64,000 nt of DNA from Flavobacteriaceae bacterium. Lineage in GTDB: Bacteria > Bacteroidota > Bacteroidia > Flavobacteriales > Flavobacteriaceae. The stretch is from NCBI GenBank assembly GCA_017857815.1, contig JAFMCL010000001.1, positions 1 to 64,000 of the forward strand, read 5' to 3'. Shown piece after piece: positions 1 through 64,000 of this stretch (the first letter of the stretch is position 1; the number at the start of each line of letters is the position of its first letter). A program made the position numbers and the translations under genes. Under the pieces are notes generated by a model. The model saw nothing but the letters and a program-made list of their open reading frames with translations. It searched no databases and was not told where the DNA came from.

Positions 1-50
1 TTTATTTATTATTAATCCATAAACCTCTCAAATAAAGTAAATTGGAGGGG

Positions 51-746
51 TTATTTTTTTTTAGGTAGTAAAAAAGGTGGTTTTTTTTCTTTCCATTTTA
101 GGTATAAGGAATCGATATTATAGTCTAAAGCTTTCGGTTGCTTCTCGAGGGAGCCGTCAGAGAAATCACGTTGTAATATATCTTCTATCAAATAATCCTC
201 ATATACTGTTTCTGGATCATAGGTGCTTTTCAGGGAAAGCTTAAAAAGTGAAGCTGTAGTTTGATAGATAAATGCGCGCCAGCCATTTCTTAGTTCCTTG
301 ACTAACTGATGGGTGGAATACCCCGTTTGTCGATGTACTAGCTTTATTAAAATTCTCCCTTGAGATCGGGATAACTTTTTGAGTTCTTCTTCAAACTCAT
401 CATATACAAAGCTTTCCATTCTCTTAATATAGACCTTTCTCTTTCTTTTGGATTTGATTGTTTGAAGCCGTTCGGAAAGCACGTTCATTCTTTCGGCAGC
501 GAGTTTTGCGTAAGGATAAACCTTTCGGGTGCGCCGCCTCAGTAGGACGTATCGTTTTGCTTCGTCATAGTTGTCGAAACGAAGGGGTTGAAAGACGATG
601 ACCTCTTTTAGATCTATCTCGGATCTAACAATTGTATCTCCCTCGATTACAAAAAAATCTGGATAGCTGTTTTCTAAACCCTCATTCTCTTGAGAAACGG
701 CTTTTGAAAAAATTATTAGAAAAGCTATAAAAAGGAGTTTTTTCAT
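51..746 (-). CDS. DUF4294 domain-containing secreted protein
   Basis: A 231-residue protein with an N-terminal signal-like stretch (MKKLLFIAF then a hydrophobic run ending near residue 18), followed by a basic, helix-rich body. The block around RRRTRKVYPYAKLAAER and the segment HRQTGYSTHQLVKELRNGW match my memory of DUF4294, a Bacteroidota family of unknown function. I chose the ATG at 746, which places the signal peptide at the very N-terminus; a TTG nine bases upstream would add only three residues. It faces the M42 peptidase gene across a short divergent gap. The signal peptide suggests a periplasmic or envelope location. No enzymatic motif is visible. Confidence 0.8.
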   Translation of the reverse strand: MKKLLFIAFLIIFSKAVSQENEGLENSYPDFFVIEGDTIVRSEIDLKEVIVFQPLRFDNYDEAKRYVLLRRRTRKVYPYAKLAAERMNVLSERLQTIKSKRKRKVYIKRMESFVYDEFEEELKKLSRSQGRILIKLVHRQTGYSTHQLVKELRNGWRAFIYQTTASLFKLSLKSTYDPETVYEDYLIEDILQRDFSDGSLEKQPKALDYNIDSLYLKWKEKKPPFLLPKKK

Positions 747-837
747 ATGTAACAAAGTTATAAATAAATACGTTGATTATAATTTTCAATTGAGGAGTTA
801 TTGCTATTTTAGCTATCATTTTAGAAATTAAATACCT

Positions 838-1917
838 ATGAAAATTCTTAATAAAAAATCGATGTCTTTTTTGGAGCAATATTTAAATAATGCCGCTCCT
901 ACTGGCTATGAATGGGAAGGACAAAAGATATGGATGGACTATCTTAAACCTTATGTGGATACTTTTATCACGGACACCTATGGAACAGCGGTGGGTGTGA
1001 TCAATCCTGACGCCAAGTTTAAAGTTGTTATCGAAGGGCATTCGGATGAAATTTCTTGGTATGTAAATTATATTACGGACAAAGGTTTGATTTATGTCAT
1101 AAGAAATGGTGGTAGTGATCACCAAATCGCTCCCTCTAAGTGGGTTAATATTCACACCAAAAAAGGAGTCGTAAAAGGTGTTTTTGGATGGCCTGCCATT
1201 CACACGCGAAAAGCAGCAAAAGAAGAAACACCAAAAATTGATAATATTTTTATTGATATTGGCGCTGAGAGCAAGGAAGAAGTTGAAAAAATGGACGTTC
1301 ATGTGGGATGCGTCATTACTTACCCAGATACTTTTCAGGTTATTAATAAGAATAAATTTATCTGTCGTGCTATTGACAACCGTGCGGGTGGTTTTATGAT
1401 TGCCGAAGTGGCGCGTTTGCTTCATGAAAACAACATTAAACTTCCTTTTGGCTTGTACATTACCAATTCTGTTCAAGAAGAAGTGGGATTGCGAGGGGCT
1501 GAAATGATCACCAATACCATCAAACCCAATGTGGCGATTGTTACTGACGTTTGTCACGACACCACCACGCCGATGATTAACCAAAAAGAGCAAGGGTTTA
1601 TTGAAATGGGGAAGGGCCCTGTTGTTTCCTATGCGCCTGCAGTGCAGAACAAGTTAAGAGAGAAAATTTTGGATACTGCCATAGCGAAAGAAATTCCTTT
1701 TCAACGTTTGGCTTCTTCGCGATATACTGGAACGGATACGGATGCTTTCGCTTACAGTAATGGTGGCGTAGCCTCTGCCCTGATTTCTTTGCCCTTACGA
1801 TACATGCACACCACTGTTGAGATGGTACATAAAGACGATGTGGAAAATGTGATCCGGATGATTTATGAAACTTTACTCGAAATTAAACCGGAGGAGAGTT
1901 TTAGTTATTTTGACTAA
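838..1917 (+). CDS. M42 family metallopeptidase (glutamyl aminopeptidase/deblocking type)
   Basis: A 359-residue cytoplasmic aminopeptidase of family M42, a two-metal enzyme that trims N-terminal residues from short peptides. The expected landmarks are all present in order: GHSDE with metal ligand H68, AIDNRAGG with bridging D180, QEEVGLRGA with catalytic and ligand glutamates E214/E215, TDVCHD with D237, and YMHTTVE with H324. Length is normal and no signal peptide is seen. The ATG at 838 was chosen; an alternative at MSFLEQYL (residue 9) matches the usual family start about as well. No operon partner lies downstream. Confidence 0.92.
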   Translation: MKILNKKSMSFLEQYLNNAAPTGYEWEGQKIWMDYLKPYVDTFITDTYGTAVGVINPDAKFKVVIEGHSDEISWYVNYITDKGLIYVIRNGGSDHQIAPSKWVNIHTKKGVVKGVFGWPAIHTRKAAKEETPKIDNIFIDIGAESKEEVEKMDVHVGCVITYPDTFQVINKNKFICRAIDNRAGGFMIAEVARLLHENNIKLPFGLYITNSVQEEVGLRGAEMITNTIKPNVAIVTDVCHDTTTPMINQKEQGFIEMGKGPVVSYAPAVQNKLREKILDTAIAKEIPFQRLASSRYTGTDTDAFAYSNGGVASALISLPLRYMHTTVEMVHKDDVENVIRMIYETLLEIKPEESFSYFD

Positions 1918-2205
1918 CAGGAGACTTCGCAATAAGCCCCGCTTCAGTTAAAATTTTATATACTATAGCTATTCAAAGCACTTCTGAGCGATTTTTTTCT
2001 ATTGAAAAGCTTAATAGCGTTGATTGATTTTTTTTTTAATTGTGCGACCCGAGGAAACTTTAAATGTGCTTAAACTTGCATTGGCTATTATATCTTAGGG
2101 CAACGTCTTCGCTTTCCAACATTAACACTCCAAATATAACTCCTCTCAAAGCTAAATAACCTTTTCGATTAACTAAAACCCTAATTATCCCTTCTGATTC
2201 AGATA
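1918..2205. other. Intergenic region between convergent genes, no supported gene
   Basis: This 288-base gap lies between the 3' ends of the M42 peptidase and the aldehyde dehydrogenase. It is AT-rich with short T runs. An open frame on the minus strand overlaps the dehydrogenase end and runs into the gap, but it has no recognisable motif. I see no convincing terminator hairpin and no RNA gene. Confidence 0.5.
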
Positions 2206-3576
2206 TTAAGATAGCATTCTTAAATGGTATGCTTTCGGCTGAACAAATGCTCGAATGCCTTGCGAAGATAGGGTGCTTCCTAAACCAGAATTCTTTCTTC
2301 CAGACCAAGGCACTTTTGGACTAACCCTGTCGCAACAATTCCAGTAGACGGTTCCAGAATTCATATTGTCTAAAATACGGATTGCCCTTTCTTCGTTGTT
2401 TGAGAAAACTGCCGATGTTAATCCATATTCTGTATCTAACATAAGCGTGGTAGCTTCCTCATCAGAACTTACTTTTTGTAACCCAATGATAGGCCCAAAT
2501 GATTCGTCTATCATAACTTTCATGTCATGATTACAATTTGCCAAAACTGTAGGTTCAAAATAATAACCTTCACCATCGATTGTACTTCCTCCTGTTAATA
2601 ATGTAGCCCCTTTAACAACAGCGTCTTCAACTTGATCTTTTAAGACTCCTAATTGTTGCGCTCTTGTAAGCGAACCAATAAAAGTGGACAAATCGTTGGG
2701 ATCTCCTATTTTATAGGATTTCACTTCTTCTGTAAAAGCTTCCACAAATTCATCATAAATTCTTTCAGCAATATAAATTCGCTCTATAGCACAGCAACTT
2801 TGTCCGTTATTATAAAAAGCGCCTTCGGCTGCATTGATGGCCGCTTGTTTAACATCAACAACATCTTCAGTAACGTACAAGGGGTCTTTACCTCCTAACT
2901 CCAATTGAACAGGTACCATTTTAGGTGCAACTGTTTGATATATGTGTGATCCTGTTTTATGCGAACCCGTAAAGAAATAACCATCTACCTCAGCTTCTAA
3001 AATATGTTGCCCTAAACTTCCATCACCAATTACACATTGAAAAACATCTTCAGGAATACCTGCTAGGTGTAAGTACGTCTCAAACTGCTTTCCTGTTAAT
3101 GTGGCAAATTCTGATGGTTTATACAACACCGAATTTCCAGCAACTAAGGCATATAAAAACACATTGTAACCAACATTATAAGGAAAGTTCCAAGCAGAAA
3201 TATTGGCGATAACTCCAAGTGGTTCATATTTTATATGCTCTAGCGTTGCACCTTCGTCAACCAATACTTCTGGTTCCAACCATTTTTCGGCATATTGTGA
3301 TAAGTGATCTATTCTATTTTGTGCTCCTAGAATTTCGTTTAGTGATTGTTGTAATGGCTTGCCTGTTTCTGATGTCAAAATTTGAGCTAGTACAAATTTG
3401 TTTTCTTGGATTAATTTTCCAAACTTTTTGATACAATTTAATCTATTATTTATCGTTACTTTTTTCCAACTTTTTTGTCCTTTCCGCAGGTTTTCTAACT
3501 TAGAATTTAGAGTTTGCTTAGTGTCTGATTTTATAGTTGAAAAAACTACTCCAGTAGCAGGATTGATAATATCCAT
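2206..3576 (-). CDS. NAD(P)-dependent aldehyde dehydrogenase (PuuC-like role in amine operon)
   Basis: A 456-residue aldehyde dehydrogenase. Visible motifs are NISAWNFP (coenzyme cleft), KPSEFA, FTGSHKTG (Rossmann turn), LELGGKDP with the general-base glutamate and GQSCCAIER with the catalytic cysteine. ESFGPIIG and the C-terminal SGRKNSGLG are also typical. It resembles the succinate-semialdehyde dehydrogenase branch. It is the last gene of a five-gene operon, 5 bases after the amidotransferase-like hydrolase. In that context it most likely oxidises a gamma-glutamyl aminoaldehyde to the acid, which would be gamma-glutamylglycine if the substrate is ethanolamine. The family is clear; the substrate is inferred from neighbours. 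Confidence 0.88.
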   Translation of the reverse strand: MDIINPATGVVFSTIKSDTKQTLNSKLENLRKGQKSWKKVTINNRLNCIKKFGKLIQENKFVLAQILTSETGKPLQQSLNEILGAQNRIDHLSQYAEKWLEPEVLVDEGATLEHIKYEPLGVIANISAWNFPYNVGYNVFLYALVAGNSVLYKPSEFATLTGKQFETYLHLAGIPEDVFQCVIGDGSLGQHILEAEVDGYFFTGSHKTGSHIYQTVAPKMVPVQLELGGKDPLYVTEDVVDVKQAAINAAEGAFYNNGQSCCAIERIYIAERIYDEFVEAFTEEVKSYKIGDPNDLSTFIGSLTRAQQLGVLKDQVEDAVVKGATLLTGGSTIDGEGYYFEPTVLANCNHDMKVMIDESFGPIIGLQKVSSDEEATTLMLDTEYGLTSAVFSNNEERAIRILDNMNSGTVYWNCCDRVSPKVPWSGRKNSGLGSTLSSQGIRAFVQPKAYHLRMLS

Positions 3577-3581
3577 ATTCT

Positions 3582-4322
3582 TTATTTAAAATGTTTTAAA
3601 AATGCATCAAAAAGCAAATCCGCGTCCACTAATTCGCTTTTGATTGTATGAAAAAATTCTGGATGCCACTGCACTCCAAATATTTTTCCTGCAGGTTCTT
3701 TAATGAATCCAAAGGCTTCTATTAAACCATCATCAGAAAATGCATATACTTCTAAATTTTCCCCTAAATCTTTCACCGCCTGATGATGCACAGTATTTAC
3801 ACAAGGATCTTTTTCATTAACATATAATTGATCTAAAAATCCCCCTTTAGTAAAAACAATAGGATGTTTTATGCTATCGTATAACAAAGCAGATCGATGG
3901 TCATTTACACCTTCTTTTTGTGTCAATGTATCTTGGTATAATGTCCCTCCAAAGTATACGTTCATTAATTGAAACCCTCTACATATACCCATAATAGGCT
4001 TTGAGTTTTTTACTGCATAATCCAAAATTTTTAACTCAAAAGCATCTCTATATGCATCTCCTTTCCATTTTCCAATGGGCTTTTCTCCATAAGTTTCTGG
4101 AGCAAGATCTACACCACCTTGAAGGACAAAACCATCCATTTCACTCAAAATATCATTCAATAATTTTTCATCCTTAATATCTGGAATCAAAACAGGCAGA
4201 ACTCCTTTTCGAGTCACATAATTAGCCATATCATTTTCAACATAACTCAATGATTTTGCCCCAAAAACATTTCTGTTTATATCGGGATACATAAAACATG
4301 ATGATATTCCTAACTTGATCAT
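3582..4322 (-). CDS. Class I glutamine amidotransferase-like hydrolase, PuuD type (peptidase C26)
   Basis: A 246-residue protein of the peptidase C26/class I amidotransferase fold, close to gamma-glutamyl-GABA hydrolase PuuD. It shows DGFVLQGGVD, the nucleophile elbow GICRG with catalytic cysteine, the HHQAV segment and the WHPEF motif carrying the catalytic His and Glu. There is no synthase partner domain, so it acts as a stand-alone hydrolase cleaving a gamma-glutamyl amide. It lies 9 bases after the iron alcohol dehydrogenase and 5 bases before the aldehyde dehydrogenase. In the proposed route it releases glutamate from the oxidised gamma-glutamyl intermediate. The family call is firm, the exact substrate inferred. 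Confidence 0.88.
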   Translation of the reverse strand: MIKLGISSCFMYPDINRNVFGAKSLSYVENDMANYVTRKGVLPVLIPDIKDEKLLNDILSEMDGFVLQGGVDLAPETYGEKPIGKWKGDAYRDAFELKILDYAVKNSKPIMGICRGFQLMNVYFGGTLYQDTLTQKEGVNDHRSALLYDSIKHPIVFTKGGFLDQLYVNEKDPCVNTVHHQAVKDLGENLEVYAFSDDGLIEAFGFIKEPAGKIFGVQWHPEFFHTIKSELVDADLLFDAFLKHFK

Positions 4323-4331
4323 TTTCTATAA

Positions 4332-5483
4332 TTATAATGCTTTTCTATATATCGCCTCAAATTCAGCTTTGGTTACTGGTTTAGGGTTAGAAGGATGACA
4401 AAAATCTTCTATCGCCAATTGTGATAGTGTATCAATATGAGATTCTTCAACACCAACATCTCTAAGTCTAGTAGGTAATCCTAATTCATTATTTAACTCA
4501 AATAAATATGGAATTACTTTTGCTGCAGAATTTGACCCAAGACCTAATGCTACTCCCATTTTATCAAACCTGTTTTCAAATCCTCTGTAATTAAATTCCA
4601 TCCCATAAGGTAAATTAATAGCATTGGCTAATCCGTGATGCGTATCTAATAAACTAGACATTGGGTGTGCTAAACTATGAACTATCCCAAGTCCCTTTTG
4701 AAAAGCCACCGCTCCCATTAATGAAGCCAATAACATTTTAGTCCTTGACTTAACATCTGGTTTAGTAGTTGCTGTTACTAAAGAATCAGAAATGAGTGAA
4801 ATGCCTTCTAGAGCAATACCATCACACATCGGGTGAAATCCTTTTGCTAAATAAGCCTCCATATTATGTGTAAGCGCATCCATACCCGTAGCTGCTGTAA
4901 TAAAACTAGGCAACTCCAAAGTAAGCAATGGATCAGCAAAAACGATTCTAGCTAACAGTTTTGGCGAAAAAAGAATACGTTTCTTTTTTGTATTATCTTC
5001 CGAGATAATGGCACTTCTACCCACTTCACTCCCTGTGCCTGAAGTTGTAGGGACTGTAATAAAATGAGGCACATCCTCGGTAACATATTTGTCTCCGCCA
5101 ATTAAATCATCATAATCAAATAAATCTCTTTTATGATTTACTCTCAAAACGATAGCTCTAGCGACATCAATTGCCACGCCTCCACCAATACCAATTATGC
5201 AATCTCTTTTCGTTTCATGATACCTATCTCCTCCATGCAACACATCAGATTTAATCGGATTTTTATGCATTTCTTTATAAATCTCTGAGTTTAATCCTTG
5301 TTGCTCTAAATCCTTTTGAATCTCTTTAAAAAATTTAAGTTCTGCTACATTAGGGTCGGTCACCAATAAAGGACTTGATAGATTATTATTTTTTAAATAG
5401 GATCCTAACTCTTTGATTACTCCAGCACCAAATCTTATGGGTGTTGGAAAATTAAAACTATAAACTTCTTTAATATCTAACAT
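4332..5483 (-). CDS. Iron-containing alcohol dehydrogenase
   Basis: A 383-residue group III (Fe-dependent) alcohol dehydrogenase. The N-terminal half carries the nucleotide-binding GIGGGVAIDVA, and VPTTSGTGSEV follows. The metal site is visible as TGMDALTHNMEAY (D and H region), HSLAHPMSS and THHGLANAI (further His ligands). It sits 11 bases after the gamma-glutamyl ligase gene. In the classical putrescine Puu pathway this position is filled by the FAD oxidase PuuB. An alcohol dehydrogenase fits an alcohol intermediate such as gamma-glutamylethanolamide, which is the main reason to propose an amino-alcohol substrate. Substrate is inference. Confidence 0.9.
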   Translation of the reverse strand: MLDIKEVYSFNFPTPIRFGAGVIKELGSYLKNNNLSSPLLVTDPNVAELKFFKEIQKDLEQQGLNSEIYKEMHKNPIKSDVLHGGDRYHETKRDCIIGIGGGVAIDVARAIVLRVNHKRDLFDYDDLIGGDKYVTEDVPHFITVPTTSGTGSEVGRSAIISEDNTKKKRILFSPKLLARIVFADPLLTLELPSFITAATGMDALTHNMEAYLAKGFHPMCDGIALEGISLISDSLVTATTKPDVKSRTKMLLASLMGAVAFQKGLGIVHSLAHPMSSLLDTHHGLANAINLPYGMEFNYRGFENRFDKMGVALGLGSNSAAKVIPYLFELNNELGLPTRLRDVGVEESHIDTLSQLAIEDFCHPSNPKPVTKAEFEAIYRKAL

Positions 5484-5494
5484 TTAAATACGTA

Positions 5495-6853
5495 TTATAA
5501 TATTTCAAAATATCTTTTTGTTTCCCAATCCGTAACTTCTTTAGAAAATTCTCTCCATTCCCATTCCCTAGTTTTGGTGAAATGATCTACAAAATCATCT
5601 CCAAATAATTCTTTGGCTATTTTAGATTGCTTCATTTTTTGGGAAGATTCCCATAAGTTCTTAGGTAATGCCCCATTACTATAATCTTCGTACCCATTCC
5701 CTTTAGTTGCTGGAGTTTCTAATTTCAACCCTTTCTTAATTCCATATAGCCCACTTGCTAAAGCTGCCGCCATAGCTAGGTAGGAATTGGTATCTGACCC
5801 AACAACTCTATGCTCAATTCTAGTTGACTGCTTTCCAGTTGTCAAAACCCTTAAAGCCGTAGTTCTATTGTCTATGCCCCAAGTTAAGTTGGTAGGGGCC
5901 CAAGCTCCTTCAACCAATCGTTTGTAACTGTTAATTGTTGGAGCAAACATGGGTAGAATCTCTGGTAAACAAATTAATTGTCCTGCTATATAGCTCTTCA
6001 TAATATCACTTATTTCATGCGCTTGATTACTGTCATAAAATAAGTTTTTCATCTTCTCCATATCCCACAAACTTTGGTGTATGTGTCCACTACAACCCGG
6101 CAAACTACTAATTTGTTTAGCCATAAAACTTGGAATAATACCATGTTTAAATCCTATTTGTTTTGCAGCAAGCTTGAAAAGTGCTGCTCGATCTGCAGCT
6201 TCCAAAATATCGCTGTACTCTATGGATGCTTCGGTAACACCAGGACCTGTTTCGGTATGTAATCCTTCTAGTGGAATATTGAAATCTTTCATTAAATCAA
6301 ATAAATCAGAGAAGTATGCATCATTCTCTCCCATTTTTAATAATGAGTATCCAAACATTCCTGATGTAATTGGATTTAAATTTTGAAAATTCTTTTCATA
6401 CAAAGATGTAGAAGATTCTCTATAATTAAACCATTCAAATTCTTGGGAAAATAAAGGCTTAAAGTTCATGTCTTCTGCCACTTTAATTACTTTTTTAAGC
6501 AACGTTCTGGGGCACACATAACTTTTATCATTAGCGGCGGTATCAAAATCTGCTATAAAAAAAGGAATGTCGTCTTCCCAAGGAATTGTCCTAATTGTGG
6601 AAGGGTCAATTTTAGCTTCCAAATCTCCATATCCAGTATGCCAACCTGTAACTTTTACATTGTCATAACATGCATCATTCATGTCCCATCCAAACACGAC
6701 TTGACAAAATCCAAACTCGGACTCTAATGCTGAAATAAACTTATTTTTGGACATAAATTTCCCACGTGCTACACCATCAATATCGATAATTGCCACTTTA
6801 ATTTTTTCATGCTTTTGTCCTTTTAATAGCGCTATGATTTCTTTTTTATTCAT
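5495..6853 (-). CDS. Glutamine synthetase-family gamma-glutamyl-amine/ethanolamide ligase
   Basis: A 452-residue member of the glutamine synthetase superfamily. It has the metal-binding SQEFEWF, HTETGPGVTEASIEY, the SGHIHQSL active-site histidine motif, NSYKRLVEGAWAPTN (ATP/phosphate loop) and RIEHRVVGSDTNSY. These are the PuuA/GlnA4-type variants rather than the motifs of a housekeeping enzyme, and a separate type II synthetase begins at 63828. Expected reaction: ATP-dependent coupling of glutamate to an amine. GlnA4 of Streptomyces coelicolor is a characterised gamma-glutamylethanolamide synthetase. The gene lies 5 bases after an ethanolamine-permease-like gene, so ethanolamine is the favoured substrate; polyamines remain possible. 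Confidence 0.87.
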   Translation of the reverse strand: MNKKEIIALLKGQKHEKIKVAIIDIDGVARGKFMSKNKFISALESEFGFCQVVFGWDMNDACYDNVKVTGWHTGYGDLEAKIDPSTIRTIPWEDDIPFFIADFDTAANDKSYVCPRTLLKKVIKVAEDMNFKPLFSQEFEWFNYRESSTSLYEKNFQNLNPITSGMFGYSLLKMGENDAYFSDLFDLMKDFNIPLEGLHTETGPGVTEASIEYSDILEAADRAALFKLAAKQIGFKHGIIPSFMAKQISSLPGCSGHIHQSLWDMEKMKNLFYDSNQAHEISDIMKSYIAGQLICLPEILPMFAPTINSYKRLVEGAWAPTNLTWGIDNRTTALRVLTTGKQSTRIEHRVVGSDTNSYLAMAAALASGLYGIKKGLKLETPATKGNGYEDYSNGALPKNLWESSQKMKQSKIAKELFGDDFVDHFTKTREWEWREFSKEVTDWETKRYFEIL

Positions 6854-6858
6854 AATAT

Positions 6859-8175
6859 TTAAGGTGTCATTTTATTATTTAAAAAAAATAAAAAGTATAG
6901 ATAGGTCAGCCCTACTAGTGCGAAAAATACAGTTGCAATAACTGGATTGTAATAACTCATCGCTATCAAAGCAACCGATGCAATGATAAGAGCTGTTATT
7001 GGAAAGAGCGGATACATAGGAGCCTTAAAAGGCCTTTTCATTTCTGGTTCATTTTTTTTTAATTGTAAGTAAGCAACCATAGAAACGATATATAATAATA
7101 ATGCTCCAAAGCAAGCCATTGTAATTATTTCGGCTGTTTTTCCTGTAAACAAGGCAACGATACCAACTAGCATATTAACTATTAGTGCATTTGCAGGTGT
7201 TTTAAATTTACTGTGAATATTCCCTAGATATTTGGGAGCATACCCAACTCTACCAAATTCCATAATAGCTCTTCCTCCAGCTAAAATAATTCCATGAAAA
7301 GAGGCTATTAGACCTAGCAATCCTATTCCAATTAATAATTTATATAGCACATGTGAACTGTCTACAATTTGTCCTAAGGCCAATGGTAGTGGCGAGTCTG
7401 AAGCTACATCGCTCCCCTCTGGGTAAACCACCGCTTCCCAACCGCCTACCCCTACTGCAGCAGTGTAGGTTAGAACACATAGTATTACTAATGTTGTTAT
7501 GGCGGACCCAAACCCGATTAAAATACTTCGCTGTGGATTTATTGCTTCCTCGGCTACATTAGCGACGCCTTCGATGGCTAAAAAGAACCATATGGCAAAA
7601 GGAATTGCAGCAAAAATACCTGAAATACCATTTGGCATTGGGTTTATTTGTAGATTACTGTACTCGAATTCTGGTAAAGCTACACCTGCAAAGATCAATA
7701 ATTCTATAACCGCAAAAATGGTAATTACCAATTCAAAAGTTGCGGCAATCTTAACACCTAAAATATTTATTAGGGTAAAAATTAAATAGGCTCCAATAGC
7801 AAAAACAAGCAATGGAACTGATGGGTATAATAAATTTAAATATGCTCCAATCGCAGCAGAAATAGCTGGTGGTGCAAATACAAATTCAATATTCTGTGCA
7901 ATTCCTGCAATAAACCCAAAATGCTTTCCCAAACCTCGATTTGCATACTCAAATGCACCGCCTGCTTTGGGTATCGCACAAGCCATTTCGGTATAGCTAA
8001 ATGTGAAAGTAACATACATAATAATGATGAAAAAGGTTGCAATTGCCAACCCATAAGTCCCACCTTCTGCTAAGCCTAAATTCCATCCGAAATACATTCC
8101 AGAAATTACATATCCTACACCAAGTCCCCATAACATAAGTGGACTTAGTACTTTAGTCAGCTCCGTTTTACTCAT
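6859..8175 (-). CDS. APC-family permease, ethanolamine permease-like
   Basis: A 438-residue integral membrane protein of the amino acid-polyamine-organocation superfamily with about 12 hydrophobic helices. The N-terminal block LGVGYVISGMYFGWNLGL and the middle block AIPFAIWFFLAIEG followed by NVAEEA strongly resemble the ethanolamine permease subfamily as I remember it, more than PuuP or general amino acid permeases. It is the first gene of the five-gene amine operon and probably imports the substrate across the inner membrane. The permease subfamily is the best clue to ethanolamine. Confidence is high for APC and moderate for ethanolamine specificity. Confidence 0.85.
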   Translation of the reverse strand: MSKTELTKVLSPLMLWGLGVGYVISGMYFGWNLGLAEGGTYGLAIATFFIIIMYVTFTFSYTEMACAIPKAGGAFEYANRGLGKHFGFIAGIAQNIEFVFAPPAISAAIGAYLNLLYPSVPLLVFAIGAYLIFTLINILGVKIAATFELVITIFAVIELLIFAGVALPEFEYSNLQINPMPNGISGIFAAIPFAIWFFLAIEGVANVAEEAINPQRSILIGFGSAITTLVILCVLTYTAAVGVGGWEAVVYPEGSDVASDSPLPLALGQIVDSSHVLYKLLIGIGLLGLIASFHGIILAGGRAIMEFGRVGYAPKYLGNIHSKFKTPANALIVNMLVGIVALFTGKTAEIITMACFGALLLYIVSMVAYLQLKKNEPEMKRPFKAPMYPLFPITALIIASVALIAMSYYNPVIATVFFALVGLTYLYFLFFLNNKMTP

Positions 8176-8230
8176 ATTTGATTAATTTTAACACGAATAG
8201 ATTTTAACATTCATCTTGGGTATAATACTA

Positions 8231-8485
8231 TTATAATTCACAACCATTTAATTCTTCAAATTTCCACTTTCCATCTGATGGCCATTTCCAAACTGTATGA
8301 AATGCACTCGTAACAATATTTTTAAAACCAATTTGATCGGTTGTTGAGTAAATATAATTACCATAAATATATCTTAAATCATTCGATAAAGCTAAATCTG
8401 TAAAGTCAGGTTTTCAACATTCAATAAAACCAGCGGTTCTCATTCTTAGATTTTCAAAATTCTTAAAGTACAAGCCCTCAGCTAT
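8231..8485 (-). pseudogene. Relic of an NTF2-like (SnoaL/DUF4440-type) protein
   Basis: On the minus strand this gap reads as protein-like sequence with an in-frame TGA at 8414-8416 and a further stop at 8486-8488. The piece before the TGA includes KNFENLRMRTAGFIEC. The piece after it includes KPDFTDLAL, YIYGNYIYST and the end segment AFHTVWKWPSDGKWKF. The pattern HTVWK followed by DGKWKF resembles the C-terminal strands of SnoaL/DUF4440 proteins, where a Trp is common at the position of the TGA. There is no intact N-terminus or start. The relic lies just upstream of the amine operon, so the operon promoter must lie within or very near it. Confidence 0.5.
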
Positions 8486-8607
8486 TCATGGTATTATAAA
8501 CAAAAAAACGGTTAGGAAATGAATGGCCGAAGGCAGTTCAGTTCACAAAAATATGATTTGGGTTTGTGACTAATTATAAGGTATTAAAAAAATAGAAATT
8601 AATATTC

Positions 8608-9627
8608 CTAAGCCATTTGCAAAAGAGCTTTGTTGATTTTTTTAATCACGGCAGGGCCTTCATAAACAAATCCCGTGTATAGCTGGACTAAAGCAGCACC
8701 AGCATTTAGTTTATCGAGGGCATCTTGGGGAGTGTGAATCCCTCCTACTCCAATGATGGGAAAAGCATTATTGCTTTTATCGTGTAGAAAACGAATGACT
8801 TCCGTACTGCGATCTACAACAGGTTTTCCGCTGAGACCACCCATTTCGGTTTTGTTTGGAGATTGGAGACCTTCTCGTGAGAGGGTAGTGTTGGTGGCAA
8901 TTACGCCATCTATCTTAACCGAAGTGATGATATCAATAATGTCCATCAGTTGTTCCTCGGTCAAATCGGGAGCAATTTTTAGTAGTATGGGTTTTGGGGT
9001 TGGCTTTTTAATATTGAGGTCTTTTAATGTTTGCAGCAAATGCGTCAGGGGTGCTTTGTCTTGAAGGGCTCTTAAATTGGGGGTATTGGGCGAGCTGACA
9101 TTCACCACAAAATAATCGACATATGGGAAAAGTACTTCAAAACATTTGACGTAATCAGAAACGGCTTCTTCGTTAGCAGTTAATTTGTTTTTACCAATAT
9201 TCCCACCAATGAGTACCCCTTTGTTTTTCTTTAAACGCTCCACCGCTGCTTCTACACCTTGGTTATTAAACCCAAGTCGATTAATCAAACCTTGATCTTG
9301 AGGCAAACGAAATAAGCGCTTTTTGGGATTCCCGGGTTGGGGTTTTGGTGTGAGGGTTCCAATTTCAATAAAACCAAAACCAAAATTAGAAAGTTCGTGA
9401 TACAGTTTAGCATCTTTGTCAAAACCAGCTGCCAATCCAACCGGATTGGGAAAAGTTAGACCAAATAGTTTTCGTTCCAGGCGTTTGTCCTTAACCTGAT
9501 ACAAGCTTCGGATCAACGCGCTCATTCCTGGAATTTTGTTAACCCACTTGAGGGTGGTAAAAACGGTATGATGCACCCATTCAGGATCAAAGAGAAAGAG
9601 AAAGGGTTTTACTAAAAGTCTGTACAT
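8608..9627 (-). CDS. pyrD: Dihydroorotate dehydrogenase (quinone), class 2
   Basis: A 339-residue class 2 dihydroorotate dehydrogenase, the fourth step of UMP synthesis, oxidising dihydroorotate to orotate with FMN and passing electrons to quinone. The N-terminal roughly 45 residues form the membrane-associating helical extension typical of class 2. FMN-barrel motifs follow: [46 protein letters not shown] with the catalytic serine, and [12 protein letters not shown]. It lies downstream of the yajC terminator and has its own transcription context. Length is normal. pyrF also occurs in this window, at 57256. Confidence 0.96.
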
Positions 9628-9634
9628 CTGTTTT

Positions 9635-9658
9635 AAAAAAAATCCCGCCGAAGCGGGA
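9635..9658 (-). terminator. Rho-independent terminator after yajC
   Basis: On the minus strand a perfect 6-bp stem TCCCGC/GCGGGA closes a TTCG tetraloop and is followed by eight T residues (A run at 9635-9642 on the plus strand). The C(UUCG)G loop is an especially stable form. It follows the yajC stop at 9664 directly, so it ends the nusB-DUF1573-yajC transcript before pyrD. Confidence 0.88.
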
Positions 9659-9663
9659 AATAA

Positions 9664-9951
9664 TTACTTTTTAGAAGCATTGAGCTTTTCACTCGTTTCA
9701 AGTGAAATGGCGGAACGTTCAATTTTCAATTTACCTGCCATGGTTTCAATCACACAGGTATTGTCCTTGTCGTTTAGCTCAACAACTTTTCCGTGAAGTC
9801 CACTCTTGGTTACAATACGATCTCCTTTTGCTAGATTATTCATAAAGTTCTTTTCTTTTTTTTGTCTGCGCTGTTGTGGCAATATGATAAAGAAAAAAAA
9901 CACAACTAACATTAAAAGTAGAAAGGGGAGTTGTCCCTGCAATGCCTCCAT
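9664..9951 (-). CDS. yajC: Sec translocon accessory subunit YajC
   Basis: A 95-residue protein with one N-terminal membrane helix (LLLMLVVFFFFIILPQQRR), then the conserved QQRRQKKEKNFM turn and a small cytoplasmic domain with GDRIVTKSGLHGKVVEL. This is the YajC pattern. It associates with SecDF and the Sec translocon in the inner membrane. The gene lies 15 bases after the DUF1573 lipoprotein gene, within the nusB-DUF1573-yajC set often seen in Flavobacteriia, and a strong terminator follows. Confidence 0.95.
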   Translation of the reverse strand: MEALQGQLPFLLLMLVVFFFFIILPQQRRQKKEKNFMNNLAKGDRIVTKSGLHGKVVELNDKDNTCVIETMAGKLKIERSAISLETSEKLNASKK

Positions 9952-9966
9952 AGATATTTTTATTTA

Positions 9967-10464
9967 TTATTTATTTTCAAGACGTGCCTTTGCTTGGTCG
10001 TCACGTTGCTTTTGCTTAACAGGATCTGGAGTAACCATTGCTTTGATTCTCAAAGTCTCGCGTCCACTTGCAGTGTTTGCAGAAATTGTAACCGTTTTTT
10101 GCTGTAAATTAGGTTTGTTGTTAGAATCAAAACTAACCAAAATTTCTCCTTTTTCTCCTGGTGCAATTGGCACATTTTTTGGGAACTTAGGGACAGTACA
10201 TCCACAACTTCCTCTTGCATCGACAATTAAAAGATCAACCTTACCTGTGTTGGTGAAATTAAATGTTGTACTAACAACCTCTCCTTCTGTGATTGTTCCA
10301 AAATCATGACTTGCCTCATCAAATGTCATTATTGCAGTTTCAGCTGTTGGCTGGTCTGCGGCGTCTTCAACATTTTGTTGATCTACTTTTTTAGATGCGC
10401 TTTGTTTGCAAGCGGTTGTGCCTAGCAAAAAAACGACTGATAATACCCAGATATAATTTTTCAT
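9967..10464 (-). CDS. DUF1573 domain-containing lipoprotein
   Basis: A 165-residue secreted lipoprotein. The signal peptide ends in a lipobox-like GTTAC with Cys19, and a flexible acidic linker follows. The body, FDEASHDFGTITEGE to KAMVT, is an immunoglobulin-like DUF1573 domain: HDFGTI, FTNTGKVDLLI and ARGSCGCTVP are its hallmark segments. The function of DUF1573 is not established. It is conserved next to yajC and nusB in this phylum, and the neighbours suggest an envelope role without proving it. Confidence 0.9.
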   Translation of the reverse strand: MKNYIWVLSVVFLLGTTACKQSASKKVDQQNVEDAADQPTAETAIMTFDEASHDFGTITEGEVVSTTFNFTNTGKVDLLIVDARGSCGCTVPKFPKNVPIAPGEKGEILVSFDSNNKPNLQQKTVTISANTASGRETLRIKAMVTPDPVKQKQRDDQAKARLENK

Positions 10465-10507
10465 GATGTAAATAGTTTATTAAAATTCAAAGTTAAATAA
10501 AATATCA

Positions 10508-11446
10508 TTAAATCAAACCTCTGCCTGACTTCTTTATGCGATTTGAAGCTTCCAAGTCTTTGATGACCTTATCGAGAATACCGTTGATAAAAACATTACT
10601 CTTTGGGGTCGAGTAATCTTTAGAAATTTCAATGTATTCGTTCATGGTCACTTTGGTCGGAATCGAAGGGAAATAAATCAACTCTGCTATGGCCATTTTT
10701 ATCAATATGGCATCTAACGTTGCAATCCTATCGTTGTCCCAATTGGGTGTTCTTCCCTCTAGTTCCTTTTGTAATTCCTCCTCCTTAGAAATAACTTTTT
10801 CCAACAATTCTATCCCAAATTTAGGATCTTCTTCTTCGAAAGTAGATTGCGGAAAAGGCAAACTGCTCGTGTCATTCGGATCGATTTGGTTGAGTATTTT
10901 GGAAAGAAAGGTATTAACAACGGGTAAATCATCAATCCAAGTGAGTTCCTTGTCTTCAATGTAATCGTAAAACTTATCTGAGGGTGCTATGATCTCTTTA
11001 AACAAAAACAAAATCAAATCTCGATCTTGTTGAAGCGATGGGTTTTTAACCTCACTGTAAGTTTTAAAAGCATCACTTTGAATTAGTTGCTTGAAGTTTG
11101 ATTTGACATAATCAAAATCAAAATCCCAGTTTTTAATCTTTCTTCTCTTTAGAAAAGTTGCTAAAGTACTGTGGTTTGCTATAAATTTCAAGACAGAGTT
11201 GGAGGCCAAAATACCCGGATACTCCTTGAGTTTCGTTGCTCTGAGTTCCCCTTTAAGACTGTTTTGTTGCTCGGCGTGTTCAAGAATAGATTTAAAAAAA
11301 GCAAGAATGGTGAGATAGAGCGAAAATGTATTTTCAAAACTCTTTTTAAAAAAAATCACCTCTTTTTGAAGATCATTTTTTTCATTTTGTATAAATGAAT
11401 ATACGGACTGCATTACTTTGATGCGAAAATGTCTTCTGGTTAGCAT
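10508..11446 (-). CDS. nusB: Transcription antitermination factor NusB (long form)
   Basis: A 312-residue NusB. The N-terminus (LTRRHFRIKVMQSVYSF) and the C-terminal RNA-binding-fold segment with RIATLDAILIKMAIAEL and TKVTMNEYIEISKDYSTPKSNVFINGILDK are typical. It is roughly twice the length of Escherichia coli NusB (about 139 residues) because of a helical middle region, a form I recall from Bacteroidota. Its role is antitermination at rRNA operons as part of the Nus complex. It is the first gene of the nusB-DUF1573-yajC group. Confidence 0.94.
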   Translation of the reverse strand: MLTRRHFRIKVMQSVYSFIQNEKNDLQKEVIFFKKSFENTFSLYLTILAFFKSILEHAEQQNSLKGELRATKLKEYPGILASNSVLKFIANHSTLATFLKRRKIKNWDFDFDYVKSNFKQLIQSDAFKTYSEVKNPSLQQDRDLILFLFKEIIAPSDKFYDYIEDKELTWIDDLPVVNTFLSKILNQIDPNDTSSLPFPQSTFEEEDPKFGIELLEKVISKEEELQKELEGRTPNWDNDRIATLDAILIKMAIAELIYFPSIPTKVTMNEYIEISKDYSTPKSNVFINGILDKVIKDLEASNRIKKSGRGLI

Positions 11447-11553
11447 TATATAAGAACAAATTTAGTTGCAAAAATAGCTGTTTAGTTTGGAAAATAAGCC
11501 AACTTAAAACAATGAATTTAAAAAAATTAATAAATAGTCAAAAAGCATTTGCT

Positions 11554-11561
11554 TACCTTTG
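11554..11561 (+). promoter_or_regulatory. Candidate -7 element for the ABC exporter gene
   Basis: TACCTTTG matches the Bacteroidota -7 consensus TAnnTTTG exactly, 32 bases before the ATG at 11594. No TTG lies at the expected 17-23 base distance upstream, so only half of the promoter is supported. Confidence 0.4.
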
Positions 11562-11593
11562 AATTTATCAATTAGAAGGGGCTGTAAAAGCAT

Positions 11594-13348
11594 ATGAAAG
11601 AACTTGAATATCTAAATAAATACCTCAAAAAATATCGGTCTAAACTATTGATTGGAATTTTCATCACCATAGTTGCACGTATATTCTCACTCTTTGCCCC
11701 TCGTTTGATTGGAAATTCATTAACAGCTGTCGAAAATTTCATCACCAATAACGAAGGAAATTTAGAATCAATCAAAGAGTTGATGCTTATCAATATTTTA
11801 ATTATTATTGGAACTGCTCTGCTCTCCGGTTTCTTTACTTTCTTAATGCGTCAAACCATTATTAACGTCTCTCGATACATCGAGTTTGATTTAAAGAATG
11901 AAATTTTTCAACACTACCTGACCCTAAATCAACGGTTTTATAAAAACAATAGGACTGGAGATTTGATGAGTAGAATCAGCGAGGATGTGGGTAAGTCGAG
12001 AATGTATGTAGGGCCTGCCATCATGTACAGCATCAATACCATCACACTGTTTGTTTGTGTTATTGTCATTATGATCAGTATCGCGCCAAAGTTGACGCTT
12101 TATACCCTGTTGCCCTTGCCCTTGCTTTCGTTTGTTATTTATAAATTAAGTAGAATAATCAACACCAGAAGTACCGTTGTCCAAGAAATATTGTCAAAAC
12201 TTTCCTCTTTTACGCAAGAGACTTTTAGTGGTATTTCTGTGATAAAATCCTACAGCCTAGAGCCTGTCATCAATGAGAAGTTTGATGCTTTGGCTGGAGA
12301 TGCAAAAAGTATAAACATGTACTTGGTAAAGGTTCAAGCTTGGTTTTTTCCTTTGATGATTCTCTTGATTGGATTAAGCAATCTGATTGTAATTTATGTA
12401 GGGGGAAACCAATACATCAACAATGAAATTGAAATTGGTGTTTTGGCTGAATTTATTATTTACATCAACATGTTAACTTGGCCTGTCGCCGTTGTGGGAT
12501 GGGTCACTTCTGTTGTTCAACAAGCAGAGGCCTCACAAAAAAGGATCAATGCTTTTTTAAATGAAGCGTCAGAAATAAAAGATGGAAAAGGAGTTGCCCA
12601 ACCCATAGCTGGGGCAATCACTTTCAATGGACTTTCTTTAACTTATCCTGAAACAAAAATTGATGCCGTCAAACAGCTAAGCTTTACAGTCGAACCTAAA
12701 AAAACATTAGGGATTATCGGCGGTGTTGGATCAGGAAAATCGAGTGTTCTCAACCTCATCAACCGTTTATATGATCCCACAAGCGGCTCTATAACACTGG
12801 ATGAGTATGATTTAAAAGACTTTAAACTCGAAGAACTGAGAAGCTTGATTGGATATGTTCCCCAAAATGCATTCCTTTTTTCAGAAAGTATTGAGCAGAA
12901 TATTAAGTTCGGAAAACTAGACGCTACAAAAGAAGAGTTGATCGAAGCTGCTAAAAACGGATGTGTTCACGAAAATATAATTGCTTTTAAAGAAGGATAT
13001 CAAACCTTATTAGGAGAAAGAGGAATCACCCTCTCTGGCGGTCAAATTCAAAGGGTCGCAATTGCACGTGCCTTAATAAAAGATTCTAAAATATTGCTGT
13101 TTGACGACTGTCTTTCTGCCGTAGACACTGACACGGAAGAGCAAATTCTCAACAATCTTAAACGTATTTCCAAGAACAAAACTACCATCATTGTAAGTCA
13201 TAGAATTTCTTCTGTAAAAGATGCTGACACCATTATGGTTATGGAAAAAGGAGCACTTTTGGAGTCAGGAACTCACAATGAATTGATGGCACTCAAAGGA
13301 TATTACTTTGAACTTTTTAAAAAGCAACAGCACGAAAAGGAACATTGA
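11594..13348 (+). CDS. ABC transporter, fused permease/ATPase (MsbA-like exporter)
   Basis: A 584-residue half-transporter: a type I exporter membrane domain with about six helices (residues 15-310) joined to a nucleotide-binding domain. The ATPase shows Walker A GGVGSGKSS (from residue 376), Q-loop GYVPQNAFLFS, signature LSGGQIQRVAIARAL, Walker B ILLFDDCLSAVD and switch His in IIVSHR. It should work as a homodimer in the inner membrane. Substrate is unknown; lipid or drug export is usual for this group. The PUR-family gene follows with a short gap. Confidence 0.92.
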   Translation: MKELEYLNKYLKKYRSKLLIGIFITIVARIFSLFAPRLIGNSLTAVENFITNNEGNLESIKELMLINILIIIGTALLSGFFTFLMRQTIINVSRYIEFDLKNEIFQHYLTLNQRFYKNNRTGDLMSRISEDVGKSRMYVGPAIMYSINTITLFVCVIVIMISIAPKLTLYTLLPLPLLSFVIYKLSRIINTRSTVVQEILSKLSSFTQETFSGISVIKSYSLEPVINEKFDALAGDAKSINMYLVKVQAWFFPLMILLIGLSNLIVIYVGGNQYINNEIEIGVLAEFIIYINMLTWPVAVVGWVTSVVQQAEASQKRINAFLNEASEIKDGKGVAQPIAGAITFNGLSLTYPETKIDAVKQLSFTVEPKKTLGIIGGVGSGKSSVLNLINRLYDPTSGSITLDEYDLKDFKLEELRSLIGYVPQNAFLFSESIEQNIKFGKLDATKEELIEAAKNGCVHENIIAFKEGYQTLLGERGITLSGGQIQRVAIARALIKDSKILLFDDCLSAVDTDTEEQILNNLKRISKNKTTIIVSHRISSVKDADTIMVMEKGALLESGTHNELMALKGYYFELFKKQQHEKEH

Positions 13349-13413
13349 TTTGTTTTGTTTAATTTTTTTTCAGATTTTTGATTAAATATTTAGTTATAAT
13401 TAAACAAATGTTC

Positions 13414-13782
13414 ATGGACAACAATAATGGGCGTGACCAAGAAGAGATTCACTCTAAGGTACTGAGAGCAGGAAGAAGAACTTATTTTTTTGATGTTCGC
13501 GAAACCAAAGCAAACGACTACTACCTAACCATTACGGAGAGTAAGAAGTTTACAAACGATGACGGAACTTTCTATTTTAAGAAAAACAAAATATACCTCT
13601 ATAAAGAAGATTTTAGTGAATTTAAGTCTATTTTAGAGGAAATGTTTGGCTATATTATTGAGCAAAGAGGTGAAGAGGTGATCAGTGAGCGTCATCAAAA
13701 AGATTTTGACAGAACCAAGGGTTTAGATACTTCGGGAGAGAAAGGGAAAGATTTTACAAGCTTCAATTTTGAAGATATCTAA
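13414..13782 (+). CDS. PUR family DNA/RNA-binding protein
   Basis: A 122-residue protein with one PUR repeat: SKVLRAGRRTYFFDVRETKANDYY, then ITESKK and KIYLYKEDF, typical of the Bacteroidota PUR-alpha-like family that binds single-stranded nucleic acid. The tail ISERHQKDF is also conserved in my memory of the family. I prefer the ATG at 13414 (MDNNNG); the ATG at 13408 would add two residues and a TTG further upstream twelve. A strong terminator follows. Confidence 0.85.
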   Translation: MDNNNGRDQEEIHSKVLRAGRRTYFFDVRETKANDYYLTITESKKFTNDDGTFYFKKNKIYLYKEDFSEFKSILEEMFGYIIEQRGEEVISERHQKDFDRTKGLDTSGEKGKDFTSFNFEDI

Positions 13783-13805
13783 TAAAAAATAATTCATTAA
13801 TTTTA

Positions 13806-13836
13806 AGTGTTTGCTAAAGCAAACACTTTTTTTTTT
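13806..13836 (+). terminator. Rho-independent terminator after the PUR-like gene
   Basis: AGTGTTTGCT and AGCAAACACT form a perfect 9-10 bp stem with a 2-4 base loop, followed directly by a ten-base T run. It sits 24 bases after the PUR-like stop codon. Confidence 0.9.
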
Positions 13837-13885
13837 ACCCAAATTTTTAATAAAAATTAGATTATTTTAGTTTAAACAAAAAATC

Positions 13886-14458
13886 ATGTCACTTACAGCT
13901 TCTAATATGTTACCCTTGGGAACAAAAGCTCCTGAGTTTGAACTCGTCAACACTGTTGACGGCAAGTTACTTGACCTCAAAAGTTTAGCGGGAGAACATG
14001 GGACACTAATTGTTTTTATGTGCAACCATTGTCCTTATGTGGTTTATTTAATGGAGGCAATCGTGTCATTCAGCAAAGAGATGGAAAGTAAAGGAATCAA
14101 AACCATAGCCATTTCGAGTAACAGTGTTAATACCCACTCACAAGACGGACCAGCAGAAATGAAAAAATTAGCTCGATTAAAAACTTTCTCATTCCCTTAT
14201 TTGTTTGATGCTAGTCAAGAAGTTGCACATGCTTATCAGGCAGCATGTACTCCTGATTTTTTTCTTTTTGATAAAGCTTTAAAATTGTATTACAGAGGTC
14301 GATTTGATGCTTCTCGTCCTACCAATGACCTCCCCATCAACGGAAGTGACCTGCGTACTGCTTGTGAGAGCATGTTAAAATCTGATCCTGCCCCTGAAAA
14401 GCAATACCCAAGCATGGGATGCAATATAAAATGGCACATCGGAAACGAACCCAAGTAA
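13886..14458 (+). CDS. Thioredoxin/redoxin family protein (PRX-like)
   Basis: A 190-residue thioredoxin-fold protein of the AhpC/TSA-like PRX_like1 type. It has FMCNHCPYVVYL with a CxxC (C-N-H-C) redox pair near residue 47 and the cis-Pro region ACTPDFFLFD. The tail PSMGCNIKW contains an extra conserved Cys. There is no signal peptide, so it is likely cytoplasmic. Expected role is thiol-disulfide or peroxide chemistry; the partner is unknown. It is convergent with pafA, with only 6 bases between them. Confidence 0.85.
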   Translation: MSLTASNMLPLGTKAPEFELVNTVDGKLLDLKSLAGEHGTLIVFMCNHCPYVVYLMEAIVSFSKEMESKGIKTIAISSNSVNTHSQDGPAEMKKLARLKTFSFPYLFDASQEVAHAYQAACTPDFFLFDKALKLYYRGRFDASRPTNDLPINGSDLRTACESMLKSDPAPEKQYPSMGCNIKWHIGNEPK

Positions 14459-14464
14459 TTCTAT

Positions 14465-16093
14465 CTATTCAAACAATTCTTCAATTGGATTCCTTTCTGC
14501 ACTGCTTGGTAATGGAATGTTTAGCAACATCGAAATTGTGGGTGCAATTTGTGTGATTGTGTGGGGCTTGACTGATTCGCCTTTCGGGATTTTCCATCCA
14601 TACCATAACATCGGAACATGGGTGTCGTTATTGTAAGCCGTACTGTGGGAAGCACCATAAGGTCTTTCATACATCCAACCCGATTCCATATGATACAAAA
14701 TATCTCCTGATCCCTTTTCATTAAAACTATTCCTGATAAAAGTGTTTAGTTTACTATTCATCAAATTCATTAGTGGAAAAGCAGGTGCAAAAACCTCTTT
14801 CACTCCAGCTGTCTTTTTTAATAGAGGAATAATTTTTTCAATCAAGAGTTCCTTAGAAACTTCTGTTTCAGCTAGATATATTTGAGTATTGTCAATATTA
14901 GAAATGTATTCATTCTGTCCAAAAAGTTCTGAAAGATGTTTGTTTATATTCGACTTAATTTCTTTGGTGCTGAAAAATTTACCAGGAAGCCTTTGAGATT
15001 CTAAAAACAACGGATTGTCACTCGCTGCATGATCGGCAGTTAAAAAAACCATATAATTCCCTGCTCCTACTTGTTCATCCAATATTACTATTAAAGATTC
15101 TATCTCACGATCTAATCTGACGTAGTTGTCTTCCAATTCTTTAGATCTAATTCCAAAATTATGCCCTAAATAATCCGTACTTGAAAAACTTATCGCCAGA
15201 AAATCTGTTTCTTTCCCGCGCCCCAGTTCTTCTCCTTTAATCGCCGCTTTTACTGCGGCTAGTAAAAGTGAATTCCCTTGAGGAATCTCTGAAATTAAAG
15301 AAAAATTACCGTTTTTATTGCGAAGGGATTTGAGATTATAAGGAAAAGTACTTGTTTTTCTTCCTTTATATATTTTCTCATGTGGGGCATCGTCTTTTGT
15401 ACTGTTTGTATATCTCGAAATCGGCAAAAGTGTTTGCCAAGTTGTGTTTAAAAGAGAATCCGCCACGCTTCTATTGTTAAATGAAATCATCCAGTTGGGT
15501 AGTTTTTCTCTATAATAAGAACTGGTTATAAAGTGTCCGTTTTTGGAATTGTACCAATAAGCCGCATCTGCCAAACGTCCAGCAGGTAGAATAGAAGCAC
15601 GGTCTTTTATTGACAAACCGATGATTTTTGATCTGCCAGAAGTGAATAATTTCAACTCATCTGTAATGGTAGTGGTCATTAGTTTTTGAGGAGATTTAGA
15701 AGTTGTTTTTTCTCCTTCTTTTTGGGGGGCTACAAGATTGTCAACATCAAAAACCGAATTGTCTTCGACACAATATTGCACTCGTTTTAATGCTCGACTG
15801 TACCAATTATTAGAAATAATACCATGATCTGCCGGGGTCGTTCCTGTATAAATAGACGCATGACCAGGTCCGGTAGCTGTTGGCACATAATTGTAATGAG
15901 TGTTTTTTAAATTATAACCATTTCTGATAAGCTTTTTAAATCCATTTTCGGTGAAGTTGTCTTGAAAACGATATAAGTATTCCATCCGCATTTGGTCAAC
16001 CACAATCCCAACGATTAACTTTGGTTTTTCGGTTGTTTGTGCAAATGTAAATTGTGTGAAAAATACCGTGAAAAAAAGTAATCTGAAAGTCAT
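14465..16093 (-). CDS. pafA: PafA-type alkaline phosphatase, secreted
   Basis: A 542-residue exported phosphomonoesterase of the alkaline phosphatase superfamily. The signal peptide ends at FTFAQ (about residue 19). VGIVVDQMR carries the first metal-ligand Asp, PTATGPGHASIYTG the nucleophilic Thr (T74 by alignment to the NPP/PafA motif), GIISNNWY the active-site Asn, and SIKDRASILPAGR the Lys/Arg pair that defines PafA. LTADHAASDN and GASHSTAYNNDTHVPM give the remaining zinc ligands. I chose the ATG at 16093 because it starts the signal peptide; an upstream in-frame ATG at 16150 would add 19 residues. It releases phosphate from phosphoesters in the periplasm or outside the cell. Confidence 0.9.
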   Translation of the reverse strand: MTFRLLFFTVFFTQFTFAQTTEKPKLIVGIVVDQMRMEYLYRFQDNFTENGFKKLIRNGYNLKNTHYNYVPTATGPGHASIYTGTTPADHGIISNNWYSRALKRVQYCVEDNSVFDVDNLVAPQKEGEKTTSKSPQKLMTTTITDELKLFTSGRSKIIGLSIKDRASILPAGRLADAAYWYNSKNGHFITSSYYREKLPNWMISFNNRSVADSLLNTTWQTLLPISRYTNSTKDDAPHEKIYKGRKTSTFPYNLKSLRNKNGNFSLISEIPQGNSLLLAAVKAAIKGEELGRGKETDFLAISFSSTDYLGHNFGIRSKELEDNYVRLDREIESLIVILDEQVGAGNYMVFLTADHAASDNPLFLESQRLPGKFFSTKEIKSNINKHLSELFGQNEYISNIDNTQIYLAETEVSKELLIEKIIPLLKKTAGVKEVFAPAFPLMNLMNSKLNTFIRNSFNEKGSGDILYHMESGWMYERPYGASHSTAYNNDTHVPMLWYGWKIPKGESVKPHTITQIAPTISMLLNIPLPSSAERNPIEELFE

Positions 16094-16176
16094 TAAATAA
16101 ATTTTTATTAATAAAAGAAAATATCGACTGAAAAGTACAAAACTTTTCAATGGATAAATCCTAAGTTAATGTGAAA

Positions 16177-16415
16177 TTATTTATTTTTAATTATTATTCT
16201 TTTCACCTCAAGATGACCACCAAGGTCAGCTCTCACAAGATAAACGCCATTGGATAAGCCGAATAGATCACTGTTGCTCTGGCGTCCAAAATCTGAATAC
16301 TAACCTGACTGTCCTCAGGTTTTAGATTAAAGAATAAACTAAATTCACCCGATGATTCATTAGGGAATAGTTCTAGCATATAATCATGAACTTGATATGA
16401 AATTGAGGGGAATCG
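16177..16415 (-). pseudogene. Relic of a type IX secretion C-terminal (type A) sorting domain
   Basis: On the minus strand one frame reads MLELFPNESSGEFSLFF then SQVSIQILDARA. After a frameshift near 16270-16290 another frame reads LFGLSNGVYLVRA and ends LEVKRIIIKNK before the TAA at 16177-16179. This is the usual layout of a T9SS type A domain: a P-N-x-S-x-G-x-F start, a V-x-I-x-x-x-x-G/A strand, an L-x-x-G-x-Y strand and a Lys-rich end. No intact passenger domain precedes it, and a stop lies upstream at about 16415. I read it as the tail of a decayed secreted protein gene. Confidence 0.6.
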
Positions 16416-16795
16416 TTAGGGAATTATATTTTATTGGATCATTTTTTAGCAAAAACTATTTTTAATAGACTAACTTTTTACTCTGATAAACTCGTCCAAT
16501 AAGTTTATCATTATCCTCTTTTCCCAAAACTATTTATTCACCACTTTCTATGGTAAGAATCGCTTTGTCACTTCCAAGTTGAATTGGTGTAGTTTGTTAT
16601 ATTTTGCTTTCTAAATGATGACGAAGAATTAAACTTATTGTAATTAAAATATATTCTAAAACTAATTATTCCAATTAAAGTAGCTAAATATTTAAATGTT
16701 TCTATAAGAACAGTAGAGGGAAAAATTAGTATAGCTTTTCTAAATGAAAAATAAAACTTTACTTTCTGCTCTAATGCATTAAAAATTAAGGTTTA
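16416..16795. other. Non-coding stretch with a possible second coding relic
   Basis: No intact gene is present. On the minus strand, 16462-16590 reads TPIQLGSDKAILTIESGE, a TAA stop, then IVLGKEDNDKLIGRVYQ, ending at TAA 16462-16464. The piece looks protein-like, and the pattern ILT-x-x-x-G-x-x-IVL recalls FecR-type repeats, but it is too short to call. The rest is AT-rich and featureless. It may be the same decayed locus as the sorting-domain relic next to it. Confidence 0.3.
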
Positions 16796-17725
16796 CTAAA
16801 AAGAAACCAACTCCACCTCAAAAACTAGAGTAGCATCTGGAGGGATCACTCCACCAGCACCTCTTTCTCCATATGCTAGATGACTGGGGATAACCAGTTT
16901 AGCGGCAGCACCTTTATTTAATAACGAAATACCTTCATCCCAACCAGAGATTACTTGACCTACACCCAATTTAAATTTTATGGGTTCATTGCGCTGGTAT
17001 GACGAATCAAAGACTGTCCCATCGATTAGCATTCCTTTATAATGAACAGATACCTGACTGCCCTTTGCAGGAGTATCGCCTGTACCAGTTTTGGTTACTT
17101 TATATGCCAAGCCACTTGCTGTGATTTCCATACCTTCAGTAAGCGTCTCCAATTCTTTTTTGGATTTATCAGCCGCATCTTTCAATCTTTCTTCTTTGCC
17201 ATTTACAAAACTATTAAATTCTGCTGCTGCATCCCAGCTTTGAGCTTCCTGACCGATGCGTTCGATACTAATATTTTCGATGGTGTCATCTTGAGTGATT
17301 TTATCAACGATTTCTTGTCCTTCAACAACATAACCAAAGACGGTATGTTTTCCATCCAACCATGAGGTTTCGGTATGGGTAATAAAAAACTGACTTCCAT
17401 TGGTTCCAGGGCCAGAGTTTGCCATAGAAAGCACACCAGGTTTATCATGTTTTAAATCAGGGTGAAACTCATCATCAAACTGATAGCCTGGGCCTCCAGT
17501 TCCGCTGCCTTGTGGGCAACCTCCTTGAATCATAAAATCTGGAATAACGCGATGAAATTTTAAACCATCGTAATAGGGGGTTCCCAATTCGTGTAAGCTG
17601 TTTTTTAGCTGCCCTTCGCTAAGAGCAACAAAATTCCCAACCGTTCCAGGAGTTTTGTCATGGGTCAATTGAACTGTAATGGTTCCTTTCGTAGTATTAA
17701 ATTTAGCGTAAATTCCGTCTTGCAT
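16796..17725 (-). CDS. Dual peptidyl-prolyl isomerase: cyclophilin-FKBP fusion
   Basis: A 309-residue cytoplasmic protein with two unrelated prolyl isomerase domains. Residues 1-160 are a cyclophilin with [31 protein letters not shown] and LDGKHTVFG, the usual Arg, Phe, Gln and Trp active-site region. A charged helical linker (160-200) follows. Residues 205-309 are an FKBP with [33 protein letters not shown] and [20 protein letters not shown]. No signal peptide is seen. Such fusions are uncommon but known as dual-family immunophilins. Both active sites look intact. Confidence 0.93.
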
Positions 17726-17787
17726 CTTAAATGTTTTTTTAATGGTGCGAAGATAATAATACTATGGGAATCTGAAACAGTAAAGGG

Positions 17788-19977
17788 CTAATTTCCTACT
17801 TCACTAATAAACTTTAGACGATAAATTCGAATCTCTTCTTCTTCATAATCTCCATCGAACTCTTCCACCGCAGCGTCAATACTGTCTGTTTCTGCATCCA
17901 TAAAATATTCTTTCAGTTCTTCTTGTTGATCTTCATCTAGTATTTCTTGAACCCAATAATTTATATTTAGCTTGGTTCCTGAAAACACAATAGTTTCCAT
18001 CTCAGAAATCAACTTAGTCATATCCATCCCCTTGGCAGAAGCAATATCATCTAAGGGAAGCTTGCGATCAACACTCTGAATTAAATATAGTTTTAAAGCG
18101 GAATTTAATCCAGTGCTTTTCACAATTAAATCGTCAGGTCGTGTGATGTCGTTTTCATCTACATAAGATTTTATCAGAGAAATAAACTTACTCCCATATC
18201 GCTTAGCCTTCCCCTCTCCTACTCCATTTATGTTTTGCAATTCTAATTCAGAAATAGGATACTTAAGCGCCATATCCTCCAATGAATACTCCTGAAAAAC
18301 GGCATAGGGCGGAACGTCAGCTTCCTCCGCAACTTTTTTCCTTAAATCCAACATCATTTCCATCAATACTTTATCAGCAATTCCTAATGATTTATTGCTA
18401 ATCACAGGTGCGCTGTTGGTATCAAAAACATGATCTGCCGAAACCATAAACGAACAAGGATCAGTCAGAAAATCTTTTGCCTTTTGAGTCGCCTTCACAA
18501 CCCCATAAGTTTCGATATCCTTACTAAAATAACCTGCTACCAATGACTGTCTAAGTAGTGCCATCCAATATTTCGAATCGTAATCTTTTCCACAACCGAA
18601 TAATGGATTTTCATTGGTTTTGTGAGAAAGAATCAGCGCGTTTTTTTCACCAATTAATATTTTAACGATTTCTTTAGATTTATATTTTTCTTTTGTTTCT
18701 AATATGACCTTAATCAGCATTACCAATTCATTCATCGCCTCATGCTGACTTTTAGGAAAACGCATGTTGTCGTCCATGTCTGCACCTAATCCAGTTTTTA
18801 AATCAAATTTTTCGCCAAAATAATGAAGAATAAATTTCCTTCTAGACATAGAGGTTTCAGCGTAAGCTACCATTTCATTTAGCAATGCAAAACCTATTTC
18901 TTGCTCCGCAATGGGCTTTCCTGACATGAATTTCTCTAATTTCTCAATGTCTTTATAAGAGTAAAATGCCAAACAATGCCCTTCGCCTCCGTCACGTCCT
19001 GCCCTACCCGTTTCTTGATAATAACTCTCGATACTTTTAGGAATGTCATGGTGAATGACAAAACGAACATCAGGTTTGTCAATTCCCATCCCAAATGCGA
19101 TCGTAGCTACAATTATATTGCAATTATCTTTTAAGAACATGTCCTGGTTTTTAACCCTAGTTTTCGAATCTAAACCTGCATGATAGGGAAGGGCATCAAT
19201 GCCATTCACTTGCAATGTTTTTGATAGCTGCTCGACCCGCTTTCGAGACAAACAGTAAATTATCCCTGACTTTCCAGAAAAGCTTTTCACAAATCGGATG
19301 ATGTCAGAATCTACTTGGGGCGTTTTAGAACGCACCTCATAATAAAGGTTTGGACGATTAAAAGATGCTTTAAATACTTTTGCTTCTGTTATTTTAAGAT
19401 TTTTTAAAATATCCTCTTGAACCTTTGGCGTAGCAGTCGCTGTAAGCGCCATAATGGGTATCTGCTGACCAATCTGTTCTAACATGGTCCTCAGGTTTCT
19501 GTATTCCGGTCTAAAATCGTGTCCCCATTCTGAAATACAATGTGCCTCGTCTACCGCCAAAAAGGAAATTTTAATGGACTTAAAAAACTCAATTGTTTCT
19601 TTTTTTGCCAGTGACTCAGGAGCAACATATAACAACTTGGTGATTCCTGAAGTCAGATCATCTTTAACTTTTATGGTTTCAGTCTTATTTAACGAAGAAT
19701 TTAAAACATGTGCGATACCATCATTTGATGAAATTCCACGCATTGCATCCACTTGATTCTTCATTAAGGCGATCAATGGAGAGACAACAAGTGCTGTTCC
19801 TTCAAGGATTAAAGCAGGTAATTGATAACACAAGGACTTGCCACCCCCAGTCGGCATAATTACAAAGGTATTCTTTGTCTTAAGTAGGTTCTCTATAACC
19901 TCTTCCTGAAGTCCTTTGAATTTCGAAAAACCAAAATGTTTTTTGAGGGATTCTTTTAAATCAATCTCTTTTTTCAA
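17788..19977 (-). CDS. recQ: ATP-dependent DNA helicase RecQ
   Basis: A 729-residue RecQ-family 3'-5' helicase. Motifs in order: Q-motif KFKGLQEEVI, Walker A MPTGGGKSLCYQ, DEAH box AVDEAHCISEWGHDFRPEY, TATATPKV, IATIAFGMGIDKPDVRFV and QETGRAGRDG. An RQC-type winged-helix region and an HRDC-like segment (PPYAVFQEYSLEDMA) follow. The zinc-binding cysteines of the Escherichia coli enzyme are not seen; the corresponding segment reads GLGADMDDNMR, as I recall for flavobacterial RecQ. The start is a TTG at 19977, as no ATG fits. It has an acidic C-terminal tail. Role: recombination and fork repair. Confidence 0.93.
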   Translation of the reverse strand: MKKEIDLKESLKKHFGFSKFKGLQEEVIENLLKTKNTFVIMPTGGGKSLCYQLPALILEGTALVVSPLIALMKNQVDAMRGISSNDGIAHVLNSSLNKTETIKVKDDLTSGITKLLYVAPESLAKKETIEFFKSIKISFLAVDEAHCISEWGHDFRPEYRNLRTMLEQIGQQIPIMALTATATPKVQEDILKNLKITEAKVFKASFNRPNLYYEVRSKTPQVDSDIIRFVKSFSGKSGIIYCLSRKRVEQLSKTLQVNGIDALPYHAGLDSKTRVKNQDMFLKDNCNIIVATIAFGMGIDKPDVRFVIHHDIPKSIESYYQETGRAGRDGGEGHCLAFYSYKDIEKLEKFMSGKPIAEQEIGFALLNEMVAYAETSMSRRKFILHYFGEKFDLKTGLGADMDDNMRFPKSQHEAMNELVMLIKVILETKEKYKSKEIVKILIGEKNALILSHKTNENPLFGCGKDYDSKYWMALLRQSLVAGYFSKDIETYGVVKATQKAKDFLTDPCSFMVSADHVFDTNSAPVISNKSLGIADKVLMEMMLDLRKKVAEEADVPPYAVFQEYSLEDMALKYPISELELQNINGVGEGKAKRYGSKFISLIKSYVDENDITRPDDLIVKSTGLNSALKLYLIQSVDRKLPLDDIASAKGMDMTKLISEMETIVFSGTKLNINYWVQEILDEDQQEELKEYFMDAETDSIDAAVEEFDGDYEEEEIRIYRLKFISEVGN

Positions 19978-19995
19978 CTGAAGTGTATAATTTTA

Positions 19996-20012
19996 AAATT
20001 TAGCTAAATTTG
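19996..20012 (+). promoter_or_regulatory. Palindrome and -7 element in the recQ/kdsD divergent region
   Basis: AAATTTAGCTAAATTT at 19996-20011 is a perfect 16-base inverted repeat between the divergent recQ and kdsD starts. It overlaps TAAATTTG (20005-20012), which matches the -7 consensus TAnnTTTG for kdsD. A properly spaced TTG -33 element was not found. It could be an operator or simply symmetrical AT-rich promoter DNA. Confidence 0.35.
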
Positions 20013-20065
20013 TATCAACAATATAAGTATTTTCGCATAACAATCGTATACAAAAAAAACAAAAA

Positions 20066-21034
20066 TTGAGCGAATTATCACGTATCATAGAGATTGCAAA
20101 AAACACAATCAGTTTAGAAGCTGAATCAGTCGCATTATTAGCAAATAATATTAATGATGATTTTGTAGAAATCGTCAACCTCATCCATAATTCTAATGAA
20201 AGAGTCATTATTACTGGCATTGGAAAAAGTGGAGTGATTGCAATGAAAATAGTTGCAACCATGAACTCTACAGGAACTCCTGCTGTTTTCATGCACGCTG
20301 CCGAAGCCATTCATGGTGATTTAGGTATCATTCAGGAAAATGATATTGTTATTTGTATCTCAAAGAGTGGGAATTCAAAAGAAATAAAAGAATTGGTTCC
20401 TCATATTAACCGAAGGGGAAATACCTTGATTGGTATGACTGGCGAAAAAGATTCTTTTTTAGCTAAAAAATCAAATCATATACTCCTAACTCCCACTAAA
20501 AAAGAAGCTTGCCCAAACGACCTAGCGCCAACAACCAGCACAACAGTTCAACTCGCCATGGGGGATGCTTTGGCCATGTGCCTGCTTGACCTAAATGATT
20601 TTAAAGCTAATGATTTTGCCCAATTTCACCCTGGAGGTGCTTTGGGTAAAAAACTTCACTTGACAGTGGGAGAACTTTTAGCTGATGACACAAAACCCAC
20701 AGTTCGACTTGACACTCGGATGAAAGATGTTATTTTTGAAATCTCCGAAAAAAGAGTAGGCGCCACAGTAGTTTTAGACGAAAATAAAATAATGGGTATG
20801 ATTACGGACGGTGACATCCGACGAATACTAGAAAAACACGATGATATTGGCCAGATTACAGCCGAAGATTTAATGAGCAAAAGTCCCATCAGTGTTAATA
20901 AAGAATTGCTCGCTGTTAAAGCATTTGAATTAATGACAAATAATAAAATAAGTCAGATTATTGTTACAAATAACAACAAATCTTATGAAGGAATTGTTCA
21001 TATTCTTGATTTCATTAAAGAAGGATTAAACTAA
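20066..21034 (+). CDS. kdsD: D-arabinose-5-phosphate isomerase (KpsF/GutQ family)
   Basis: A 322-residue protein with an N-terminal SIS sugar-isomerase domain (ITGIGKSGVIAMK, AAEAIHGDLGI, SKSGNSKEI, PTTSTTVQLAMGDALA) and two C-terminal CBS repeats (about 205-320). It converts ribulose-5-phosphate to arabinose-5-phosphate, the precursor of Kdo in lipopolysaccharide. The start is a TTG at 20066; no in-frame ATG lies upstream. The stop overlaps the tatC start (TAATG). Together with lptB downstream it gives this operon an outer-membrane biogenesis theme. Confidence 0.92.
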   Translation: MSELSRIIEIAKNTISLEAESVALLANNINDDFVEIVNLIHNSNERVIITGIGKSGVIAMKIVATMNSTGTPAVFMHAAEAIHGDLGIIQENDIVICISKSGNSKEIKELVPHINRRGNTLIGMTGEKDSFLAKKSNHILLTPTKKEACPNDLAPTTSTTVQLAMGDALAMCLLDLNDFKANDFAQFHPGGALGKKLHLTVGELLADDTKPTVRLDTRMKDVIFEISEKRVGATVVLDENKIMGMITDGDIRRILEKHDDIGQITAEDLMSKSPISVNKELLAVKAFELMTNNKISQIIVTNNNKSYEGIVHILDFIKEGLN

Positions 21035-21849
21035 TGGGAAATGCAAATGAAATGTCATTCTTAGACCATCTTGAGGAACTCAGATGGCACCTGATCAGAT
21101 CGACACTCGCCATATTGATTTTTGCTTCTTTGGCTTTTATTGCTAAGGATTTTATTTTTGATACATTGATTTTTGGTCCAAAAAAAATTGATTTCCCTAC
21201 CTATCAATGGTTCTGCTCCATCTCGCAATCCTTTGGTCAGGGAGACAGTTTTTGTATAACAGAAATGCCTTTTAGGATTCAAAGTAGAACCGTAGCAGGT
21301 CAGTTCTCAGCACACCTATGGACTTCTATTCTGGCAGGTTTCATTGTTGCTTTCCCCTATATAATTTATGAATTCTGGCGCTTTGTAAGCCCGGGATTAC
21401 ATGCAAACGAACGCAAACATGCAAGAGGTTTTATTTTCGTAGCCTCTTTACTTTTTTTCATAGGCGTATTGTTTGGCTACTATATGGTTACTCCGCTATC
21501 AATTAACTTCTTAGGAAACTACACGGTAAGTGGAGAAGTTTTTAACGACTTCGACTTAAGCAGTTACATTGGGCTTCTCAGGACTTCAGTATTGGCCAGT
21601 GGTTTAATTTTTGAGTTACCGATTATCATTTATTTCTTAACAAAAGTTGGGGTTGTAACACCAACATTTTTAAGTAAAAATCGAAAATTTGCATTGGTAA
21701 TCGTTTTGAGTCTTTCTGCCATTATAACGCCTCCAGACATCGTTAGTCAAGTCATTGTAAGTATTCCGTTACTAATTCTTTATGAACTCAGTATCTTTAT
21801 CTCTAAATTTACTTTTAAGCGTATTGAAAAAGAACTTCAAAATTTATAA
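21034..21849 (+). CDS. tatC: Sec-independent protein translocase TatC
   Basis: A 271-residue TatC with six predicted membrane helices. The N-terminal MSFLDHLEELRWHLIRS is the conserved twin-arginine-signal recognition segment, and FWRFVSPGLHANERK and GLIFELPIIIYFLTKVGVV are further hallmarks. It is the core receptor of the Tat pathway for exporting folded proteins. A loop with several cysteines (FCSISQS, SFCITEMP) lies between the first two helices, as in other Bacteroidota TatC. The start codon overlaps the kdsD stop. tatA is not in this window. Confidence 0.95.
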   Translation: MGNANEMSFLDHLEELRWHLIRSTLAILIFASLAFIAKDFIFDTLIFGPKKIDFPTYQWFCSISQSFGQGDSFCITEMPFRIQSRTVAGQFSAHLWTSILAGFIVAFPYIIYEFWRFVSPGLHANERKHARGFIFVASLLFFIGVLFGYYMVTPLSINFLGNYTVSGEVFNDFDLSSYIGLLRTSVLASGLIFELPIIIYFLTKVGVVTPTFLSKNRKFALVIVLSLSAIITPPDIVSQVIVSIPLLILYELSIFISKFTFKRIEKELQNL

Positions 21850-21858
21850 GTCTGGTCT

Positions 21859-22599
21859 ATGAAACTAAGTGCAATAAATATTCAAAAATCTTACAAAGGT
21901 AGGAAAGTTGTTAAAGGCATTTCGATTGAGGTAGAACAGGGAGAAATCGTTGGTCTACTGGGCCCAAACGGTGCCGGAAAAACAACTTCTTTTTACATGA
22001 TTGTGGGTTTAATTAAGCCTCAAGGTGGTAAGATTTTACTTGACGATAGTGAAATCACTTCTTTTCCAATGTACAAGCGCGCGCAAAATGGAATTGGATA
22101 CCTCGCACAAGAAGCATCAGTTTTTAGAAAGCTTAGTGTTGAAGAAAATATTTTAAGTGTTTTACAACTCACCTCGCTTTCTAAAAAAAAGCAAAAAGAA
22201 AAAACAGAATCTTTGTTGGAAGAATTTGGTTTGACCCACATCCGTAAAAATCGTGGAGATCTACTTTCAGGCGGAGAGAGAAGAAGAACGGAAATAGCAC
22301 GTGCGCTCGCAACTGATCCTAAATTTGTTTTGCTTGACGAACCTTTTGCAGGAGTAGATCCTGTTGCCGTTGAAGACATACAACGAATCGTTGCTCACCT
22401 AAAAAAGAAAAATATTGGCATCCTAATCACAGACCACAATGTCCAAGAGACACTTGCCATTACGGACAAAACTTATCTAATGTTTGAAGGAAGTATTCTA
22501 AAAGCTGGAAAACCAGAAGAGTTAGCAAAAGATGAAATGGTCAGAAAAGTATACCTTGGCAAAAATTTTGAATTAAGAAAAACTAAAATAGCGTTTTAA
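21859..22599 (+). CDS. lptB: LPS export ABC transporter ATP-binding protein LptB
   Basis: A 246-residue ATPase. Walker A is [11 protein letters not shown], the Q-loop region [15 protein letters not shown], the signature [16 protein letters not shown], Walker [14 protein letters not shown] and the switch His is in [11 protein letters not shown]. The Y-L-A-Q-E-x-S-x-F-R-K-L sequence is specific to LptB rather than LivF-type ATPases. It powers lipopolysaccharide extraction with LptFG at the inner membrane. It lies 9 bases after tatC. Confidence 0.95.
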
Positions 22600-22622
22600 C
22601 CCTAAATACCTAATTATTTTTA

Positions 22623-23024
22623 ATGACAAAAATTAGATTCGCTCAAAGCGAAGATTCTGGAAAAATCACAACACTACTTAATGAAGGATTTGGATGGGAC
22701 ATCAAAAATGTCTCAGCTGATTTTTTCAATTCAAATAACATTTTCTGTTTGGTTGCAGAAGATATGACTGGAAATATCATTGGAACAGCAACTTTGCATA
22801 TCATTCAGAAGATTGAACGCCACGCTGCCCAAATAGAAGATGTTGTGGTTTCTAAAAAGCATCGAGGAAAAAAAACAGGACAGGAATTAATTAAAAGTCT
22901 TGTTGCGCTATCCAAAGAAAAAAAATGTTACAAAGTAACATTAAACACTCATAAGGAAACAATTCCTTTTTATACTCGACTTGGGTTCAATAACGAACAA
23001 TGTCAAATGGTTTTAAAACATTAA
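22623..23024 (+). CDS. GNAT acetyltransferase resembling glucosamine-6-phosphate N-acetyltransferase (GNA1)
   Basis: A 133-residue single-domain GNAT protein. The core IEDVVVSKKHRGKKTGQ contains the acetyl-CoA loop (R-G-x-x-x-G), followed by CYKVTLNTH and PFYTRLGF. The segments GTATLHIIQK, IEDVVV, CYK-x-TL and FY-x-x-x-G are the characteristic pattern of eukaryotic GNA1 as I remember the human and yeast enzymes. The gene lies 23 bases after lptB and only 3 bases before glmS, whose product glucosamine-6-phosphate is the GNA1 substrate. I infer that it acetylates glucosamine-6-phosphate. It could instead act on another amine. Confidence 0.75.
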   Translation: MTKIRFAQSEDSGKITTLLNEGFGWDIKNVSADFFNSNNIFCLVAEDMTGNIIGTATLHIIQKIERHAAQIEDVVVSKKHRGKKTGQELIKSLVALSKEKKCYKVTLNTHKETIPFYTRLGFNNEQCQMVLKH

Positions 23025-23027
23025 TGA

Positions 23028-24875
23028 ATGTGTGGAATTGTAGCTTATATTGGAGATAAAAATCCCCTCCCAATTATCATTGAAGGCTTACAGAGGCTGG
23101 AATATCGCGGTTATGACAGCGCGGGTATTTTTCTAAGTAATAAATCAGAAAACAGCACGACTAAGGTCGCAGCAAAAGTCGAAGATTTAAAACTTGAAAT
23201 TGAAAAAAAACCAAACTTTAAAGCTACAGTTGGAATGGGTCACACCCGATGGGCAACCCATGGAGTACCCAACCAAGAAAACGCGCATCCGCACCTTTCA
23301 AATTCTGGTGATCTTTTTATCGTCCACAATGGAATAATTGAAAACTATGATGTTTTAAAAAAAGAATTGATAAAGAGAGAATATACCTTTTATTCTGAAA
23401 CTGATTCTGAAGTTTTAATCAATCTGATAGAAGAAACTCAAAAACAAGAACAAGTAAAGCTTGGGAAGGCAGTTCAGATCGCTCTGAATCAAGTTGTAGG
23501 TGCTTATGGAATTGTCGTTTTTGATAGAAAAAAACCTGATGAATTGGTCGTGGCAAGGCTAGGAAGTCCCCTAGCAATAGGTTTAGGGAAAGATTCTTTC
23601 TACGTAGGATCCGACGCCACCCCCTTCCTAGAATACACTAGAGATGTGGTTTACCTTGAAGATAGTGAAATAGCAATTCTAAAAAAGGGAAAACCAATTA
23701 AAGTACGGAATATTTCAGATGATATTGAGGTTGATCCCTACATAGAAAAGCTAAAGTGGAATCTTGAAAACATTCAAAAAGGAGGATATGATCACTTCAT
23801 GTTAAAAGAAATTTTCGAGCAGCCTCAGGCAATTAGCAATGCCTTAAGGGGGAGGCTATTAATGTCAGAGAATCAAATTCAAATCAGTAGCCTCACAGAA
23901 CATGAAAATAAGTTCTTAAACGCAAGACGAATACTTATAATCGCCTGTGGTACTTCATGGCATGCAGGATTGGTTGGGGAATACTTATTTGAAAGCTTTT
24001 TAAGGGTTCCTGTTGAAGTAGAATACGCTTCTGAATTTAGGTACCGAAACCCGATTATATTCCCCGATGACGTGGTCATCCCCATTTCTCAATCTGGGGA
24101 AACCGCTGATACTTTGGCTGCAATTAAAATTGCGAAAGAAAAAGGTGCTTTTATTTTTGGGATTTGCAATGTTGTAGGGTCTTCTATCTCAAGAGAAACT
24201 CATGGAGGAGTCTATACGCATGCAGGTCCTGAAATAGGCGTGGCTTCAACAAAGGCTTTCACTACGCAAATAACCGTCCTTTCACTAATGGCGCTGAAAT
24301 TGGGGGAACTAAAAGGTGTGATTGGAAAAGTAAAATTTCATGATTATTTAACTGAGCTTTCTCAAGTGCCCGATAAAATAGAATGCTTTTTAAAAAATAC
24401 CAATAACATTAGAGAGATCGCAACGCACTATCACAAATCGCCAAACTGCCTCTATTTGGGACGAGGCTACAACTTCCCAGTAGCGCTAGAAGGAGCGCTT
24501 AAACTTAAAGAAATTTCTTATATTCATGCCGAAGGATATCCCGCCGCAGAGATGAAGCATGGCCCTATTGCATTAATCGACGAAAACATGCCTGTAGTCG
24601 TTATTGCTACCAAAAAAGGACACTACGACAAAATCGTAAGTAATATCCAAGAGATTAAATCTAGAAAAGGAAAGATAATTGCGATTGTAACACAAGGAGA
24701 TACGACTGTTAAACAACTTGCTGATCATGTCATAGAGATTCCTGAATCCTCTGAATGCTTTAGCCCTCTTTTCTCAACCTTACCCCTTCAGTTGTTTTCT
24801 TATCACATTGCGCTGATGCGAGGTTGTAATGTTGACCAGCCAAGAAATCTAGCGAAATCCGTAACCGTGGAGTAA
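23028..24875 (+). CDS. glmS: Glutamine-fructose-6-phosphate aminotransferase (isomerizing)
   Basis: A 615-residue GlmS. The N-terminal class II amidotransferase starts MCGIVAYIG with nucleophile Cys2 and has RLEYRGYDSAG, GHTRWATHG and HNGIIENY. Two SIS domains follow (ACGTSWHAGL, PISQSGETADTLA, ASTKAFTTQ, GRGYNFPVALEGALKLKEISY), and the protein ends PRNLAKSVTVE. It makes glucosamine-6-phosphate from fructose-6-phosphate and glutamine, the entry to UDP-GlcNAc for peptidoglycan and lipopolysaccharide. It is the last gene of the kdsD-tatC-lptB-GNAT-glmS run. No terminator hairpin was seen before the convergent pssA. Confidence 0.97.
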   Translation: MCGIVAYIGDKNPLPIIIEGLQRLEYRGYDSAGIFLSNKSENSTTKVAAKVEDLKLEIEKKPNFKATVGMGHTRWATHGVPNQENAHPHLSNSGDLFIVHNGIIENYDVLKKELIKREYTFYSETDSEVLINLIEETQKQEQVKLGKAVQIALNQVVGAYGIVVFDRKKPDELVVARLGSPLAIGLGKDSFYVGSDATPFLEYTRDVVYLEDSEIAILKKGKPIKVRNISDDIEVDPYIEKLKWNLENIQKGGYDHFMLKEIFEQPQAISNALRGRLLMSENQIQISSLTEHENKFLNARRILIIACGTSWHAGLVGEYLFESFLRVPVEVEYASEFRYRNPIIFPDDVVIPISQSGETADTLAAIKIAKEKGAFIFGICNVVGSSISRETHGGVYTHAGPEIGVASTKAFTTQITVLSLMALKLGELKGVIGKVKFHDYLTELSQVPDKIECFLKNTNNIREIATHYHKSPNCLYLGRGYNFPVALEGALKLKEISYIHAEGYPAAEMKHGPIALIDENMPVVVIATKKGHYDKIVSNIQEIKSRKGKIIAIVTQGDTTVKQLADHVIEIPESSECFSPLFSTLPLQLFSYHIALMRGCNVDQPRNLAKSVTVE

Positions 24876-24902
24876 AATCTTATTCCTTTTGTTTTTAAAA
24901 AA

Positions 24903-25664
24903 CTATTCTTCAGCCAATCCTATTCTCGCCATGCTGTTTCTAATTAAATTTAAAATTAGATAAACGAGAATAATAATACAAAAAGCACCCCAAGAGAAAA
25001 TCCAAAAAAGGAGAATTGAGATGAGGATTAAAAGAATCTTTAAAACCACATCTATCAAACCTGTCTGGTTTGATTTAAAGGAAAATAAAGGAAACTTTGC
25101 ATTCATTAGGATGACAAAAATCAATGCCAAAGCGGTCAACACTGGATTAGAAATAACCAATGGCTTTAAAAAAACAAAATCTGGTTGTTTTAACAAAATA
25201 GGCAGTGAGCCAATAAACAATGCCATCGCAGGAGTTGGTAATCCAATGAAAGTATATTTTTGAGACTTGTCTAAATTAAACTTGGCCAATCTAAATGCTG
25301 CTCCTAGAGTGAGTATAAAACCAACCAATACCCAAGGAATAAATTCAAAAGAGGTTTGAATAAAAGACCATTCTAGTTCCACATCTACAGCCCGATTACC
25401 AGCGAGAACAAAAAGCTGTGCCAAAATCATCCCAGGTGCAACGCCACAAGTGACCATGTCTGCCATGGAGTCCATCTGAACCCCTAACTCGCTTTCTACT
25501 TTAAGCAAACGAGCGAAAAAACCATCCCAAACATCAAAAAAAACTCCTGTTATTATAAAGATAAATGCGGTTTCGAATTGAAATAAAAACGCAAAATAGA
25601 TGGAAAGGCATCCTGAAATCAGATTCAATGAAGTGAAAAAATGTGGTACTGATTTTTTAATCAT
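24903..25664 (-). CDS. pssA: CDP-diacylglycerol-serine O-phosphatidyltransferase
   Basis: A 253-residue membrane protein with about seven helices. It has the CDP-alcohol phosphatidyltransferase signature at DVWDGFFARLLKVESELG continuing to QMDSMADMVTCGVAPG, which fits D-G-x2-A-R-x8-G-x3-D-x3-D. It starts FTSLNLISGCLSIYFAF as PssA proteins do. It makes phosphatidylserine, the precursor of phosphatidylethanolamine. The gene is convergent with glmS and divergent from lnt. Confidence 0.93.
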   Translation of the reverse strand: MIKKSVPHFFTSLNLISGCLSIYFAFLFQFETAFIFIITGVFFDVWDGFFARLLKVESELGVQMDSMADMVTCGVAPGMILAQLFVLAGNRAVDVELEWSFIQTSFEFIPWVLVGFILTLGAAFRLAKFNLDKSQKYTFIGLPTPAMALFIGSLPILLKQPDFVFLKPLVISNPVLTALALIFVILMNAKFPLFSFKSNQTGLIDVVLKILLILISILLFWIFSWGAFCIIILVYLILNLIRNSMARIGLAEE

Positions 25665-25752
25665 TTACTTTGTTGTGATTCAAATAAAATTAAATATTTT
25701 GCACAAGATAAGATTTGAAGAACCTACAAAAAAATTACCATAGATAAATTTA

Positions 25753-27360
25753 ATGAATTTTTTAAAAAAGCCACTTTCCCTTTCTATCCTCTCAGGAGTT
25801 TTATTGACCTTTTCTTGGCCTGTTGGAGGGTTTTCAATGTTCATTTTCGTAGCTCTAGTTCCAGTTTTAATGCTAGAACATCATATCACGAATGGCAATA
25901 TAAAGAGAAAGAAAATCAATGTATTCAGTTATGGATTTATTGCTTTTTTTATTTGGAACCTTGGAACAACTTGGTGGATCGTTAATGCCTCTGCCTTCGG
26001 TATGGCCTTTGCCGTATTCTGTAACAGTCTTTTTTACACCTTGCTTTTGATGCTTTTTCACTGGAGTAAGAAGAGGCTGCCGTTGCGCAGTGCTTATGTT
26101 TTTCTAATTGGTATTTGGTTAGCATTCGAAAAACTTCATTTACAATGGGACTTTTCTTGGCCTTGGCTAAACCTCGGGAATGTATTTTCGGAGAACATTC
26201 ATTGGATTCAGTGGTATGAATATACCGGAACCTTTGGTGGTAGTTTATGGATTCTAATTTTGAATATTGGAATTCTAGAGGTAATTAAAAAATATACACC
26301 TTGGGACAATGGGAAGAAATTCATTCAGAAATTGAGCCCCTGGCTTATCGCCATTGCAATCCCTATTGTTTTTTCAATGATCATTTTCTCAAAGCAAGAA
26401 ATCAAGCCCCCAACCATTGAAGTGCTATTGGTTCAACCCAATATTGACCCCTACACCGAAAAGTATGAGAAAACAAACCTAGAGTTCCTAGATTTACTTT
26501 CTTCCATGACTCAGGGGAAAATTGATGAAAACACTGATTATGTTTTTGCTCCTGAAACTTACTTTGCTTCTGGATATGGAGAATTAATAAGTGAATTTAA
26601 AAGTACAGAATTACAAGGATCTATTCAGGAGTTCCTTAAACCTTATCCTCAAGTACAATTGGTTTCTGGAATTCAATTCTATAATGTTTACCAAACAAAA
26701 ACTGAACCATCCCCAACTGCAAATGAAGTAAAAAAAGGCGTTTGGGTTGACTTCTACAATTCGGCTTTAAAAATGGAATATCAAAGTAAACCCGAATATT
26801 ACCACAAATCCAAACTCGTGGTGGGTGTTGAAAACATGCCTTATAAAAGCATCCTTAAACCACTTTTAGGAGAATTCATGCTCGACCTTGGCGGAACGGT
26901 TTCCAGTCGTGCAACCCAAAAGGAAAGAAGCATATTTGAGCATTCAAAATTAAAAACTAAAGTTGCTCCCATCATCTGCTATGAATCGATCTATGGCGCT
27001 TTTGTTACGGAGTATGTTCGGAAAGGGGCAAATTTCTTAGGTATAATAACTAATGACGCTTGGTGGGGCAATACCCAAGGTCACAAGCAACTCTTAAGCT
27101 ATGCCCGACTTAGAGCGATAGAAAATAGGAGGGCGGTTGTTAGAAGCGCCAATACGGGGATTTCAGCAATCTTAAATTCAAGAGGGGAAATAACCTCGAG
27201 GCTTACTTATGAAGAAAAAGGAGTATTGAAAGGAAAAATAGCTTCAAAATCAGAGATCACCTTTTACACCCAGTATGGCGATTACATTGCGCGTTGGGCT
27301 GGATTTATTTCTGTTTTGTATTTTTTAATTGCCGTTAGCGGTCGATTAAAACAAAAATAA
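25753..27360 (+). CDS. lnt: Apolipoprotein N-acyltransferase
   Basis: A 535-residue inner-membrane protein. The first roughly 210 residues hold about six membrane helices, and a periplasmic carbon-nitrogen hydrolase domain follows. The catalytic triad is visible as the Glu in FAPETYF, the Lys in YYHKSKLVVGVENMPY and the Cys in IICYESIYG. TNDAWWG and RRAVVRSANTGIS are conserved Lnt motifs. It performs the third acylation of lipoproteins, several of which are encoded here. The stop overlaps the next gene start (TAATG). Confidence 0.95.
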   Translation: MNFLKKPLSLSILSGVLLTFSWPVGGFSMFIFVALVPVLMLEHHITNGNIKRKKINVFSYGFIAFFIWNLGTTWWIVNASAFGMAFAVFCNSLFYTLLLMLFHWSKKRLPLRSAYVFLIGIWLAFEKLHLQWDFSWPWLNLGNVFSENIHWIQWYEYTGTFGGSLWILILNIGILEVIKKYTPWDNGKKFIQKLSPWLIAIAIPIVFSMIIFSKQEIKPPTIEVLLVQPNIDPYTEKYEKTNLEFLDLLSSMTQGKIDENTDYVFAPETYFASGYGELISEFKSTELQGSIQEFLKPYPQVQLVSGIQFYNVYQTKTEPSPTANEVKKGVWVDFYNSALKMEYQSKPEYYHKSKLVVGVENMPYKSILKPLLGEFMLDLGGTVSSRATQKERSIFEHSKLKTKVAPIICYESIYGAFVTEYVRKGANFLGIITNDAWWGNTQGHKQLLSYARLRAIENRRAVVRSANTGISAILNSRGEITSRLTYEEKGVLKGKIASKSEITFYTQYGDYIARWAGFISVLYFLIAVSGRLKQK

Positions 27361-27812
27361 TGTGGTTTTTTTCATATTTAATTTTTCGGTTTAAGGCATC
27401 TAATCTTCACGGAACTCACTCTCCTTTCGTTTATGAACTTGCCAAGTATTGTGTCTTTAATCCTCAATGGAAAAGACATCAAAAAGTACTATTTAAACGA
27501 ACAGGAATAAAAATTATTACAGAAATTTTTTATGAAAGTTTACAGGAATTTTTAAAAATAAACAATCATAAAATGAAGCAAGAAACCGTTTCATTGTCTA
27601 AAAATGAAACAACGCTATTTTCAGAAAAAGTCTTAATTCTACAAAACAAAACTGATGAAATGCTGTTGTTTACAAAAAATGTACATTTAAATCGCAGTCT
27701 TTGGAACCGTGAAATTCAAACAAAAAAGTTAATTGTCATTGACTTTTTCTTTTGGGGAATTTTGATTAAACGAAAACAAAAATCTCAATTATTTCTGCTA
27801 AAAGTCTTTTAA
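27360..27812 (+). CDS. Degenerate methyltransferase-like protein lacking its Rossmann core
   Basis: A 150-residue product overlapping the lnt stop. Its N-terminus (FRFKASNLHGTHSPFVYEL) and C-terminus (VIDFFFWGILIKRKQ) resemble the two ends of a roughly 250-residue SAM-dependent methyltransferase that I recall in flavobacterial genomes with the H-G-x-H-S-P-F-V start and a W-G-x-x-x-x-R-K end. The middle has no G-x-G-x-G loop or acidic SAM-binding strand, and the segment NVHLNRSLWNREIQ looks like a worn version of the usual D-I-H-W region. I think it is an internally deleted relic, still open and still coupled to lnt. It may be a pseudogene or a repurposed small protein. Confidence 0.5.
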   Translation: MWFFSYLIFRFKASNLHGTHSPFVYELAKYCVFNPQWKRHQKVLFKRTGIKIITEIFYESLQEFLKINNHKMKQETVSLSKNETTLFSEKVLILQNKTDEMLLFTKNVHLNRSLWNREIQTKKLIVIDFFFWGILIKRKQKSQLFLLKVF

Positions 27813-27929
27813 AGACTCAAATCAATAATTATTCTTAATTTTGATTTTCTAAATAAAAATTATAATTAATATACTTTGTCCAATCGAGTTTTAAAATGGT
27901 TCGCTCAGCCATAAACAAGCAAGTTGAAG

Positions 27930-28505
27930 ATGCCGAAATACAAGCTGTACACAAAAACTGGTGATGATGGAACTACTGGGCTTTTTTCTGGAAAAAGAGT
28001 TAGCAAACACCATGTGCGAATAAAAGCTTATGGAACCGTTGACGAACTAAATGCTTGGATTGGTTTAATTAGAAATGATGAACTAGCCGCTGAAACCAAT
28101 TCGTTTTTAATTAAGATTCAAAACGAATTAATGGTTATTGCCTCTCAACTTGCAGATGACACTTCTGAAAAAACTCGAAAATTAAGTGGAAAGATTGTAC
28201 CAATTGCCTTAGAAAATGTAATTGAAATAGAATCTGAAATTGACAAAATTAACAACGAACTTCCTGAACTGAAAAATTTCATCATTCCAGGCGGTCATGT
28301 CTTAATTTCCTACACCCACCTTGCAAGATGTACTTGCAGAAGAGCAGAACGTTTTATCACTGAACTTAAAGGTGAAGAAGAAGTTTCAAGTGTAATTATT
28401 GCCTATATCAATCGACTTTCTGACTACCTATTTATACTTGCTCGGAAGCTATCTAAAGATTTTGATGTGGAAGAAATCAAATGGGTTGCAAAAAAAAACG
28501 AGTAA
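27930..28505 (+). CDS. PduO-type cob(I)alamin adenosyltransferase
   Basis: A 191-residue enzyme that adenosylates cobalamin to form coenzyme B12. Motifs are KLYTKTGDDGTTGLFSG (ATP-binding N-terminus), VDELNAWIGL, ARCTCRRAER with the conserved Arg, and YINRLSDYLFILAR. It probably serves a methylmalonyl-CoA mutase or similar enzyme elsewhere, since no B12-dependent enzyme lies in the window and the amine operon lacks EutBC. The ATG at 27930 was chosen over a TTG two codons upstream. Confidence 0.93.
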   Translation: MPKYKLYTKTGDDGTTGLFSGKRVSKHHVRIKAYGTVDELNAWIGLIRNDELAAETNSFLIKIQNELMVIASQLADDTSEKTRKLSGKIVPIALENVIEIESEIDKINNELPELKNFIIPGGHVLISYTHLARCTCRRAERFITELKGEEEVSSVIIAYINRLSDYLFILARKLSKDFDVEEIKWVAKKNE

Positions 28506-28510
28506 CATCC

Positions 28511-28540
28511 TTGGTTTATTAAGTTAAAAATATATTTTTG
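28511..28540 (+). promoter_or_regulatory. Bacteroidota-type promoter for the DUF2795 gene
   Basis: TTG at 28511-28513 and TATTTTTG at 28533-28540 are separated by 19 bases, matching the flavobacterial TTG-N17-23-TAnnTTTG promoter. The predicted start of transcription is about 12 bases before the ATG at 28559. Confidence 0.6.
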
Positions 28541-28558
28541 CAAAAATTTGAAAGCAAT

Positions 28559-28780
28559 ATGTATTGGACATTAGAACTTGCATCCTACCTAAGCGATGCT
28601 CCTTGGCCAGCTACAAAAGACGAATTAATCGACTTTTGTATTCGGACCGGGGCTCCCTTAGAAGTTGTTGAAAACCTTCAATCGATGGAGGATGAAGGCG
28701 ACATTTATGAATCTATAGAAGAAATATGGCCTGACTTCCCAACGGATGATGACTATCTCTGGAACGAAGACGAATATTGA
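28559..28780 (+). CDS. DUF2795 domain-containing protein
   Basis: A 73-residue acidic cytoplasmic protein matching DUF2795: MYWTLELASYL, WPATKDELIDF, GAPLEVVENLQ and the tail IWPDFPTDDDYLWNEDEY. The function is unknown, but the family is very strongly conserved in Flavobacteriia. I chose the ATG at 28559 because MYWTLELA is the conserved start; the upstream frame has only a TTG at 28538. It has a well-formed promoter and terminator of its own, so it is probably monocistronic. Confidence 0.88.
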   Translation: MYWTLELASYLSDAPWPATKDELIDFCIRTGAPLEVVENLQSMEDEGDIYESIEEIWPDFPTDDDYLWNEDEY

Positions 28781-28796
28781 TCCTATAAACACAAAC

Positions 28797-28824
28797 AAAA
28801 AGTCTCCTTGGAGGCTTTTTTTTT
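28797..28824 (+). terminator. Rho-independent terminator after the DUF2795 gene
   Basis: AAAAGTCTCC pairs with GGAGGCTTTT around a small TT/CTTG loop (one G-T pair) and runs into a T tract. It overlaps the promoter region of secA. Confidence 0.8.
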
Positions 28825-28835
28825 GATTACATTTG
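28808..28835 (+). promoter_or_regulatory. Candidate secA promoter overlapping the upstream terminator
   Basis: TTG at 28808-28810 and TACATTTG at 28828-28835 are 17 bases apart, fitting the Bacteroidota promoter consensus. The -33 TTG lies inside the terminator hairpin of the preceding gene. The ATG of secA is 23 bases after the -7 element. Confidence 0.45.
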
Positions 28836-28857
28836 AAATAAATATTACAGTATACAA

Positions 28858-31800
28858 ATGAGTTTCCTAAATTCGATTATTAAAACCTTTGTCGGGGATA
28901 AAACCAAAAAAGATTTGGCGTTGATCCACCCGATAGTTACTAAAATAAATGAGCACTTTAATTCCTTTGAATCAATCAGTAATGATGAGTTGAGAGAAAA
29001 AACTGCAATTTTTAAAAACACAATTCAGAAAAACCTCAAAGAAAATATTAATGGGATCAATGAAATAAAATCCCAAATTGAGAATACTCCTGACCTAGAC
29101 CAAAAAGAACTTTTATATCAAAAAATAGACAGCCTTAGTCTTGAAGGTGAGAAAATTATTGCAAGGACTTTGGACGAAATTCTTCCTGAAGCCTTTGCTG
29201 TGATAAAAGAAACTGCCCGACGATTTGTCAATAATACACAAATTGAGGTTACAGCCTCGGAGTTTGATCGAGCTATTTCTCAAGACAACAGCTATGTCAA
29301 CCTCAAAGGAGATAAAGCGATTTGGTCCAACTCTTGGGATGCAGCAGGAAAACCTATTGTTTGGGACATGGTTCATTATGACGTCCAATTGATTGGTGGT
29401 ATTGCACTTCACCAAGGTAAAATTGCTGAGATGCATACTGGGGAAGGAAAAACACTGGTTGCGACGCTTCCGGTTTATCTTAACGCACTTACGGGAAAAG
29501 GAGTTCACTTGGTTACCGTAAATGATTATCTAGCCAAAAGAGATAGCGCATGGATGGCTCCAATTTTTGAGTTCCACGGACTTAGTCTGGATTGTATTGA
29601 TTATTACAAGCCCAATAGCCCGGAAAGAAGAAAGGCTTATCTAGCAGATATTACGTATGGCACAAACAATGAGTTTGGATTTGACTACCTGAGAGACAAT
29701 ATGGCGCATTCGCCAGACGATTTGGTGCAACCCAAACATCATTATGCTATTGTAGATGAAGTGGATTCCGTACTGATTGATGATGCTAGAACTCCCTTAA
29801 TTATTTCTGGACCCACACCCGAAGGTGACCGACATGAGTTTGATGAGCTTAAGCCAAAAGTTTCCTCACTCGTTGCCAAACAAAAAGCCTATTTGACTGG
29901 GGTACTGGCACAAGCCAAGAAAACTATTGCGGATGGAGACACCAAAGAAGGGGGTCTTTTATTGTTGAGAGTTTATAGAGGTTTACCAAAGAATAAAAGT
30001 CTTATTAAATTTTTAAGTCAAGAAGGAGTTAGACAATTGCTTCAGAAAACTGAAAATCATTACATGCAAGACAATAATAGGGAAATGCCTTTTGTTGATG
30101 CGGATTTGTTGTTTACAATTGACGAAAAAAATAATCAAATTGAACTTACAGACAAAGGGATTGAAGAATTATCAACTGACGGTGACGACCAAAACTTTTT
30201 TGTCCTTCCAGACATCGGAGGAGAAATTGCCAAAATAGAAAGTCAAGCCCTTGATTCTAAAAAAGAAACAGAACTTAAGGAAAAATTATTTCAAGAATTC
30301 AGCATCAAAGGAGAGCGAATTCATTCAATGAACCAATTGCTAAAAGCTTACACGCTTTTTGAGAAAGATGTAGAATACGTAGTAATGGAAAATAAAGTCA
30401 TGATCGTCGATGAGCAAACGGGTCGGATCATGGATGGAAGACGTTATTCTGATGGATTGCACCAAGCGATTGAGGCCAAAGAAAACGTAAAAATAGAAGC
30501 CGCAACACAAACTTTTGCCACGATTACACTCCAAAATTATTTTAGGATGTATGAGAAGCTAGCTGGGATGACAGGTACTGCCATCACAGAAGCTGGTGAA
30601 TTCTGGGAAATTTATAAACTTGATGTAATCGAAATCCCCACGAATCGACCGATTGCTAGAAAAGACAGGGAAGATTTAATTTATAAAACCAAAAGAGAAA
30701 AATATAATGCTGTGATTGACCAAGTAACAGCCCTTTCTCAGGCAGGAAGACCTGTTTTAATTGGTACTACATCGGTTGAAATCTCTGAATTGTTGAGTAA
30801 AATGCTTAACATCAGAAAAGTTCACCACAATGTGCTTAATGCAAAATTGCATAAGAAAGAAGCAGACATCATCGCAGAAGCTGGTAACCCCGGAATAGTT
30901 ACGATTGCCACAAACATGGCAGGAAGGGGAACAGACATTAAACTCTCTGACGAAGTGAAAAGTGCAGGAGGACTGGCTATTGTGGGAACAGAAAGACACG
31001 ATTCACGACGTGTAGATCGACAGCTTAGAGGTCGTTCTGGAAGACAAGGAGACCCAGGAAGCTCTCAGTTTTTCGTTTCTCTAGAAGACAACCTCATGCG
31101 CCTTTTTGGGTCAGAGCGAGTTGCCAAAGTAATGGATCGTATGGGCTTGGAAGAAGGAGAAGTTATCCAGCACTCAATGATGACAAAATCCATTGAGCGT
31201 GCGCAGAAGAAAGTCGAGGAAAACAACTTCGGAATCAGAAAAAGATTGTTGGAATATGATGATGTAATGAACGCACAACGTGAAGTCATTTACAAGAGAA
31301 GAAAACACGCCCTGAGCGGCAGTAGACTAAAATTAGACATTGCCAATATTCTCTTCGATACTTGTGAGGAAATCGTGATAAACAATAAAGCGACTAATGA
31401 TTACAAAAACTTTGAATTTGAAGTCATTAGTAATTTTTCTATCTCCTCCCCTATTGATGAAAACGAATTTACAGAAGCTCCTGAAATTGAGAGTGTCAAC
31501 AAATTATATGAAACTCTAAGTAAACATTATATTTCAAAGATAGAATCTAGTGCTGCTTTAGCTTTCCCTGTAATAAAAGATGTCTTTGAGCGTCCCGGGA
31601 ATAAGTTTGAGCGAATCGTTGTTCCGTTTACAGACGGCGTGAAAACTCTAAATGTGGTAACAAATCTTGAAAAGGCATATAACAGTGCTGGAAAACATTT
31701 GGTTGAAGACTTTGAGAGAAACATTACCCTTGCACTTATTGACGAAGCATGGAAAACTCATCTTCGCAAGATGGATGAATTAAAACAATCGGTTCAGCTA

Positions 31801-32220
31801 GCTGTTCATGAGCAAAAGGATCCACTGCTTATCTATAAATTTGAATCCTTCGAATTATTCAAATCGATGATCAATGGGTTGAATCGTGAAGTGCTTTCTT
31901 TTTTATTTAAAGGAGGGCTGCCCTCTCAAAGTGAGACTAAAATTCAAGAAGCGAAAAGAGCTGTCGCACCCAAGGGATATAGAACCTCTAAAGATGATTC
32001 GCTCAATACCGAAGAGCTTGCACAAAGAAACAGAAGTGCCGGTGCATCTGCTGGTCAGCGTCAGAATACGGTTGTAGAAACAATCGTCCGGAATCAACCT
32101 AAAATTGGTCGTAACGATAAAGTAGTTGTCAAAAACGTAGTGACCGGTGAAACCAAAACCCTCAAATTCAAACAAGCCGAACCCCTAATAAATAAAGGGG
32201 AATGGGTAATCAGTAACTAA
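28858..32220 (+). CDS. secA: Preprotein translocase ATPase SecA
   Basis: A 1120-residue SecA. Motifs include MHTGEGKTLVATLP (Walker A), VNDYLAKRDS, YGTNNEFGFDYLRDNM, IVDEVDSVLIDDARTPLIISG (Walker B), DEQTGRIMDGRRYSDGLHQAIEAKE, TATNMAGRGTDIKL-type ITATNMAGRGTD equivalents and RQLRGRSGRQGDPGSSQFF. It is longer than the Escherichia coli protein because of insertions around residues 310-480 and in the C-terminal third. It ends KGEWVISN and lacks the CxC zinc motif at the C-terminus, which I recall as normal for Flavobacteriia. It drives Sec-dependent export. Confidence 0.97.
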   Translation: MSFLNSIIKTFVGDKTKKDLALIHPIVTKINEHFNSFESISNDELREKTAIFKNTIQKNLKENINGINEIKSQIENTPDLDQKELLYQKIDSLSLEGEKIIARTLDEILPEAFAVIKETARRFVNNTQIEVTASEFDRAISQDNSYVNLKGDKAIWSNSWDAAGKPIVWDMVHYDVQLIGGIALHQGKIAEMHTGEGKTLVATLPVYLNALTGKGVHLVTVNDYLAKRDSAWMAPIFEFHGLSLDCIDYYKPNSPERRKAYLADITYGTNNEFGFDYLRDNMAHSPDDLVQPKHHYAIVDEVDSVLIDDARTPLIISGPTPEGDRHEFDELKPKVSSLVAKQKAYLTGVLAQAKKTIADGDTKEGGLLLLRVYRGLPKNKSLIKFLSQEGVRQLLQKTENHYMQDNNREMPFVDADLLFTIDEKNNQIELTDKGIEELSTDGDDQNFFVLPDIGGEIAKIESQALDSKKETELKEKLFQEFSIKGERIHSMNQLLKAYTLFEKDVEYVVMENKVMIVDEQTGRIMDGRRYSDGLHQAIEAKENVKIEAATQTFATITLQNYFRMYEKLAGMTGTAITEAGEFWEIYKLDVIEIPTNRPIARKDREDLIYKTKREKYNAVIDQVTALSQAGRPVLIGTTSVEISELLSKMLNIRKVHHNVLNAKLHKKEADIIAEAGNPGIVTIATNMAGRGTDIKLSDEVKSAGGLAIVGTERHDSRRVDRQLRGRSGRQGDPGSSQFFVSLEDNLMRLFGSERVAKVMDRMGLEEGEVIQHSMMTKSIERAQKKVEENNFGIRKRLLEYDDVMNAQREVIYKRRKHALSGSRLKLDIANILFDTCEEIVINNKATNDYKNFEFEVISNFSISSPIDENEFTEAPEIESVNKLYETLSKHYISKIESSAALAFPVIKDVFERPGNKFERIVVPFTDGVKTLNVVTNLEKAYNSAGKHLVEDFERNITLALIDEAWKTHLRKMDELKQSVQLAVHEQKDPLLIYKFESFELFKSMINGLNREVLSFLFKGGLPSQSETKIQEAKRAVAPKGYRTSKDDSLNTEELAQRNRSAGASAGQRQNTVVETIVRNQPKIGRNDKVVVKNVVTGETKTLKFKQAEPLINKGEWVISN

Positions 32221-32299
32221 ACTTATTTTGCCTCAATAATGTTCTTTTTAGTGAAAGAATATAAAATTGTAATTTGGATATTTCAAAAATGTTTTGATT

Positions 32300-33559
32300 A
32301 TGGAGACTTATGCGAGAGTTTTACTATGGATTGTGCCTTTTTTCATAGTGATGATTTTGGTTGAAATCATTTATGGTCATTTAAAAAATAAACAGACACA
32401 CAATCTAATGGATACGATTTCGAGCTTGAGCTCGGGAATGACAAACATACTTAAAGATATTTTGGGACTTGTAGTGGTTGTAATCTCTTACCCTTATCTG
32501 GTTTCAAAGCTCTCTTTTTTCACCATAGAAAGCAGTATTTTAGTTTACATCTTGGCTTTCATATTCATTGATTTTTCTGGTTATTGGAATCACCGTTTAA
32601 ATCATAAAATAAATTTTTTCTGGAATCAACACATCATACATCACAGCAGTGAAGAATTTAATCTTGCTTGCGCTTTAAGACAAAGCATTTCAGATCTTAT
32701 TGGTTATGCTGCGCTTTTCCTAATTCCGGCTGCCTTCTTTGGGGTTCCGCATGAGGTGATTATTTTGCTCGCTCCCCTTCATCTTTTTGGACAATTTTGG
32801 TACCATACCCAACACATAGGTAAAATGGGATTTTTAGAGTATTTTCTGGTAACACCTTCACAGCATAGAGTTCATCATGCCATTAATCCCATTTACATTG
32901 ACAAAAATCTTGCACCGATTTTTTGTGTTTGGGACCGTTGGTTTGGAACATTCCAGGAAGAATTGGAAGAAGAACCTCCTGTTTATGGGGTCCTAAAACC
33001 TGTAAGGACATGGAATCCAGTCGTGATTAACTTCCAACACCTCTGGGGCTTAATCTGTGATGCCTGGCATACGAAAAGCTGGAAAGAAAAACTAACCCTT
33101 TGGTGGCGCCCTACAGGTTATAGACCACAAGACGTAATTGAAAAATATCCGAGGGAAGCGATAAAAGATATTTATTCAATTAAAAAATACAACCCTAAAA
33201 CAACTTTGGATCAAAAAATATGGGCTGTTTTTCAATGGGTTTTTACCACATGCATGTTGTTGTTATTGCTACTCAATTATAGTGAATTTTCTAATACTCA
33301 AAGATTGCTTTTCGGGGCGCTTATACTACTTAGTATTTTCACTTATTCTGCACTAATGGATGGCTATCAATGGGCATTGTTTTTAGAATACACAAGAAAC
33401 CTATTAGGTCTTGCATTCTTTCTACTCCCCTCTCAAGAATTATTCTACATGACGAATATTCCTTTTATTTATTATTTTGGAGTTGCTTATTTTTCTATCA
33501 GCCTCGTAAGTCTGATCTGGATGGATGCAAAAAGTAAATTAATTATTAATGAAGTCTAA
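32300..33559 (+). CDS. Sterol desaturase/fatty acid hydroxylase family membrane protein
   Basis: A 419-residue multi-pass membrane protein. The di-iron histidine clusters are visible: HRLNH, then HIIHHSSE, then HTQH and HRVHHAI. A C-terminal extension with further helices (about residues 300-415) follows the catalytic core. The family hydroxylates or desaturates lipid chains using oxygen. The ATG at 32300 was chosen over a TTG two codons upstream. The 3' end overlaps the glycosyltransferase gene by 11 bases, so the two are likely translationally coupled. Substrate is unknown. Confidence 0.88.
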   Translation: METYARVLLWIVPFFIVMILVEIIYGHLKNKQTHNLMDTISSLSSGMTNILKDILGLVVVVISYPYLVSKLSFFTIESSILVYILAFIFIDFSGYWNHRLNHKINFFWNQHIIHHSSEEFNLACALRQSISDLIGYAALFLIPAAFFGVPHEVIILLAPLHLFGQFWYHTQHIGKMGFLEYFLVTPSQHRVHHAINPIYIDKNLAPIFCVWDRWFGTFQEELEEEPPVYGVLKPVRTWNPVVINFQHLWGLICDAWHTKSWKEKLTLWWRPTGYRPQDVIEKYPREAIKDIYSIKKYNPKTTLDQKIWAVFQWVFTTCMLLLLLLNYSEFSNTQRLLFGALILLSIFTYSALMDGYQWALFLEYTRNLLGLAFFLLPSQELFYMTNIPFIYYFGVAYFSISLVSLIWMDAKSKLIINEV

Positions 33560-34685
33560 AAAAAGAATTCTTCTTTTAGGCCCAGCACACCCCTACAGAG
33601 GTGGCATTGCAGATACTCAAAATGCTTTTGCTAAAAGCTTACAAGAAAATGGTCATGAAGTAATTCTTTTCACATTCACCTTCCAATATCCTAAGTTTTT
33701 ATTTCCAGGAAAAACTCAATTGACCAGCAATCCGGCACCCTCAAAATTAAATATCCAAAGAAAAATTCACAGCAGTAACCCTTTCAATTGGGCAAAAACG
33801 GCTCGAGCAATCAATCAGATAAAGCCTGATGTAGTTTTCTTTCGCTATTGGACACCTTTTTTAGCGCCTTGCTGGCAGGGTATTGCAAAAAGACTTCCGA
33901 ATAAAATTAAAACAATCGCTTTGGTTGACAACTGGTTGCCACACGAAAGAAAGCCTTGGGACAATTTGTTGAATAATTATTTTGGTAAAAAAATGGACGG
34001 CTTTGCAACCTTATCTGGTCATGTTGGAGAACAAATTTCTTCGGTAGGATTCGACAAACCAGTCTGGTTTGGTTTTCACCCTATCGCTGATGACCTTCTC
34101 CCAGCGATTTCAAAAGAAGAAGCACGTGATCGATTGGATTGGCCTCAGGGAAAAAAAATTGTTTTATTTTTTGGCTTAATAAGAAAGTACAAAGGACTTG
34201 ATCTTTTGATTAAAGCTTTTTCAAAACCACCATTAAAAGATAAAAATATCTTGCTAGCTATAGTTGGGGAAAGCTATGAAGACCAGGAGGTATATGAAAA
34301 TTTGATTTCTAAATTAGAGTTAAACGACCGTATCCTCACCGACTTTAATTTTGCTGAGATGGAAAAAACAAGGAACGTTATTTGTGCAGCTGACTTAGTT
34401 GCTCAAACCTATCGCTCAGCAACACAAAGCGGTGTCACTCCCCTCGCCTACCTCTACCAAACTCCAATTCTGGTGAGTGACATTCCTGGGCTTAAAACCC
34501 CAATATTGACAGATGACTCTGGGAGTGTGTCTTCTTTAAATTCAGAAGATATTGCATCAAAAATTGTAACTTTGATTGAAACAGACCAACTCAAACATCA
34601 CATTAATCAAATCAATAGAGCATTACCAAAATACCGTTGGAAAACCTTTAGTGAAAACCTAATGACATTTATTGAAACTTTATAA
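33549..34685 (+). CDS. Glycosyltransferase family 4 protein
   Basis: A 378-residue GT-B glycosyltransferase. The N-terminus has ILLLGPAHPYRGGIAD, the glycine-rich acceptor loop. The C-terminal domain has VLFFGLIRKYKGLDLLI, IVGESYED and the nucleotide-sugar segment GVTPLAYLYQTPILVSDIPG, fitting the E-x7-E-type region of GT4 in diverged form. It overlaps the sterol-desaturase-family gene and leads into the sulfatase gene. It may glycosylate a lipid or envelope glycan. Donor and acceptor cannot be read from the sequence. Confidence 0.85.
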   Translation: MKSKKRILLLGPAHPYRGGIADTQNAFAKSLQENGHEVILFTFTFQYPKFLFPGKTQLTSNPAPSKLNIQRKIHSSNPFNWAKTARAINQIKPDVVFFRYWTPFLAPCWQGIAKRLPNKIKTIALVDNWLPHERKPWDNLLNNYFGKKMDGFATLSGHVGEQISSVGFDKPVWFGFHPIADDLLPAISKEEARDRLDWPQGKKIVLFFGLIRKYKGLDLLIKAFSKPPLKDKNILLAIVGESYEDQEVYENLISKLELNDRILTDFNFAEMEKTRNVICAADLVAQTYRSATQSGVTPLAYLYQTPILVSDIPGLKTPILTDDSGSVSSLNSEDIASKIVTLIETDQLKHHINQINRALPKYRWKTFSENLMTFIETL

Positions 34686-34701
34686 TATTAAAAATAATCA
34701 A

Positions 34702-36147
34702 ATGACTAATTTTATTAAAATCACATGTATTTCATTTCTAATAATTGCATGTAGTGAAACTAAAAAAATAACGTCTCCCCCAAATGTGGTAATAATCTTT
34801 ACGGATGATCAAGGTTATCAGGACTTGGGTAGTTTTGGCTCTCCAAACATCAAAACGCCACATCTAGATCAGATGGCGAAAGAAGGGATTCGTCTTACTG
34901 ATTTTTATGCTGCACAAGCAGTTTGTTCCGCCTCGCGGGCTGCTTTGTTAACAGGATGTTATCCCAATAGAATTGGAATTGAAGGGGCACTATTCCCTCA
35001 TCAAAAAATTGGTCTTAATCCTGAAGAAACCACAATGGCTGAAATGCTTAAAACAAGAGGTTACAAGACAGGAATGTTTGGTAAATGGCATTTGGGTCAC
35101 CTTCCTAAATTCTTGCCCAACAACCATGGTTTTGATGAATTTATGGGTATTCCTTACTCAAATGACATGTGGCCTGTAGATTTCAACGGAGTACAAGTAG
35201 ACTCATTGAATAGAAAAATAAAGTTTCCGCAATTACCCTTTTTAAAAAATGGCAAGAAAATTAAGGAAATTAGAACCCTAGAAGATCAAGATCAACTCAC
35301 CACAAAGCTCACTGAAGCTGCAGTAGATTTTATTGAAAGAAATAAAAACAATCCGTTTTTTCTATATGTTCCCCACCCTATGCCCCATGTTCCACTAGGT
35401 GTTTCAGATAAATTCAGGGGAAAAAGTGAACAAGGAATGTATGGTGATGTAATTATGGAAATTGATTGGTCAGTGGGTCAAATATTAAAAACATTAAAAG
35501 AAAACAACCTTCACGAAAATACTTTGGTGATATTCACCAGTGACAATGGCCCTTGGCTTAATTTCGGGAATCATGCGGGAAGTGCGCTTCCGCTTAGGGA
35601 AGGTAAAGGAACCGCACTGGAAGGTGGACAAAGAGAGCCTTGTGTGATTTATTTTCCAAGTAAAATAAAGCCAGGAAGAACGCTCAGTACGCCAATGATG
35701 ACTATTGATCTTTTACCTACGATTGCAGAAATTACAGGTAGTCAATTACCAGAAAAGAAAATCGATGGGAAAAGCGTTTGGAATATTTGGACGGGGGAAA
35801 CAAAAGAAAGTCCGCATGAAGCATATTATTTCTATTATAAATCCAACGAATTGCACGGGGTGCGTTACAAAAACTGGAAACTCTATTTTCCACATTCCTA
35901 CAGGACGTTGAACGGAAGAGAAGCTGGTGCAGATGCTTTTCCGGTAAATTATGAAATGCTAAATTTTAATGAAATAGCACTTTATGATTTATCTAAAGAC
36001 ATTAGCGAAACCAACGACGTTGCGTCTGAAAACCCTAAAATAGTTGCTAAAATAAAAATTCTTGCTGATGAAATGCGGTCTGAATTAGGGGATCGACTCT
36101 ATGCGATCGAGGGAAGTGAAAACAGACCTATTGGAAGAGTTCAATAA
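34702..36147 (+). CDS. Arylsulfatase-type sulfatase, predicted lipoprotein
   Basis: A 481-residue exported sulfatase. The signal peptide ends in a lipobox-like LIIAC (Cys17), so it is likely membrane-anchored. The metal-binding FTDDQGY (D35/D36) and the formylglycine motif CSASRAALLTG (C75, R79) are intact, followed by GKWHLGH and the TSDNGPW metal site. The cysteine must be converted to formylglycine by a maturase encoded elsewhere. I chose the ATG at 34702, which begins the signal peptide; an upstream ATG at 34672 lies inside the glycosyltransferase gene. It is probably co-transcribed with the two preceding genes. It may desulfate algal glycans or lipids. Confidence 0.9.
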   Translation: MTNFIKITCISFLIIACSETKKITSPPNVVIIFTDDQGYQDLGSFGSPNIKTPHLDQMAKEGIRLTDFYAAQAVCSASRAALLTGCYPNRIGIEGALFPHQKIGLNPEETTMAEMLKTRGYKTGMFGKWHLGHLPKFLPNNHGFDEFMGIPYSNDMWPVDFNGVQVDSLNRKIKFPQLPFLKNGKKIKEIRTLEDQDQLTTKLTEAAVDFIERNKNNPFFLYVPHPMPHVPLGVSDKFRGKSEQGMYGDVIMEIDWSVGQILKTLKENNLHENTLVIFTSDNGPWLNFGNHAGSALPLREGKGTALEGGQREPCVIYFPSKIKPGRTLSTPMMTIDLLPTIAEITGSQLPEKKIDGKSVWNIWTGETKESPHEAYYFYYKSNELHGVRYKNWKLYFPHSYRTLNGREAGADAFPVNYEMLNFNEIALYDLSKDISETNDVASENPKIVAKIKILADEMRSELGDRLYAIEGSENRPIGRVQ

Positions 36148-36275
36148 TTATTTCATAAAATAAATCAAACTTAAAACTTGATTATTAGTTTTAACAAAGT
36201 GATTTTTTAAAAAAAAATATTTTTTTTATATCTCACATATTTTATTATATTAGGAGTCCCTAATTCTTATATATA

Positions 36276-36758
36276 ATGAATAAATTTTTATTCCTACTCC
36301 TCCTTTTTCCTTTAATTTCTATTGGCCAAATTCAAGAAATAAACAGCGAAGAACTCCTTGGCGAATTGATTGGACAATTAAAAAATGGGTATGGCGACCC
36401 TGAGGTAAGCCTTAGAAATAAAGACGATCGCTATGTTTTCACATATAGAAACCGACGCTTCGATCATTTAACACAATACGGTACTTTCCAATTTAAATGC
36501 TCTAAGGACGAGCTTGACTTATTCTTCAATTTTTTGGTTTCAAATCTTGATAGTGTAAGCAGAAAAAGAAGATTTATTGAGAAAACATTGAAAATTCCTA
36601 CAGGAATTCTTCAATTAAATTTCAATAGACGCTTGGGAAATAATTATGTTCAAATAATGCATACTCCAAAAAATATTGATGGTTTAGAACAACTCCTGCC
36701 TATAAACAAAAAACAATTGATTAAACTATTCGGAAAACAAAAGAGCTTTTCAAAATAA
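36276..36758 (+). CDS. Secreted protein of unknown function
   Basis: A 160-residue protein with a clear signal peptide (MNKFLFLLLLFPLISIGQ). The mature part is basic and mixed alpha/beta with no motif I recognise; segments such as RYVFTYRNRRFDHLTQYGTF and YVQIMHTPKN suggest a compact beta-rich domain. It follows the sulfatase gene after 128 bases of very AT-rich DNA and converges on the PhyH gene. The function is unknown. The signal peptide and normal codon use support a real gene. Confidence 0.65.
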   Translation: MNKFLFLLLLFPLISIGQIQEINSEELLGELIGQLKNGYGDPEVSLRNKDDRYVFTYRNRRFDHLTQYGTFQFKCSKDELDLFFNFLVSNLDSVSRKRRFIEKTLKIPTGILQLNFNRRLGNNYVQIMHTPKNIDGLEQLLPINKKQLIKLFGKQKSFSK

Positions 36759-36786
36759 TTTCTCCAATTTGAATTGGTGAATGTAT

Positions 36787-37596
36787 TTATGGATACAGGA
36801 TTGGATTTAATGGACTATCAATTACGGTATCTACTGAAACACCTGGACACCAAGTTTCCGAATCATTTTGTTGACCTTCATTTTCAGGTTTCTTTAGTCG
36901 CGTTTCCTTATCCATATAGATCACTGTCATAACCCGACGCATTTCATCAGTAGTGTTTGCACCTGCACGATGAAACACCCATCCGGAATGAAAACTGACT
37001 TCCCCTAAATCAAAAGGCTCAATAATGTGCTTAAAGTCAGTAACTCTTAATCTATTTTCAATCCTCTCTTCACTATGGTCACTTATGGCCAAATCTCTTC
37101 CTTCTTGAATTTGATGACTTCCTGCGCTAAACTCCAGGGGACCCATGTTTTTCGGAACCGCTTGAAGTGGAATCCATGCCGTAATGGTTCGATCGTTGTC
37201 CAAAGGCCAATAATATTGGTCAGCATGCCAAGGCGTAATACCACCATGGGCTTCTTTGTATAAAGCTTGATCGTGATACATTCTAACGCCCTCAACTTCC
37301 ATTAATGATGCCGCAATTTTAGCCAAACGTTTTGAGAAAATAAATTCTTTTACCTGTTCATCCTCTCGCCACAAATTAAACAATTGTAAAAATGCTTTAC
37401 CGTAGGTATCCCTTTGTTCCATTGGCCTAGCGTTTTTATTTAATCGATCTACGGCCTTGTCGATAGAACTCCCATAATGATCCAACACTTCTTTAGAAAA
37501 AACCTGCTTTAACTTGATGTAGCGATTTTTTTGATAAAAGTCAACGGCAGACTGATCCAGAGCATAATGGGTATTTAATTCATTAAGAACAGACAT
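36787..37596 (-). CDS. Phytanoyl-CoA dioxygenase (PhyH) family oxygenase
   Basis: A 269-residue Fe(II)/2-oxoglutarate-dependent oxygenase of the PhyH family. The facial triad is readable as the H-x-D in TPWHADQYYWPL and the distal His in FHSGWVFHRAGAN, followed by the 2-oxoglutarate Arg in MRRVMTVIYMD. GPLEFSAGSH is a family hallmark. The substrate cannot be deduced; relatives hydroxylate fatty acids, ectoine or small metabolites. It is a single gene, divergent from the TrpB2-like gene. Confidence 0.85.
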   Translation of the reverse strand: MSVLNELNTHYALDQSAVDFYQKNRYIKLKQVFSKEVLDHYGSSIDKAVDRLNKNARPMEQRDTYGKAFLQLFNLWREDEQVKEFIFSKRLAKIAASLMEVEGVRMYHDQALYKEAHGGITPWHADQYYWPLDNDRTITAWIPLQAVPKNMGPLEFSAGSHQIQEGRDLAISDHSEERIENRLRVTDFKHIIEPFDLGEVSFHSGWVFHRAGANTTDEMRRVMTVIYMDKETRLKKPENEGQQNDSETWCPGVSVDTVIDSPLNPILYP

Positions 37597-37720
37597 AAAA
37601 CATTAGATTTGAATCTAAAGTTAAGTAATTTTTAAAGGCATAAAAATCTCAAAGAATAAAAGTGTCTAAAAACAAGTCAAAATAAATTTGATTAAATTGA
37701 GGTTTAAAATTTAAAAAAAC

Positions 37721-39082
37721 ATGGAACGTAAAATTATTTTAAGCGAAAAAGAAATCCCAGATAAATGGTATAATATCGTTGCAGATATGCCTAACAAACC
37801 CCTACCCCCTTTAAATCCAGGTACTCTTGAACCGATAGGCCCGGAGGCTTTAGCTCCTTTGTTCCCAATGGAATTGATTAAACAGGAAGTAAGTATGGAA
37901 AAATATATTGACATTCCTGATGAGGTAAGAAATATCTACGGCATGTGGCGTCCAACGCCTGTTTATCGAGCTTACAATCTTGAAAAAGCACTGGATACTC
38001 CCGCAAAAATATATTACAAATATGAGGGAGTAAGTCCAACTGGATCTCACAAACCCAACACTGCCGTAGCGCAAGCCTATTATAATAAGCAAGAGGGAAT
38101 CAAAAAAATCACCACCGAAACCGGTGCAGGCCAGTGGGGAAGTGCCCTAAGTTTTGCTTGTCAACACTTCGGTATTGAGTGCGAGGTTTTTATGGTTAAA
38201 CTCTCCTATTTACACAAACCCCATCGTAAAGTGATGATGAATACTTGGGGAGCCACCGTCCACCCTTCTCCTTCAAATGCTACTGAAATAGGGAAGAAAA
38301 TATTAGCCGAAAACCCTGACACAACTGGGTCATTGGGGATTGCTATTTCTGAGGCCGTGGAACGTGCCGCAACAAATGATGATACAAAATATGCACTTGG
38401 AAGTGTATTAAACCATGTTAAATTGCACCAAACCATTATCGGTCAAGAAGCGATACTGCAAATGGAAAAAGCGGGAGACCTGCCCGATGTTGTTATTGCT
38501 CCTTTTGGAGGAGGATCTAATTTTGCAGGTTTAGCATTTCCCTTTTTAAGATTGAACTTTGAGGAGGGTAAATCTATTAGGTGTATTGCAAGCGAGCCAG
38601 CTTCTTGCCCAAAACTAACCCGCGGACAATTCAGATACGACTTTGGAGACACCGCTGGGATGACTCCCTTGCTTCCGATGTATACTTTGGGACACGACTT
38701 TGTTCCTGCACCAATTCATGCAGGAGGATTGCGCTATCATGGTGCAGGGGTCATTGTGAGTCAATTGCTAAAAGATAAATTGATTGAAGCCAGATCTCAT
38801 GACAATTTAGAAGTATTCGAAGCAGGAGTAAAATTTGCACGAGCCGAGGGAATTATTCCTGCTCCAGAAGCAAATCATGGAATTGCTACTGCCATTGCAG
38901 AAGCAGAGCGTTGCAAAAGAGAAGGGAAATCAGAAACTATTTTATTCAACCTTTGTGGGCATGGAAATTTTGACATGAAAGCTTATGAAGATTATTTTGC
39001 AGGAAAGATTGTGAAACACGAATTGAGCAAAGCAGAAATTGATGCTTCTTTAGCCAAGCTCGACACGCCGTTAATTCCGTAA
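37721..39082 (+). CDS. TrpB2-type tryptophan synthase beta-like PLP enzyme
   Basis: A 453-residue PLP enzyme of the TrpB2 branch. The PLP lysine is in [28 protein letters not shown] carries the catalytic Glu with the TrpB2-type Trp after Gln, and FGGGSNFAG binds the phosphate. The long N-terminal extension (about 60 residues with [12 protein letters not shown]) is typical of TrpB2. It condenses indole with serine. No trpA or other trp genes lie nearby, so it may act as a stand-alone indole salvage enzyme. A terminator follows. Confidence 0.9.
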
Positions 39083-39105
39083 TTACTTAAAGATTAATAG
39101 CTAAG

Positions 39106-39138
39106 AAAAGCTTAAATCTTAGGGTTTAAGCTTTTTTT
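39106..39138 (+). terminator. Rho-independent terminator after the TrpB2-like gene
   Basis: AAAAGCTTAAA pairs with TTTAAGCTTTT around an eight-base loop, then runs into a T tract. It lies 24 bases after the stop codon at 39082. Confidence 0.82.
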
Positions 39139-39374
39139 AATTATGTCCGAAAAAAAGTATCGCAAATATTTGTGAAAAATTCCTACAGAGACAAACTGTT
39201 TCATTTCCAAATAGCATTAGGGTTTAATCTCATTCAAACAATCCATACTACTACTCTCATTGATTGTTTAGCGCATCACTTGCCAAAAAATAAAATCATT
39301 TTAAAGTTAATTTGGAAAAGAAATTGATTTTTTTGAAAATTAGTTGAATTTCACTTAAAAGATCATATAAAACC
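39139..39374. other. Intergenic region, no supported gene
   Basis: AT-rich DNA between the TrpB2 terminator and the FMN-binding protein gene. Short inverted pieces such as AAACAATC and GATTGTTT (39237-39268 region) occur, but no convincing operator, RNA or coding signal was seen. Confidence 0.4.
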
Positions 39375-40034
39375 TTGGAATTCAGTAAGTCAGAATTAAA
39401 TAAAGTAAAACGTGGTGCAAAGAAAGCGACCTATAACAAAAAGGAAATATATCAGATTTTAGACGCAACAGAAATTTGTAATGTTGCATTTATATACAGA
39501 GGAAGAGCTTTTGTTCAGCCGATTAATTATGGGAGAGATGGGGATTCGATATACCTCCACGGAGCCTTAAAAAACAGAATGAGCAATGCTCTGATCGAAT
39601 CAGGTGAAGCTTCGCTTAGTGTAATGTTGCTAGACGCCATGAAACTAACAAGGTCAGCTTTTCATCATTCGGTTAATTATCGTTCCGTAACGGTTTTTGG
39701 AAAGGTAAGCGAATTAAAATCAGATGTTGAAAAGCTTAAAGGACTTAAAAGCATTATAAATCATTTTGTTCCAAATCGATGGGAGTTTTGCCGAGCACCA
39801 AATAAAAATGAACTAAAGGCAACAAGGGTCATTGAAATTAAGATTGAAACAGCTGCTGCAAAAATAGCAAACGGACCAATTGAAGATAAAGAATCAGATC
39901 TTGACTTAGACTTTTGGGCTGGAGAAATACCTGTCAAAACTTCATATTTTCGACCTATTCCTGACAATAAACTGAGCAAAGAAATTGAAATTCCTAAACA
40001 CATTATGGAGTTTTATAAAAACAAAAATGGATGA
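39375..40034 (+). CDS. Pyridoxamine 5'-phosphate oxidase-like FMN-binding protein (Nim-like)
   Basis: A 219-residue split-barrel flavin-binding protein. The segment ICNVAFIYRGRAFVQPINYGR, then IYLHGALKNRM and HSVNYRSVTVFGKVSEL fit the PNPOx-like/nitroimidazole-resistance (NimA) family, cytoplasmic FMN-dependent reductases. The C-terminal LDFWAGEIPVKTSYFRPIPD is also conserved in that group. The start is a TTG at 39375, because the first ATG lies beyond the beginning of the conserved barrel. The reaction is unknown. Confidence 0.82.
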   Translation: MEFSKSELNKVKRGAKKATYNKKEIYQILDATEICNVAFIYRGRAFVQPINYGRDGDSIYLHGALKNRMSNALIESGEASLSVMLLDAMKLTRSAFHHSVNYRSVTVFGKVSELKSDVEKLKGLKSIINHFVPNRWEFCRAPNKNELKATRVIEIKIETAAAKIANGPIEDKESDLDLDFWAGEIPVKTSYFRPIPDNKLSKEIEIPKHIMEFYKNKNG

Positions 40035-40100
40035 ATAGCTTGCATAATAATTTAACATAACAACACGTCAAAAATCTATTAACTATCTTTGAAATAAAAA

Positions 40101-40754
40101 ATGAAAGAAATGACTTTATTGATCAGCCTATTTATTTTTAATACTTGTAATTTAATTAGTCCAAAACCCGTTGATAACAAATCACAGTTATGGACTCCTC
40201 CTTCAATTTCACAAGGCATGGAAAAAGCCTATTTTGCCTCTGGTTGTTTTTGGTGCGTAGAAGCTATTTTTGAAAGTGTCGAAGGAGTACAAGAAGCCCA
40301 TTCGGGTTATTCTGGTGGTAAAACAAAGAACCCCACTTATAGCCAAATCGGATACGGTAATACTGGACACGCTGAAGCGGTTGAAGTCATTTACGATCCA
40401 AAAGTGGTTAGTTTTAAAACACTAGTAGAAGTGTTTTTTGGTTCTCATGATCCAACAACGCTAAACAGACAAGGTCCTGATAGAGGTACTCAATATCGCT
40501 CAATTGCTTTTTACCAAAATGATACAGAAAAAATTACCATCGATAGTTATATTGTTAAATTGATTGAGGAAGAAGTTTATTCTAATAAGATTGTTACAGA
40601 AGTTACTCCTTTGGTAAAATTCTATTATGCGGAGGAATACCATCAAGATTATGAAAAAATAAATCCTGAGAATTCTTATATCAGAAACGTTTCGATTCCT
40701 CGATTAAATCGATTTAAGGCAAAATATCCTCACTTATTAAAAGAGGCGCATTAA
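40101..40754 (+). CDS. msrA: Peptide-methionine (S)-S-oxide reductase MsrA, exported
   Basis: A 217-residue MsrA. The catalytic motif GCFWCVEAIF (Cys49 nucleophile), GYSGGKTKNPTY, GNTGHAEAVEV and EYHQDYEKINPENSYI are all present. The N-terminus is hydrophobic (LLISLFIFNTC), indicating export and possibly lipoprotein anchoring, although the lipobox is poor. It repairs oxidised methionine in envelope proteins. TATCTTTG at 40084-40091 resembles a -7 element but leaves almost no leader. Confidence 0.93.
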   Translation: MKEMTLLISLFIFNTCNLISPKPVDNKSQLWTPPSISQGMEKAYFASGCFWCVEAIFESVEGVQEAHSGYSGGKTKNPTYSQIGYGNTGHAEAVEVIYDPKVVSFKTLVEVFFGSHDPTTLNRQGPDRGTQYRSIAFYQNDTEKITIDSYIVKLIEEEVYSNKIVTEVTPLVKFYYAEEYHQDYEKINPENSYIRNVSIPRLNRFKAKYPHLLKEAH

Positions 40755-40763
40755 ATATAATTT

Positions 40764-41345
40764 TTAAATTGATTTCCGAATCCAACTCAAGGGTTGGATA
40801 TATTTATTCCATAGGAAATAAAAGAAATAACCCATTATGGATCCAAAAACAATCCCCGAAACCACATCAAGAGGGTAGTGTACCCCAATGTAGATTCGAC
40901 TGTAAGCAATCAATCCCGCAAGAGAAATAAAAAAGAATGGAAGTCGCTTCTGATAGCCAAACAATAGTTTTGAGAAAAAAACTGCTAAGGCAAACGAGTT
41001 AGAGGAATGTCCAGAAAAATATCCATAAAAACCTCCACAACCAGACTTAACCAGCCTTACCAACCCTTCTATTTCAGGTTCATGGCATGGTCTTAGTCTT
41101 TGAAAGGTGTATTTGAACAAATTTGTCCCTTGGTCTGTAAATAAAATCAATATTCCTAAAACAGCAAGAAGGGTAAGTAAAGACTTAAAATTTGTTTTAC
41201 TTAAATAATAACAAGCGAAAAGTATGTATACAACAAAGTTGGTTGCCTTATTTGTCATTAACATCCAAAACCCGTCATAGGTTTGGCTTCCCAATCCATT
41301 GAGGAATAAAAAAAGTTCTTGATCAAGTGCAATTAAACTGTCCAA
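40764..41345 (-). CDS. PAP2 superfamily phosphatase
   Basis: A 193-residue membrane protein with about five helices. The three PAP2 phosphatase motifs are visible: KYTFQRLRP, the SGHSS motif with the catalytic His, and SRIYIGVHYPLD. Likely substrates are undecaprenyl pyrophosphate or another lipid phosphate at the inner membrane. It lies 3 bases after the small acidic protein gene and is co-oriented with the MATE exporter gene. Confidence 0.9.
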   Translation of the reverse strand: MDSLIALDQELFLFLNGLGSQTYDGFWMLMTNKATNFVVYILFACYYLSKTNFKSLLTLLAVLGILILFTDQGTNLFKYTFQRLRPCHEPEIEGLVRLVKSGCGGFYGYFSGHSSNSFALAVFFSKLLFGYQKRLPFFFISLAGLIAYSRIYIGVHYPLDVVSGIVFGSIMGYFFYFLWNKYIQPLSWIRKSI

Positions 41346-41348
41346 AAG

Positions 41349-41573
41349 CTATTCGAAATTTTCGATTTCTTGATCGTAATATTCCAGTGCCTGTTCAATT
41401 AAGTCAGAGGTATGCGTGGCCAACTCCTTTTCGTCTTCAGAATCAAATTCTTCAAACCAGTGTACCTCGTCATTGGCAACGTTGAGTAGAAAACGAGGGA
41501 ATTCTGTGTGTAAAATGAAAATTTCATCTTCGAGTTCCGAATTGTCAGCAATAAAAAATTTAGGTAAATCCAT
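41349..41573 (-). CDS. Small acidic protein, function unknown
   Basis: A 74-residue, strongly acidic cytoplasmic protein (many Glu and Asp, including FEEFDSEDEKELATH) without signal peptide or membrane helix. It sits 3 bases from both the MATE exporter and the PAP2 genes, which supports it as a real, co-expressed gene. I recall similar short proteins next to MATE genes in flavobacteria but no assigned function. Confidence 0.7.
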   Translation of the reverse strand: MDLPKFFIADNSELEDEIFILHTEFPRFLLNVANDEVHWFEEFDSEDEKELATHTSDLIEQALEYYDQEIENFE

Positions 41574-41576
41574 TGA

Positions 41577-42959
41577 TTAAATGTTCTGATTTAATATTAA
41601 TTTTTTGGTAAGATACTGAAATCTCCAAATTAAAAGCGACGCGGACAATGTTAATCCAAAGAGAAGTCCTATCCAAATTCCTGATGCGCCCAAATCTGTT
41701 TTAATTCCAAGGTAGTAGGCAATCGGAAAACCAAACAAGCCATATGCCATAAAAATAAGCAAAGCAGGCAGATTGACATCTTGAAGCCCTCGTAATGCAC
41801 CGAGCACAACTGCTTGTAAACCATCTGAAATTTGAAACAAGGCTGCAATAAGGAGTAAATTTGAGGCCAATTTAACAACGATAATTACATCATCATAAAT
41901 TAAAGGGTTGTTACTGTCAAGGTAAAGCCAAGGGAGATATTCGTGAGTTGCAATAAAAAAAAGTGCAAACACTACATCCATAATAAATATTAAAAAGAAG
42001 GTTGAAATTGCAATTCTTCTCAATTCTAAAAAATTATTTTTTCCTTTTTGATTTCCTACTCGAATCATTGCTGTAACTCCAACTCCAAGGGCAACCATAA
42101 AAGTCATGGAAGAAAGGTTGAGTGCGATTTGATTGGCAGCTTGTGGATTTTTACCTAATATTCCTGACATCCAAACAGCAGAAGTGAAAAAAGTTACTTC
42201 AAAAAACATTTGTAAGGCAGAAGGGAAACCAAGAGAGATGATCCTTTTAAATAGATTTAACTGCGCTTTAACCTTATAAATTTTTTGAGTATAAATCTTA
42301 AATTTCTTATTTGTTCGAACATTTACACCCATAAATAAAAGCATTGCAAAACGTGCGATTAAGGATCCTATTGCAGCACCTTCTACTCCAAGTTCTGGAA
42401 AACCAAAGCCTCCAAAAATAAATCCATAATTAAGAATAACATTAATTGCATTTCCCATTAGGGTGGCATACATCGCCAAACGTGTTTGAAATAGACCCTC
42501 CGCAAATTGTCTGAACCCTTGAAACGCAACCAATGGAATTAGAGAAATTGCCACCCAAAACAAATATGGATAAGCGAGCTCTACAACTTCTTCAGGTTGA
42601 CCCATTTGTTTGAGTAAGGGTTGAGAAAACAAAACAGCTATCGCTAAAAAGACACCTAAAAATGTACACAGGATTAATCCATGAAGGAAAACATTCCTGA
42701 CTTTATTTTCATCGTTAGCTCCATCTGCTTCCGCAATCATTGGAGTGATTGCTGTTGAGAATCCAATCCCAAGCGACATCGCTACGAAAAAAAAACTGTT
42801 GCCCAATGACACTGCTGCAAGTTCCGCAGTTCCCAGCTGCCCTACCATAATATTATCAATCAACTGGACAAGGGTGTGTCCAAGCATCCCAATGATAACT
42901 GGGTAAGCTAGTTTTAAATTGTATCTAAATTCTCGAGAGTAGTTGTTAAGTTTTACCAT
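41577..42959 (-). CDS. MATE family efflux transporter
   Basis: A 460-residue inner-membrane protein with about 12 helices in two MATE repeats. IIGMLGHTLVQLIDNIMVGQLGTAELAAVSLGN is represented by the conserved start block VQLIDNIMVGQLG, with FQGFRQFAEGLFQTR and the second-half QIALNLSSMTFMVALG. It exports cationic drugs or toxins with Na+ or H+. It precedes the small acidic protein and PAP2 genes with 3-base gaps. Confidence 0.92.
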   Translation of the reverse strand: MVKLNNYSREFRYNLKLAYPVIIGMLGHTLVQLIDNIMVGQLGTAELAAVSLGNSFFFVAMSLGIGFSTAITPMIAEADGANDENKVRNVFLHGLILCTFLGVFLAIAVLFSQPLLKQMGQPEEVVELAYPYLFWVAISLIPLVAFQGFRQFAEGLFQTRLAMYATLMGNAINVILNYGFIFGGFGFPELGVEGAAIGSLIARFAMLLFMGVNVRTNKKFKIYTQKIYKVKAQLNLFKRIISLGFPSALQMFFEVTFFTSAVWMSGILGKNPQAANQIALNLSSMTFMVALGVGVTAMIRVGNQKGKNNFLELRRIAISTFFLIFIMDVVFALFFIATHEYLPWLYLDSNNPLIYDDVIIVVKLASNLLLIAALFQISDGLQAVVLGALRGLQDVNLPALLIFMAYGLFGFPIAYYLGIKTDLGASGIWIGLLFGLTLSASLLIWRFQYLTKKLILNQNI

Positions 42960-42987
42960 TTAGGCTTTAAAGGGAATGAATAAGCTT

Positions 42988-44370
42988 TTATTCAAAACCA
43001 AATTGATCTGTAAGATACACCAAAGCTGCCATGGTCGCACCTCCCAATTCTAATTCGCGTTTATTGATGGCGTCAAAGGTATCCATTTCGGAATGGTGAT
43101 GATCAAAATACCTTTGCGAATCGGGGCGTAAGCCTGCTAAAACAGTTTTGTCATTTTTTAGAGGTGCAACATCTGCGGCACTTCCTCCCTTTTTAAAATA
43201 ATGAATTAAATACGGTTCAAAATAATCTTTCCAGGTAAGGATTTTATTAAAGTAATCATCATTGCAATCAAAACTAAATCCTCTTGGAGAAAATCCTCCT
43301 GCGTCCGATTCAACCGCTAAGACGTGTTCCTCTTTTAGTTTTTCAGTTCGCTTTGCATAAGCCGCTGCTCCACGTCCTCCGTTTTCTTCATTCATAAAAA
43401 GCACAACGCGAAGGGTGTTTTTCGGCCTGAATTTTAATGATTTGAATATGTTTAAAACCTCCATAGATTGAACCACACCAGCTCCATCATCATGTGCGCC
43501 ATCGCCTAAATCCCAGGAATCTAAATGTCCTCCAACCAAAATAATTTTTTCCGGATTTTCGGAACCTTTTATTTCTCCGATTACATTATAAGATTTTACG
43601 TCTGGATAGTTTTTACAATTTTGTTTTAAAAAAAATCGGAGTTTTGGGTTCAAGGCAATCATCGAACTCAAAAGTTGTGCGTCATTTGTACTAATGGCCG
43701 CTGCGGGAATGCGCCTTTTTATAGGCAAGTTTCCATAACTCATTACGCCGGTGTGCGGATAATCGTCTAATCGCAAGTTCATTGATCTAACTAAAACTGC
43801 AGCAGCTCCATATTTTGCAGCCATTTCTGCACCGTTGTAGCGCTGGTTGACACAACCAGAATAGGCTTGAAAAGTACTAATTAAATTCGCCTGCATGGGA
43901 CGATTAAAAAAAACGATTTTCCCTTTAATTTTTTCCTTTCCTAATTCAGCCAATTCCTCAAAGCTTTTTACTTCTATCACGTTAGCGCGAATACCTGAGG
44001 ATGGGGTCGCAATTGAGCCTCCCAATGCGCAAATATTTACATTAATTGTGTTCCCGGGGCTTGACTCGATATTGGCATACTCATAAGTACCACGAACCCA
44101 CTTAGGAACCATAACAGGCTGTAACCAAACAGAATCCAAGTCCAAACCTTTCAACTCTTCTTTAGCCCACAACACAGCTCTTTCTGCGTTGAGAGAGCCT
44201 GATAATCTTCCTCCAATGTCATTGGAAAGATGATCCAACCAATTGTAGCTTTTACTTTCGGTCAATGCAAAATCATAAATATTGCTTAACCGCTCTTCAA
44301 TTTCGCTTTTGGTTTGTCCGTATGAAAATAGACAAAACAAACAAATGATTAAAAAAACTATATTTTTCAT
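42988..44370 (-). CDS. M28 family metallopeptidase, secreted
   Basis: A 460-residue exported aminopeptidase or carboxypeptidase. The signal peptide ends near FSYGQ (residue 19). A protease-associated-type insert lies around residues 130-210. The M28 zinc site is readable: GGHLDSWDLGDGAHDDGAG (His and bridging Asp), MNEENGGRGA (Glu pair), ESDAGG and HHSEMDTFD. It degrades peptides in the periplasm or outside the cell. It lies 11 bases after the response regulator gene. Confidence 0.92.
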   Translation of the reverse strand: MKNIVFLIICLFCLFSYGQTKSEIEERLSNIYDFALTESKSYNWLDHLSNDIGGRLSGSLNAERAVLWAKEELKGLDLDSVWLQPVMVPKWVRGTYEYANIESSPGNTINVNICALGGSIATPSSGIRANVIEVKSFEELAELGKEKIKGKIVFFNRPMQANLISTFQAYSGCVNQRYNGAEMAAKYGAAAVLVRSMNLRLDDYPHTGVMSYGNLPIKRRIPAAAISTNDAQLLSSMIALNPKLRFFLKQNCKNYPDVKSYNVIGEIKGSENPEKIILVGGHLDSWDLGDGAHDDGAGVVQSMEVLNIFKSLKFRPKNTLRVVLFMNEENGGRGAAAYAKRTEKLKEEHVLAVESDAGGFSPRGFSFDCNDDYFNKILTWKDYFEPYLIHYFKKGGSAADVAPLKNDKTVLAGLRPDSQRYFDHHHSEMDTFDAINKRELELGGATMAALVYLTDQFGFE

Positions 44371-44381
44371 TATGGGTATTC

Positions 44382-45551
44382 TTAGTTTTGCTTGGAAGCA
44401 AATTGTTTTATATCATTTCCTGTAATGGGATTTTCTCCCAAAATCATTAAACGTTCGACTACGTTTCTTAGTTCTCGGATGTTACCCGTCCAAGGATAAT
44501 CCATCAACATTTTAACAGCATCCTTGGAAAAAGATTTCTCCTCAATACCTTGTTCTTTCGAGAGCGTATGTCTGAAATGTTCAACCAACAGCGGAATATC
44601 AGTTTTACGTTCGCTTAATAAGGGTACTTTAATAAGGATCACTGCCAAGCGGTGGTATAGGTCTTCTCTAAACTTACCTTCTGCAATCTCTTTACTGAGG
44701 TCTTTGTTTGTTGCTGAAATAATTCTTACATCAACTTTTATGTCTTTTTCACCGCCCACGCGTTGGATCTTACTTTCTTGAAGCGCCCTTAAAACTTTAG
44801 CTTGAGCAGCCAAACTCATGTCCGCAACTTCATCTAAGAAAACCGTCCCACCGTTGGCAATTTCGAATTTTCCTGCACGGTCTTTTACCGCAGATGTAAA
44901 AGCACCCTTAACGTGGCCAAACAACTCACTTTCAATCAAATCTGAAGGAATTGCAGCACAATTAACCTCAACAAAGGGGGCACTATTTCTTGTACTTTTT
45001 TGGTGTAACTGATGGGCCACCAATTCTTTACCCGTTCCATTTCCTCCTGTGATTAGGACTCTGGCTTCAGTTGGAGCAACCTTTTCGATAAGGTTATGAA
45101 TTTCATCAATCTCTTTTGATTCACCAATAATGGTGTACTTTTTTGCAATTTTCTTTTTAAGAATCTTGTTTTCAGTAACCAATTCCTTGGTTTCAAGTGC
45201 ATGCCTTACAGCATTAAGCAATCGATTTAAATCAGGTGGTTTTAATATAAAATCATATGCTCCTAATTTCATTGCTTCAACTGCAATGGCAACATTACCA
45301 TGACCCGTTAACAAAATAAAAGGAACTAAAATTTCTTTTTCTCTAGCTTTTTGTAATACCTCAATGCCATCCATCTTGGGCATTTTAATATCACATAAAA
45401 CCAAGTCAAATTCTTCCTTTAAAAGTCTATTAAGTCCTAATTTACCCTCCTCTTCTTCTGAAATTTGATAATCTTCGCTTTCCTCGCTAAGTATTCGAAC
45501 CAAGACCCTTCTTATGGGTTCTTCATCTTCTATTATTAGAATTTTTTTCAT
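44382..45551 (-). CDS. Sigma-54-type response regulator without DNA-binding domain
   Basis: A 389-residue protein with an N-terminal receiver (acidic pocket near residues 9-11, phospho-acceptor D54 in LVLCDIKMPKMDG, T82 and K104 region) and an AAA+ domain (Walker A GGNGTGKE 169-176, GAFTSA loop 216-221, Walker B GTVFLDEVADM, R-finger region FREDLYHRL). The loop has Ser in place of the usual Gly of GAFTGA. The protein stops shortly after the AAA+ lid at ITGNDIKQFASKQN, without a Fis-type helix-turn-helix. It overlaps mscS by 4 bases. A sensor kinase is not nearby. Confidence 0.88.
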   Translation of the reverse strand: MKKILIIEDEEPIRRVLVRILSEESEDYQISEEEEGKLGLNRLLKEEFDLVLCDIKMPKMDGIEVLQKAREKEILVPFILLTGHGNVAIAVEAMKLGAYDFILKPPDLNRLLNAVRHALETKELVTENKILKKKIAKKYTIIGESKEIDEIHNLIEKVAPTEARVLITGGNGTGKELVAHQLHQKSTRNSAPFVEVNCAAIPSDLIESELFGHVKGAFTSAVKDRAGKFEIANGGTVFLDEVADMSLAAQAKVLRALQESKIQRVGGEKDIKVDVRIISATNKDLSKEIAEGKFREDLYHRLAVILIKVPLLSERKTDIPLLVEHFRHTLSKEQGIEEKSFSKDAVKMLMDYPWTGNIRELRNVVERLMILGENPITGNDIKQFASKQN

Positions 45552-46387
45552 TTTGAGGGCTCAGGATTATTTTTTATCGTAATTGTTCTTTGTGGGAAAG
45601 GAATTTCAATGCCTAATTCTTTGAGTTTATCAAATACTTGAAACCTAATGTCACTTTTAACCACATTGGCTTGAAAACTATTGTCTATTGAAAAGAACAA
45701 ATCAAACATAAGTGCACTGTCCCCAAAGTCTTCAAACAAAACAAACGGTTCTGGTTTTTTAAGTACGTATGGATGTTCAGAAGCAACTGCCACAACCGCT
45801 TCCTTAAAGACATTAACATCAGATCCATAGGCAATTCCGATAGAAATAGATTCGCGGGTAAGTGATCCATTTTCAGTCCAATTGTAAAGAATTGAAGTTA
45901 AAAATTTATGATTTGGAATTATTAAGACTTTATTGTCTCTTGTGACAGCTCTTGTGGTTCTTAATTTAATATTTTCAACCTTACCTACTTGACCATCAAC
46001 CTGAATGATATCTCCTACATGAACTGTTTGATCGGCCAAAATAAAAACCCCTGAAATCACATCTTGAATAAGGGTTTGCAGCGCAAGACCAATACCTACC
46101 AATAGTGCTGCTGACGCTGCAAATATTGCTGTAACATTGACCCCCACATTGTCAAGGGTAATCAAGATAACAATCAGGTAAACAGAATAGTTGAAAAATG
46201 AGAAAATACTTCTAAACTTAGCCTGAGCATCGCTTGAAAGTGTTTTAACAATGATTTTTTTAAATAACTTTAACAGAAAATAAGTGAGGATAAATACACC
46301 AATTATTATGAGTAAAGCCTGAGGAGTAAAGGTTATACCGCTACCTAAATGGATTTGATAATTTAAAAAATCAATGATTTTTCTCAT
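45548..46387 (-). CDS. Small-conductance mechanosensitive channel (MscS family)
   Basis: A 279-residue membrane protein with about three helices. A pore-lining helix is followed by the MscS core (ALLVGIGLALQTLIQDVISGVFIL) and a cytoplasmic beta domain (VGDIIQVDGQVGKVENIKLRTT, VLIIPNHKFLTS). It protects against hypo-osmotic shock. It is the first gene of a minus-strand run; its stop overlaps the regulator start by 4 bases, suggesting translational coupling. Confidence 0.92.
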   Translation of the reverse strand: MRKIIDFLNYQIHLGSGITFTPQALLIIIGVFILTYFLLKLFKKIIVKTLSSDAQAKFRSIFSFFNYSVYLIVILITLDNVGVNVTAIFAASAALLVGIGLALQTLIQDVISGVFILADQTVHVGDIIQVDGQVGKVENIKLRTTRAVTRDNKVLIIPNHKFLTSILYNWTENGSLTRESISIGIAYGSDVNVFKEAVVAVASEHPYVLKKPEPFVLFEDFGDSALMFDLFFSIDNSFQANVVKSDIRFQVFDKLKELGIEIPFPQRTITIKNNPEPSK

Positions 46388-46413
46388 GGTTATAATTTAA
46401 CACGAATATAAGA

Positions 46414-46448
46414 CAAAAACAAAACCCATCCTTATTTCTAAGGATGGG
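46414..46448 (-). terminator. Rho-independent terminator after dnaJ
   Basis: CCCATCCTTA and TAAGGATGGG form a perfect 10-bp stem with a four-base loop (46425-46448). On the minus strand it is followed by a T-rich tract (A-rich at 46414-46424 on the plus strand). It lies about 80 bases after the dnaJ stop and in front of mscS. Confidence 0.82.
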
Positions 46449-46529
46449 AAAAAAAATGGTGCTAAAAAAAAAAGAACACCACTTAAATCTTGACTTTACA
46501 TCAGTTTGTTTTTCTAAGTTACTAAAATA

Positions 46530-47651
46530 TTAAGCAAACATTTCTTTTACCTTTTCAAAGAAAGATTTATCAGATTTTTCAGGGTTGGGTTTGAAGTTTT
46601 CATCTTCCAACATTTTTTGAAAAAATTGCTTCTGTTCTCTGTTTAAAACCCTAGGAGTCCACACATTGACATGGACCAGCAAATCGCCACTTCCATAACC
46701 ATTAAGGTCTGGAACACCTTTTCCTCTTAATCTTAATGTTTTACCTGATTGGATTCCTGATTCTAACTTTATTCTGACCTTACCCTCTAATAAGGAAATA
46801 TCTTTAGAAATTCCCAACGTAGCCTCTGAAATACTAATATATAGATCGTGGTGTAGGTGATTTCCTTCACGAACAAATTTATCATGAACTTTTTCTTCAA
46901 TGAGCACCAAAAGATCCCCAGAGATGCCATTTCCTGCTGCTGCATTTCCTTTTCCGGAAACTTTGAGTTGCATTCCTTCTTCTACACCCGCTGGTATTTT
47001 GATAGAAACTGTTTCTTCCTCCTCTAGCATACCATTGGCGTCAGTTCCAGGAGGACGACTAGTAATTGACTGACCAGTTCCACCACACGTTGAGCAGGTT
47101 GAAGCGCTTTGCATTCTCCCCAAAATAGTATTGGTAACTCGCATTACCTGTCCATTTCCTTTACAGGTAGTACAGGTAGAATAACTCACCCCTGGTGCTT
47201 GAAGTTTTCGCTTTACTTTTATTTTCTTTTCTACCCCTTTGACAATTTCTTCCAATGTTAGTTGAACTCTAATTCTCAAATTACTTCCTTTGACTCTTTG
47301 TTGTCTTTGACCGCCACCGCCAAAACCACCAAAATTTCCACCGCCAAAGGCGCTTCCAAAAATATCTCCAAATTGACTGAAGATGTCATCCATGTTCATA
47401 CTCCCACCGCCACCACCAAAGCCTCCGCCTTCAAAAGCTGCATGACCGTATTGATCGTACTGGGCTCTTTTCTGGGAATCACCTAAGATTTCATAAGCTT
47501 CTGCAGCCTTTTTGAAATTGGCTTCTGCTTCTTTATCTCCGGGGTTCTTATCTGGGTGATATTGAATGGCTTTCTTGCGATAAGCTTTTTTTATCTCTCC
47601 CTCTGATGCACCCTTAGATATTCCTAATGTTTCGTAAAAATCTTGTTTCAT
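46530..47651 (-). CDS. dnaJ: Chaperone protein DnaJ (reduced zinc region)
   Basis: A 373-residue Hsp40. The J domain (residues 1-70) has the HPD motif in AIQYHPDKNPGDKEA. A long Gly/Phe-rich segment with Asn (about 75-115) follows, then the substrate-binding C-terminal domains and a tail PEKSDKSFFEKVKEMF. The zinc-binding region carries only two CxxCxGxG-like motifs, CTTCKGNG and CSTCGGTG, where the Escherichia coli protein has four. I recall the same in other flavobacterial DnaJ. It works with DnaK and the GrpE encoded 6 bases upstream. Confidence 0.94.
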   Translation of the reverse strand: MKQDFYETLGISKGASEGEIKKAYRKKAIQYHPDKNPGDKEAEANFKKAAEAYEILGDSQKRAQYDQYGHAAFEGGGFGGGGGSMNMDDIFSQFGDIFGSAFGGGNFGGFGGGGQRQQRVKGSNLRIRVQLTLEEIVKGVEKKIKVKRKLQAPGVSYSTCTTCKGNGQVMRVTNTILGRMQSASTCSTCGGTGQSITSRPPGTDANGMLEEEETVSIKIPAGVEEGMQLKVSGKGNAAAGNGISGDLLVLIEEKVHDKFVREGNHLHHDLYISISEATLGISKDISLLEGKVRIKLESGIQSGKTLRLRGKGVPDLNGYGSGDLLVHVNVWTPRVLNREQKQFFQKMLEDENFKPNPEKSDKSFFEKVKEMFA

Positions 47652-47657
47652 ATTGTT

Positions 47658-48188
47658 TTATTTCCCGACCACTACTTTCGGATACCTTATGATTTTTTCT
47701 CCTAGCTGGTACCCTTTTTCAACCACATCAATGATCTTCCCTTTTTTTGCTTCTTCTGGGGCAGGAATCTGAGTTATTGCTTCGTGTATTTCAGCGTCAA
47801 AAACATCACCTATGTTTACCGTTGATATTTCCAAACCGCTACTCTTCAAGATGCCATTTAATTTATTATTTATTAATACAAAACCTTGGATTTCTTCTAA
47901 TGTGCCTTGTTTTTCAAACTGAGATATTGCGCGCTCAAGGTCATCTAAAATTGGAAGTAATGAGGAGATAACCTCTTGACCTGCAGTCTTAAACAATTCT
48001 ATTCTTTCTTTTGTTGTCCTTTTCTTAAAGTTTTCAAACTCAGCAAATAACCTCAAATACTTGTCTTTTTCTTGTGAAAGTGCATCTTTCAATTCAACAA
48101 GAACAATATCCTCTTCTTTTTTTGAAGCCTTGCTCTTCGCTGGAGCCTTCTTTTTTGTTGCACTGGATTTGGTTTGCTTTTCAGCCAT
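47658..48188 (-). CDS. grpE: Nucleotide exchange factor GrpE
   Basis: A 176-residue GrpE. It has a Lys-rich N-terminus, a long coiled coil (LKDALSQEKDKYLRLFAEFENFKKRT with the YLR-x-x-A-E-F-x-N-F-K-K-R-T signature), then LLPILDDLERAI and the C-terminal beta domain with GDVFDAEIHEAI and VVEKGYQLGEKIIRYPKVVVG. It releases ADP from DnaK. It forms an operon with dnaJ, 6 bases apart. Confidence 0.96.
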   Translation of the reverse strand: MAEKQTKSSATKKKAPAKSKASKKEEDIVLVELKDALSQEKDKYLRLFAEFENFKKRTTKERIELFKTAGQEVISSLLPILDDLERAISQFEKQGTLEEIQGFVLINNKLNGILKSSGLEISTVNIGDVFDAEIHEAITQIPAPEEAKKGKIIDVVEKGYQLGEKIIRYPKVVVGK

Positions 48189-48248
48189 ATTAATTTTTTA
48201 AATGAAGTTTTGCAAAAGTACTGCCATTTGATCGAAATTGTCAAAATG

Positions 48249-49169
48249 TCATCCTTTTTTATCGTAAAGTGCTTTTAGTGCCATTTTTAGATTATCATAT
48301 TGAAATACAAATCCCTTTGCCAAAACTTTTTCAGCACTCACTTTTTGACTGTTTAATACCAGAGAGGAACGGTCTCCAAGCGCTAGTTTAATCAGTAGAC
48401 TCGGAAGATTGGGAAAAAAAACAGGTCGATCTAACGCTTGTCCTACGCTAGCAATTAATTCATTTTGACTGACAGGATTTGGTGCTACAGCATTATATGT
48501 ACCCTGCCAATTTTGTTTTGCAGCATTCAAAAGCATTTGTGACACATCATCTATGTGAATCCAACTTTGCCATTGTTTTCCGGTTCCAAAAGCTGCTCCA
48601 ACAAATAATTTTACGGGTAAGGCCAAAGTAGGTAAAACTCCCCCTTTTTTCGATAAAACTAATCCAATTCTAAATATTGAAAAAGATTTGACGGACGAGG
48701 AAAGCTCATTTAACGCAGTCTCCCATTTCACCACTACTTTTTGTAAAAAATTTTCAGGAGATGTAATTTTCGTTTCTTCCCCATAACTCACTTCAAAATT
48801 ATTGGGATAAATTCCAACAGCTGAAGCGGCAACAAAAGTCTTGATTGTATTTCCAGCAAATTCATTCATTCCTTTTTTAAGAAGATTAGTCGAATCAATT
48901 CTACTGTCTAATATTTCACTTTTATTTTTTGTTGTCCACTTTTTAGAAATGCTTGCACCTGCTAAATGTATTATTGCATCAACACCTTCAAAGCATTTGG
49001 GGTCAATATACTTGTCTTTAAGATTCCAGTAAAACCCATTAAGTGTTTTTGAGGTAGTAATTTTGTTTTTATTGGTCGTGAGAAAGTTAACTTCAATTTT
49101 TTCATTTAAGGCTTTTTTAACAATGGTAGATCCCACCAAGCCTGTTGCGCCCGTAATCAATAACTTCAT
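48249..49169 (-). CDS. TIGR01777-family epimerase (SDR, YfcH-like)
   Basis: A 306-residue short-chain dehydrogenase-like protein. The Rossmann loop is ITGATGLVGSTIVK, with DAIIHLAGASISKKWT and the C-terminal DUF1731-like end (ALGDRSSLVLNSQKVSAEK, KGFVFQY) typical of the TIGR01777/SDR39U1 group. The reaction is unknown. It follows mnmD by 23 bases and lies 60 bases upstream of grpE on the same strand. Confidence 0.88.
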   Translation of the reverse strand: MKLLITGATGLVGSTIVKKALNEKIEVNFLTTNKNKITTSKTLNGFYWNLKDKYIDPKCFEGVDAIIHLAGASISKKWTTKNKSEILDSRIDSTNLLKKGMNEFAGNTIKTFVAASAVGIYPNNFEVSYGEETKITSPENFLQKVVVKWETALNELSSSVKSFSIFRIGLVLSKKGGVLPTLALPVKLFVGAAFGTGKQWQSWIHIDDVSQMLLNAAKQNWQGTYNAVAPNPVSQNELIASVGQALDRPVFFPNLPSLLIKLALGDRSSLVLNSQKVSAEKVLAKGFVFQYDNLKMALKALYDKKG

Positions 49170-49192
49170 TTATAATTTTTTATAAAAATACA

Positions 49193-49867
49193 TCAAATTG
49201 ACTTGATTGCCCTTAACATTTCGCGCTTACCTGGGGGGCCTTCAAGACGTGTCACTTGAAAACCAACCTCCTCCAAGGTTCTTCTAACGATTCCTTTGGC
49301 GCAATAACTCACCCACACTCCTCCAGGATTTAATAATTGAAAACAAAGGTCAAGCGGCTTTTTCTGCCATAGTTCTGGTTGGGCGTGATATCCAAAAGCG
49401 TCATAAAAAATTACATCAAACTTTTGAGAAATATCTAGTTCTAAAAAATCTATTTTCGATTTATTAAATAAAAAACCCTCTTGCTGTATCGCTTTTTCCC
49501 ACAAGCAAGAATGTATTAGTTGATAAAAATCAGCATGCTCAGCGTTTGGTAAAGTACTTTTCATTTCTAGTAAATGTAGTTCTGCTTCTGAAAGAGGGAA
49601 TTTCTCAATGGAATGGTAATTTATCTTGACATTTTTTTCTTTGGAAAAGACATAAGCGAGGTAAGCATTTAAGCCAGTACCAAGACCCATTTCAAAAATA
49701 TTCAATTCATTCTTATGATTATTATTAATCCAATAGTCGAGTCCCTTGTCAATATAAACGTAGGTTGACTCAGTCAATGCCCCATGTCTAGAATGATAGG
49801 TTTCTTTTATCTCTTCAACCCGAAGTGAAGGTGACCCATCTGACGTTAAGAAGACTTCTTTTTTCAT
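49193..49867 (-). CDS. mnmD: tRNA 5-methylaminomethyl-2-thiouridine methyltransferase MnmD
   Basis: A 224-residue SAM methyltransferase. It has EMGLGTGLNAYLAY (SAM loop), FDVIFYDAFGYHAQPELW and GGVWVSYCAKGIVRRTLEEVGF, which match the MnmC methylase domain as a stand-alone protein (MnmD, DUF752). It completes mnm5s2U at the wobble position of some tRNAs. No FAD oxidase domain (MnmC C-terminal half) is present. It is divergent from ilvE, an arrangement I recall as common in flavobacteria. Confidence 0.9.
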   Translation of the reverse strand: MKKEVFLTSDGSPSLRVEEIKETYHSRHGALTESTYVYIDKGLDYWINNNHKNELNIFEMGLGTGLNAYLAYVFSKEKNVKINYHSIEKFPLSEAELHLLEMKSTLPNAEHADFYQLIHSCLWEKAIQQEGFLFNKSKIDFLELDISQKFDVIFYDAFGYHAQPELWQKKPLDLCFQLLNPGGVWVSYCAKGIVRRTLEEVGFQVTRLEGPPGKREMLRAIKSI

Positions 49868-50044
49868 AAGTTATAACTTAAGTGAAATTGGGTAATAAAA
49901 TTAAAACCAACTTAAATCCCTTCTCAAAATTATGCTCTTTTTAAGAATCTGAACGTTCTAAGACGATTTTTACTTAAAAAATCAATAACAATTAAAATTA
50001 TTTAATCAAAATAGGTAATTTTGGGTTTAATTTTGTCAAATATC

Positions 50045-51091
50045 ATGAAAATAGAAAAAGCCTTAAGCTCTAAGTTGCCAAACGTTGATTTAAAAAACCT
50101 TTCCTTCGGGACTGTTTTTACGGATCATATGTTTGTCTGCAATTACAAGAATGGGGCTTGGGAAGAACCTAAAATCATTCCTTACCAAAGCCTCTCTTTT
50201 GACCCCTCCATGAGCGTTTTGCATTATGGACAAGCAGTTTTTGAGGGAATGAAAGGCTATAAAGATGACAACGATAAGATCTGGCTGTTTCGCCCAGATC
50301 AAAACTTTGAACGGATTAACAAATCGGCTGCGCGACTTCAAATTCCAGAGTTTCCAAAAAAGTATTTTTTTGAAGGTTTAAAGCAATTGCTTAGGTTAGA
50401 TGCTGACTGGATTCAAAAAGGTATCGGAAATTCAATGTACATCCGTCCTTTTGTTTTTGCCAGCCAGCCTGGTGTTCAGGCTTCCCCCTCAGAGGAGTAC
50501 ACTTTCATTATTATTTGTTGTCCTGTTAAGGCTTATTACGGTGGTGAAGTAAACGTCCTAATTGCTGAGGAGTTTAGCCGTGCTGCTTCGGGTGGCGTTG
50601 GTTTTGCCAAAGCTGCCGGAAACTATGCTGCTCAATTTTATCCAACAGCATTAGCGCAAAAAGAAGGCTACCAACAAATTGTTTGGACCGATGCCAGTAC
50701 TCATGAATACTTAGAAGAAGCCGGAACCATGAATATCTTCTTTAGAATAAATGATAAATTAATTACAGCACCTAACAACGATCGAATCTTAGACGGAATC
50801 ACCCGAAAAAGTACTATCCAAATCGCAAAAGACAATGATATTGACATAGAGGTTCGACCTATCAAAGTATCAGAAGTGATCGAAGCTTCTAAAAAGGGAA
50901 CTCTATTAGAGATGTTTGGAAGCGGAACTGCAGTAGTGATTAGTCCTATTAAAAGTTTTGGCTACCAAGGTGTCAATTACAAACTTCCTGTGATTGAAAA
51001 TCCTTTGTCTACATTGCTTAAAGAAAAAATAACCTCGATTCAATACAACTTATCTGAAGATCCTCATGGTTGGAGGCTAGCGGTTGACTAG
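50045..51091 (+). CDS. ilvE: Branched-chain amino acid aminotransferase
   Basis: A 348-residue class IV PLP aminotransferase. Motifs include LHYGQAVFEGMKGYK, the PLP lysine in GVGFAKAAGNYAAQ, YLEEAGTMNIFF, DGITRKST and EMFGSGTAVVISPI. Its length and motifs fit the eukaryote-type/BCAT group. It catalyses the last step of Leu, Ile and Val synthesis. The ATG at 50045 (MKIEKALSS) is the conserved start; the upstream TTG would add eight residues. TAATTTTG at 50016-50023 could be a -7 element. Confidence 0.94.
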   Translation: MKIEKALSSKLPNVDLKNLSFGTVFTDHMFVCNYKNGAWEEPKIIPYQSLSFDPSMSVLHYGQAVFEGMKGYKDDNDKIWLFRPDQNFERINKSAARLQIPEFPKKYFFEGLKQLLRLDADWIQKGIGNSMYIRPFVFASQPGVQASPSEEYTFIIICCPVKAYYGGEVNVLIAEEFSRAASGGVGFAKAAGNYAAQFYPTALAQKEGYQQIVWTDASTHEYLEEAGTMNIFFRINDKLITAPNNDRILDGITRKSTIQIAKDNDIDIEVRPIKVSEVIEASKKGTLLEMFGSGTAVVISPIKSFGYQGVNYKLPVIENPLSTLLKEKITSIQYNLSEDPHGWRLAVD

Positions 51092-51093
51092 GC

Positions 51094-51483
51094 TTATTTT
51101 TCTATAATGTCTTTAATGTTGGGCTTGAAATAATTAGGACCCTTTAAAACTTTGCCATCCTCACGATAAATTGGTTGACCATCTTCTCCCAGTTTACTCA
51201 TATTACTGCGCTGAATTTCTTCAAAGACTTCCTGGATTTTGTGTTGCATGCCGTGAGTTAAAATCGTGCCACAAAGAATATAGAGCATGTCGCCCAAAGC
51301 ATCTGCCACTTCAATCATGTCATTGTTTTCTGCAGCTTCAAGATATTCTTCGTTTTCTTCTTTCATGAGGTTAAACCTAAGTTTAATAATGTCAGGAGGT
51401 AAGTCGATTGTGGGTTTATCAGTCATCGCAATACGAAAAGCATTATGGAATTCTGCAACTGAATTGAGCTCATTGGTAATCAT
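51094..51483 (-). CDS. MazG-like nucleotide pyrophosphohydrolase
   Basis: A 129-residue all-alpha NTP pyrophosphohydrolase-type protein. It has the metal-binding EENEEYLEA and, one helix later, EVADALGDMLYILCGTIL (E-x-x-D pattern). The short length fits the single-domain MazG-like/HisE-like group. It may hydrolyse aberrant nucleotides. It is convergent with ilvE with a two-base gap. Confidence 0.85.
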   Translation of the reverse strand: MITNELNSVAEFHNAFRIAMTDKPTIDLPPDIIKLRFNLMKEENEEYLEAAENNDMIEVADALGDMLYILCGTILTHGMQHKIQEVFEEIQRSNMSKLGEDGQPIYREDGKVLKGPNYFKPNIKDIIEK

Positions 51484-51553
51484 AAATTATAATTTCAAAA
51501 GATTATTAAAATATGGTAGTTGATTATTTTCTAAATTAGACAAAAATTTAATA

Positions 51554-51745
51554 ATGTTTAGTCAAGGTCAATACTTGTTTGCCATTTTTTTTGCCATTTG
51601 TTTCATATTGTTGATTGTTTACACCTATATAAAAGATCTTAAAAGTCATAAAGTCTATTATAAAGGAAGTTTAAAGGTCTTAATTGTTTTCTTGTTGGCG
51701 ATAACTTCGCTTTTTTTGATTAAACATTTCACACATGCCAGTTGA
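51554..51745 (+). CDS. Small two-helix membrane protein, unknown function
   Basis: A 63-residue protein with two predicted membrane helices (YLFAIFFAICFILLIVYTY and VLIVFLLAITSLFLIKHF) joined by a basic loop KDLKSHKVYYKG. No motif links it to a function. It lies 22 bases upstream of crcB on the same strand, so the two are likely co-transcribed. I recall similar small proteins in related genomes, which supports it as a real gene. Confidence 0.65.
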   Translation: MFSQGQYLFAIFFAICFILLIVYTYIKDLKSHKVYYKGSLKVLIVFLLAITSLFLIKHFTHAS

Positions 51746-51767
51746 TCAATCAAATAAAAAATAAATT

Positions 51768-52145
51768 TTGAAACAATTCATTTTTGTCTTTTTAGGAGGA
51801 GGTATCGGAAGTGGATTAAGATATTTGGTTGGGAAATACATGCCCAATTCAAATGCTGGATTTCCGTGGTCTACTTTTAGCGTCAATCTTATTGGATGCC
51901 TAATCATTGGAATCGTAATGGGTTATTTTATTAGAACTTCTGCTGATTTAAAATCAGATTTGGCATTGTTTATAACCATCGGTATTTGTGGGGGCTTTAC
52001 TACATTCTCATCTTTCGCTTATGAGAATATTTCATTAATACGATCTGGGGATCATCTCTTATCCCTTTCCTACATTGGTTTAAGTCTGTTCTTGGGTGTG
52101 CTGATGGTACTGGTTGGAATCAAGATTGAAAAATTCATTTTCTAA
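51768..52145 (+). CDS. crcB: Fluoride efflux channel CrcB/Fluc
   Basis: A 125-residue protein with four membrane helices. It has GGGIGSGLRYLVGKY, the FSVNLIGCLIIG helix with the conserved Asn, and TIGICGGFTTFSSFAYEN with the Phe-box residues. These are the fluoride channel signatures. The start is a TTG at 51768; no ATG precedes the conserved N-terminus. No fluoride riboswitch was recognised upstream. Confidence 0.92.
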   Translation: MKQFIFVFLGGGIGSGLRYLVGKYMPNSNAGFPWSTFSVNLIGCLIIGIVMGYFIRTSADLKSDLALFITIGICGGFTTFSSFAYENISLIRSGDHLLSLSYIGLSLFLGVLMVLVGIKIEKFIF

Positions 52146-52354
52146 CACATCTGGTCTTTTTTTGAGATTTTGACAAATTTAAGTGTTGAAAATAATGGAC
52201 TTAACAATTTTCAATATAGATTTTATTGAATCTTGCAAAAGTGAAAAATATATATTTACTATATTAAATAATCTTGATACCTATCTATAGTTTTGGGGCA
52301 TATTAAATAATAGATCAATCATTTATTATAACAATTAATTTTAAACAAATTATT

Positions 52355-53422
52355 ATGAAATTTTTAAACAAAACTTTTTTAATTGCCCTCACTGCTCTAA
52401 GTTCTTTGTCAACTTATGCTCAAGATGAAACTCTCGAAGCTGCTGTTAAAGCACCTGTTGAAGAGGCAGCAGCACCAACTTTTGCTATTAGTGGATCAGT
52501 TGATTCTTATTTTAGAAGTAATGAATATGCTCCTTATACTGCATTTGCTAACTTAAATGGCTTCGCAATTGGTATGGCTAATGTTGTAATGTCATATGAA
52601 GGCGAAAAATCAGGATTTGTTGCTGATTTGGTTTATGGACCAAGGGGAAACGATGCTGTGTTTGGATCTACTGTTGGATCTAGCCCTTTAGTAAATCAAC
52701 TATATGTTTATTACAATTTAAGCGATTCTTTTACTTTAACTTTAGGAAATTTTAATACCTTTTTAGGATATGAGGTTATCTCCCCAGTAGCAAATTTCAA
52801 CTATTCTACTTCTTACATGTTTTCTTATGGACCCTTCTCTCATACAGGTGTAAAAGCAGATATTGCTATAACTGAAGATGTATCTTTAATGTTAGCAGTT
52901 ATGAACGAAACAGATGCAACAGAATTTCAAGATAATACAGATGCGGATAATGTGTTCGGTGCACAGTTGGGTCTATTCGGTCAATATATTAACTTCATAA
53001 GTGGAGGTTTTGCTAACCAAACTCAGATAGACTTTACTGGTGGTTTTAATATCTCAGATAACTTTTTCTTTGGTGTAAACGCAACTAGTTATACTTCTGA
53101 TAATGGAGATTTCAGTGGTGTTGCTGTTTATCCTCAATATACTTTCTCAGATTCTTTCGCTCTTGGAGTTAGATTTGAATCATTCACTGATGATAGTTAT
53201 GGAGCTTTGGGAACTTATGTCAATGGTAGTGCAGTTGGAATAGGAAGTGGTTCCTCAAAAGAAGATAATACTTCATTCACGCTAACTGGGAGTTATACTT
53301 CCGGGAACTTTATTTTCAAGCCTGAATTCAGAATGGACAAAGCTTCAAGTAAGTTTCTATTTGATGGATCTGACACTGATAGTTTGAGCTCCTTTATTAT
53401 AGCAGCAATTTACTCTTTCTAG
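52355..53422 (+). CDS. Outer membrane beta-barrel porin (BBP2/OmpL-like)
   Basis: A 355-residue exported protein. The signal peptide ends at LSTYAQ (about residue 22), and an Ala/Glu-rich spacer follows. The rest is alternating strands rich in aromatic, Gly and Asn residues with FAISGSVDSYFRSNEYAP at the start and a C-terminal strand ending IIAAIYSF, a typical barrel terminus with final Phe. I take it as a putative porin of the BBP2 type. It lies upstream of PII and amt genes, suggesting a role in taking up nitrogen compounds. TAGTTTTG at 52288-52295 resembles a -7 element. Confidence 0.8.
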   Translation: MKFLNKTFLIALTALSSLSTYAQDETLEAAVKAPVEEAAAPTFAISGSVDSYFRSNEYAPYTAFANLNGFAIGMANVVMSYEGEKSGFVADLVYGPRGNDAVFGSTVGSSPLVNQLYVYYNLSDSFTLTLGNFNTFLGYEVISPVANFNYSTSYMFSYGPFSHTGVKADIAITEDVSLMLAVMNETDATEFQDNTDADNVFGAQLGLFGQYINFISGGFANQTQIDFTGGFNISDNFFFGVNATSYTSDNGDFSGVAVYPQYTFSDSFALGVRFESFTDDSYGALGTYVNGSAVGIGSGSSKEDNTSFTLTGSYTSGNFIFKPEFRMDKASSKFLFDGSDTDSLSSFIIAAIYSF

Positions 53423-53449
53423 TAAATAAAAATATATTTGGTTTTTTTG

Positions 53450-53485
53450 ATCCCCCTGATGGTTTTATCATCAGGGGGATTTTTT
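53450..53485 (+). terminator. Rho-independent terminator after the porin gene
   Basis: ATCCCCCTGATG and CATCAGGGGGAT form a perfect 12-bp stem with a seven-base loop, followed by six T residues. This separates the porin transcript from the PII-amt genes, or attenuates read-through. Confidence 0.92.
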
Positions 53486-53861
53486 ATGATGAGTAATTGA
53501 AAGTGAACCCATAGTTATGCGGCTAACGATTAATACTGGTTTATGAATCAACAGTGGTGGTTTCGAATTATACAAACGATTAAATCTAGTTACACAATAT
53601 TGTTTAAAACACTGGATATTAACGACCTGTGTCAACGAAAAGAATAGAATATTTCAGATACAGCTTAAATGACAGACAACAAGATATTGTCGAAATAATA
53701 AAATTTATAAGTTTTATTATTAATAATTAAATTTTAAGAGTCAAAAAATACAGAATGAATAAATAGTGAGAATTGTTTACTGAATGACTCTGTTACTCCC
53801 TCAAATAATTCAATATTTATATAAGTTTTTTAAACTAAATTAATTTTTAACAATAATTATA
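53486..53861. other. Long leader/promoter region upstream of PII-amt, no gene seen
   Basis: About 375 bases between the porin terminator and the PII gene. It is AT-rich with scattered stops in all frames. No exact TAnnTTTG -7 element, sigma-54-type GG-N10-GC site or riboswitch fold was recognised. The nitrogen-regulated promoter of the PII-amt pair must lie here. Confidence 0.4.
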
Positions 53862-54203
53862 ATGATGAAAAAAATTGAAGCAATTATTCGAAAATCAAAA
53901 TTTGACGATGTCAAAGATGCACTCCACAATGTGGATGTAAACTTTTTCAGTTACTGGGATGTTACCGGGGTCGGTAATGAAAAAGAAGGACATGTTTACA
54001 GAGGAATCACATACAGTACTTCAGAGATTCAACGTAGGTACTTATCTATTGTCGTTTCTGACGAATTTGTCGAAAGAACAATTAAAGCAATCATAGATAC
54101 TGCCGCTACAGATAATGTAGGAGATGGTAAATTATTTATTTCCCCTGTTGAAGAGGCTTACAGAATAAGAACAGGAGAAAAAGGAAACGACTCGCTGAAC
54201 TAA
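53862..54203 (+). CDS. PII family nitrogen regulatory protein
   Basis: A 113-residue PII signal protein. It starts KKIEAIIRKSKFDDVKDAL. The T-loop EKEGHVYRGITYSTSEIQ contains Tyr46, aligned with the uridylylated Tyr51 of Escherichia coli GlnK. The C-terminal VGDGKLFISPVEEAYRIRTGE is the ATP/2-oxoglutarate-binding part. It lies 43 bases before amt, so it is best seen as a GlnK-type regulator that blocks the ammonium channel when nitrogen is sufficient. Confidence 0.94.
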   Translation: MMKKIEAIIRKSKFDDVKDALHNVDVNFFSYWDVTGVGNEKEGHVYRGITYSTSEIQRRYLSIVVSDEFVERTIKAIIDTAATDNVGDGKLFISPVEEAYRIRTGEKGNDSLN

Positions 54204-54246
54204 ACATTATTTACTAATTACTCACTACACTATATTAAATCATATT

Positions 54247-55485
54247 ATGGAAACTACTATATTAACAATTAACAATGTATGGATGATGGTCTGTACGGCT
54301 TTGGTCTTTTTTATGCACTTAGGATTTTCTCTTTTGGAAATCGGATTGTCGCGGCAAAAAAACACCATCAACATCTTATTTAAAAACTTTTTTGTAATCA
54401 CCGCTGGACTTCTTCTTTACTGTCTTGGTGGTTTCAACCTAATGTATCCTGGATTTGAAGACGGAGACATGGGTATCTTAAAATTTGCAGGATTCGGTAT
54501 CGCAGCTCCAGAAGGTGGAATGGGATTCGGATATGCTGATGGAGGTTATACTTGGTGGACAGACTTTCTTTTCCAAGGAATGTTTGCAGCTACAGCAGCT
54601 ACAATTGTCTCAGGAGCTGTTGCTGAACGGATAAAACTAAATGGATTCATGCTTTTCGCAGTATTATACGTTGGTCTAATTTATCCAATCGTTGGTGCAT
54701 GGAAGTGGGGTGGAGGATTCCTTGACTCATGGGGTTTTTATGACTTTGCTGGTTCTACTTTGGTACACTCTGTAGGGGGATGGGCTGCTTTGATTGCCAT
54801 CTTTATGTTGGGCGCCAGAATTGGAAAATTCGATAAAGACGGTAAGCCTAGAGCTTTACCAGGACACAACATTCCTTTGGCTTCTGCCGGAGTATTTATC
54901 CTTTGGTTAGGATGGTTTGGTTTTAACGGTGGATCAGTTCTTTCTGCAGATCCAGAATTAACTTCACTGACACTCGTAACCACTTCTCTTGCTGCTGCAG
55001 CGGGTGGTATTGCTGCCGCTATATTCTCCAATCTTCTTTATAAGAATTTTGATTTAACCATGTTTATGAATGGTGTATTAGGAGGTCTTGTAGGTATAAC
55101 CGCAGGAGCTGATCAAATGAGCCCAACTGACGCTATCCTTATCGGATTGATCGCTGGGGTTGTAATCGTTCTTGGAGTTGCATTAATTGACAAACTTAAG
55201 CTTGATGACCCAGTAGGAGCCGTGGCAGTTCACTTGATTTGTGGAATCTGGGGAACACTTGCAGTTGGTATCTTTGGAGCACTTGCAAGTTTTGATCAAT
55301 TCTTGATCCAATTGGCTGGTGTAGGTATCGTTGGTGCATTCTGTGTAACCTGCTCATTTATCATTCTATTTATCGTTAAGTCTACTGTTGGACTAAGAGT
55401 TGATAAAGAAGAAGAATTGAGAGGTCTAGATATTTCAGAACACGGAATGGAAGCTTACCCTGACTTTAGAACTAACGAAGGTTAG
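54247..55485 (+). CDS. amt: Ammonium transporter (Amt family)
   Basis: A 412-residue membrane protein with about eleven helices. The twin-His pore is visible as LVHSVGGWAALIA and AVHLICGIWGTLA, and YTWWTDFLFQGMFAATAATIVSG and WLGWFGFNGGS are further Amt hallmarks. No periplasmic signal peptide like that of AmtB is obvious; the first helix starts soon after the N-terminus. It imports ammonium under nitrogen limitation, controlled by the PII protein encoded just upstream. A strong terminator follows. Confidence 0.95.
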   Translation: METTILTINNVWMMVCTALVFFMHLGFSLLEIGLSRQKNTINILFKNFFVITAGLLLYCLGGFNLMYPGFEDGDMGILKFAGFGIAAPEGGMGFGYADGGYTWWTDFLFQGMFAATAATIVSGAVAERIKLNGFMLFAVLYVGLIYPIVGAWKWGGGFLDSWGFYDFAGSTLVHSVGGWAALIAIFMLGARIGKFDKDGKPRALPGHNIPLASAGVFILWLGWFGFNGGSVLSADPELTSLTLVTTSLAAAAGGIAAAIFSNLLYKNFDLTMFMNGVLGGLVGITAGADQMSPTDAILIGLIAGVVIVLGVALIDKLKLDDPVGAVAVHLICGIWGTLAVGIFGALASFDQFLIQLAGVGIVGAFCVTCSFIILFIVKSTVGLRVDKEEELRGLDISEHGMEAYPDFRTNEG

Positions 55486-55512
55486 GCCTAAATTCAATAT
55501 AATTAATATATC

Positions 55513-55543
55513 AAGACCTCTAGTGATTACTAGGGGTCTTTTT
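55513..55543 (+). terminator. Rho-independent terminator after amt
   Basis: AAGACCTCTAGT pairs with ACTAGGGGTCTT as a 12-bp stem (one G-T pair) around a GATT loop, followed by T residues. It lies 27 bases after the amt stop. Confidence 0.9.
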
Positions 55544-55613
55544 AATTTAAGCAATTAAAAAGAAAAAAGAATTGTAGCATTCTTCTGAATGAGTATTTTT
55601 GAAAAAAAGAATT

Positions 55614-56468
55614 ATGAATCAAATAATTTTGTTAATGTACTGCGCTGACCAGAAAGGCATCATTGCAGCAGTAACGAACTTCATTCACCACAATCAAGGG
55701 AACATCACCTATATTGATCAATATGTCGATCGACCCAATGCGGCCTTTTTCATGCGAGTTGAGTGTGATTTAAATTCAGAATCTTTTAAAATTGAAGACT
55801 TTAAAAGTAATTTTTCCAATGAAATCGGAGAACGTTATGCAATGCACTGCGATTTTTACTTAAAAAACCACAAACCAAAAATGGCTGTTTTTGTTTCTAA
55901 ATACGATCATTGTCTTTATGATATTCTGGCCAAACAACAGTCCGGAGAACTTGCCGCTGAAATTCCTTTTATATTAAGCAATCATGCTGATTTGAAAATC
56001 ATTGCTGATCGCTTTGAAATTCCTTTTCATCACATCTTCGTATCCAGAGAGAACAAAGAAGAAGCAGAAGAAAAACAAGCTAAACTTCTCAAAGCTCATG
56101 GAGTTGATTTTATAGTGCTGGCGCGTTACATGCAAATTGTCTCCTCAAAACTAATTGATCAATACAAGCATAAAATAATCAACATTCATCATTCCTTTTT
56201 ACCTGCTTTTCCTGGAGCAAAACCATACCACTCTGCATTTGATAGGGGAGTTAAAATCATTGGAGCTACCAGCCACTATGTAACCGAAGAATTGGATGCT
56301 GGGCCTATAATTGAACAGGACACTACGCGTGTCACTCACTTAAATTCTATTGCTGATTTTATTGAGAAAGGTAGAGATTTAGAAAGAATTGTATTGGTCA
56401 GGGCTTTAAAGCAACATGTCAACCGAAAAGTGATGGTTTACGGAAATAAAACTGTTGTTTTTTCTTAA
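55614..56468 (+). CDS. purU: Formyltetrahydrofolate deformylase
   Basis: A 284-residue PurU. An N-terminal ACT domain (ILLMYCADQKGIIAAVTNFI) is joined to a formyltransferase-like domain with MAVFVSKYDHCLYDIL, VLARYMQIVSS, NIHHSFLPAFPGAKPYH (catalytic His) and GATSHYVTEELDAGPIIEQD (catalytic Asp). It hydrolyses 10-formyl-THF to formate and THF, balancing one-carbon pools and supplying formate. The ATG at 55614 was chosen over a TTG five codons upstream. It converges on the hydrolase gene with a four-base overlap. Confidence 0.94.
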   Translation: MNQIILLMYCADQKGIIAAVTNFIHHNQGNITYIDQYVDRPNAAFFMRVECDLNSESFKIEDFKSNFSNEIGERYAMHCDFYLKNHKPKMAVFVSKYDHCLYDILAKQQSGELAAEIPFILSNHADLKIIADRFEIPFHHIFVSRENKEEAEEKQAKLLKAHGVDFIVLARYMQIVSSKLIDQYKHKIINIHHSFLPAFPGAKPYHSAFDRGVKIIGATSHYVTEELDAGPIIEQDTTRVTHLNSIADFIEKGRDLERIVLVRALKQHVNRKVMVYGNKTVVFS

Positions 56469-57256
56469 ATAATTTGCTTTGTTTGAAGAAAGGAAAGCAT
56501 TCCTTCATTAAATTTTTCTGATCTTTCCACGTTGACTACATGGCCACATTTTTCTAATACCAAAAGCTCAGAAAGCGGATGCAATTTGGAAACTTTTTCA
56601 ACAGAAGGCAAAAACATATAATCTTGATCTCCCATAATGTAAAGCGTTGGAATATGAATCGCTTCTTGTCTAAATATCTTAAGCAAAGGAAGTATCTCAG
56701 AAGTTAATTTAAACCATCGGACAAACTCCTTTTGATATAACTTTTTTGCTTCTCGAATAAACAAATTCCTAGATTCTTTGTGATTTTTATTGGGCATAAT
56801 CACAAAGGCAAAAATGCGATACAACCACATATAAGGCAAAATAGATTTTGTGAGATTCCCAAAACGCATTAAAATCCTTGATTTAAGATTTAGTTTAATT
56901 ATTGCGCCTCCCATAATCATTTTAGAAACTCTTTTCGGTTGCATCTCGGCCAGCTGTCTGATCAATATTGTCCCAAGTGAAATACCTACAAAGTGTGATT
57001 TTTCAATTTTAAGATGATCCAAAACCTCAAAAATATCTTTAACAATTGATTCGAAGGAGTATTTAGATTGAAATGAATTTAAAATTACTTTTTTTGAATC
57101 CCCGTGACCTCTTAAATCAATTAATAATAAATTGAAATACTTTGAGAAAAATCGAATTTGTTTAAACCATATTGCGCTACTTCCTCCTGCTCCATGAACA
57201 AAAGTTATCCAGGGGGTATTTGATTCTTGACATTTATAGACACTATGATTCAACAT
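56465..57256 (-). CDS. Alpha/beta hydrolase
   Basis: A 263-residue alpha/beta-hydrolase fold protein. The oxyanion-hole segment is FVHGAGGSSAIW, the nucleophile elbow GISLGT (Ser), MGDQDYMF the acid region, and KCGHVVNVERSEKF the catalytic His. It is cytoplasmic. Substrate unknown; esterase or lipase-like. Its ATG overlaps the pyrF stop by one base (TAATG), placing it in the prfA-pyrF operon. Confidence 0.88.
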   Translation of the reverse strand: MLNHSVYKCQESNTPWITFVHGAGGSSAIWFKQIRFFSKYFNLLLIDLRGHGDSKKVILNSFQSKYSFESIVKDIFEVLDHLKIEKSHFVGISLGTILIRQLAEMQPKRVSKMIMGGAIIKLNLKSRILMRFGNLTKSILPYMWLYRIFAFVIMPNKNHKESRNLFIREAKKLYQKEFVRWFKLTSEILPLLKIFRQEAIHIPTLYIMGDQDYMFLPSVEKVSKLHPLSELLVLEKCGHVVNVERSEKFNEGMLSFLQTKQII

Positions 57257-58083
57257 TAGACTAGTCCGTTTTTACGCAACAAGATACTCATTTCTTGCTG
57301 TAATTTTTTTGCTGCTTTTGCTGCTGATTCTGCATGTTTTTCGTCAGAAGAAGCATATAAAATTCCTCTTGAAGAGTTAACCAAAAGTCCACATTGATCA
57401 TTCATACCATGCTGGGCAACTTCCGCAAGGCTTCCCCCCTGCGCTCCTACTCCTGGAACTAAAAGAAAATTATTCGGTATTGATTTTCTGATTTGAGACA
57501 AAGCAGTGGCTTTTGTTGCGCCCACCACATACATCAATTGTTCGAAATTATTCCATTGTTTGGAAGTATCAATGACTTGCTCGTACAACAATTTATCACC
57601 GTTCGAATTTAATTGAAAATCCGAAGCGCCTCGATTTGAGGTCAATGCAAGTAAGATGGTGTATTTTTCTTCATATTCCATAAACGGTTCAACCGAATCT
57701 CTTCCCATGTAGGGGGCTACTGTTATTGAATCAAAGTTGAAATGTTCAAAATACGCTTTGGCATATCGCTTTGCTGTATTTCCTATATCAGCTCTTTTTG
57801 CATCCGCAATAGTAAACTGCTCGGGGTAGTTTTCGTTTAAGTAGTTGATTGTTTTTTCCAGTGCCTGCCAACCCTTAACTCCATAAGCTTCAAAAAAAGC
57901 AATGTTAGGTTTATAGGCAACACAATAGTGAGCTGTTGCGTCAATTATGGATTTACAAAAATCAAATATTGGATCTTGATTGTTTTTAAAACTTTCAGGA
58001 ATGCGATCCAAATCGACATCCAATCCCACGCACAAGAATGATTTCTTTCTCTTTATTTCCTCAAACAATTTTGCTATTGTCAT
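57256..58083 (-). CDS. pyrF: Orotidine 5'-phosphate decarboxylase (type 2)
   Basis: A 275-residue OMP decarboxylase of the subfamily found with [16 protein letters not shown] at the N-terminus. The catalytic segment [19 protein letters not shown] carries the K-x-x-D charge network, and [19 protein letters not shown] and [11 protein letters not shown] bind phosphate. It makes UMP, the final step of the pathway to which pyrD belongs. The start overlaps the prfA stop (ATGA). Confidence 0.95.
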
Positions 58084-59156
58084 ATCACTTCCCCTGCATT
58101 TTTGAGCTGCTGAGTGTTCTGAAAAAGCTTAAGTTCATCGATCAGCTTCTGTATGTCCCCATTAATGATGTTTTGAAGATCATACAGTGTGAGTCCAATG
58201 CGATGATCTGTTACCCTTCCTTGAGGATAATTATATGTTCTTATTTTTGCAGAACGGTCTCCTGAAGAAACAAGTGTATTTCTTTTTTCTGAATCCAACT
58301 CTAATTTTTTACTTAACTCCAATTCATAAAGTCGAGACCGAAGTACTTTTAGGGCTTTATCTTTATTTTTATGTTGAGATTTTTGATCTTGACACTGGGC
58401 GACAATACCCGTAGGCTCGTGGGTCAATCGCACTGCCGAATAAGTGGTATTTACGGACTGACCGCCTGGGCCTGAAGAACAGAAATAATCAACTCTTACA
58501 TCACTCATATTAACTTCTACATCAAATTCCTCCGCTTCTGGAAGTACCATCACGGTTGCAGCTGAAGTATGAACCCTTCCTTGGGTTTCTGTTTGAGGAA
58601 CTCTCTGCACCCGATGCACTCCTGACTCGTATTTCATGGTGCCATAAACATCATTGCCAGAGACTTCAAAAATAACTTCTTTAAACCCTCCTGCTGTTCC
58701 TTCGTTCGAATCCACAAGACTGACAGACCATCCCTGGTCTTGACAATATTTCGTATACATTCGATAAAGATCCCCTGCAAAAATACTAGCCTCATCTCCT
58801 CCTGTTCCTGCGCGGACCTCTACAACGACATTCTTGCTGTCTTCGGGATCTTTGGGAATTAATAGAAATTTGATTTCTTCTTCTATTGAAGGTAGCTGCT
58901 CTTTTGCCTCTTCCATCTGAAGTTTTGCCATTTCTATCATCTCTGGATCAGACTCTTCGCTCATCATTTCCTCAGCTTCTTCTATATTGGAAAGTAGGGA
59001 CTTATATATTTCAGATTTAGCAACAATTTTGCTAAGATCCTTGTATTCCTTACTAAGTAAAACATAGCGTTTTTGATCAGAAATAATATCGGGTTGTATA
59101 ATTAAATCAGAGACCTCGTCGTAACGTTGTTGAATGATTTGTAGTTTGTCAATCAT
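58080..59156 (-). CDS. prfA: Peptide chain release factor 1
   Basis: A 358-residue class I release factor. It has the helical N-terminal domain, [19 protein letters not shown], the stop-codon reading domain [21 protein letters not shown], and the GGQ motif in [22 protein letters not shown] that triggers peptide release. The [18 protein letters not shown]-type sequence ends the core. It recognises UAA and UAG. It heads the prfA-pyrF-hydrolase operon. Confidence 0.95.
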
Positions 59157-59210
59157 AGATTAGTTGTGTAGTTAACAAAATTACTGATTTTTCACAATAT
59201 TTAGTGTTGA

Positions 59211-60707
59211 TTAGTCTAAAACAAAACTTAATCCACCTGTAATGATGAAAGCTGACAGACCGTCACTGCGTTTGTAATTTTGAAAACGTAAGCTAACAGT
59301 TTTTAGTCCAAAATCAAAAACCTTCAGGCTTGAAAAAATATCAGTGTAAGTAAGGGAAGCTCCAAGTTGGTTACTCGAAAACGCCGATAAGTCATAGTCT
59401 GAGGTATAATAGGACGAAGAGGAGTTGTGTTGATCGTAGGGAGCAAAATAGTCTACAGCCGTTTGATCGTAAAAGCGATAAATCGGCGTCAGTTTCCACT
59501 TCATGTTAAACCGTATGGGCAATTCAAATTGAAAGGTATTGGAACGCACTCCCCAGTTATCGGTATAGTATCGATAATAAGATCTTAAGACAAAAACTTC
59601 GTTGATGTAATAATTCACGCGCAACCCTAATGGTGTTTTAATTCGTTGAGATGGCAGCCTTTCAATGTCGTCTGCCAAATGAAATACACTAGTGTTCTGA
59701 GGTGAAGTGTAGTTCGCTATTGCATTCTTATTTCCGATATAATAATTATCAACATCATTAAAATAGACCCTTTGTAAAGGATTGGACAACAGGCCCTCTT
59801 GGATCACATAATCTAAAAAAACAGAAAACTGAAGACGTTTACTCAGTATTTGAGAAAAACTAATTGAACCAGAATAGGTGTTTCTGTTGACCAATGTGAA
59901 ATCTTTAAATTTTGAAGGCATATAGTTGCCAGTACTAATTCCCTCTTTATCAATCACACTGACTCCATAAAAATAACTTTTTACATTTGTCTGAAAATTA
60001 GAACCATACAAGTTATACTCATGAACTTCAGTGGGAATAATGGGTTTCCATTTGTCAAGAAAAACTTGTCCTTTAAAGGTAAGTTCTGTGTTTTTTTCAT
60101 TCCACAGTTTGGTGTAGCTTGCCCCACCTCCAATGGATTCGTAGTCGTACTCGAATGAAGTCCCAAGGTTCACTGACCAGTATTTATTTCTATCCTCAGC
60201 AGCGTGTGCATAGGAGAAATTAATTGAAGTTAAAATGTCTTCACTCGAGGCTCCAGTTGAAGCGAACCAAGGAGAGCCTCCAGAAGTTTCGCTTTCACTA
60301 TGATTGTCATCATCATCGTCATCGTAATCGTCATAACCTCCTCCGCCAGATGCTCCAGACTTGTTGAAAGGATTTCCATTACTAGAACTTGCAGAGGTAT
60401 AGGCTGAAATCCCAATATCTGCTGTCAATACATCGTCTTGATTGAGTGGATATCTAATTACGATGGTCGGAGAGAAGTCTTGTAAATCTTCATTTCCAAT
60501 TCCACCCGTTACAGCAGCATGCGAACCTGATTGATCATAATAACTGGTCAAAAGGTCAATCTCGACAGTTTCCAATACTTTCTTTCTGTAGGTCAAAAGA
60601 CTGTCTGCATTTTTTACTTGTGCCTTCGCCACAAAGAAAAAACACAAACAAAAAGTCAGTAAAACTTTATTAATTACACCCACAACCGCCTCCTGTTTTA
60701 CCACCAT
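59211..60707 (-). CDS. DUF3570 domain-containing outer membrane beta-barrel protein
   Basis: A roughly 498-residue exported protein. A signal peptide (VLLTFCLCFFFVAKAQ) is followed by many beta strands of porin-like character ending in a barrel-type C-terminus (ITGGLSFVLD). The region around 60238-60345 encodes an acidic loop (YDDYDDDDDD) and a Ser/Gly-rich piece containing STGASSED. This fits DUF3570. The start is uncertain: I list the ATG at 60707, which overlaps the DUF4266 gene, but a GTG at 60683 gives a shorter and cleaner signal peptide. It is the last gene of the thioredoxin-ApbE-DUF4266-DUF3570 set. Confidence 0.8.
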   Translation of the reverse strand: MVVKQEAVVGVINKVLLTFCLCFFFVAKAQVKNADSLLTYRKKVLETVEIDLLTSYYDQSGSHAAVTGGIGNEDLQDFSPTIVIRYPLNQDDVLTADIGISAYTSASSSNGNPFNKSGASGGGGYDDYDDDDDDNHSESETSGGSPWFASTGASSEDILTSINFSYAHAAEDRNKYWSVNLGTSFEYDYESIGGGASYTKLWNEKNTELTFKGQVFLDKWKPIIPTEVHEYNLYGSNFQTNVKSYFYGVSVIDKEGISTGNYMPSKFKDFTLVNRNTYSGSISFSQILSKRLQFSVFLDYVIQEGLLSNPLQRVYFNDVDNYYIGNKNAIANYTSPQNTSVFHLADDIERLPSQRIKTPLGLRVNYYINEVFVLRSYYRYYTDNWGVRSNTFQFELPIRFNMKWKLTPIYRFYDQTAVDYFAPYDQHNSSSSYYTSDYDLSAFSSNQLGASLTYTDIFSSLKVFDFGLKTVSLRFQNYKRSDGLSAFIITGGLSFVLD

Positions 60708-60882
60708 TGGCTCCTGCTGCTGTTTCTCGGTAAATCTGAAAATTGGTTTCAAACCTTTCCATTCCAGGGGATGCAAGTTGCATGTCGGTATCGTTAATAT
60801 AAATCTTATTGTATTCCTTTACGGCAACACATCCTTGAACTAGAAAAAGTAACGTTAATAAAAGAAAAAGCTGTTTAATCAT
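60670..60882 (-). CDS. DUF4266 domain-containing lipoprotein
   Basis: A 70-residue lipoprotein. The signal peptide MIKQLFLLLTLLFLVQG ends at a lipidated Cys18. The mature part is only about 53 residues and ends TGGGCGCN, the conserved Gly-Cys tail I associate with DUF4266. The ATG at 60882 was chosen because it begins the signal peptide; it overlaps the apbE stop region, and the 3' end overlaps the DUF3570 start. The two tail cysteines could bind metal or be modified. The function is not established. Confidence 0.85.
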   Translation of the reverse strand: MIKQLFLLLTLLFLVQGCVAVKEYNKIYINDTDMQLASPGMERFETNFQIYRETAAGANGGKTGGGCGCN

Positions 60883-61864
60883 CTTCAATTTTAATATTTT
60901 TAGAAGTATGGATTCTGCCCATAGCATCAATTATTATTGCCTCAACCTTCGGTAATTGATTTATCAGAAAAATTCCTGCGGTCGTTCCCATCACAAAAGT
61001 GGCTGTTGCCAAAGCATCGGCCAACTCAGCTTTGGGTGCAAATATAGTACAACTTAAGATTCCTTTGGCAGGCATGCCTGTTCTGGGATCGATTATGTGA
61101 CTATAGCGCTCTCCTGCTATTGTCGTAAATCGCTCATAATCCCCAGATGTTACAACGGCATGCTGCTCAATTGAAAACCAAGAAAAAACTTTTTTAGAAT
61201 TCAATGGATTAACAATTGCAACATTCCAATCAGATCCGTCGGCTTGAGTCCCCCAAGTGTTCATGTCACCCGATGCATTTATGATTCCGCCACTCACACC
61301 AGCAGCTACCAATATTTCCTTTGCTCGGTCAGCGGCATATCCCTTGCCAATGGCGCCAAAACCTATTTTCATCCCTGCTTGGGATAGAAAAACAGTTTGA
61401 TCATTTTGGTTTAATCTTATTTTTTGATATCCTATTTTAGCAACGGATCGCTTTAAATCTGCTTCAGCAGGAAGTTCAGATTCGCCCCCATCGAAGGTCC
61501 ATATTTTGTCCACTGCTGCATAACTAATATCAAATGCTCCAGAAGTCAGTTGGGAAAGTTTTTGTGAACGTTCTATTAAATCCCACAACTCCTTTGAGAC
61601 TTTAACAGGTTTCACCCCTGCATTTTGGTTGATCTTTGAGGTCTCGGAATTTGAATCCCATGAGGAAATTAAATTTTCAATTCTACTGATTTCATTTTTT
61701 GCCATCGCAATGAAGCCATTAGCAACTTCTTTATTTTTAGCAACTACGATGACCTCAAAAGAAGATCCCATTTTTGAAAACTTTTCAGTAAAGGTTTTTT
61801 GAGCAAAAACAGCTGAGCTACAGAAAAATACACAAAGAGAAAAGAAAAGATATCTATTACTCAT
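60875..61864 (-). CDS. apbE: FAD:protein FMN transferase ApbE, exported
   Basis: A 329-residue exported flavin transferase. The signal peptide ends at SSAVFAQ. The start of the catalytic domain is KMGSSFEVIVV, then FDISYAAVDKIW, GFGAIGKGYAADRA, NASGDMNTWG, ERYSHIIDPRTGMPA and LADALATATFVMG, which are all ApbE motifs. It attaches FMN to Thr or Ser of target proteins in the periplasm. No standard target (NqrB/C, RnfG or FMN-bind domain) is in the window. I chose the ATG at 61864 (after TAA A); an ATG at 61876 is possible. Confidence 0.92.
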   Translation of the reverse strand: MSNRYLFFSLCVFFCSSAVFAQKTFTEKFSKMGSSFEVIVVAKNKEVANGFIAMAKNEISRIENLISSWDSNSETSKINQNAGVKPVKVSKELWDLIERSQKLSQLTSGAFDISYAAVDKIWTFDGGESELPAEADLKRSVAKIGYQKIRLNQNDQTVFLSQAGMKIGFGAIGKGYAADRAKEILVAAGVSGGIINASGDMNTWGTQADGSDWNVAIVNPLNSKKVFSWFSIEQHAVVTSGDYERFTTIAGERYSHIIDPRTGMPAKGILSCTIFAPKAELADALATATFVMGTTAGIFLINQLPKVEAIIIDAMGRIHTSKNIKIEDD

Positions 61865-61865
61865 T

Positions 61866-62291
61866 TTAAAAAGCATTAATCAATTCTATGTATTTTTCTG
61901 GGGTGCTTTTTTCATATCCCAACTGTCCCAAAACTTTCTCTTCAGGAGAAATAATGACTACCAATGGAAAGTAACCCGCAGCATTGAACCTTTCGGCCAG
62001 TTTATCATTATGTTTCTGTTTTTCAATTGATAAAGCATTTTTCTTGCGTTTGGGGAAGTCAGCTCTTAACATGACATAATTTTCAACAGCATAAGCCTTA
62101 AAGCTTTCCTCTTCCCAAATCTCTTTTTCTAATTTAATGCATGGAATGCACCAATCAGAGCCAGAAAAAACAAGAATTAATTTTTGGTTATTCTTTTTTG
62201 ATTTTTGAGTTGCAACCTTCCAATCGGTTTCCCAGTTTTGTGCTGTTAATGAGAAACTTAAAAGAAATATAAATACATATATAATTTTCAT
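61866..62291 (-). CDS. Thioredoxin family protein, exported
   Basis: A 141-residue periplasmic thioredoxin-like protein. The signal peptide is MKIIYVFIFLLSFSLTAQ. The redox motif is SGSDWCIPCIKLE (C-I-P-C), followed by FPLVVIISPEEKVLG with the cis-Pro. The ATG at 62291 was picked because it begins the signal peptide. It is the first gene of the set leading to ApbE, DUF4266 and DUF3570, with the apbE ATG overlapping or directly following its stop. It may keep the cysteines of partner proteins reduced. Confidence 0.88.
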   Translation of the reverse strand: MKIIYVFIFLLSFSLTAQNWETDWKVATQKSKKNNQKLILVFSGSDWCIPCIKLEKEIWEEESFKAYAVENYVMLRADFPKRKKNALSIEKQKHNDKLAERFNAAGYFPLVVIISPEEKVLGQLGYEKSTPEKYIELINAF

Positions 62292-62343
62292 ATTAATAAA
62301 TTCACGAATTATAATAAAGATTCTTTTTTGAGAGAATTTGATT

Positions 62344-63513
62344 TTAATATTCGAATGTACCCATTTCGGTTTTGATCGTGAGCGCTTTTTTAGAAGAAGC
62401 CGCAACCCTTCCGATTATCTGAGCGTCTACATCAAAAGTAGTTGAAATTTCAATAATTTTTTCAGCATGTTCCGCGGGAACATAAAGCTCCATTCGATGA
62501 CCCATATTAAAAACTTCATACATCTCTTTCCATGAAGTTCCTGACTCTTGTTGAATCAATTCAAATAATGGAGGAACTGGAAACAAATTGTCCTTTATAA
62601 CATGAAGTTCATCAATAAAGTGAAGGATTTTGGTTTGTGCACCTCCACTACAATGAACCATTCCATGAATGGAAGATCGATCTATCGTTTCAAATATTTT
62701 TTTAATGATGGGTGCATAAGTTCGTGTGGGGGAAAGTACGAGCTTCCCAACATCCAAAGGAGTATTGTTTGATGGATCTGTAAGATTTTTTGTTCCTGAA
62801 TAAACCAATTCAGCCGGAACAGAAGCATCAAAAGTTTCTGGATATTTTTCTTTTAATTTCTTATTAAAAACATCATGTCTTGCCGAGGTAAGTCCATTAC
62901 TTCCCATGCCTCCATTGTATTGCTTTTCATAAGTTGCTTTCCCAAAAGAAGACAAACCAACGATGATATCGCCGGGTTTGATATTCGCATTATTGATCAC
63001 TTCACTGCGTTTCATTCTTGCCGTTACGGTAGAATCTACTATAATGGTTTGAACCAAATCACCCACATCAGCGGTTTCTCCACCGGTGCTGTGAATAGTA
63101 ACTCCAAAAGATGATAATTCAGCCAATAATTCTTCACTACCATTGATAATTGCCGATAAGACTTCGGCAGGGATTCTGTTTTTATTTCGTCCTATGGTAG
63201 AAGACAACATGATATTTTCTATAGCACCAACGCAAAGAAGATCATCTATATTCATGATCAACGCATCTTGCGCAATGCCTTTCCATACTGACAGGTCACC
63301 AGTCTCTTTCCAGTAGGCATAGGCCAAAGAGGACTTGGTTCCAGCGCCGTCGGCATGCATGACAATACAATGATCTTCACTACTGGTAAGATGATCTGGT
63401 ACAATTTTGCAAAATGCTTTAGGAAAAAGCCCTTTGTCAATGTTTTTAATTGCTTTATGAACGTCTTCCTTTTGGGAGGAGACGCCTCTGAGACGATATC
63501 GATCTTCAATCAT
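62344..63513 (-). CDS. purM: Phosphoribosylformylglycinamidine cyclo-ligase (AIR synthase family)
   Basis: A 389-residue AIR synthase. It has the N-terminal SSQKEDVHKAIKN segment, MHADGAGTKSSLAYAYW (ATP/metal motif equivalent to the DGVGTK of PurM), MNIDDLLCVGA, GGETADVGDL, VGLSSFGKATYE and HGMVHCSGG. It is somewhat longer than Escherichia coli PurM (345 residues), which I recall as normal for this phylum. It forms aminoimidazole ribotide in purine synthesis. It is divergent from the type II glutamine synthetase gene. Confidence 0.92.
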   Translation of the reverse strand: MIEDRYRLRGVSSQKEDVHKAIKNIDKGLFPKAFCKIVPDHLTSSEDHCIVMHADGAGTKSSLAYAYWKETGDLSVWKGIAQDALIMNIDDLLCVGAIENIMLSSTIGRNKNRIPAEVLSAIINGSEELLAELSSFGVTIHSTGGETADVGDLVQTIIVDSTVTARMKRSEVINNANIKPGDIIVGLSSFGKATYEKQYNGGMGSNGLTSARHDVFNKKLKEKYPETFDASVPAELVYSGTKNLTDPSNNTPLDVGKLVLSPTRTYAPIIKKIFETIDRSSIHGMVHCSGGAQTKILHFIDELHVIKDNLFPVPPLFELIQQESGTSWKEMYEVFNMGHRMELYVPAEHAEKIIEISTTFDVDAQIIGRVAASSKKALTIKTEMGTFEY

Positions 63514-63827
63514 AGAATATATTAAAGTTCAAAATTAACATTAATCAATTGAAATGAATTTATTAGACAATAGAATTATTAACTAGATATCAAAAAAAAA
63601 CGATTACTTTCAAAAAAAACACTTATATTCAAATAAGTCCATGAAAAATTATTGATAAATCCTCAGTTTAATACTTGCTTTAATGAGAATATGATAATTT
63701 ATATTTGTTAATATAGATGTGTTGACAAAAAGGTTGGGGCTAATTTACAATTTGGGAAAAGAAGAAGATTCTTATTCAGAAGAAATTTTATTTTTACTTA
63801 GGTTTAAACAAAAAATTATATTACATC
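63514..63827. other. Divergent promoter region between purM and the GSII gene
   Basis: A 314-base AT-rich region without a gene. TTG at 63722-63724 and TACAATTTG at 63746-63754 resemble a Bacteroidota promoter for the downstream gene, with one extra base in the -7 element. The spacing is 21 bases. No operator palindrome or RNA motif was recognised. Confidence 0.4.
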
Positions 63828-64000
63828 ATGAGTAAGTCTAAATTAGAGTACATATGGTTAGATGGGTATCAACCAACTGCCAGTTTAAGAAGTAAAACAA
63901 AAATAGTTAATAATTTTAGCGGAAAGCTTGAAGACTGCCCAATTTGGTCATTTGATGGATCATCTACGCGACAAGCAGAAGGTGGATCCTCTGACTGTCT
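63828..64000 (+). CDS. Type II (eukaryote-like) glutamine synthetase, 5' part, cut by window edge
   Basis: The first 57 codons of a glutamine synthetase run off the right edge. The translation includes LEYIWLDGYQ, LRSKTKIV and PIWSFDGSSTRQA, then GGSSDC, which match the beta-grasp start of GSII (compare the L-R-S-K-T and W-x-F-D-G-S-S-T of eukaryotic enzymes). It assimilates ammonium into glutamine. Its presence separately from the PuuA-like protein at 5495 shows that the latter is not needed as the housekeeping enzyme. Confidence 0.9.
   Translation, partial: MSKSKLEYIWLDGYQPTASLRSKTKIVNNFSGKLEDCPIWSFDGSSTRQAEGGSSDC

Follow-up and report, generated by a model that had tools for sequence, protein, structure and literature searches.

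A five-gene operon of Bacteroidota predicted to catabolize ethanolamine by gamma-glutamylation

Introduction

In the sea, the ethanolamine contained in phosphatidylethanolamine is a major supply of nitrogen and carbon, and its use by way of gamma-glutamylation is known from other bacteria. GlnA4 of Streptomyces coelicolor, encoded in the cluster SCO1610-1615, was shown to make gamma-glutamylethanolamide (PMC6529630), and the same four steps that we consider below have already been put forward for S. coelicolor and C. salexigens (PMC6529630, PMC9397018). In a marine Phaeobacter, phosphorylethanolamine induces expression of the entire operon, and the Eto operon of Phaeobacter sp. MED193, also found on plasmid 1 of Paracoccus denitrificans, combines a ligase, an aldehyde dehydrogenase (ALDH), an iron-containing alcohol dehydrogenase (Fe-ADH), an amide hydrolase, and a transporter for a proposed conversion of ethanolamine to glycine (PMC10132767). 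The same source gauges ethanolamine use via the TRAP protein EtoX and places about 94% of etoX matches in Alphaproteobacteria. With the route published for both Streptomyces and marine Phaeobacter (PMC6529630, PMC10132767), the pathway itself is not new; among openly licensed PMC papers, we found no Bacteroidota version of ethanolamine glutamylation. Here we describe a candidate for such a version in a stretch of 64,000 nucleotides from a member of the Flavobacteriaceae, referred to below as the window.

Results and Discussion

Organization and conservation of the operon

The window encodes five consecutive open reading frames on the minus strand, at the coordinates originally predicted, listed here from the first gene to the last:

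6859 to 8175, minus strand: ethanolamine permease (Eat-like APC transporter), 438 aa; TIGR00908, 451.7 bits; groups with EutB-linked and Eto-ligase-linked permeases
5495 to 6853, minus strand: glutamine-synthetase-like amine ligase, proposed gamma-glutamylethanolamide synthetase, 452 aa; PF00120, 309 bits; own branch of the glutamine synthetase tree
4332 to 5483, minus strand: Fe-ADH, proposed gamma-glutamylethanolamide dehydrogenase, 383 aa; PF00465 and PF25137
3582 to 4322, minus strand: PuuD-type C26 amidohydrolase, proposed gamma-glutamylglycine hydrolase, 246 aa; PF07722, 188 bits
2206 to 3576, minus strand: ALDH, proposed gamma-glutamylaminoacetaldehyde dehydrogenase, 456 aa; PF00171, 415 bits

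The intergenic gaps from the permease to the ALDH are 5, 11, 9, and 5 bases, and Pfam matches back all five labels, bearing out the tight five-gene operon with gaps of 5 to 11 bases. A scan for promoters and terminators returned no more sites than were found in shuffled sequences. The motifs ELGGK and GQSC of the ALDH, GICRG and HPE of the hydrolase, and DALTH and HHGLAN of the Fe-ADH are all intact. Among the NCBIfam models, the ADH is best matched by 4-hydroxybutyrate dehydrogenase and the ALDH by succinic semialdehyde dehydrogenase, both scoring far below the respective cut-offs. The hydrolase is 31% identical to E. coli PuuD and matches the solved PuuD structure 6vtv at an E value of 3e-23.

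The survey of five-gene co-occurrence suggested with the original prediction gave a positive result: of the 60 distinct loci in which the ligase shares at least 50% identity with that of the window (9 duplicate loci and 5 loci of less than 50% identity being excluded), 33 have the order permease-ligase-ADH-PuuD-ALDH whole on a single strand, and the arrangement is therefore not due to chance. Cultured bacteria that carry the operon include Kriegella aquimaris DSM 19886 and Sinomicrobium oceani. The ligase had no match in two genomes of the same genus (91% and 86% complete).

The ligase occupies its own branch

The ligase scores below all NCBIfam cut-offs for glutamine synthetase and PuuA, reaching 218.7 bits against TIGR00653 for glutamine synthetase (cut-off, 429.15) and 185.5 bits against GGputSyn (cut-off, 650), which places it outside both the glutamine synthetases and the PuuA-type ligases as these models define them. 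In an alignment from which 5 of the 81 collected rows were omitted, it retains the metal, glutamate, and ATP residues, with Trp318 instead of a flap Glu at the E327-flap position. All 32 operon-linked ligases aligned have Trp there, as does PauA7, and GlnA4 has Phe (PMC6529630). The position aligned with the ammonia-binding D50 of glutamine synthetase, where the alignment is loose, is Asp in 27 of the 32, unlike in GlnA4 and PauA7.

Identities of the ligase are about 33% to the Eto type, 36 to 38% to IpuC, and 24 to 26% to PuuA. On two Paenarthrobacter plasmids, the genes labelled ipuC are accompanied by genes for an SDR, a P450, and amidotransferases. The best PDB matches, 5dm3 (which we take to be from Chromohalobacter salexigens) and 11zs, would suggest an Eto ligase, an assignment ruled out by the trees and the AU test: in a quick tree of 69 of the 81 collected ligases, the window ligase stands on its own branch, and a topology uniting it in a single clade with 5dm3 and the Eto ligase of Paracoccus was rejected (AU p = 0.00014; 38 of the 81 collected rows, the group having been picked after the quick tree was viewed). 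Ligase homology by itself therefore lends ethanolamine no support.

At 20 loci in other Bacteroidota, ligases 50 to 60% identical to that of the window form a triad with K, an unclassified protein of 345 aa, and a HAD-IIA hydrolase, with neither permease nor dehydrogenase; Balneolaceae are among the carriers of the triad. Since these relatives sit in an unrelated triad, the ligase alone leaves the substrate unfixed. Only 1 of 458 columns of the full-set alignment separates operon from triad ligases at the 90% level, and hence the pocket shows no sign of a substrate change. When protein K was modelled with AlphaFold from two input sequences, the mean pLDDT was 46.7, and a search of the source genome for K, run without a positive control, gave no match.

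The permease and its neighbors in Bacteroidota

The permease exceeds the cut-off of the NCBI ethanolamine permease model TIGR00908 (381.75 bits). In a tree of 43 of 47 permeases, it groups with those adjoining EutB and those adjoining Eto-type ligases; the root is unsure owing to the long branch of PuuP, which served as outgroup. With that reservation about the root, it does not cluster with amino acid transporters, the placement that would have spoken against the original prediction. Of the two proteins for which trees had been called for, the permease thus fell with the EutB- and Eto-linked permeases, and the ligase fell outside the Eto-type clade.

Among 395 sampled genomes of the phylum Bacteroidota, 20 encode a permease above the TIGR00908 cut-off. 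By coordinates, seven of these permeases have EutB no more than about 0.7 kb away, eight (the source genome included) adjoin the ligase family of the window, and two belong to cassettes of an Eto-type ligase, SDR, ALDH, and amidotransferase; the remaining three adjoin neither EutB nor either ligase type. With 17 of the 20 beside EutB, the window ligase family, or an Eto-type cassette, ethanolamine is the best candidate substrate. EutB is absent from all eight genomes with a ligase-linked permease. Besides the source genome, 40 genomes have a ligase match, of which 26 were included, the other 14 all carrying the family code f24. Three Bacteroidota ligases of the Eto type (L037, L138, and L139) have neighboring permeases 65 to 68% identical to that of the window, and these ligases fall into a single clade together with 5dm3 and the Eto ligase of Paracoccus (support, 100/99).

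Proposed pathway and alternative readings

From the genes, their order and conservation, the motifs, and the permease family, we infer the substrate, each reaction, the order of the steps, and the fate of the glycine, and we propose, with a probability of about three in four, that the operon is a catabolic cassette by which ethanolamine is imported, glutamylated, oxidized, and hydrolyzed to glycine. The permease would import ethanolamine, which the ligase would join, driven by ATP, to the gamma-carboxyl of glutamate; the free hydroxyl would then be oxidized by the Fe-ADH, the resulting aldehyde would be converted by the ALDH to gamma-glutamylglycine, and the PuuD-type hydrolase would release glycine and regenerate glutamate. 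The glycine could feed the glycine cleavage system, the P-protein of which is encoded in the source genome. A shell- or B12-dependent route was rejected: as predicted, neither EutB nor the BMC families have a match in the source genome (99.58% complete), which places it outside the Eut pathway; the same searches gave matches in 1 and 2 genomes of control sets of 14, with E. coli found in both. Ethanolamine as the substrate, favored by the permease score and its EutB and ligase-family neighbors, and an ADH in the place of PuuB both hold up as far as sequence evidence reaches.

The same chemistry might instead act on another primary amino alcohol, such as alaninol, serinol, 3-amino-1-propanol, or N-methylethanolamine, and yield the matching amino acid. 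The four enzymes require just a primary alcohol, and the ligase is closer to IpuC than to the Eto ligases, but relatives of the permease adjoin the ethanolamine lyase EutB in 7 sampled genomes, and we regard such a substrate as unlikely. Isopropanolamine was set aside by reasoning as an unlikely case: its secondary alcohol would give a ketone and leave the ALDH without use, the presence of an ALDH implying a primary alcohol. It is also conceivable, if quite improbable, that the ligase works as a glutamine synthetase or shares the function of its triad relatives, with the metabolite of the operon hidden from sequence; the 20 triad loci and the prevalent Asp at the D50 position are in keeping with this, but the flap Glu is replaced throughout, the operon context is constant in 33 loci, and a separate glutamine synthetase with PF03951 is encoded next to the end of the window. 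Most improbable of all would be a pathway resembling Puu that acts on polyamines or diamines, in which the ADH is incidental or acts as an aldehyde reductase. A PuuD-type hydrolase and a PuuC-like ALDH would fit it, as would the spermidine/putrescine ABC transporter and class III aminotransferase adjoining some ligases of group B (L107), which are 44 to 46% identical to that of the window; against it, E. coli PuuB, which membership in the Puu pathway would require, has no tblastn match in the window (E ≤ 0.001), the ligase is remote from PuuA, and the permease is only 24% identical to PuuP versus its 451.7 bits for the ethanolamine permease model.

If the operon acts as the ethanolamine cassette proposed here, organisms combining an Eat-like permease with another ligase branch would escape the etoX marker, and the operon would serve as a test case for the convergent assembly of one pathway.

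Comparison with known systems

By encoding a ligase, a hydroxyl dehydrogenase, an ALDH, and a gamma-glutamyl amide hydrolase together, the operon contains the gene set of the ethanolamine gamma-glutamylation pathway. Unlike the window, the Eto operon has the TRAP transporter EtoVWX, an RpiR regulator, and a hydrolase of the N-formylglutamate amidohydrolase type, and its order is ligase-ALDH-ADH; the Paracoccus N-formylglutamate amidohydrolase and EtoX gave no tblastn match in the window (E ≤ 0.001), and the Paracoccus ligase, ADH, and ALDH are 33, 37, and 34% identical to their counterparts there. The cluster SCO1610-1615 likewise has an ALDH and an amidohydrolase, with a putative ethanolamine permease close by in other species (PMC6529630), but a short-chain dehydrogenase where the window has an Fe-ADH. 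Glutamylation, aldehyde dehydrogenase, and PuuD-type hydrolase are shared with E. coli Puu, in which PuuB performs the oxidation that falls to the ADH in the window. Group-B cassettes (on a Legionella lytica plasmid, L104; in Photobacterium, L108; and flavobacterial, L033 to L035) also combine a ligase, ALDH, Fe-ADH, and amidotransferase, but their ligases form a separate clade (100/98) and their order is ligase-ALDH-ADH. L033 to L035 further include a permease 32 to 35% identical to that of the window; the one tested (L033) scored 356 bits against TIGR00908, slightly below the cut-off.

Taken together, these comparisons indicate that the operon is probably a Bacteroidota variant of the known pathway built from different parts, which, to judge from the ligase branch, transporter, and hydrolase type, are not orthologous to those of the proteobacterial Eto operon. 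We speculate, at about even odds, that the gamma-glutamyl ethanolamine route arose more than once, and that in Bacteroidota one permease family was paired with no fewer than two, and perhaps three, unrelated glutamine synthetase superfamily branches (window, Eto, and group B) that each use an ADH of their own, either an Fe-ADH or an SDR, and independently with EutBC, with the window ligase branch recruited from, or shared with, the undescribed ligase-K-phosphatase triad.

Organization and predicted chemistry of the operon

The original prediction had placed a five-gene operon on the minus strand, and all five open reading frames are found there, spaced by 5-11 bases, with Pfam assignments that agree with the labels proposed for them:

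2206-3576, minus strand: aldehyde dehydrogenase (ALDH)
3582-4322, minus strand: hydrolase, C26 peptidase/PuuD type
4332-5483, minus strand: iron alcohol dehydrogenase (Fe-ADH)
5495-6853, minus strand: ligase, glutamine synthetase catalytic domain
6859-8175, minus strand: APC permease
8176-8420, minus strand: region 5' of the permease; on visual inspection it resembles the 3' end of a disrupted gene
~63828 to beyond 64000 of the contig: second glutamine synthetase, 335 aa, PF03951 (beta-grasp) and PF00120

The genome (2.2 Mb, 55 contigs, estimated completeness 99.58%) belongs to a member of Flavobacteriaceae, likely a marine one. At a related locus, L025, an Lrp/AsnC regulator (5802-6263) lies divergently upstream of the permease, and several other loci carry divergent ORFs of similar length in this position; in the window, no divergent ORF of this kind is present upstream of the permease.

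We infer a pathway in which the permease would take up ethanolamine, the ligase would gamma-glutamylate it at the expense of ATP, Fe-ADH and ALDH would oxidize the hydroxyl and the resulting aldehyde, respectively, and the hydrolase would release glycine and glutamate. The genome encodes the P-protein of the glycine cleavage system, which the glycine might then enter.

Conservation of the gene order

A ligase match (E <= 1e-60) was recovered in 18 of 299 family genomes, including the genome itself. The complete permease-ligase-ADH-PuuD-ALDH order is present in 12 of the other 17, with ligases 65-87% identical; three have a cassette with a group-B ligase (a separate clade), one has a triad of ligase, a protein termed K and a HAD-IIA hydrolase, and one has a cassette with an Eto-type ligase (the clade of 5dm3 and Paracoccus). 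Two genomes of the same genus, 91% and 86% complete, gave no ligase match. The suggested survey of five-gene co-occurrence across Bacteroidota was run on the 17 family genomes, 31 named loci and 26 of 40 other positive genomes of a phylum sample, yielding 60 distinct loci at a ligase identity of at least 50% (L021 and L038 share the same ligase DNA). The full order is seen in 33 of these, the triad in 20 and other arrangements in seven. Hence, the operon is real and conserved.

Loci with other arrangements
L047: permease missing
L058: ALDH-PuuD-ADH on the opposite strand
L060: no match for the hydrolase
L063, L064 (Betaproteobacteria MAGs): ADH and ALDH present, permease absent
L065: none of the four partner genes
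L067 (Flavobacteriales bacterium SI039_bin50): interrupted by the contig end; a 95% identical ligase fragment, then ADH, PuuD and ALDH

Ligase, permease and substrate

The best solved relatives of the ligase are 11zs (E 6e-75) and 5dm3 (E 7e-73), at 32-33% identity; it is 44-46% identical to group-B ligases, 36-38% to IpuC and 24-26% to PuuA. In a careful phylogeny of 38 ligases, those of the operon cluster together (support 90/85, a value that is not firm), and the Eto ligases make up a separate group (100/99). A single clade of both was rejected (AU p = 0.00014), the grouping having been chosen after an earlier quick tree had been seen. The metal, glutamate and nucleotide residues are conserved, and the flap glutamate of glutamine synthetase (E327) is Trp in 32/32 operon ligases; according to PMC6529630, this position is Trp in PauA7 and Phe in GlnA4, neither of which conserves D50. 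Unlike in those enzymes, the D50-aligned position, in a loose part of the alignment, is still Asp in 27/32 operon ligases, which counts against the evidence from the flap.

The ligase relatives from Balneolaceae and other Bacteroidota are accompanied by the 345-aa protein K and the HAD-IIA hydrolase at 20/20 triad loci (L119, L120, L121, L122, L124-L126, L128-L131, L133, L134, L143, L147-L150, L059, L061); L036 has the same triad with a 45% identical ligase. Protein K had no hit among Pfam or NCBIfam models, nor among PDB chains at E <= 1. By eye it displays a D-W-N-x-G-N ... D-Y-D pattern, which we take to resemble that of aminoglycoside/choline kinases. At the 90% level, a single alignment column tells the operon ligases apart from those of the triad. 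Either the triad also acts on an amino alcohol as its gamma-glutamyl amide, or the ligase substrate shifts without an obvious trace; the substrate assignment therefore rests on the permease and downstream enzymes rather than on the ligase.

The permease scores 451.7 bits against the ethanolamine permease model TIGR00908 (cut-off 381.75). Among 395 phylum genomes, 20 have permeases above this cut-off, 12 have the ethanolamine ammonia-lyase subunit EutB and 41 have the ligase (E <= 1e-100). By coordinates, seven of the 20 permeases lie within ~0.7 kb of EutB and eight adjoin the ligase, EutB being absent from all eight of the latter genomes; two belong to cassettes of Eto-type ligase, SDR, ALDH and amidotransferase, and three (G655, G479, G503) have none of these alongside. 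EutC follows EutB at L135, the single case tested by Pfam. Eto-linked permeases are 65-68% and EutB-linked ones 43-48% identical to that of the window. This pairing of one permease family with ethanolamine ammonia-lyase or, elsewhere, with glutamylation cassettes points to ethanolamine as the probable substrate.

Two further flavobacterial cassettes were observed: one, also in other Bacteroidota (L037, L138, L139), pairs an Eto-type ligase with a permease of this family, an ALDH and an amidotransferase, and has an SDR where the operon has Fe-ADH; the other (L033, L034, L035) has a group-B ligase, the L033 permease scoring 356 bits, slightly below the TIGR00908 cut-off.

Comparison with known pathways

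No publication describing this operon from Bacteroidota turned up in searches of the openly licensed PMC literature. The phenotype of ethanolamine use is not new, since Flavobacterium is already among the genera listed as reported users in PMC9397018. The same route has been proposed for S. coelicolor, with its first step demonstrated in vitro (PMC6529630), and for C. salexigens (PMC9397018). Phaeobacter sp. MED193 grown on phosphorylethanolamine is reported to contain more of the ligase, the hydrolase, the two dehydrogenases and EtoX, which binds ethanolamine with a Kd of 7.9 uM (PMC10132767). Plasmid 1 of Paracoccus denitrificans carries RpiR-hydrolase-TRAP-GS-ALDH-Fe-ADH, the same arrangement as in that Phaeobacter. 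Compared with this Eto operon, that of the window has a different transporter, a hydrolase from another family, its genes in another order and a ligase of another branch. We propose, with a probability of roughly three in four, that it encodes a Bacteroidota form of the gamma-glutamyl route for ethanolamine already known, in which the ligase at least derives from a different branch.
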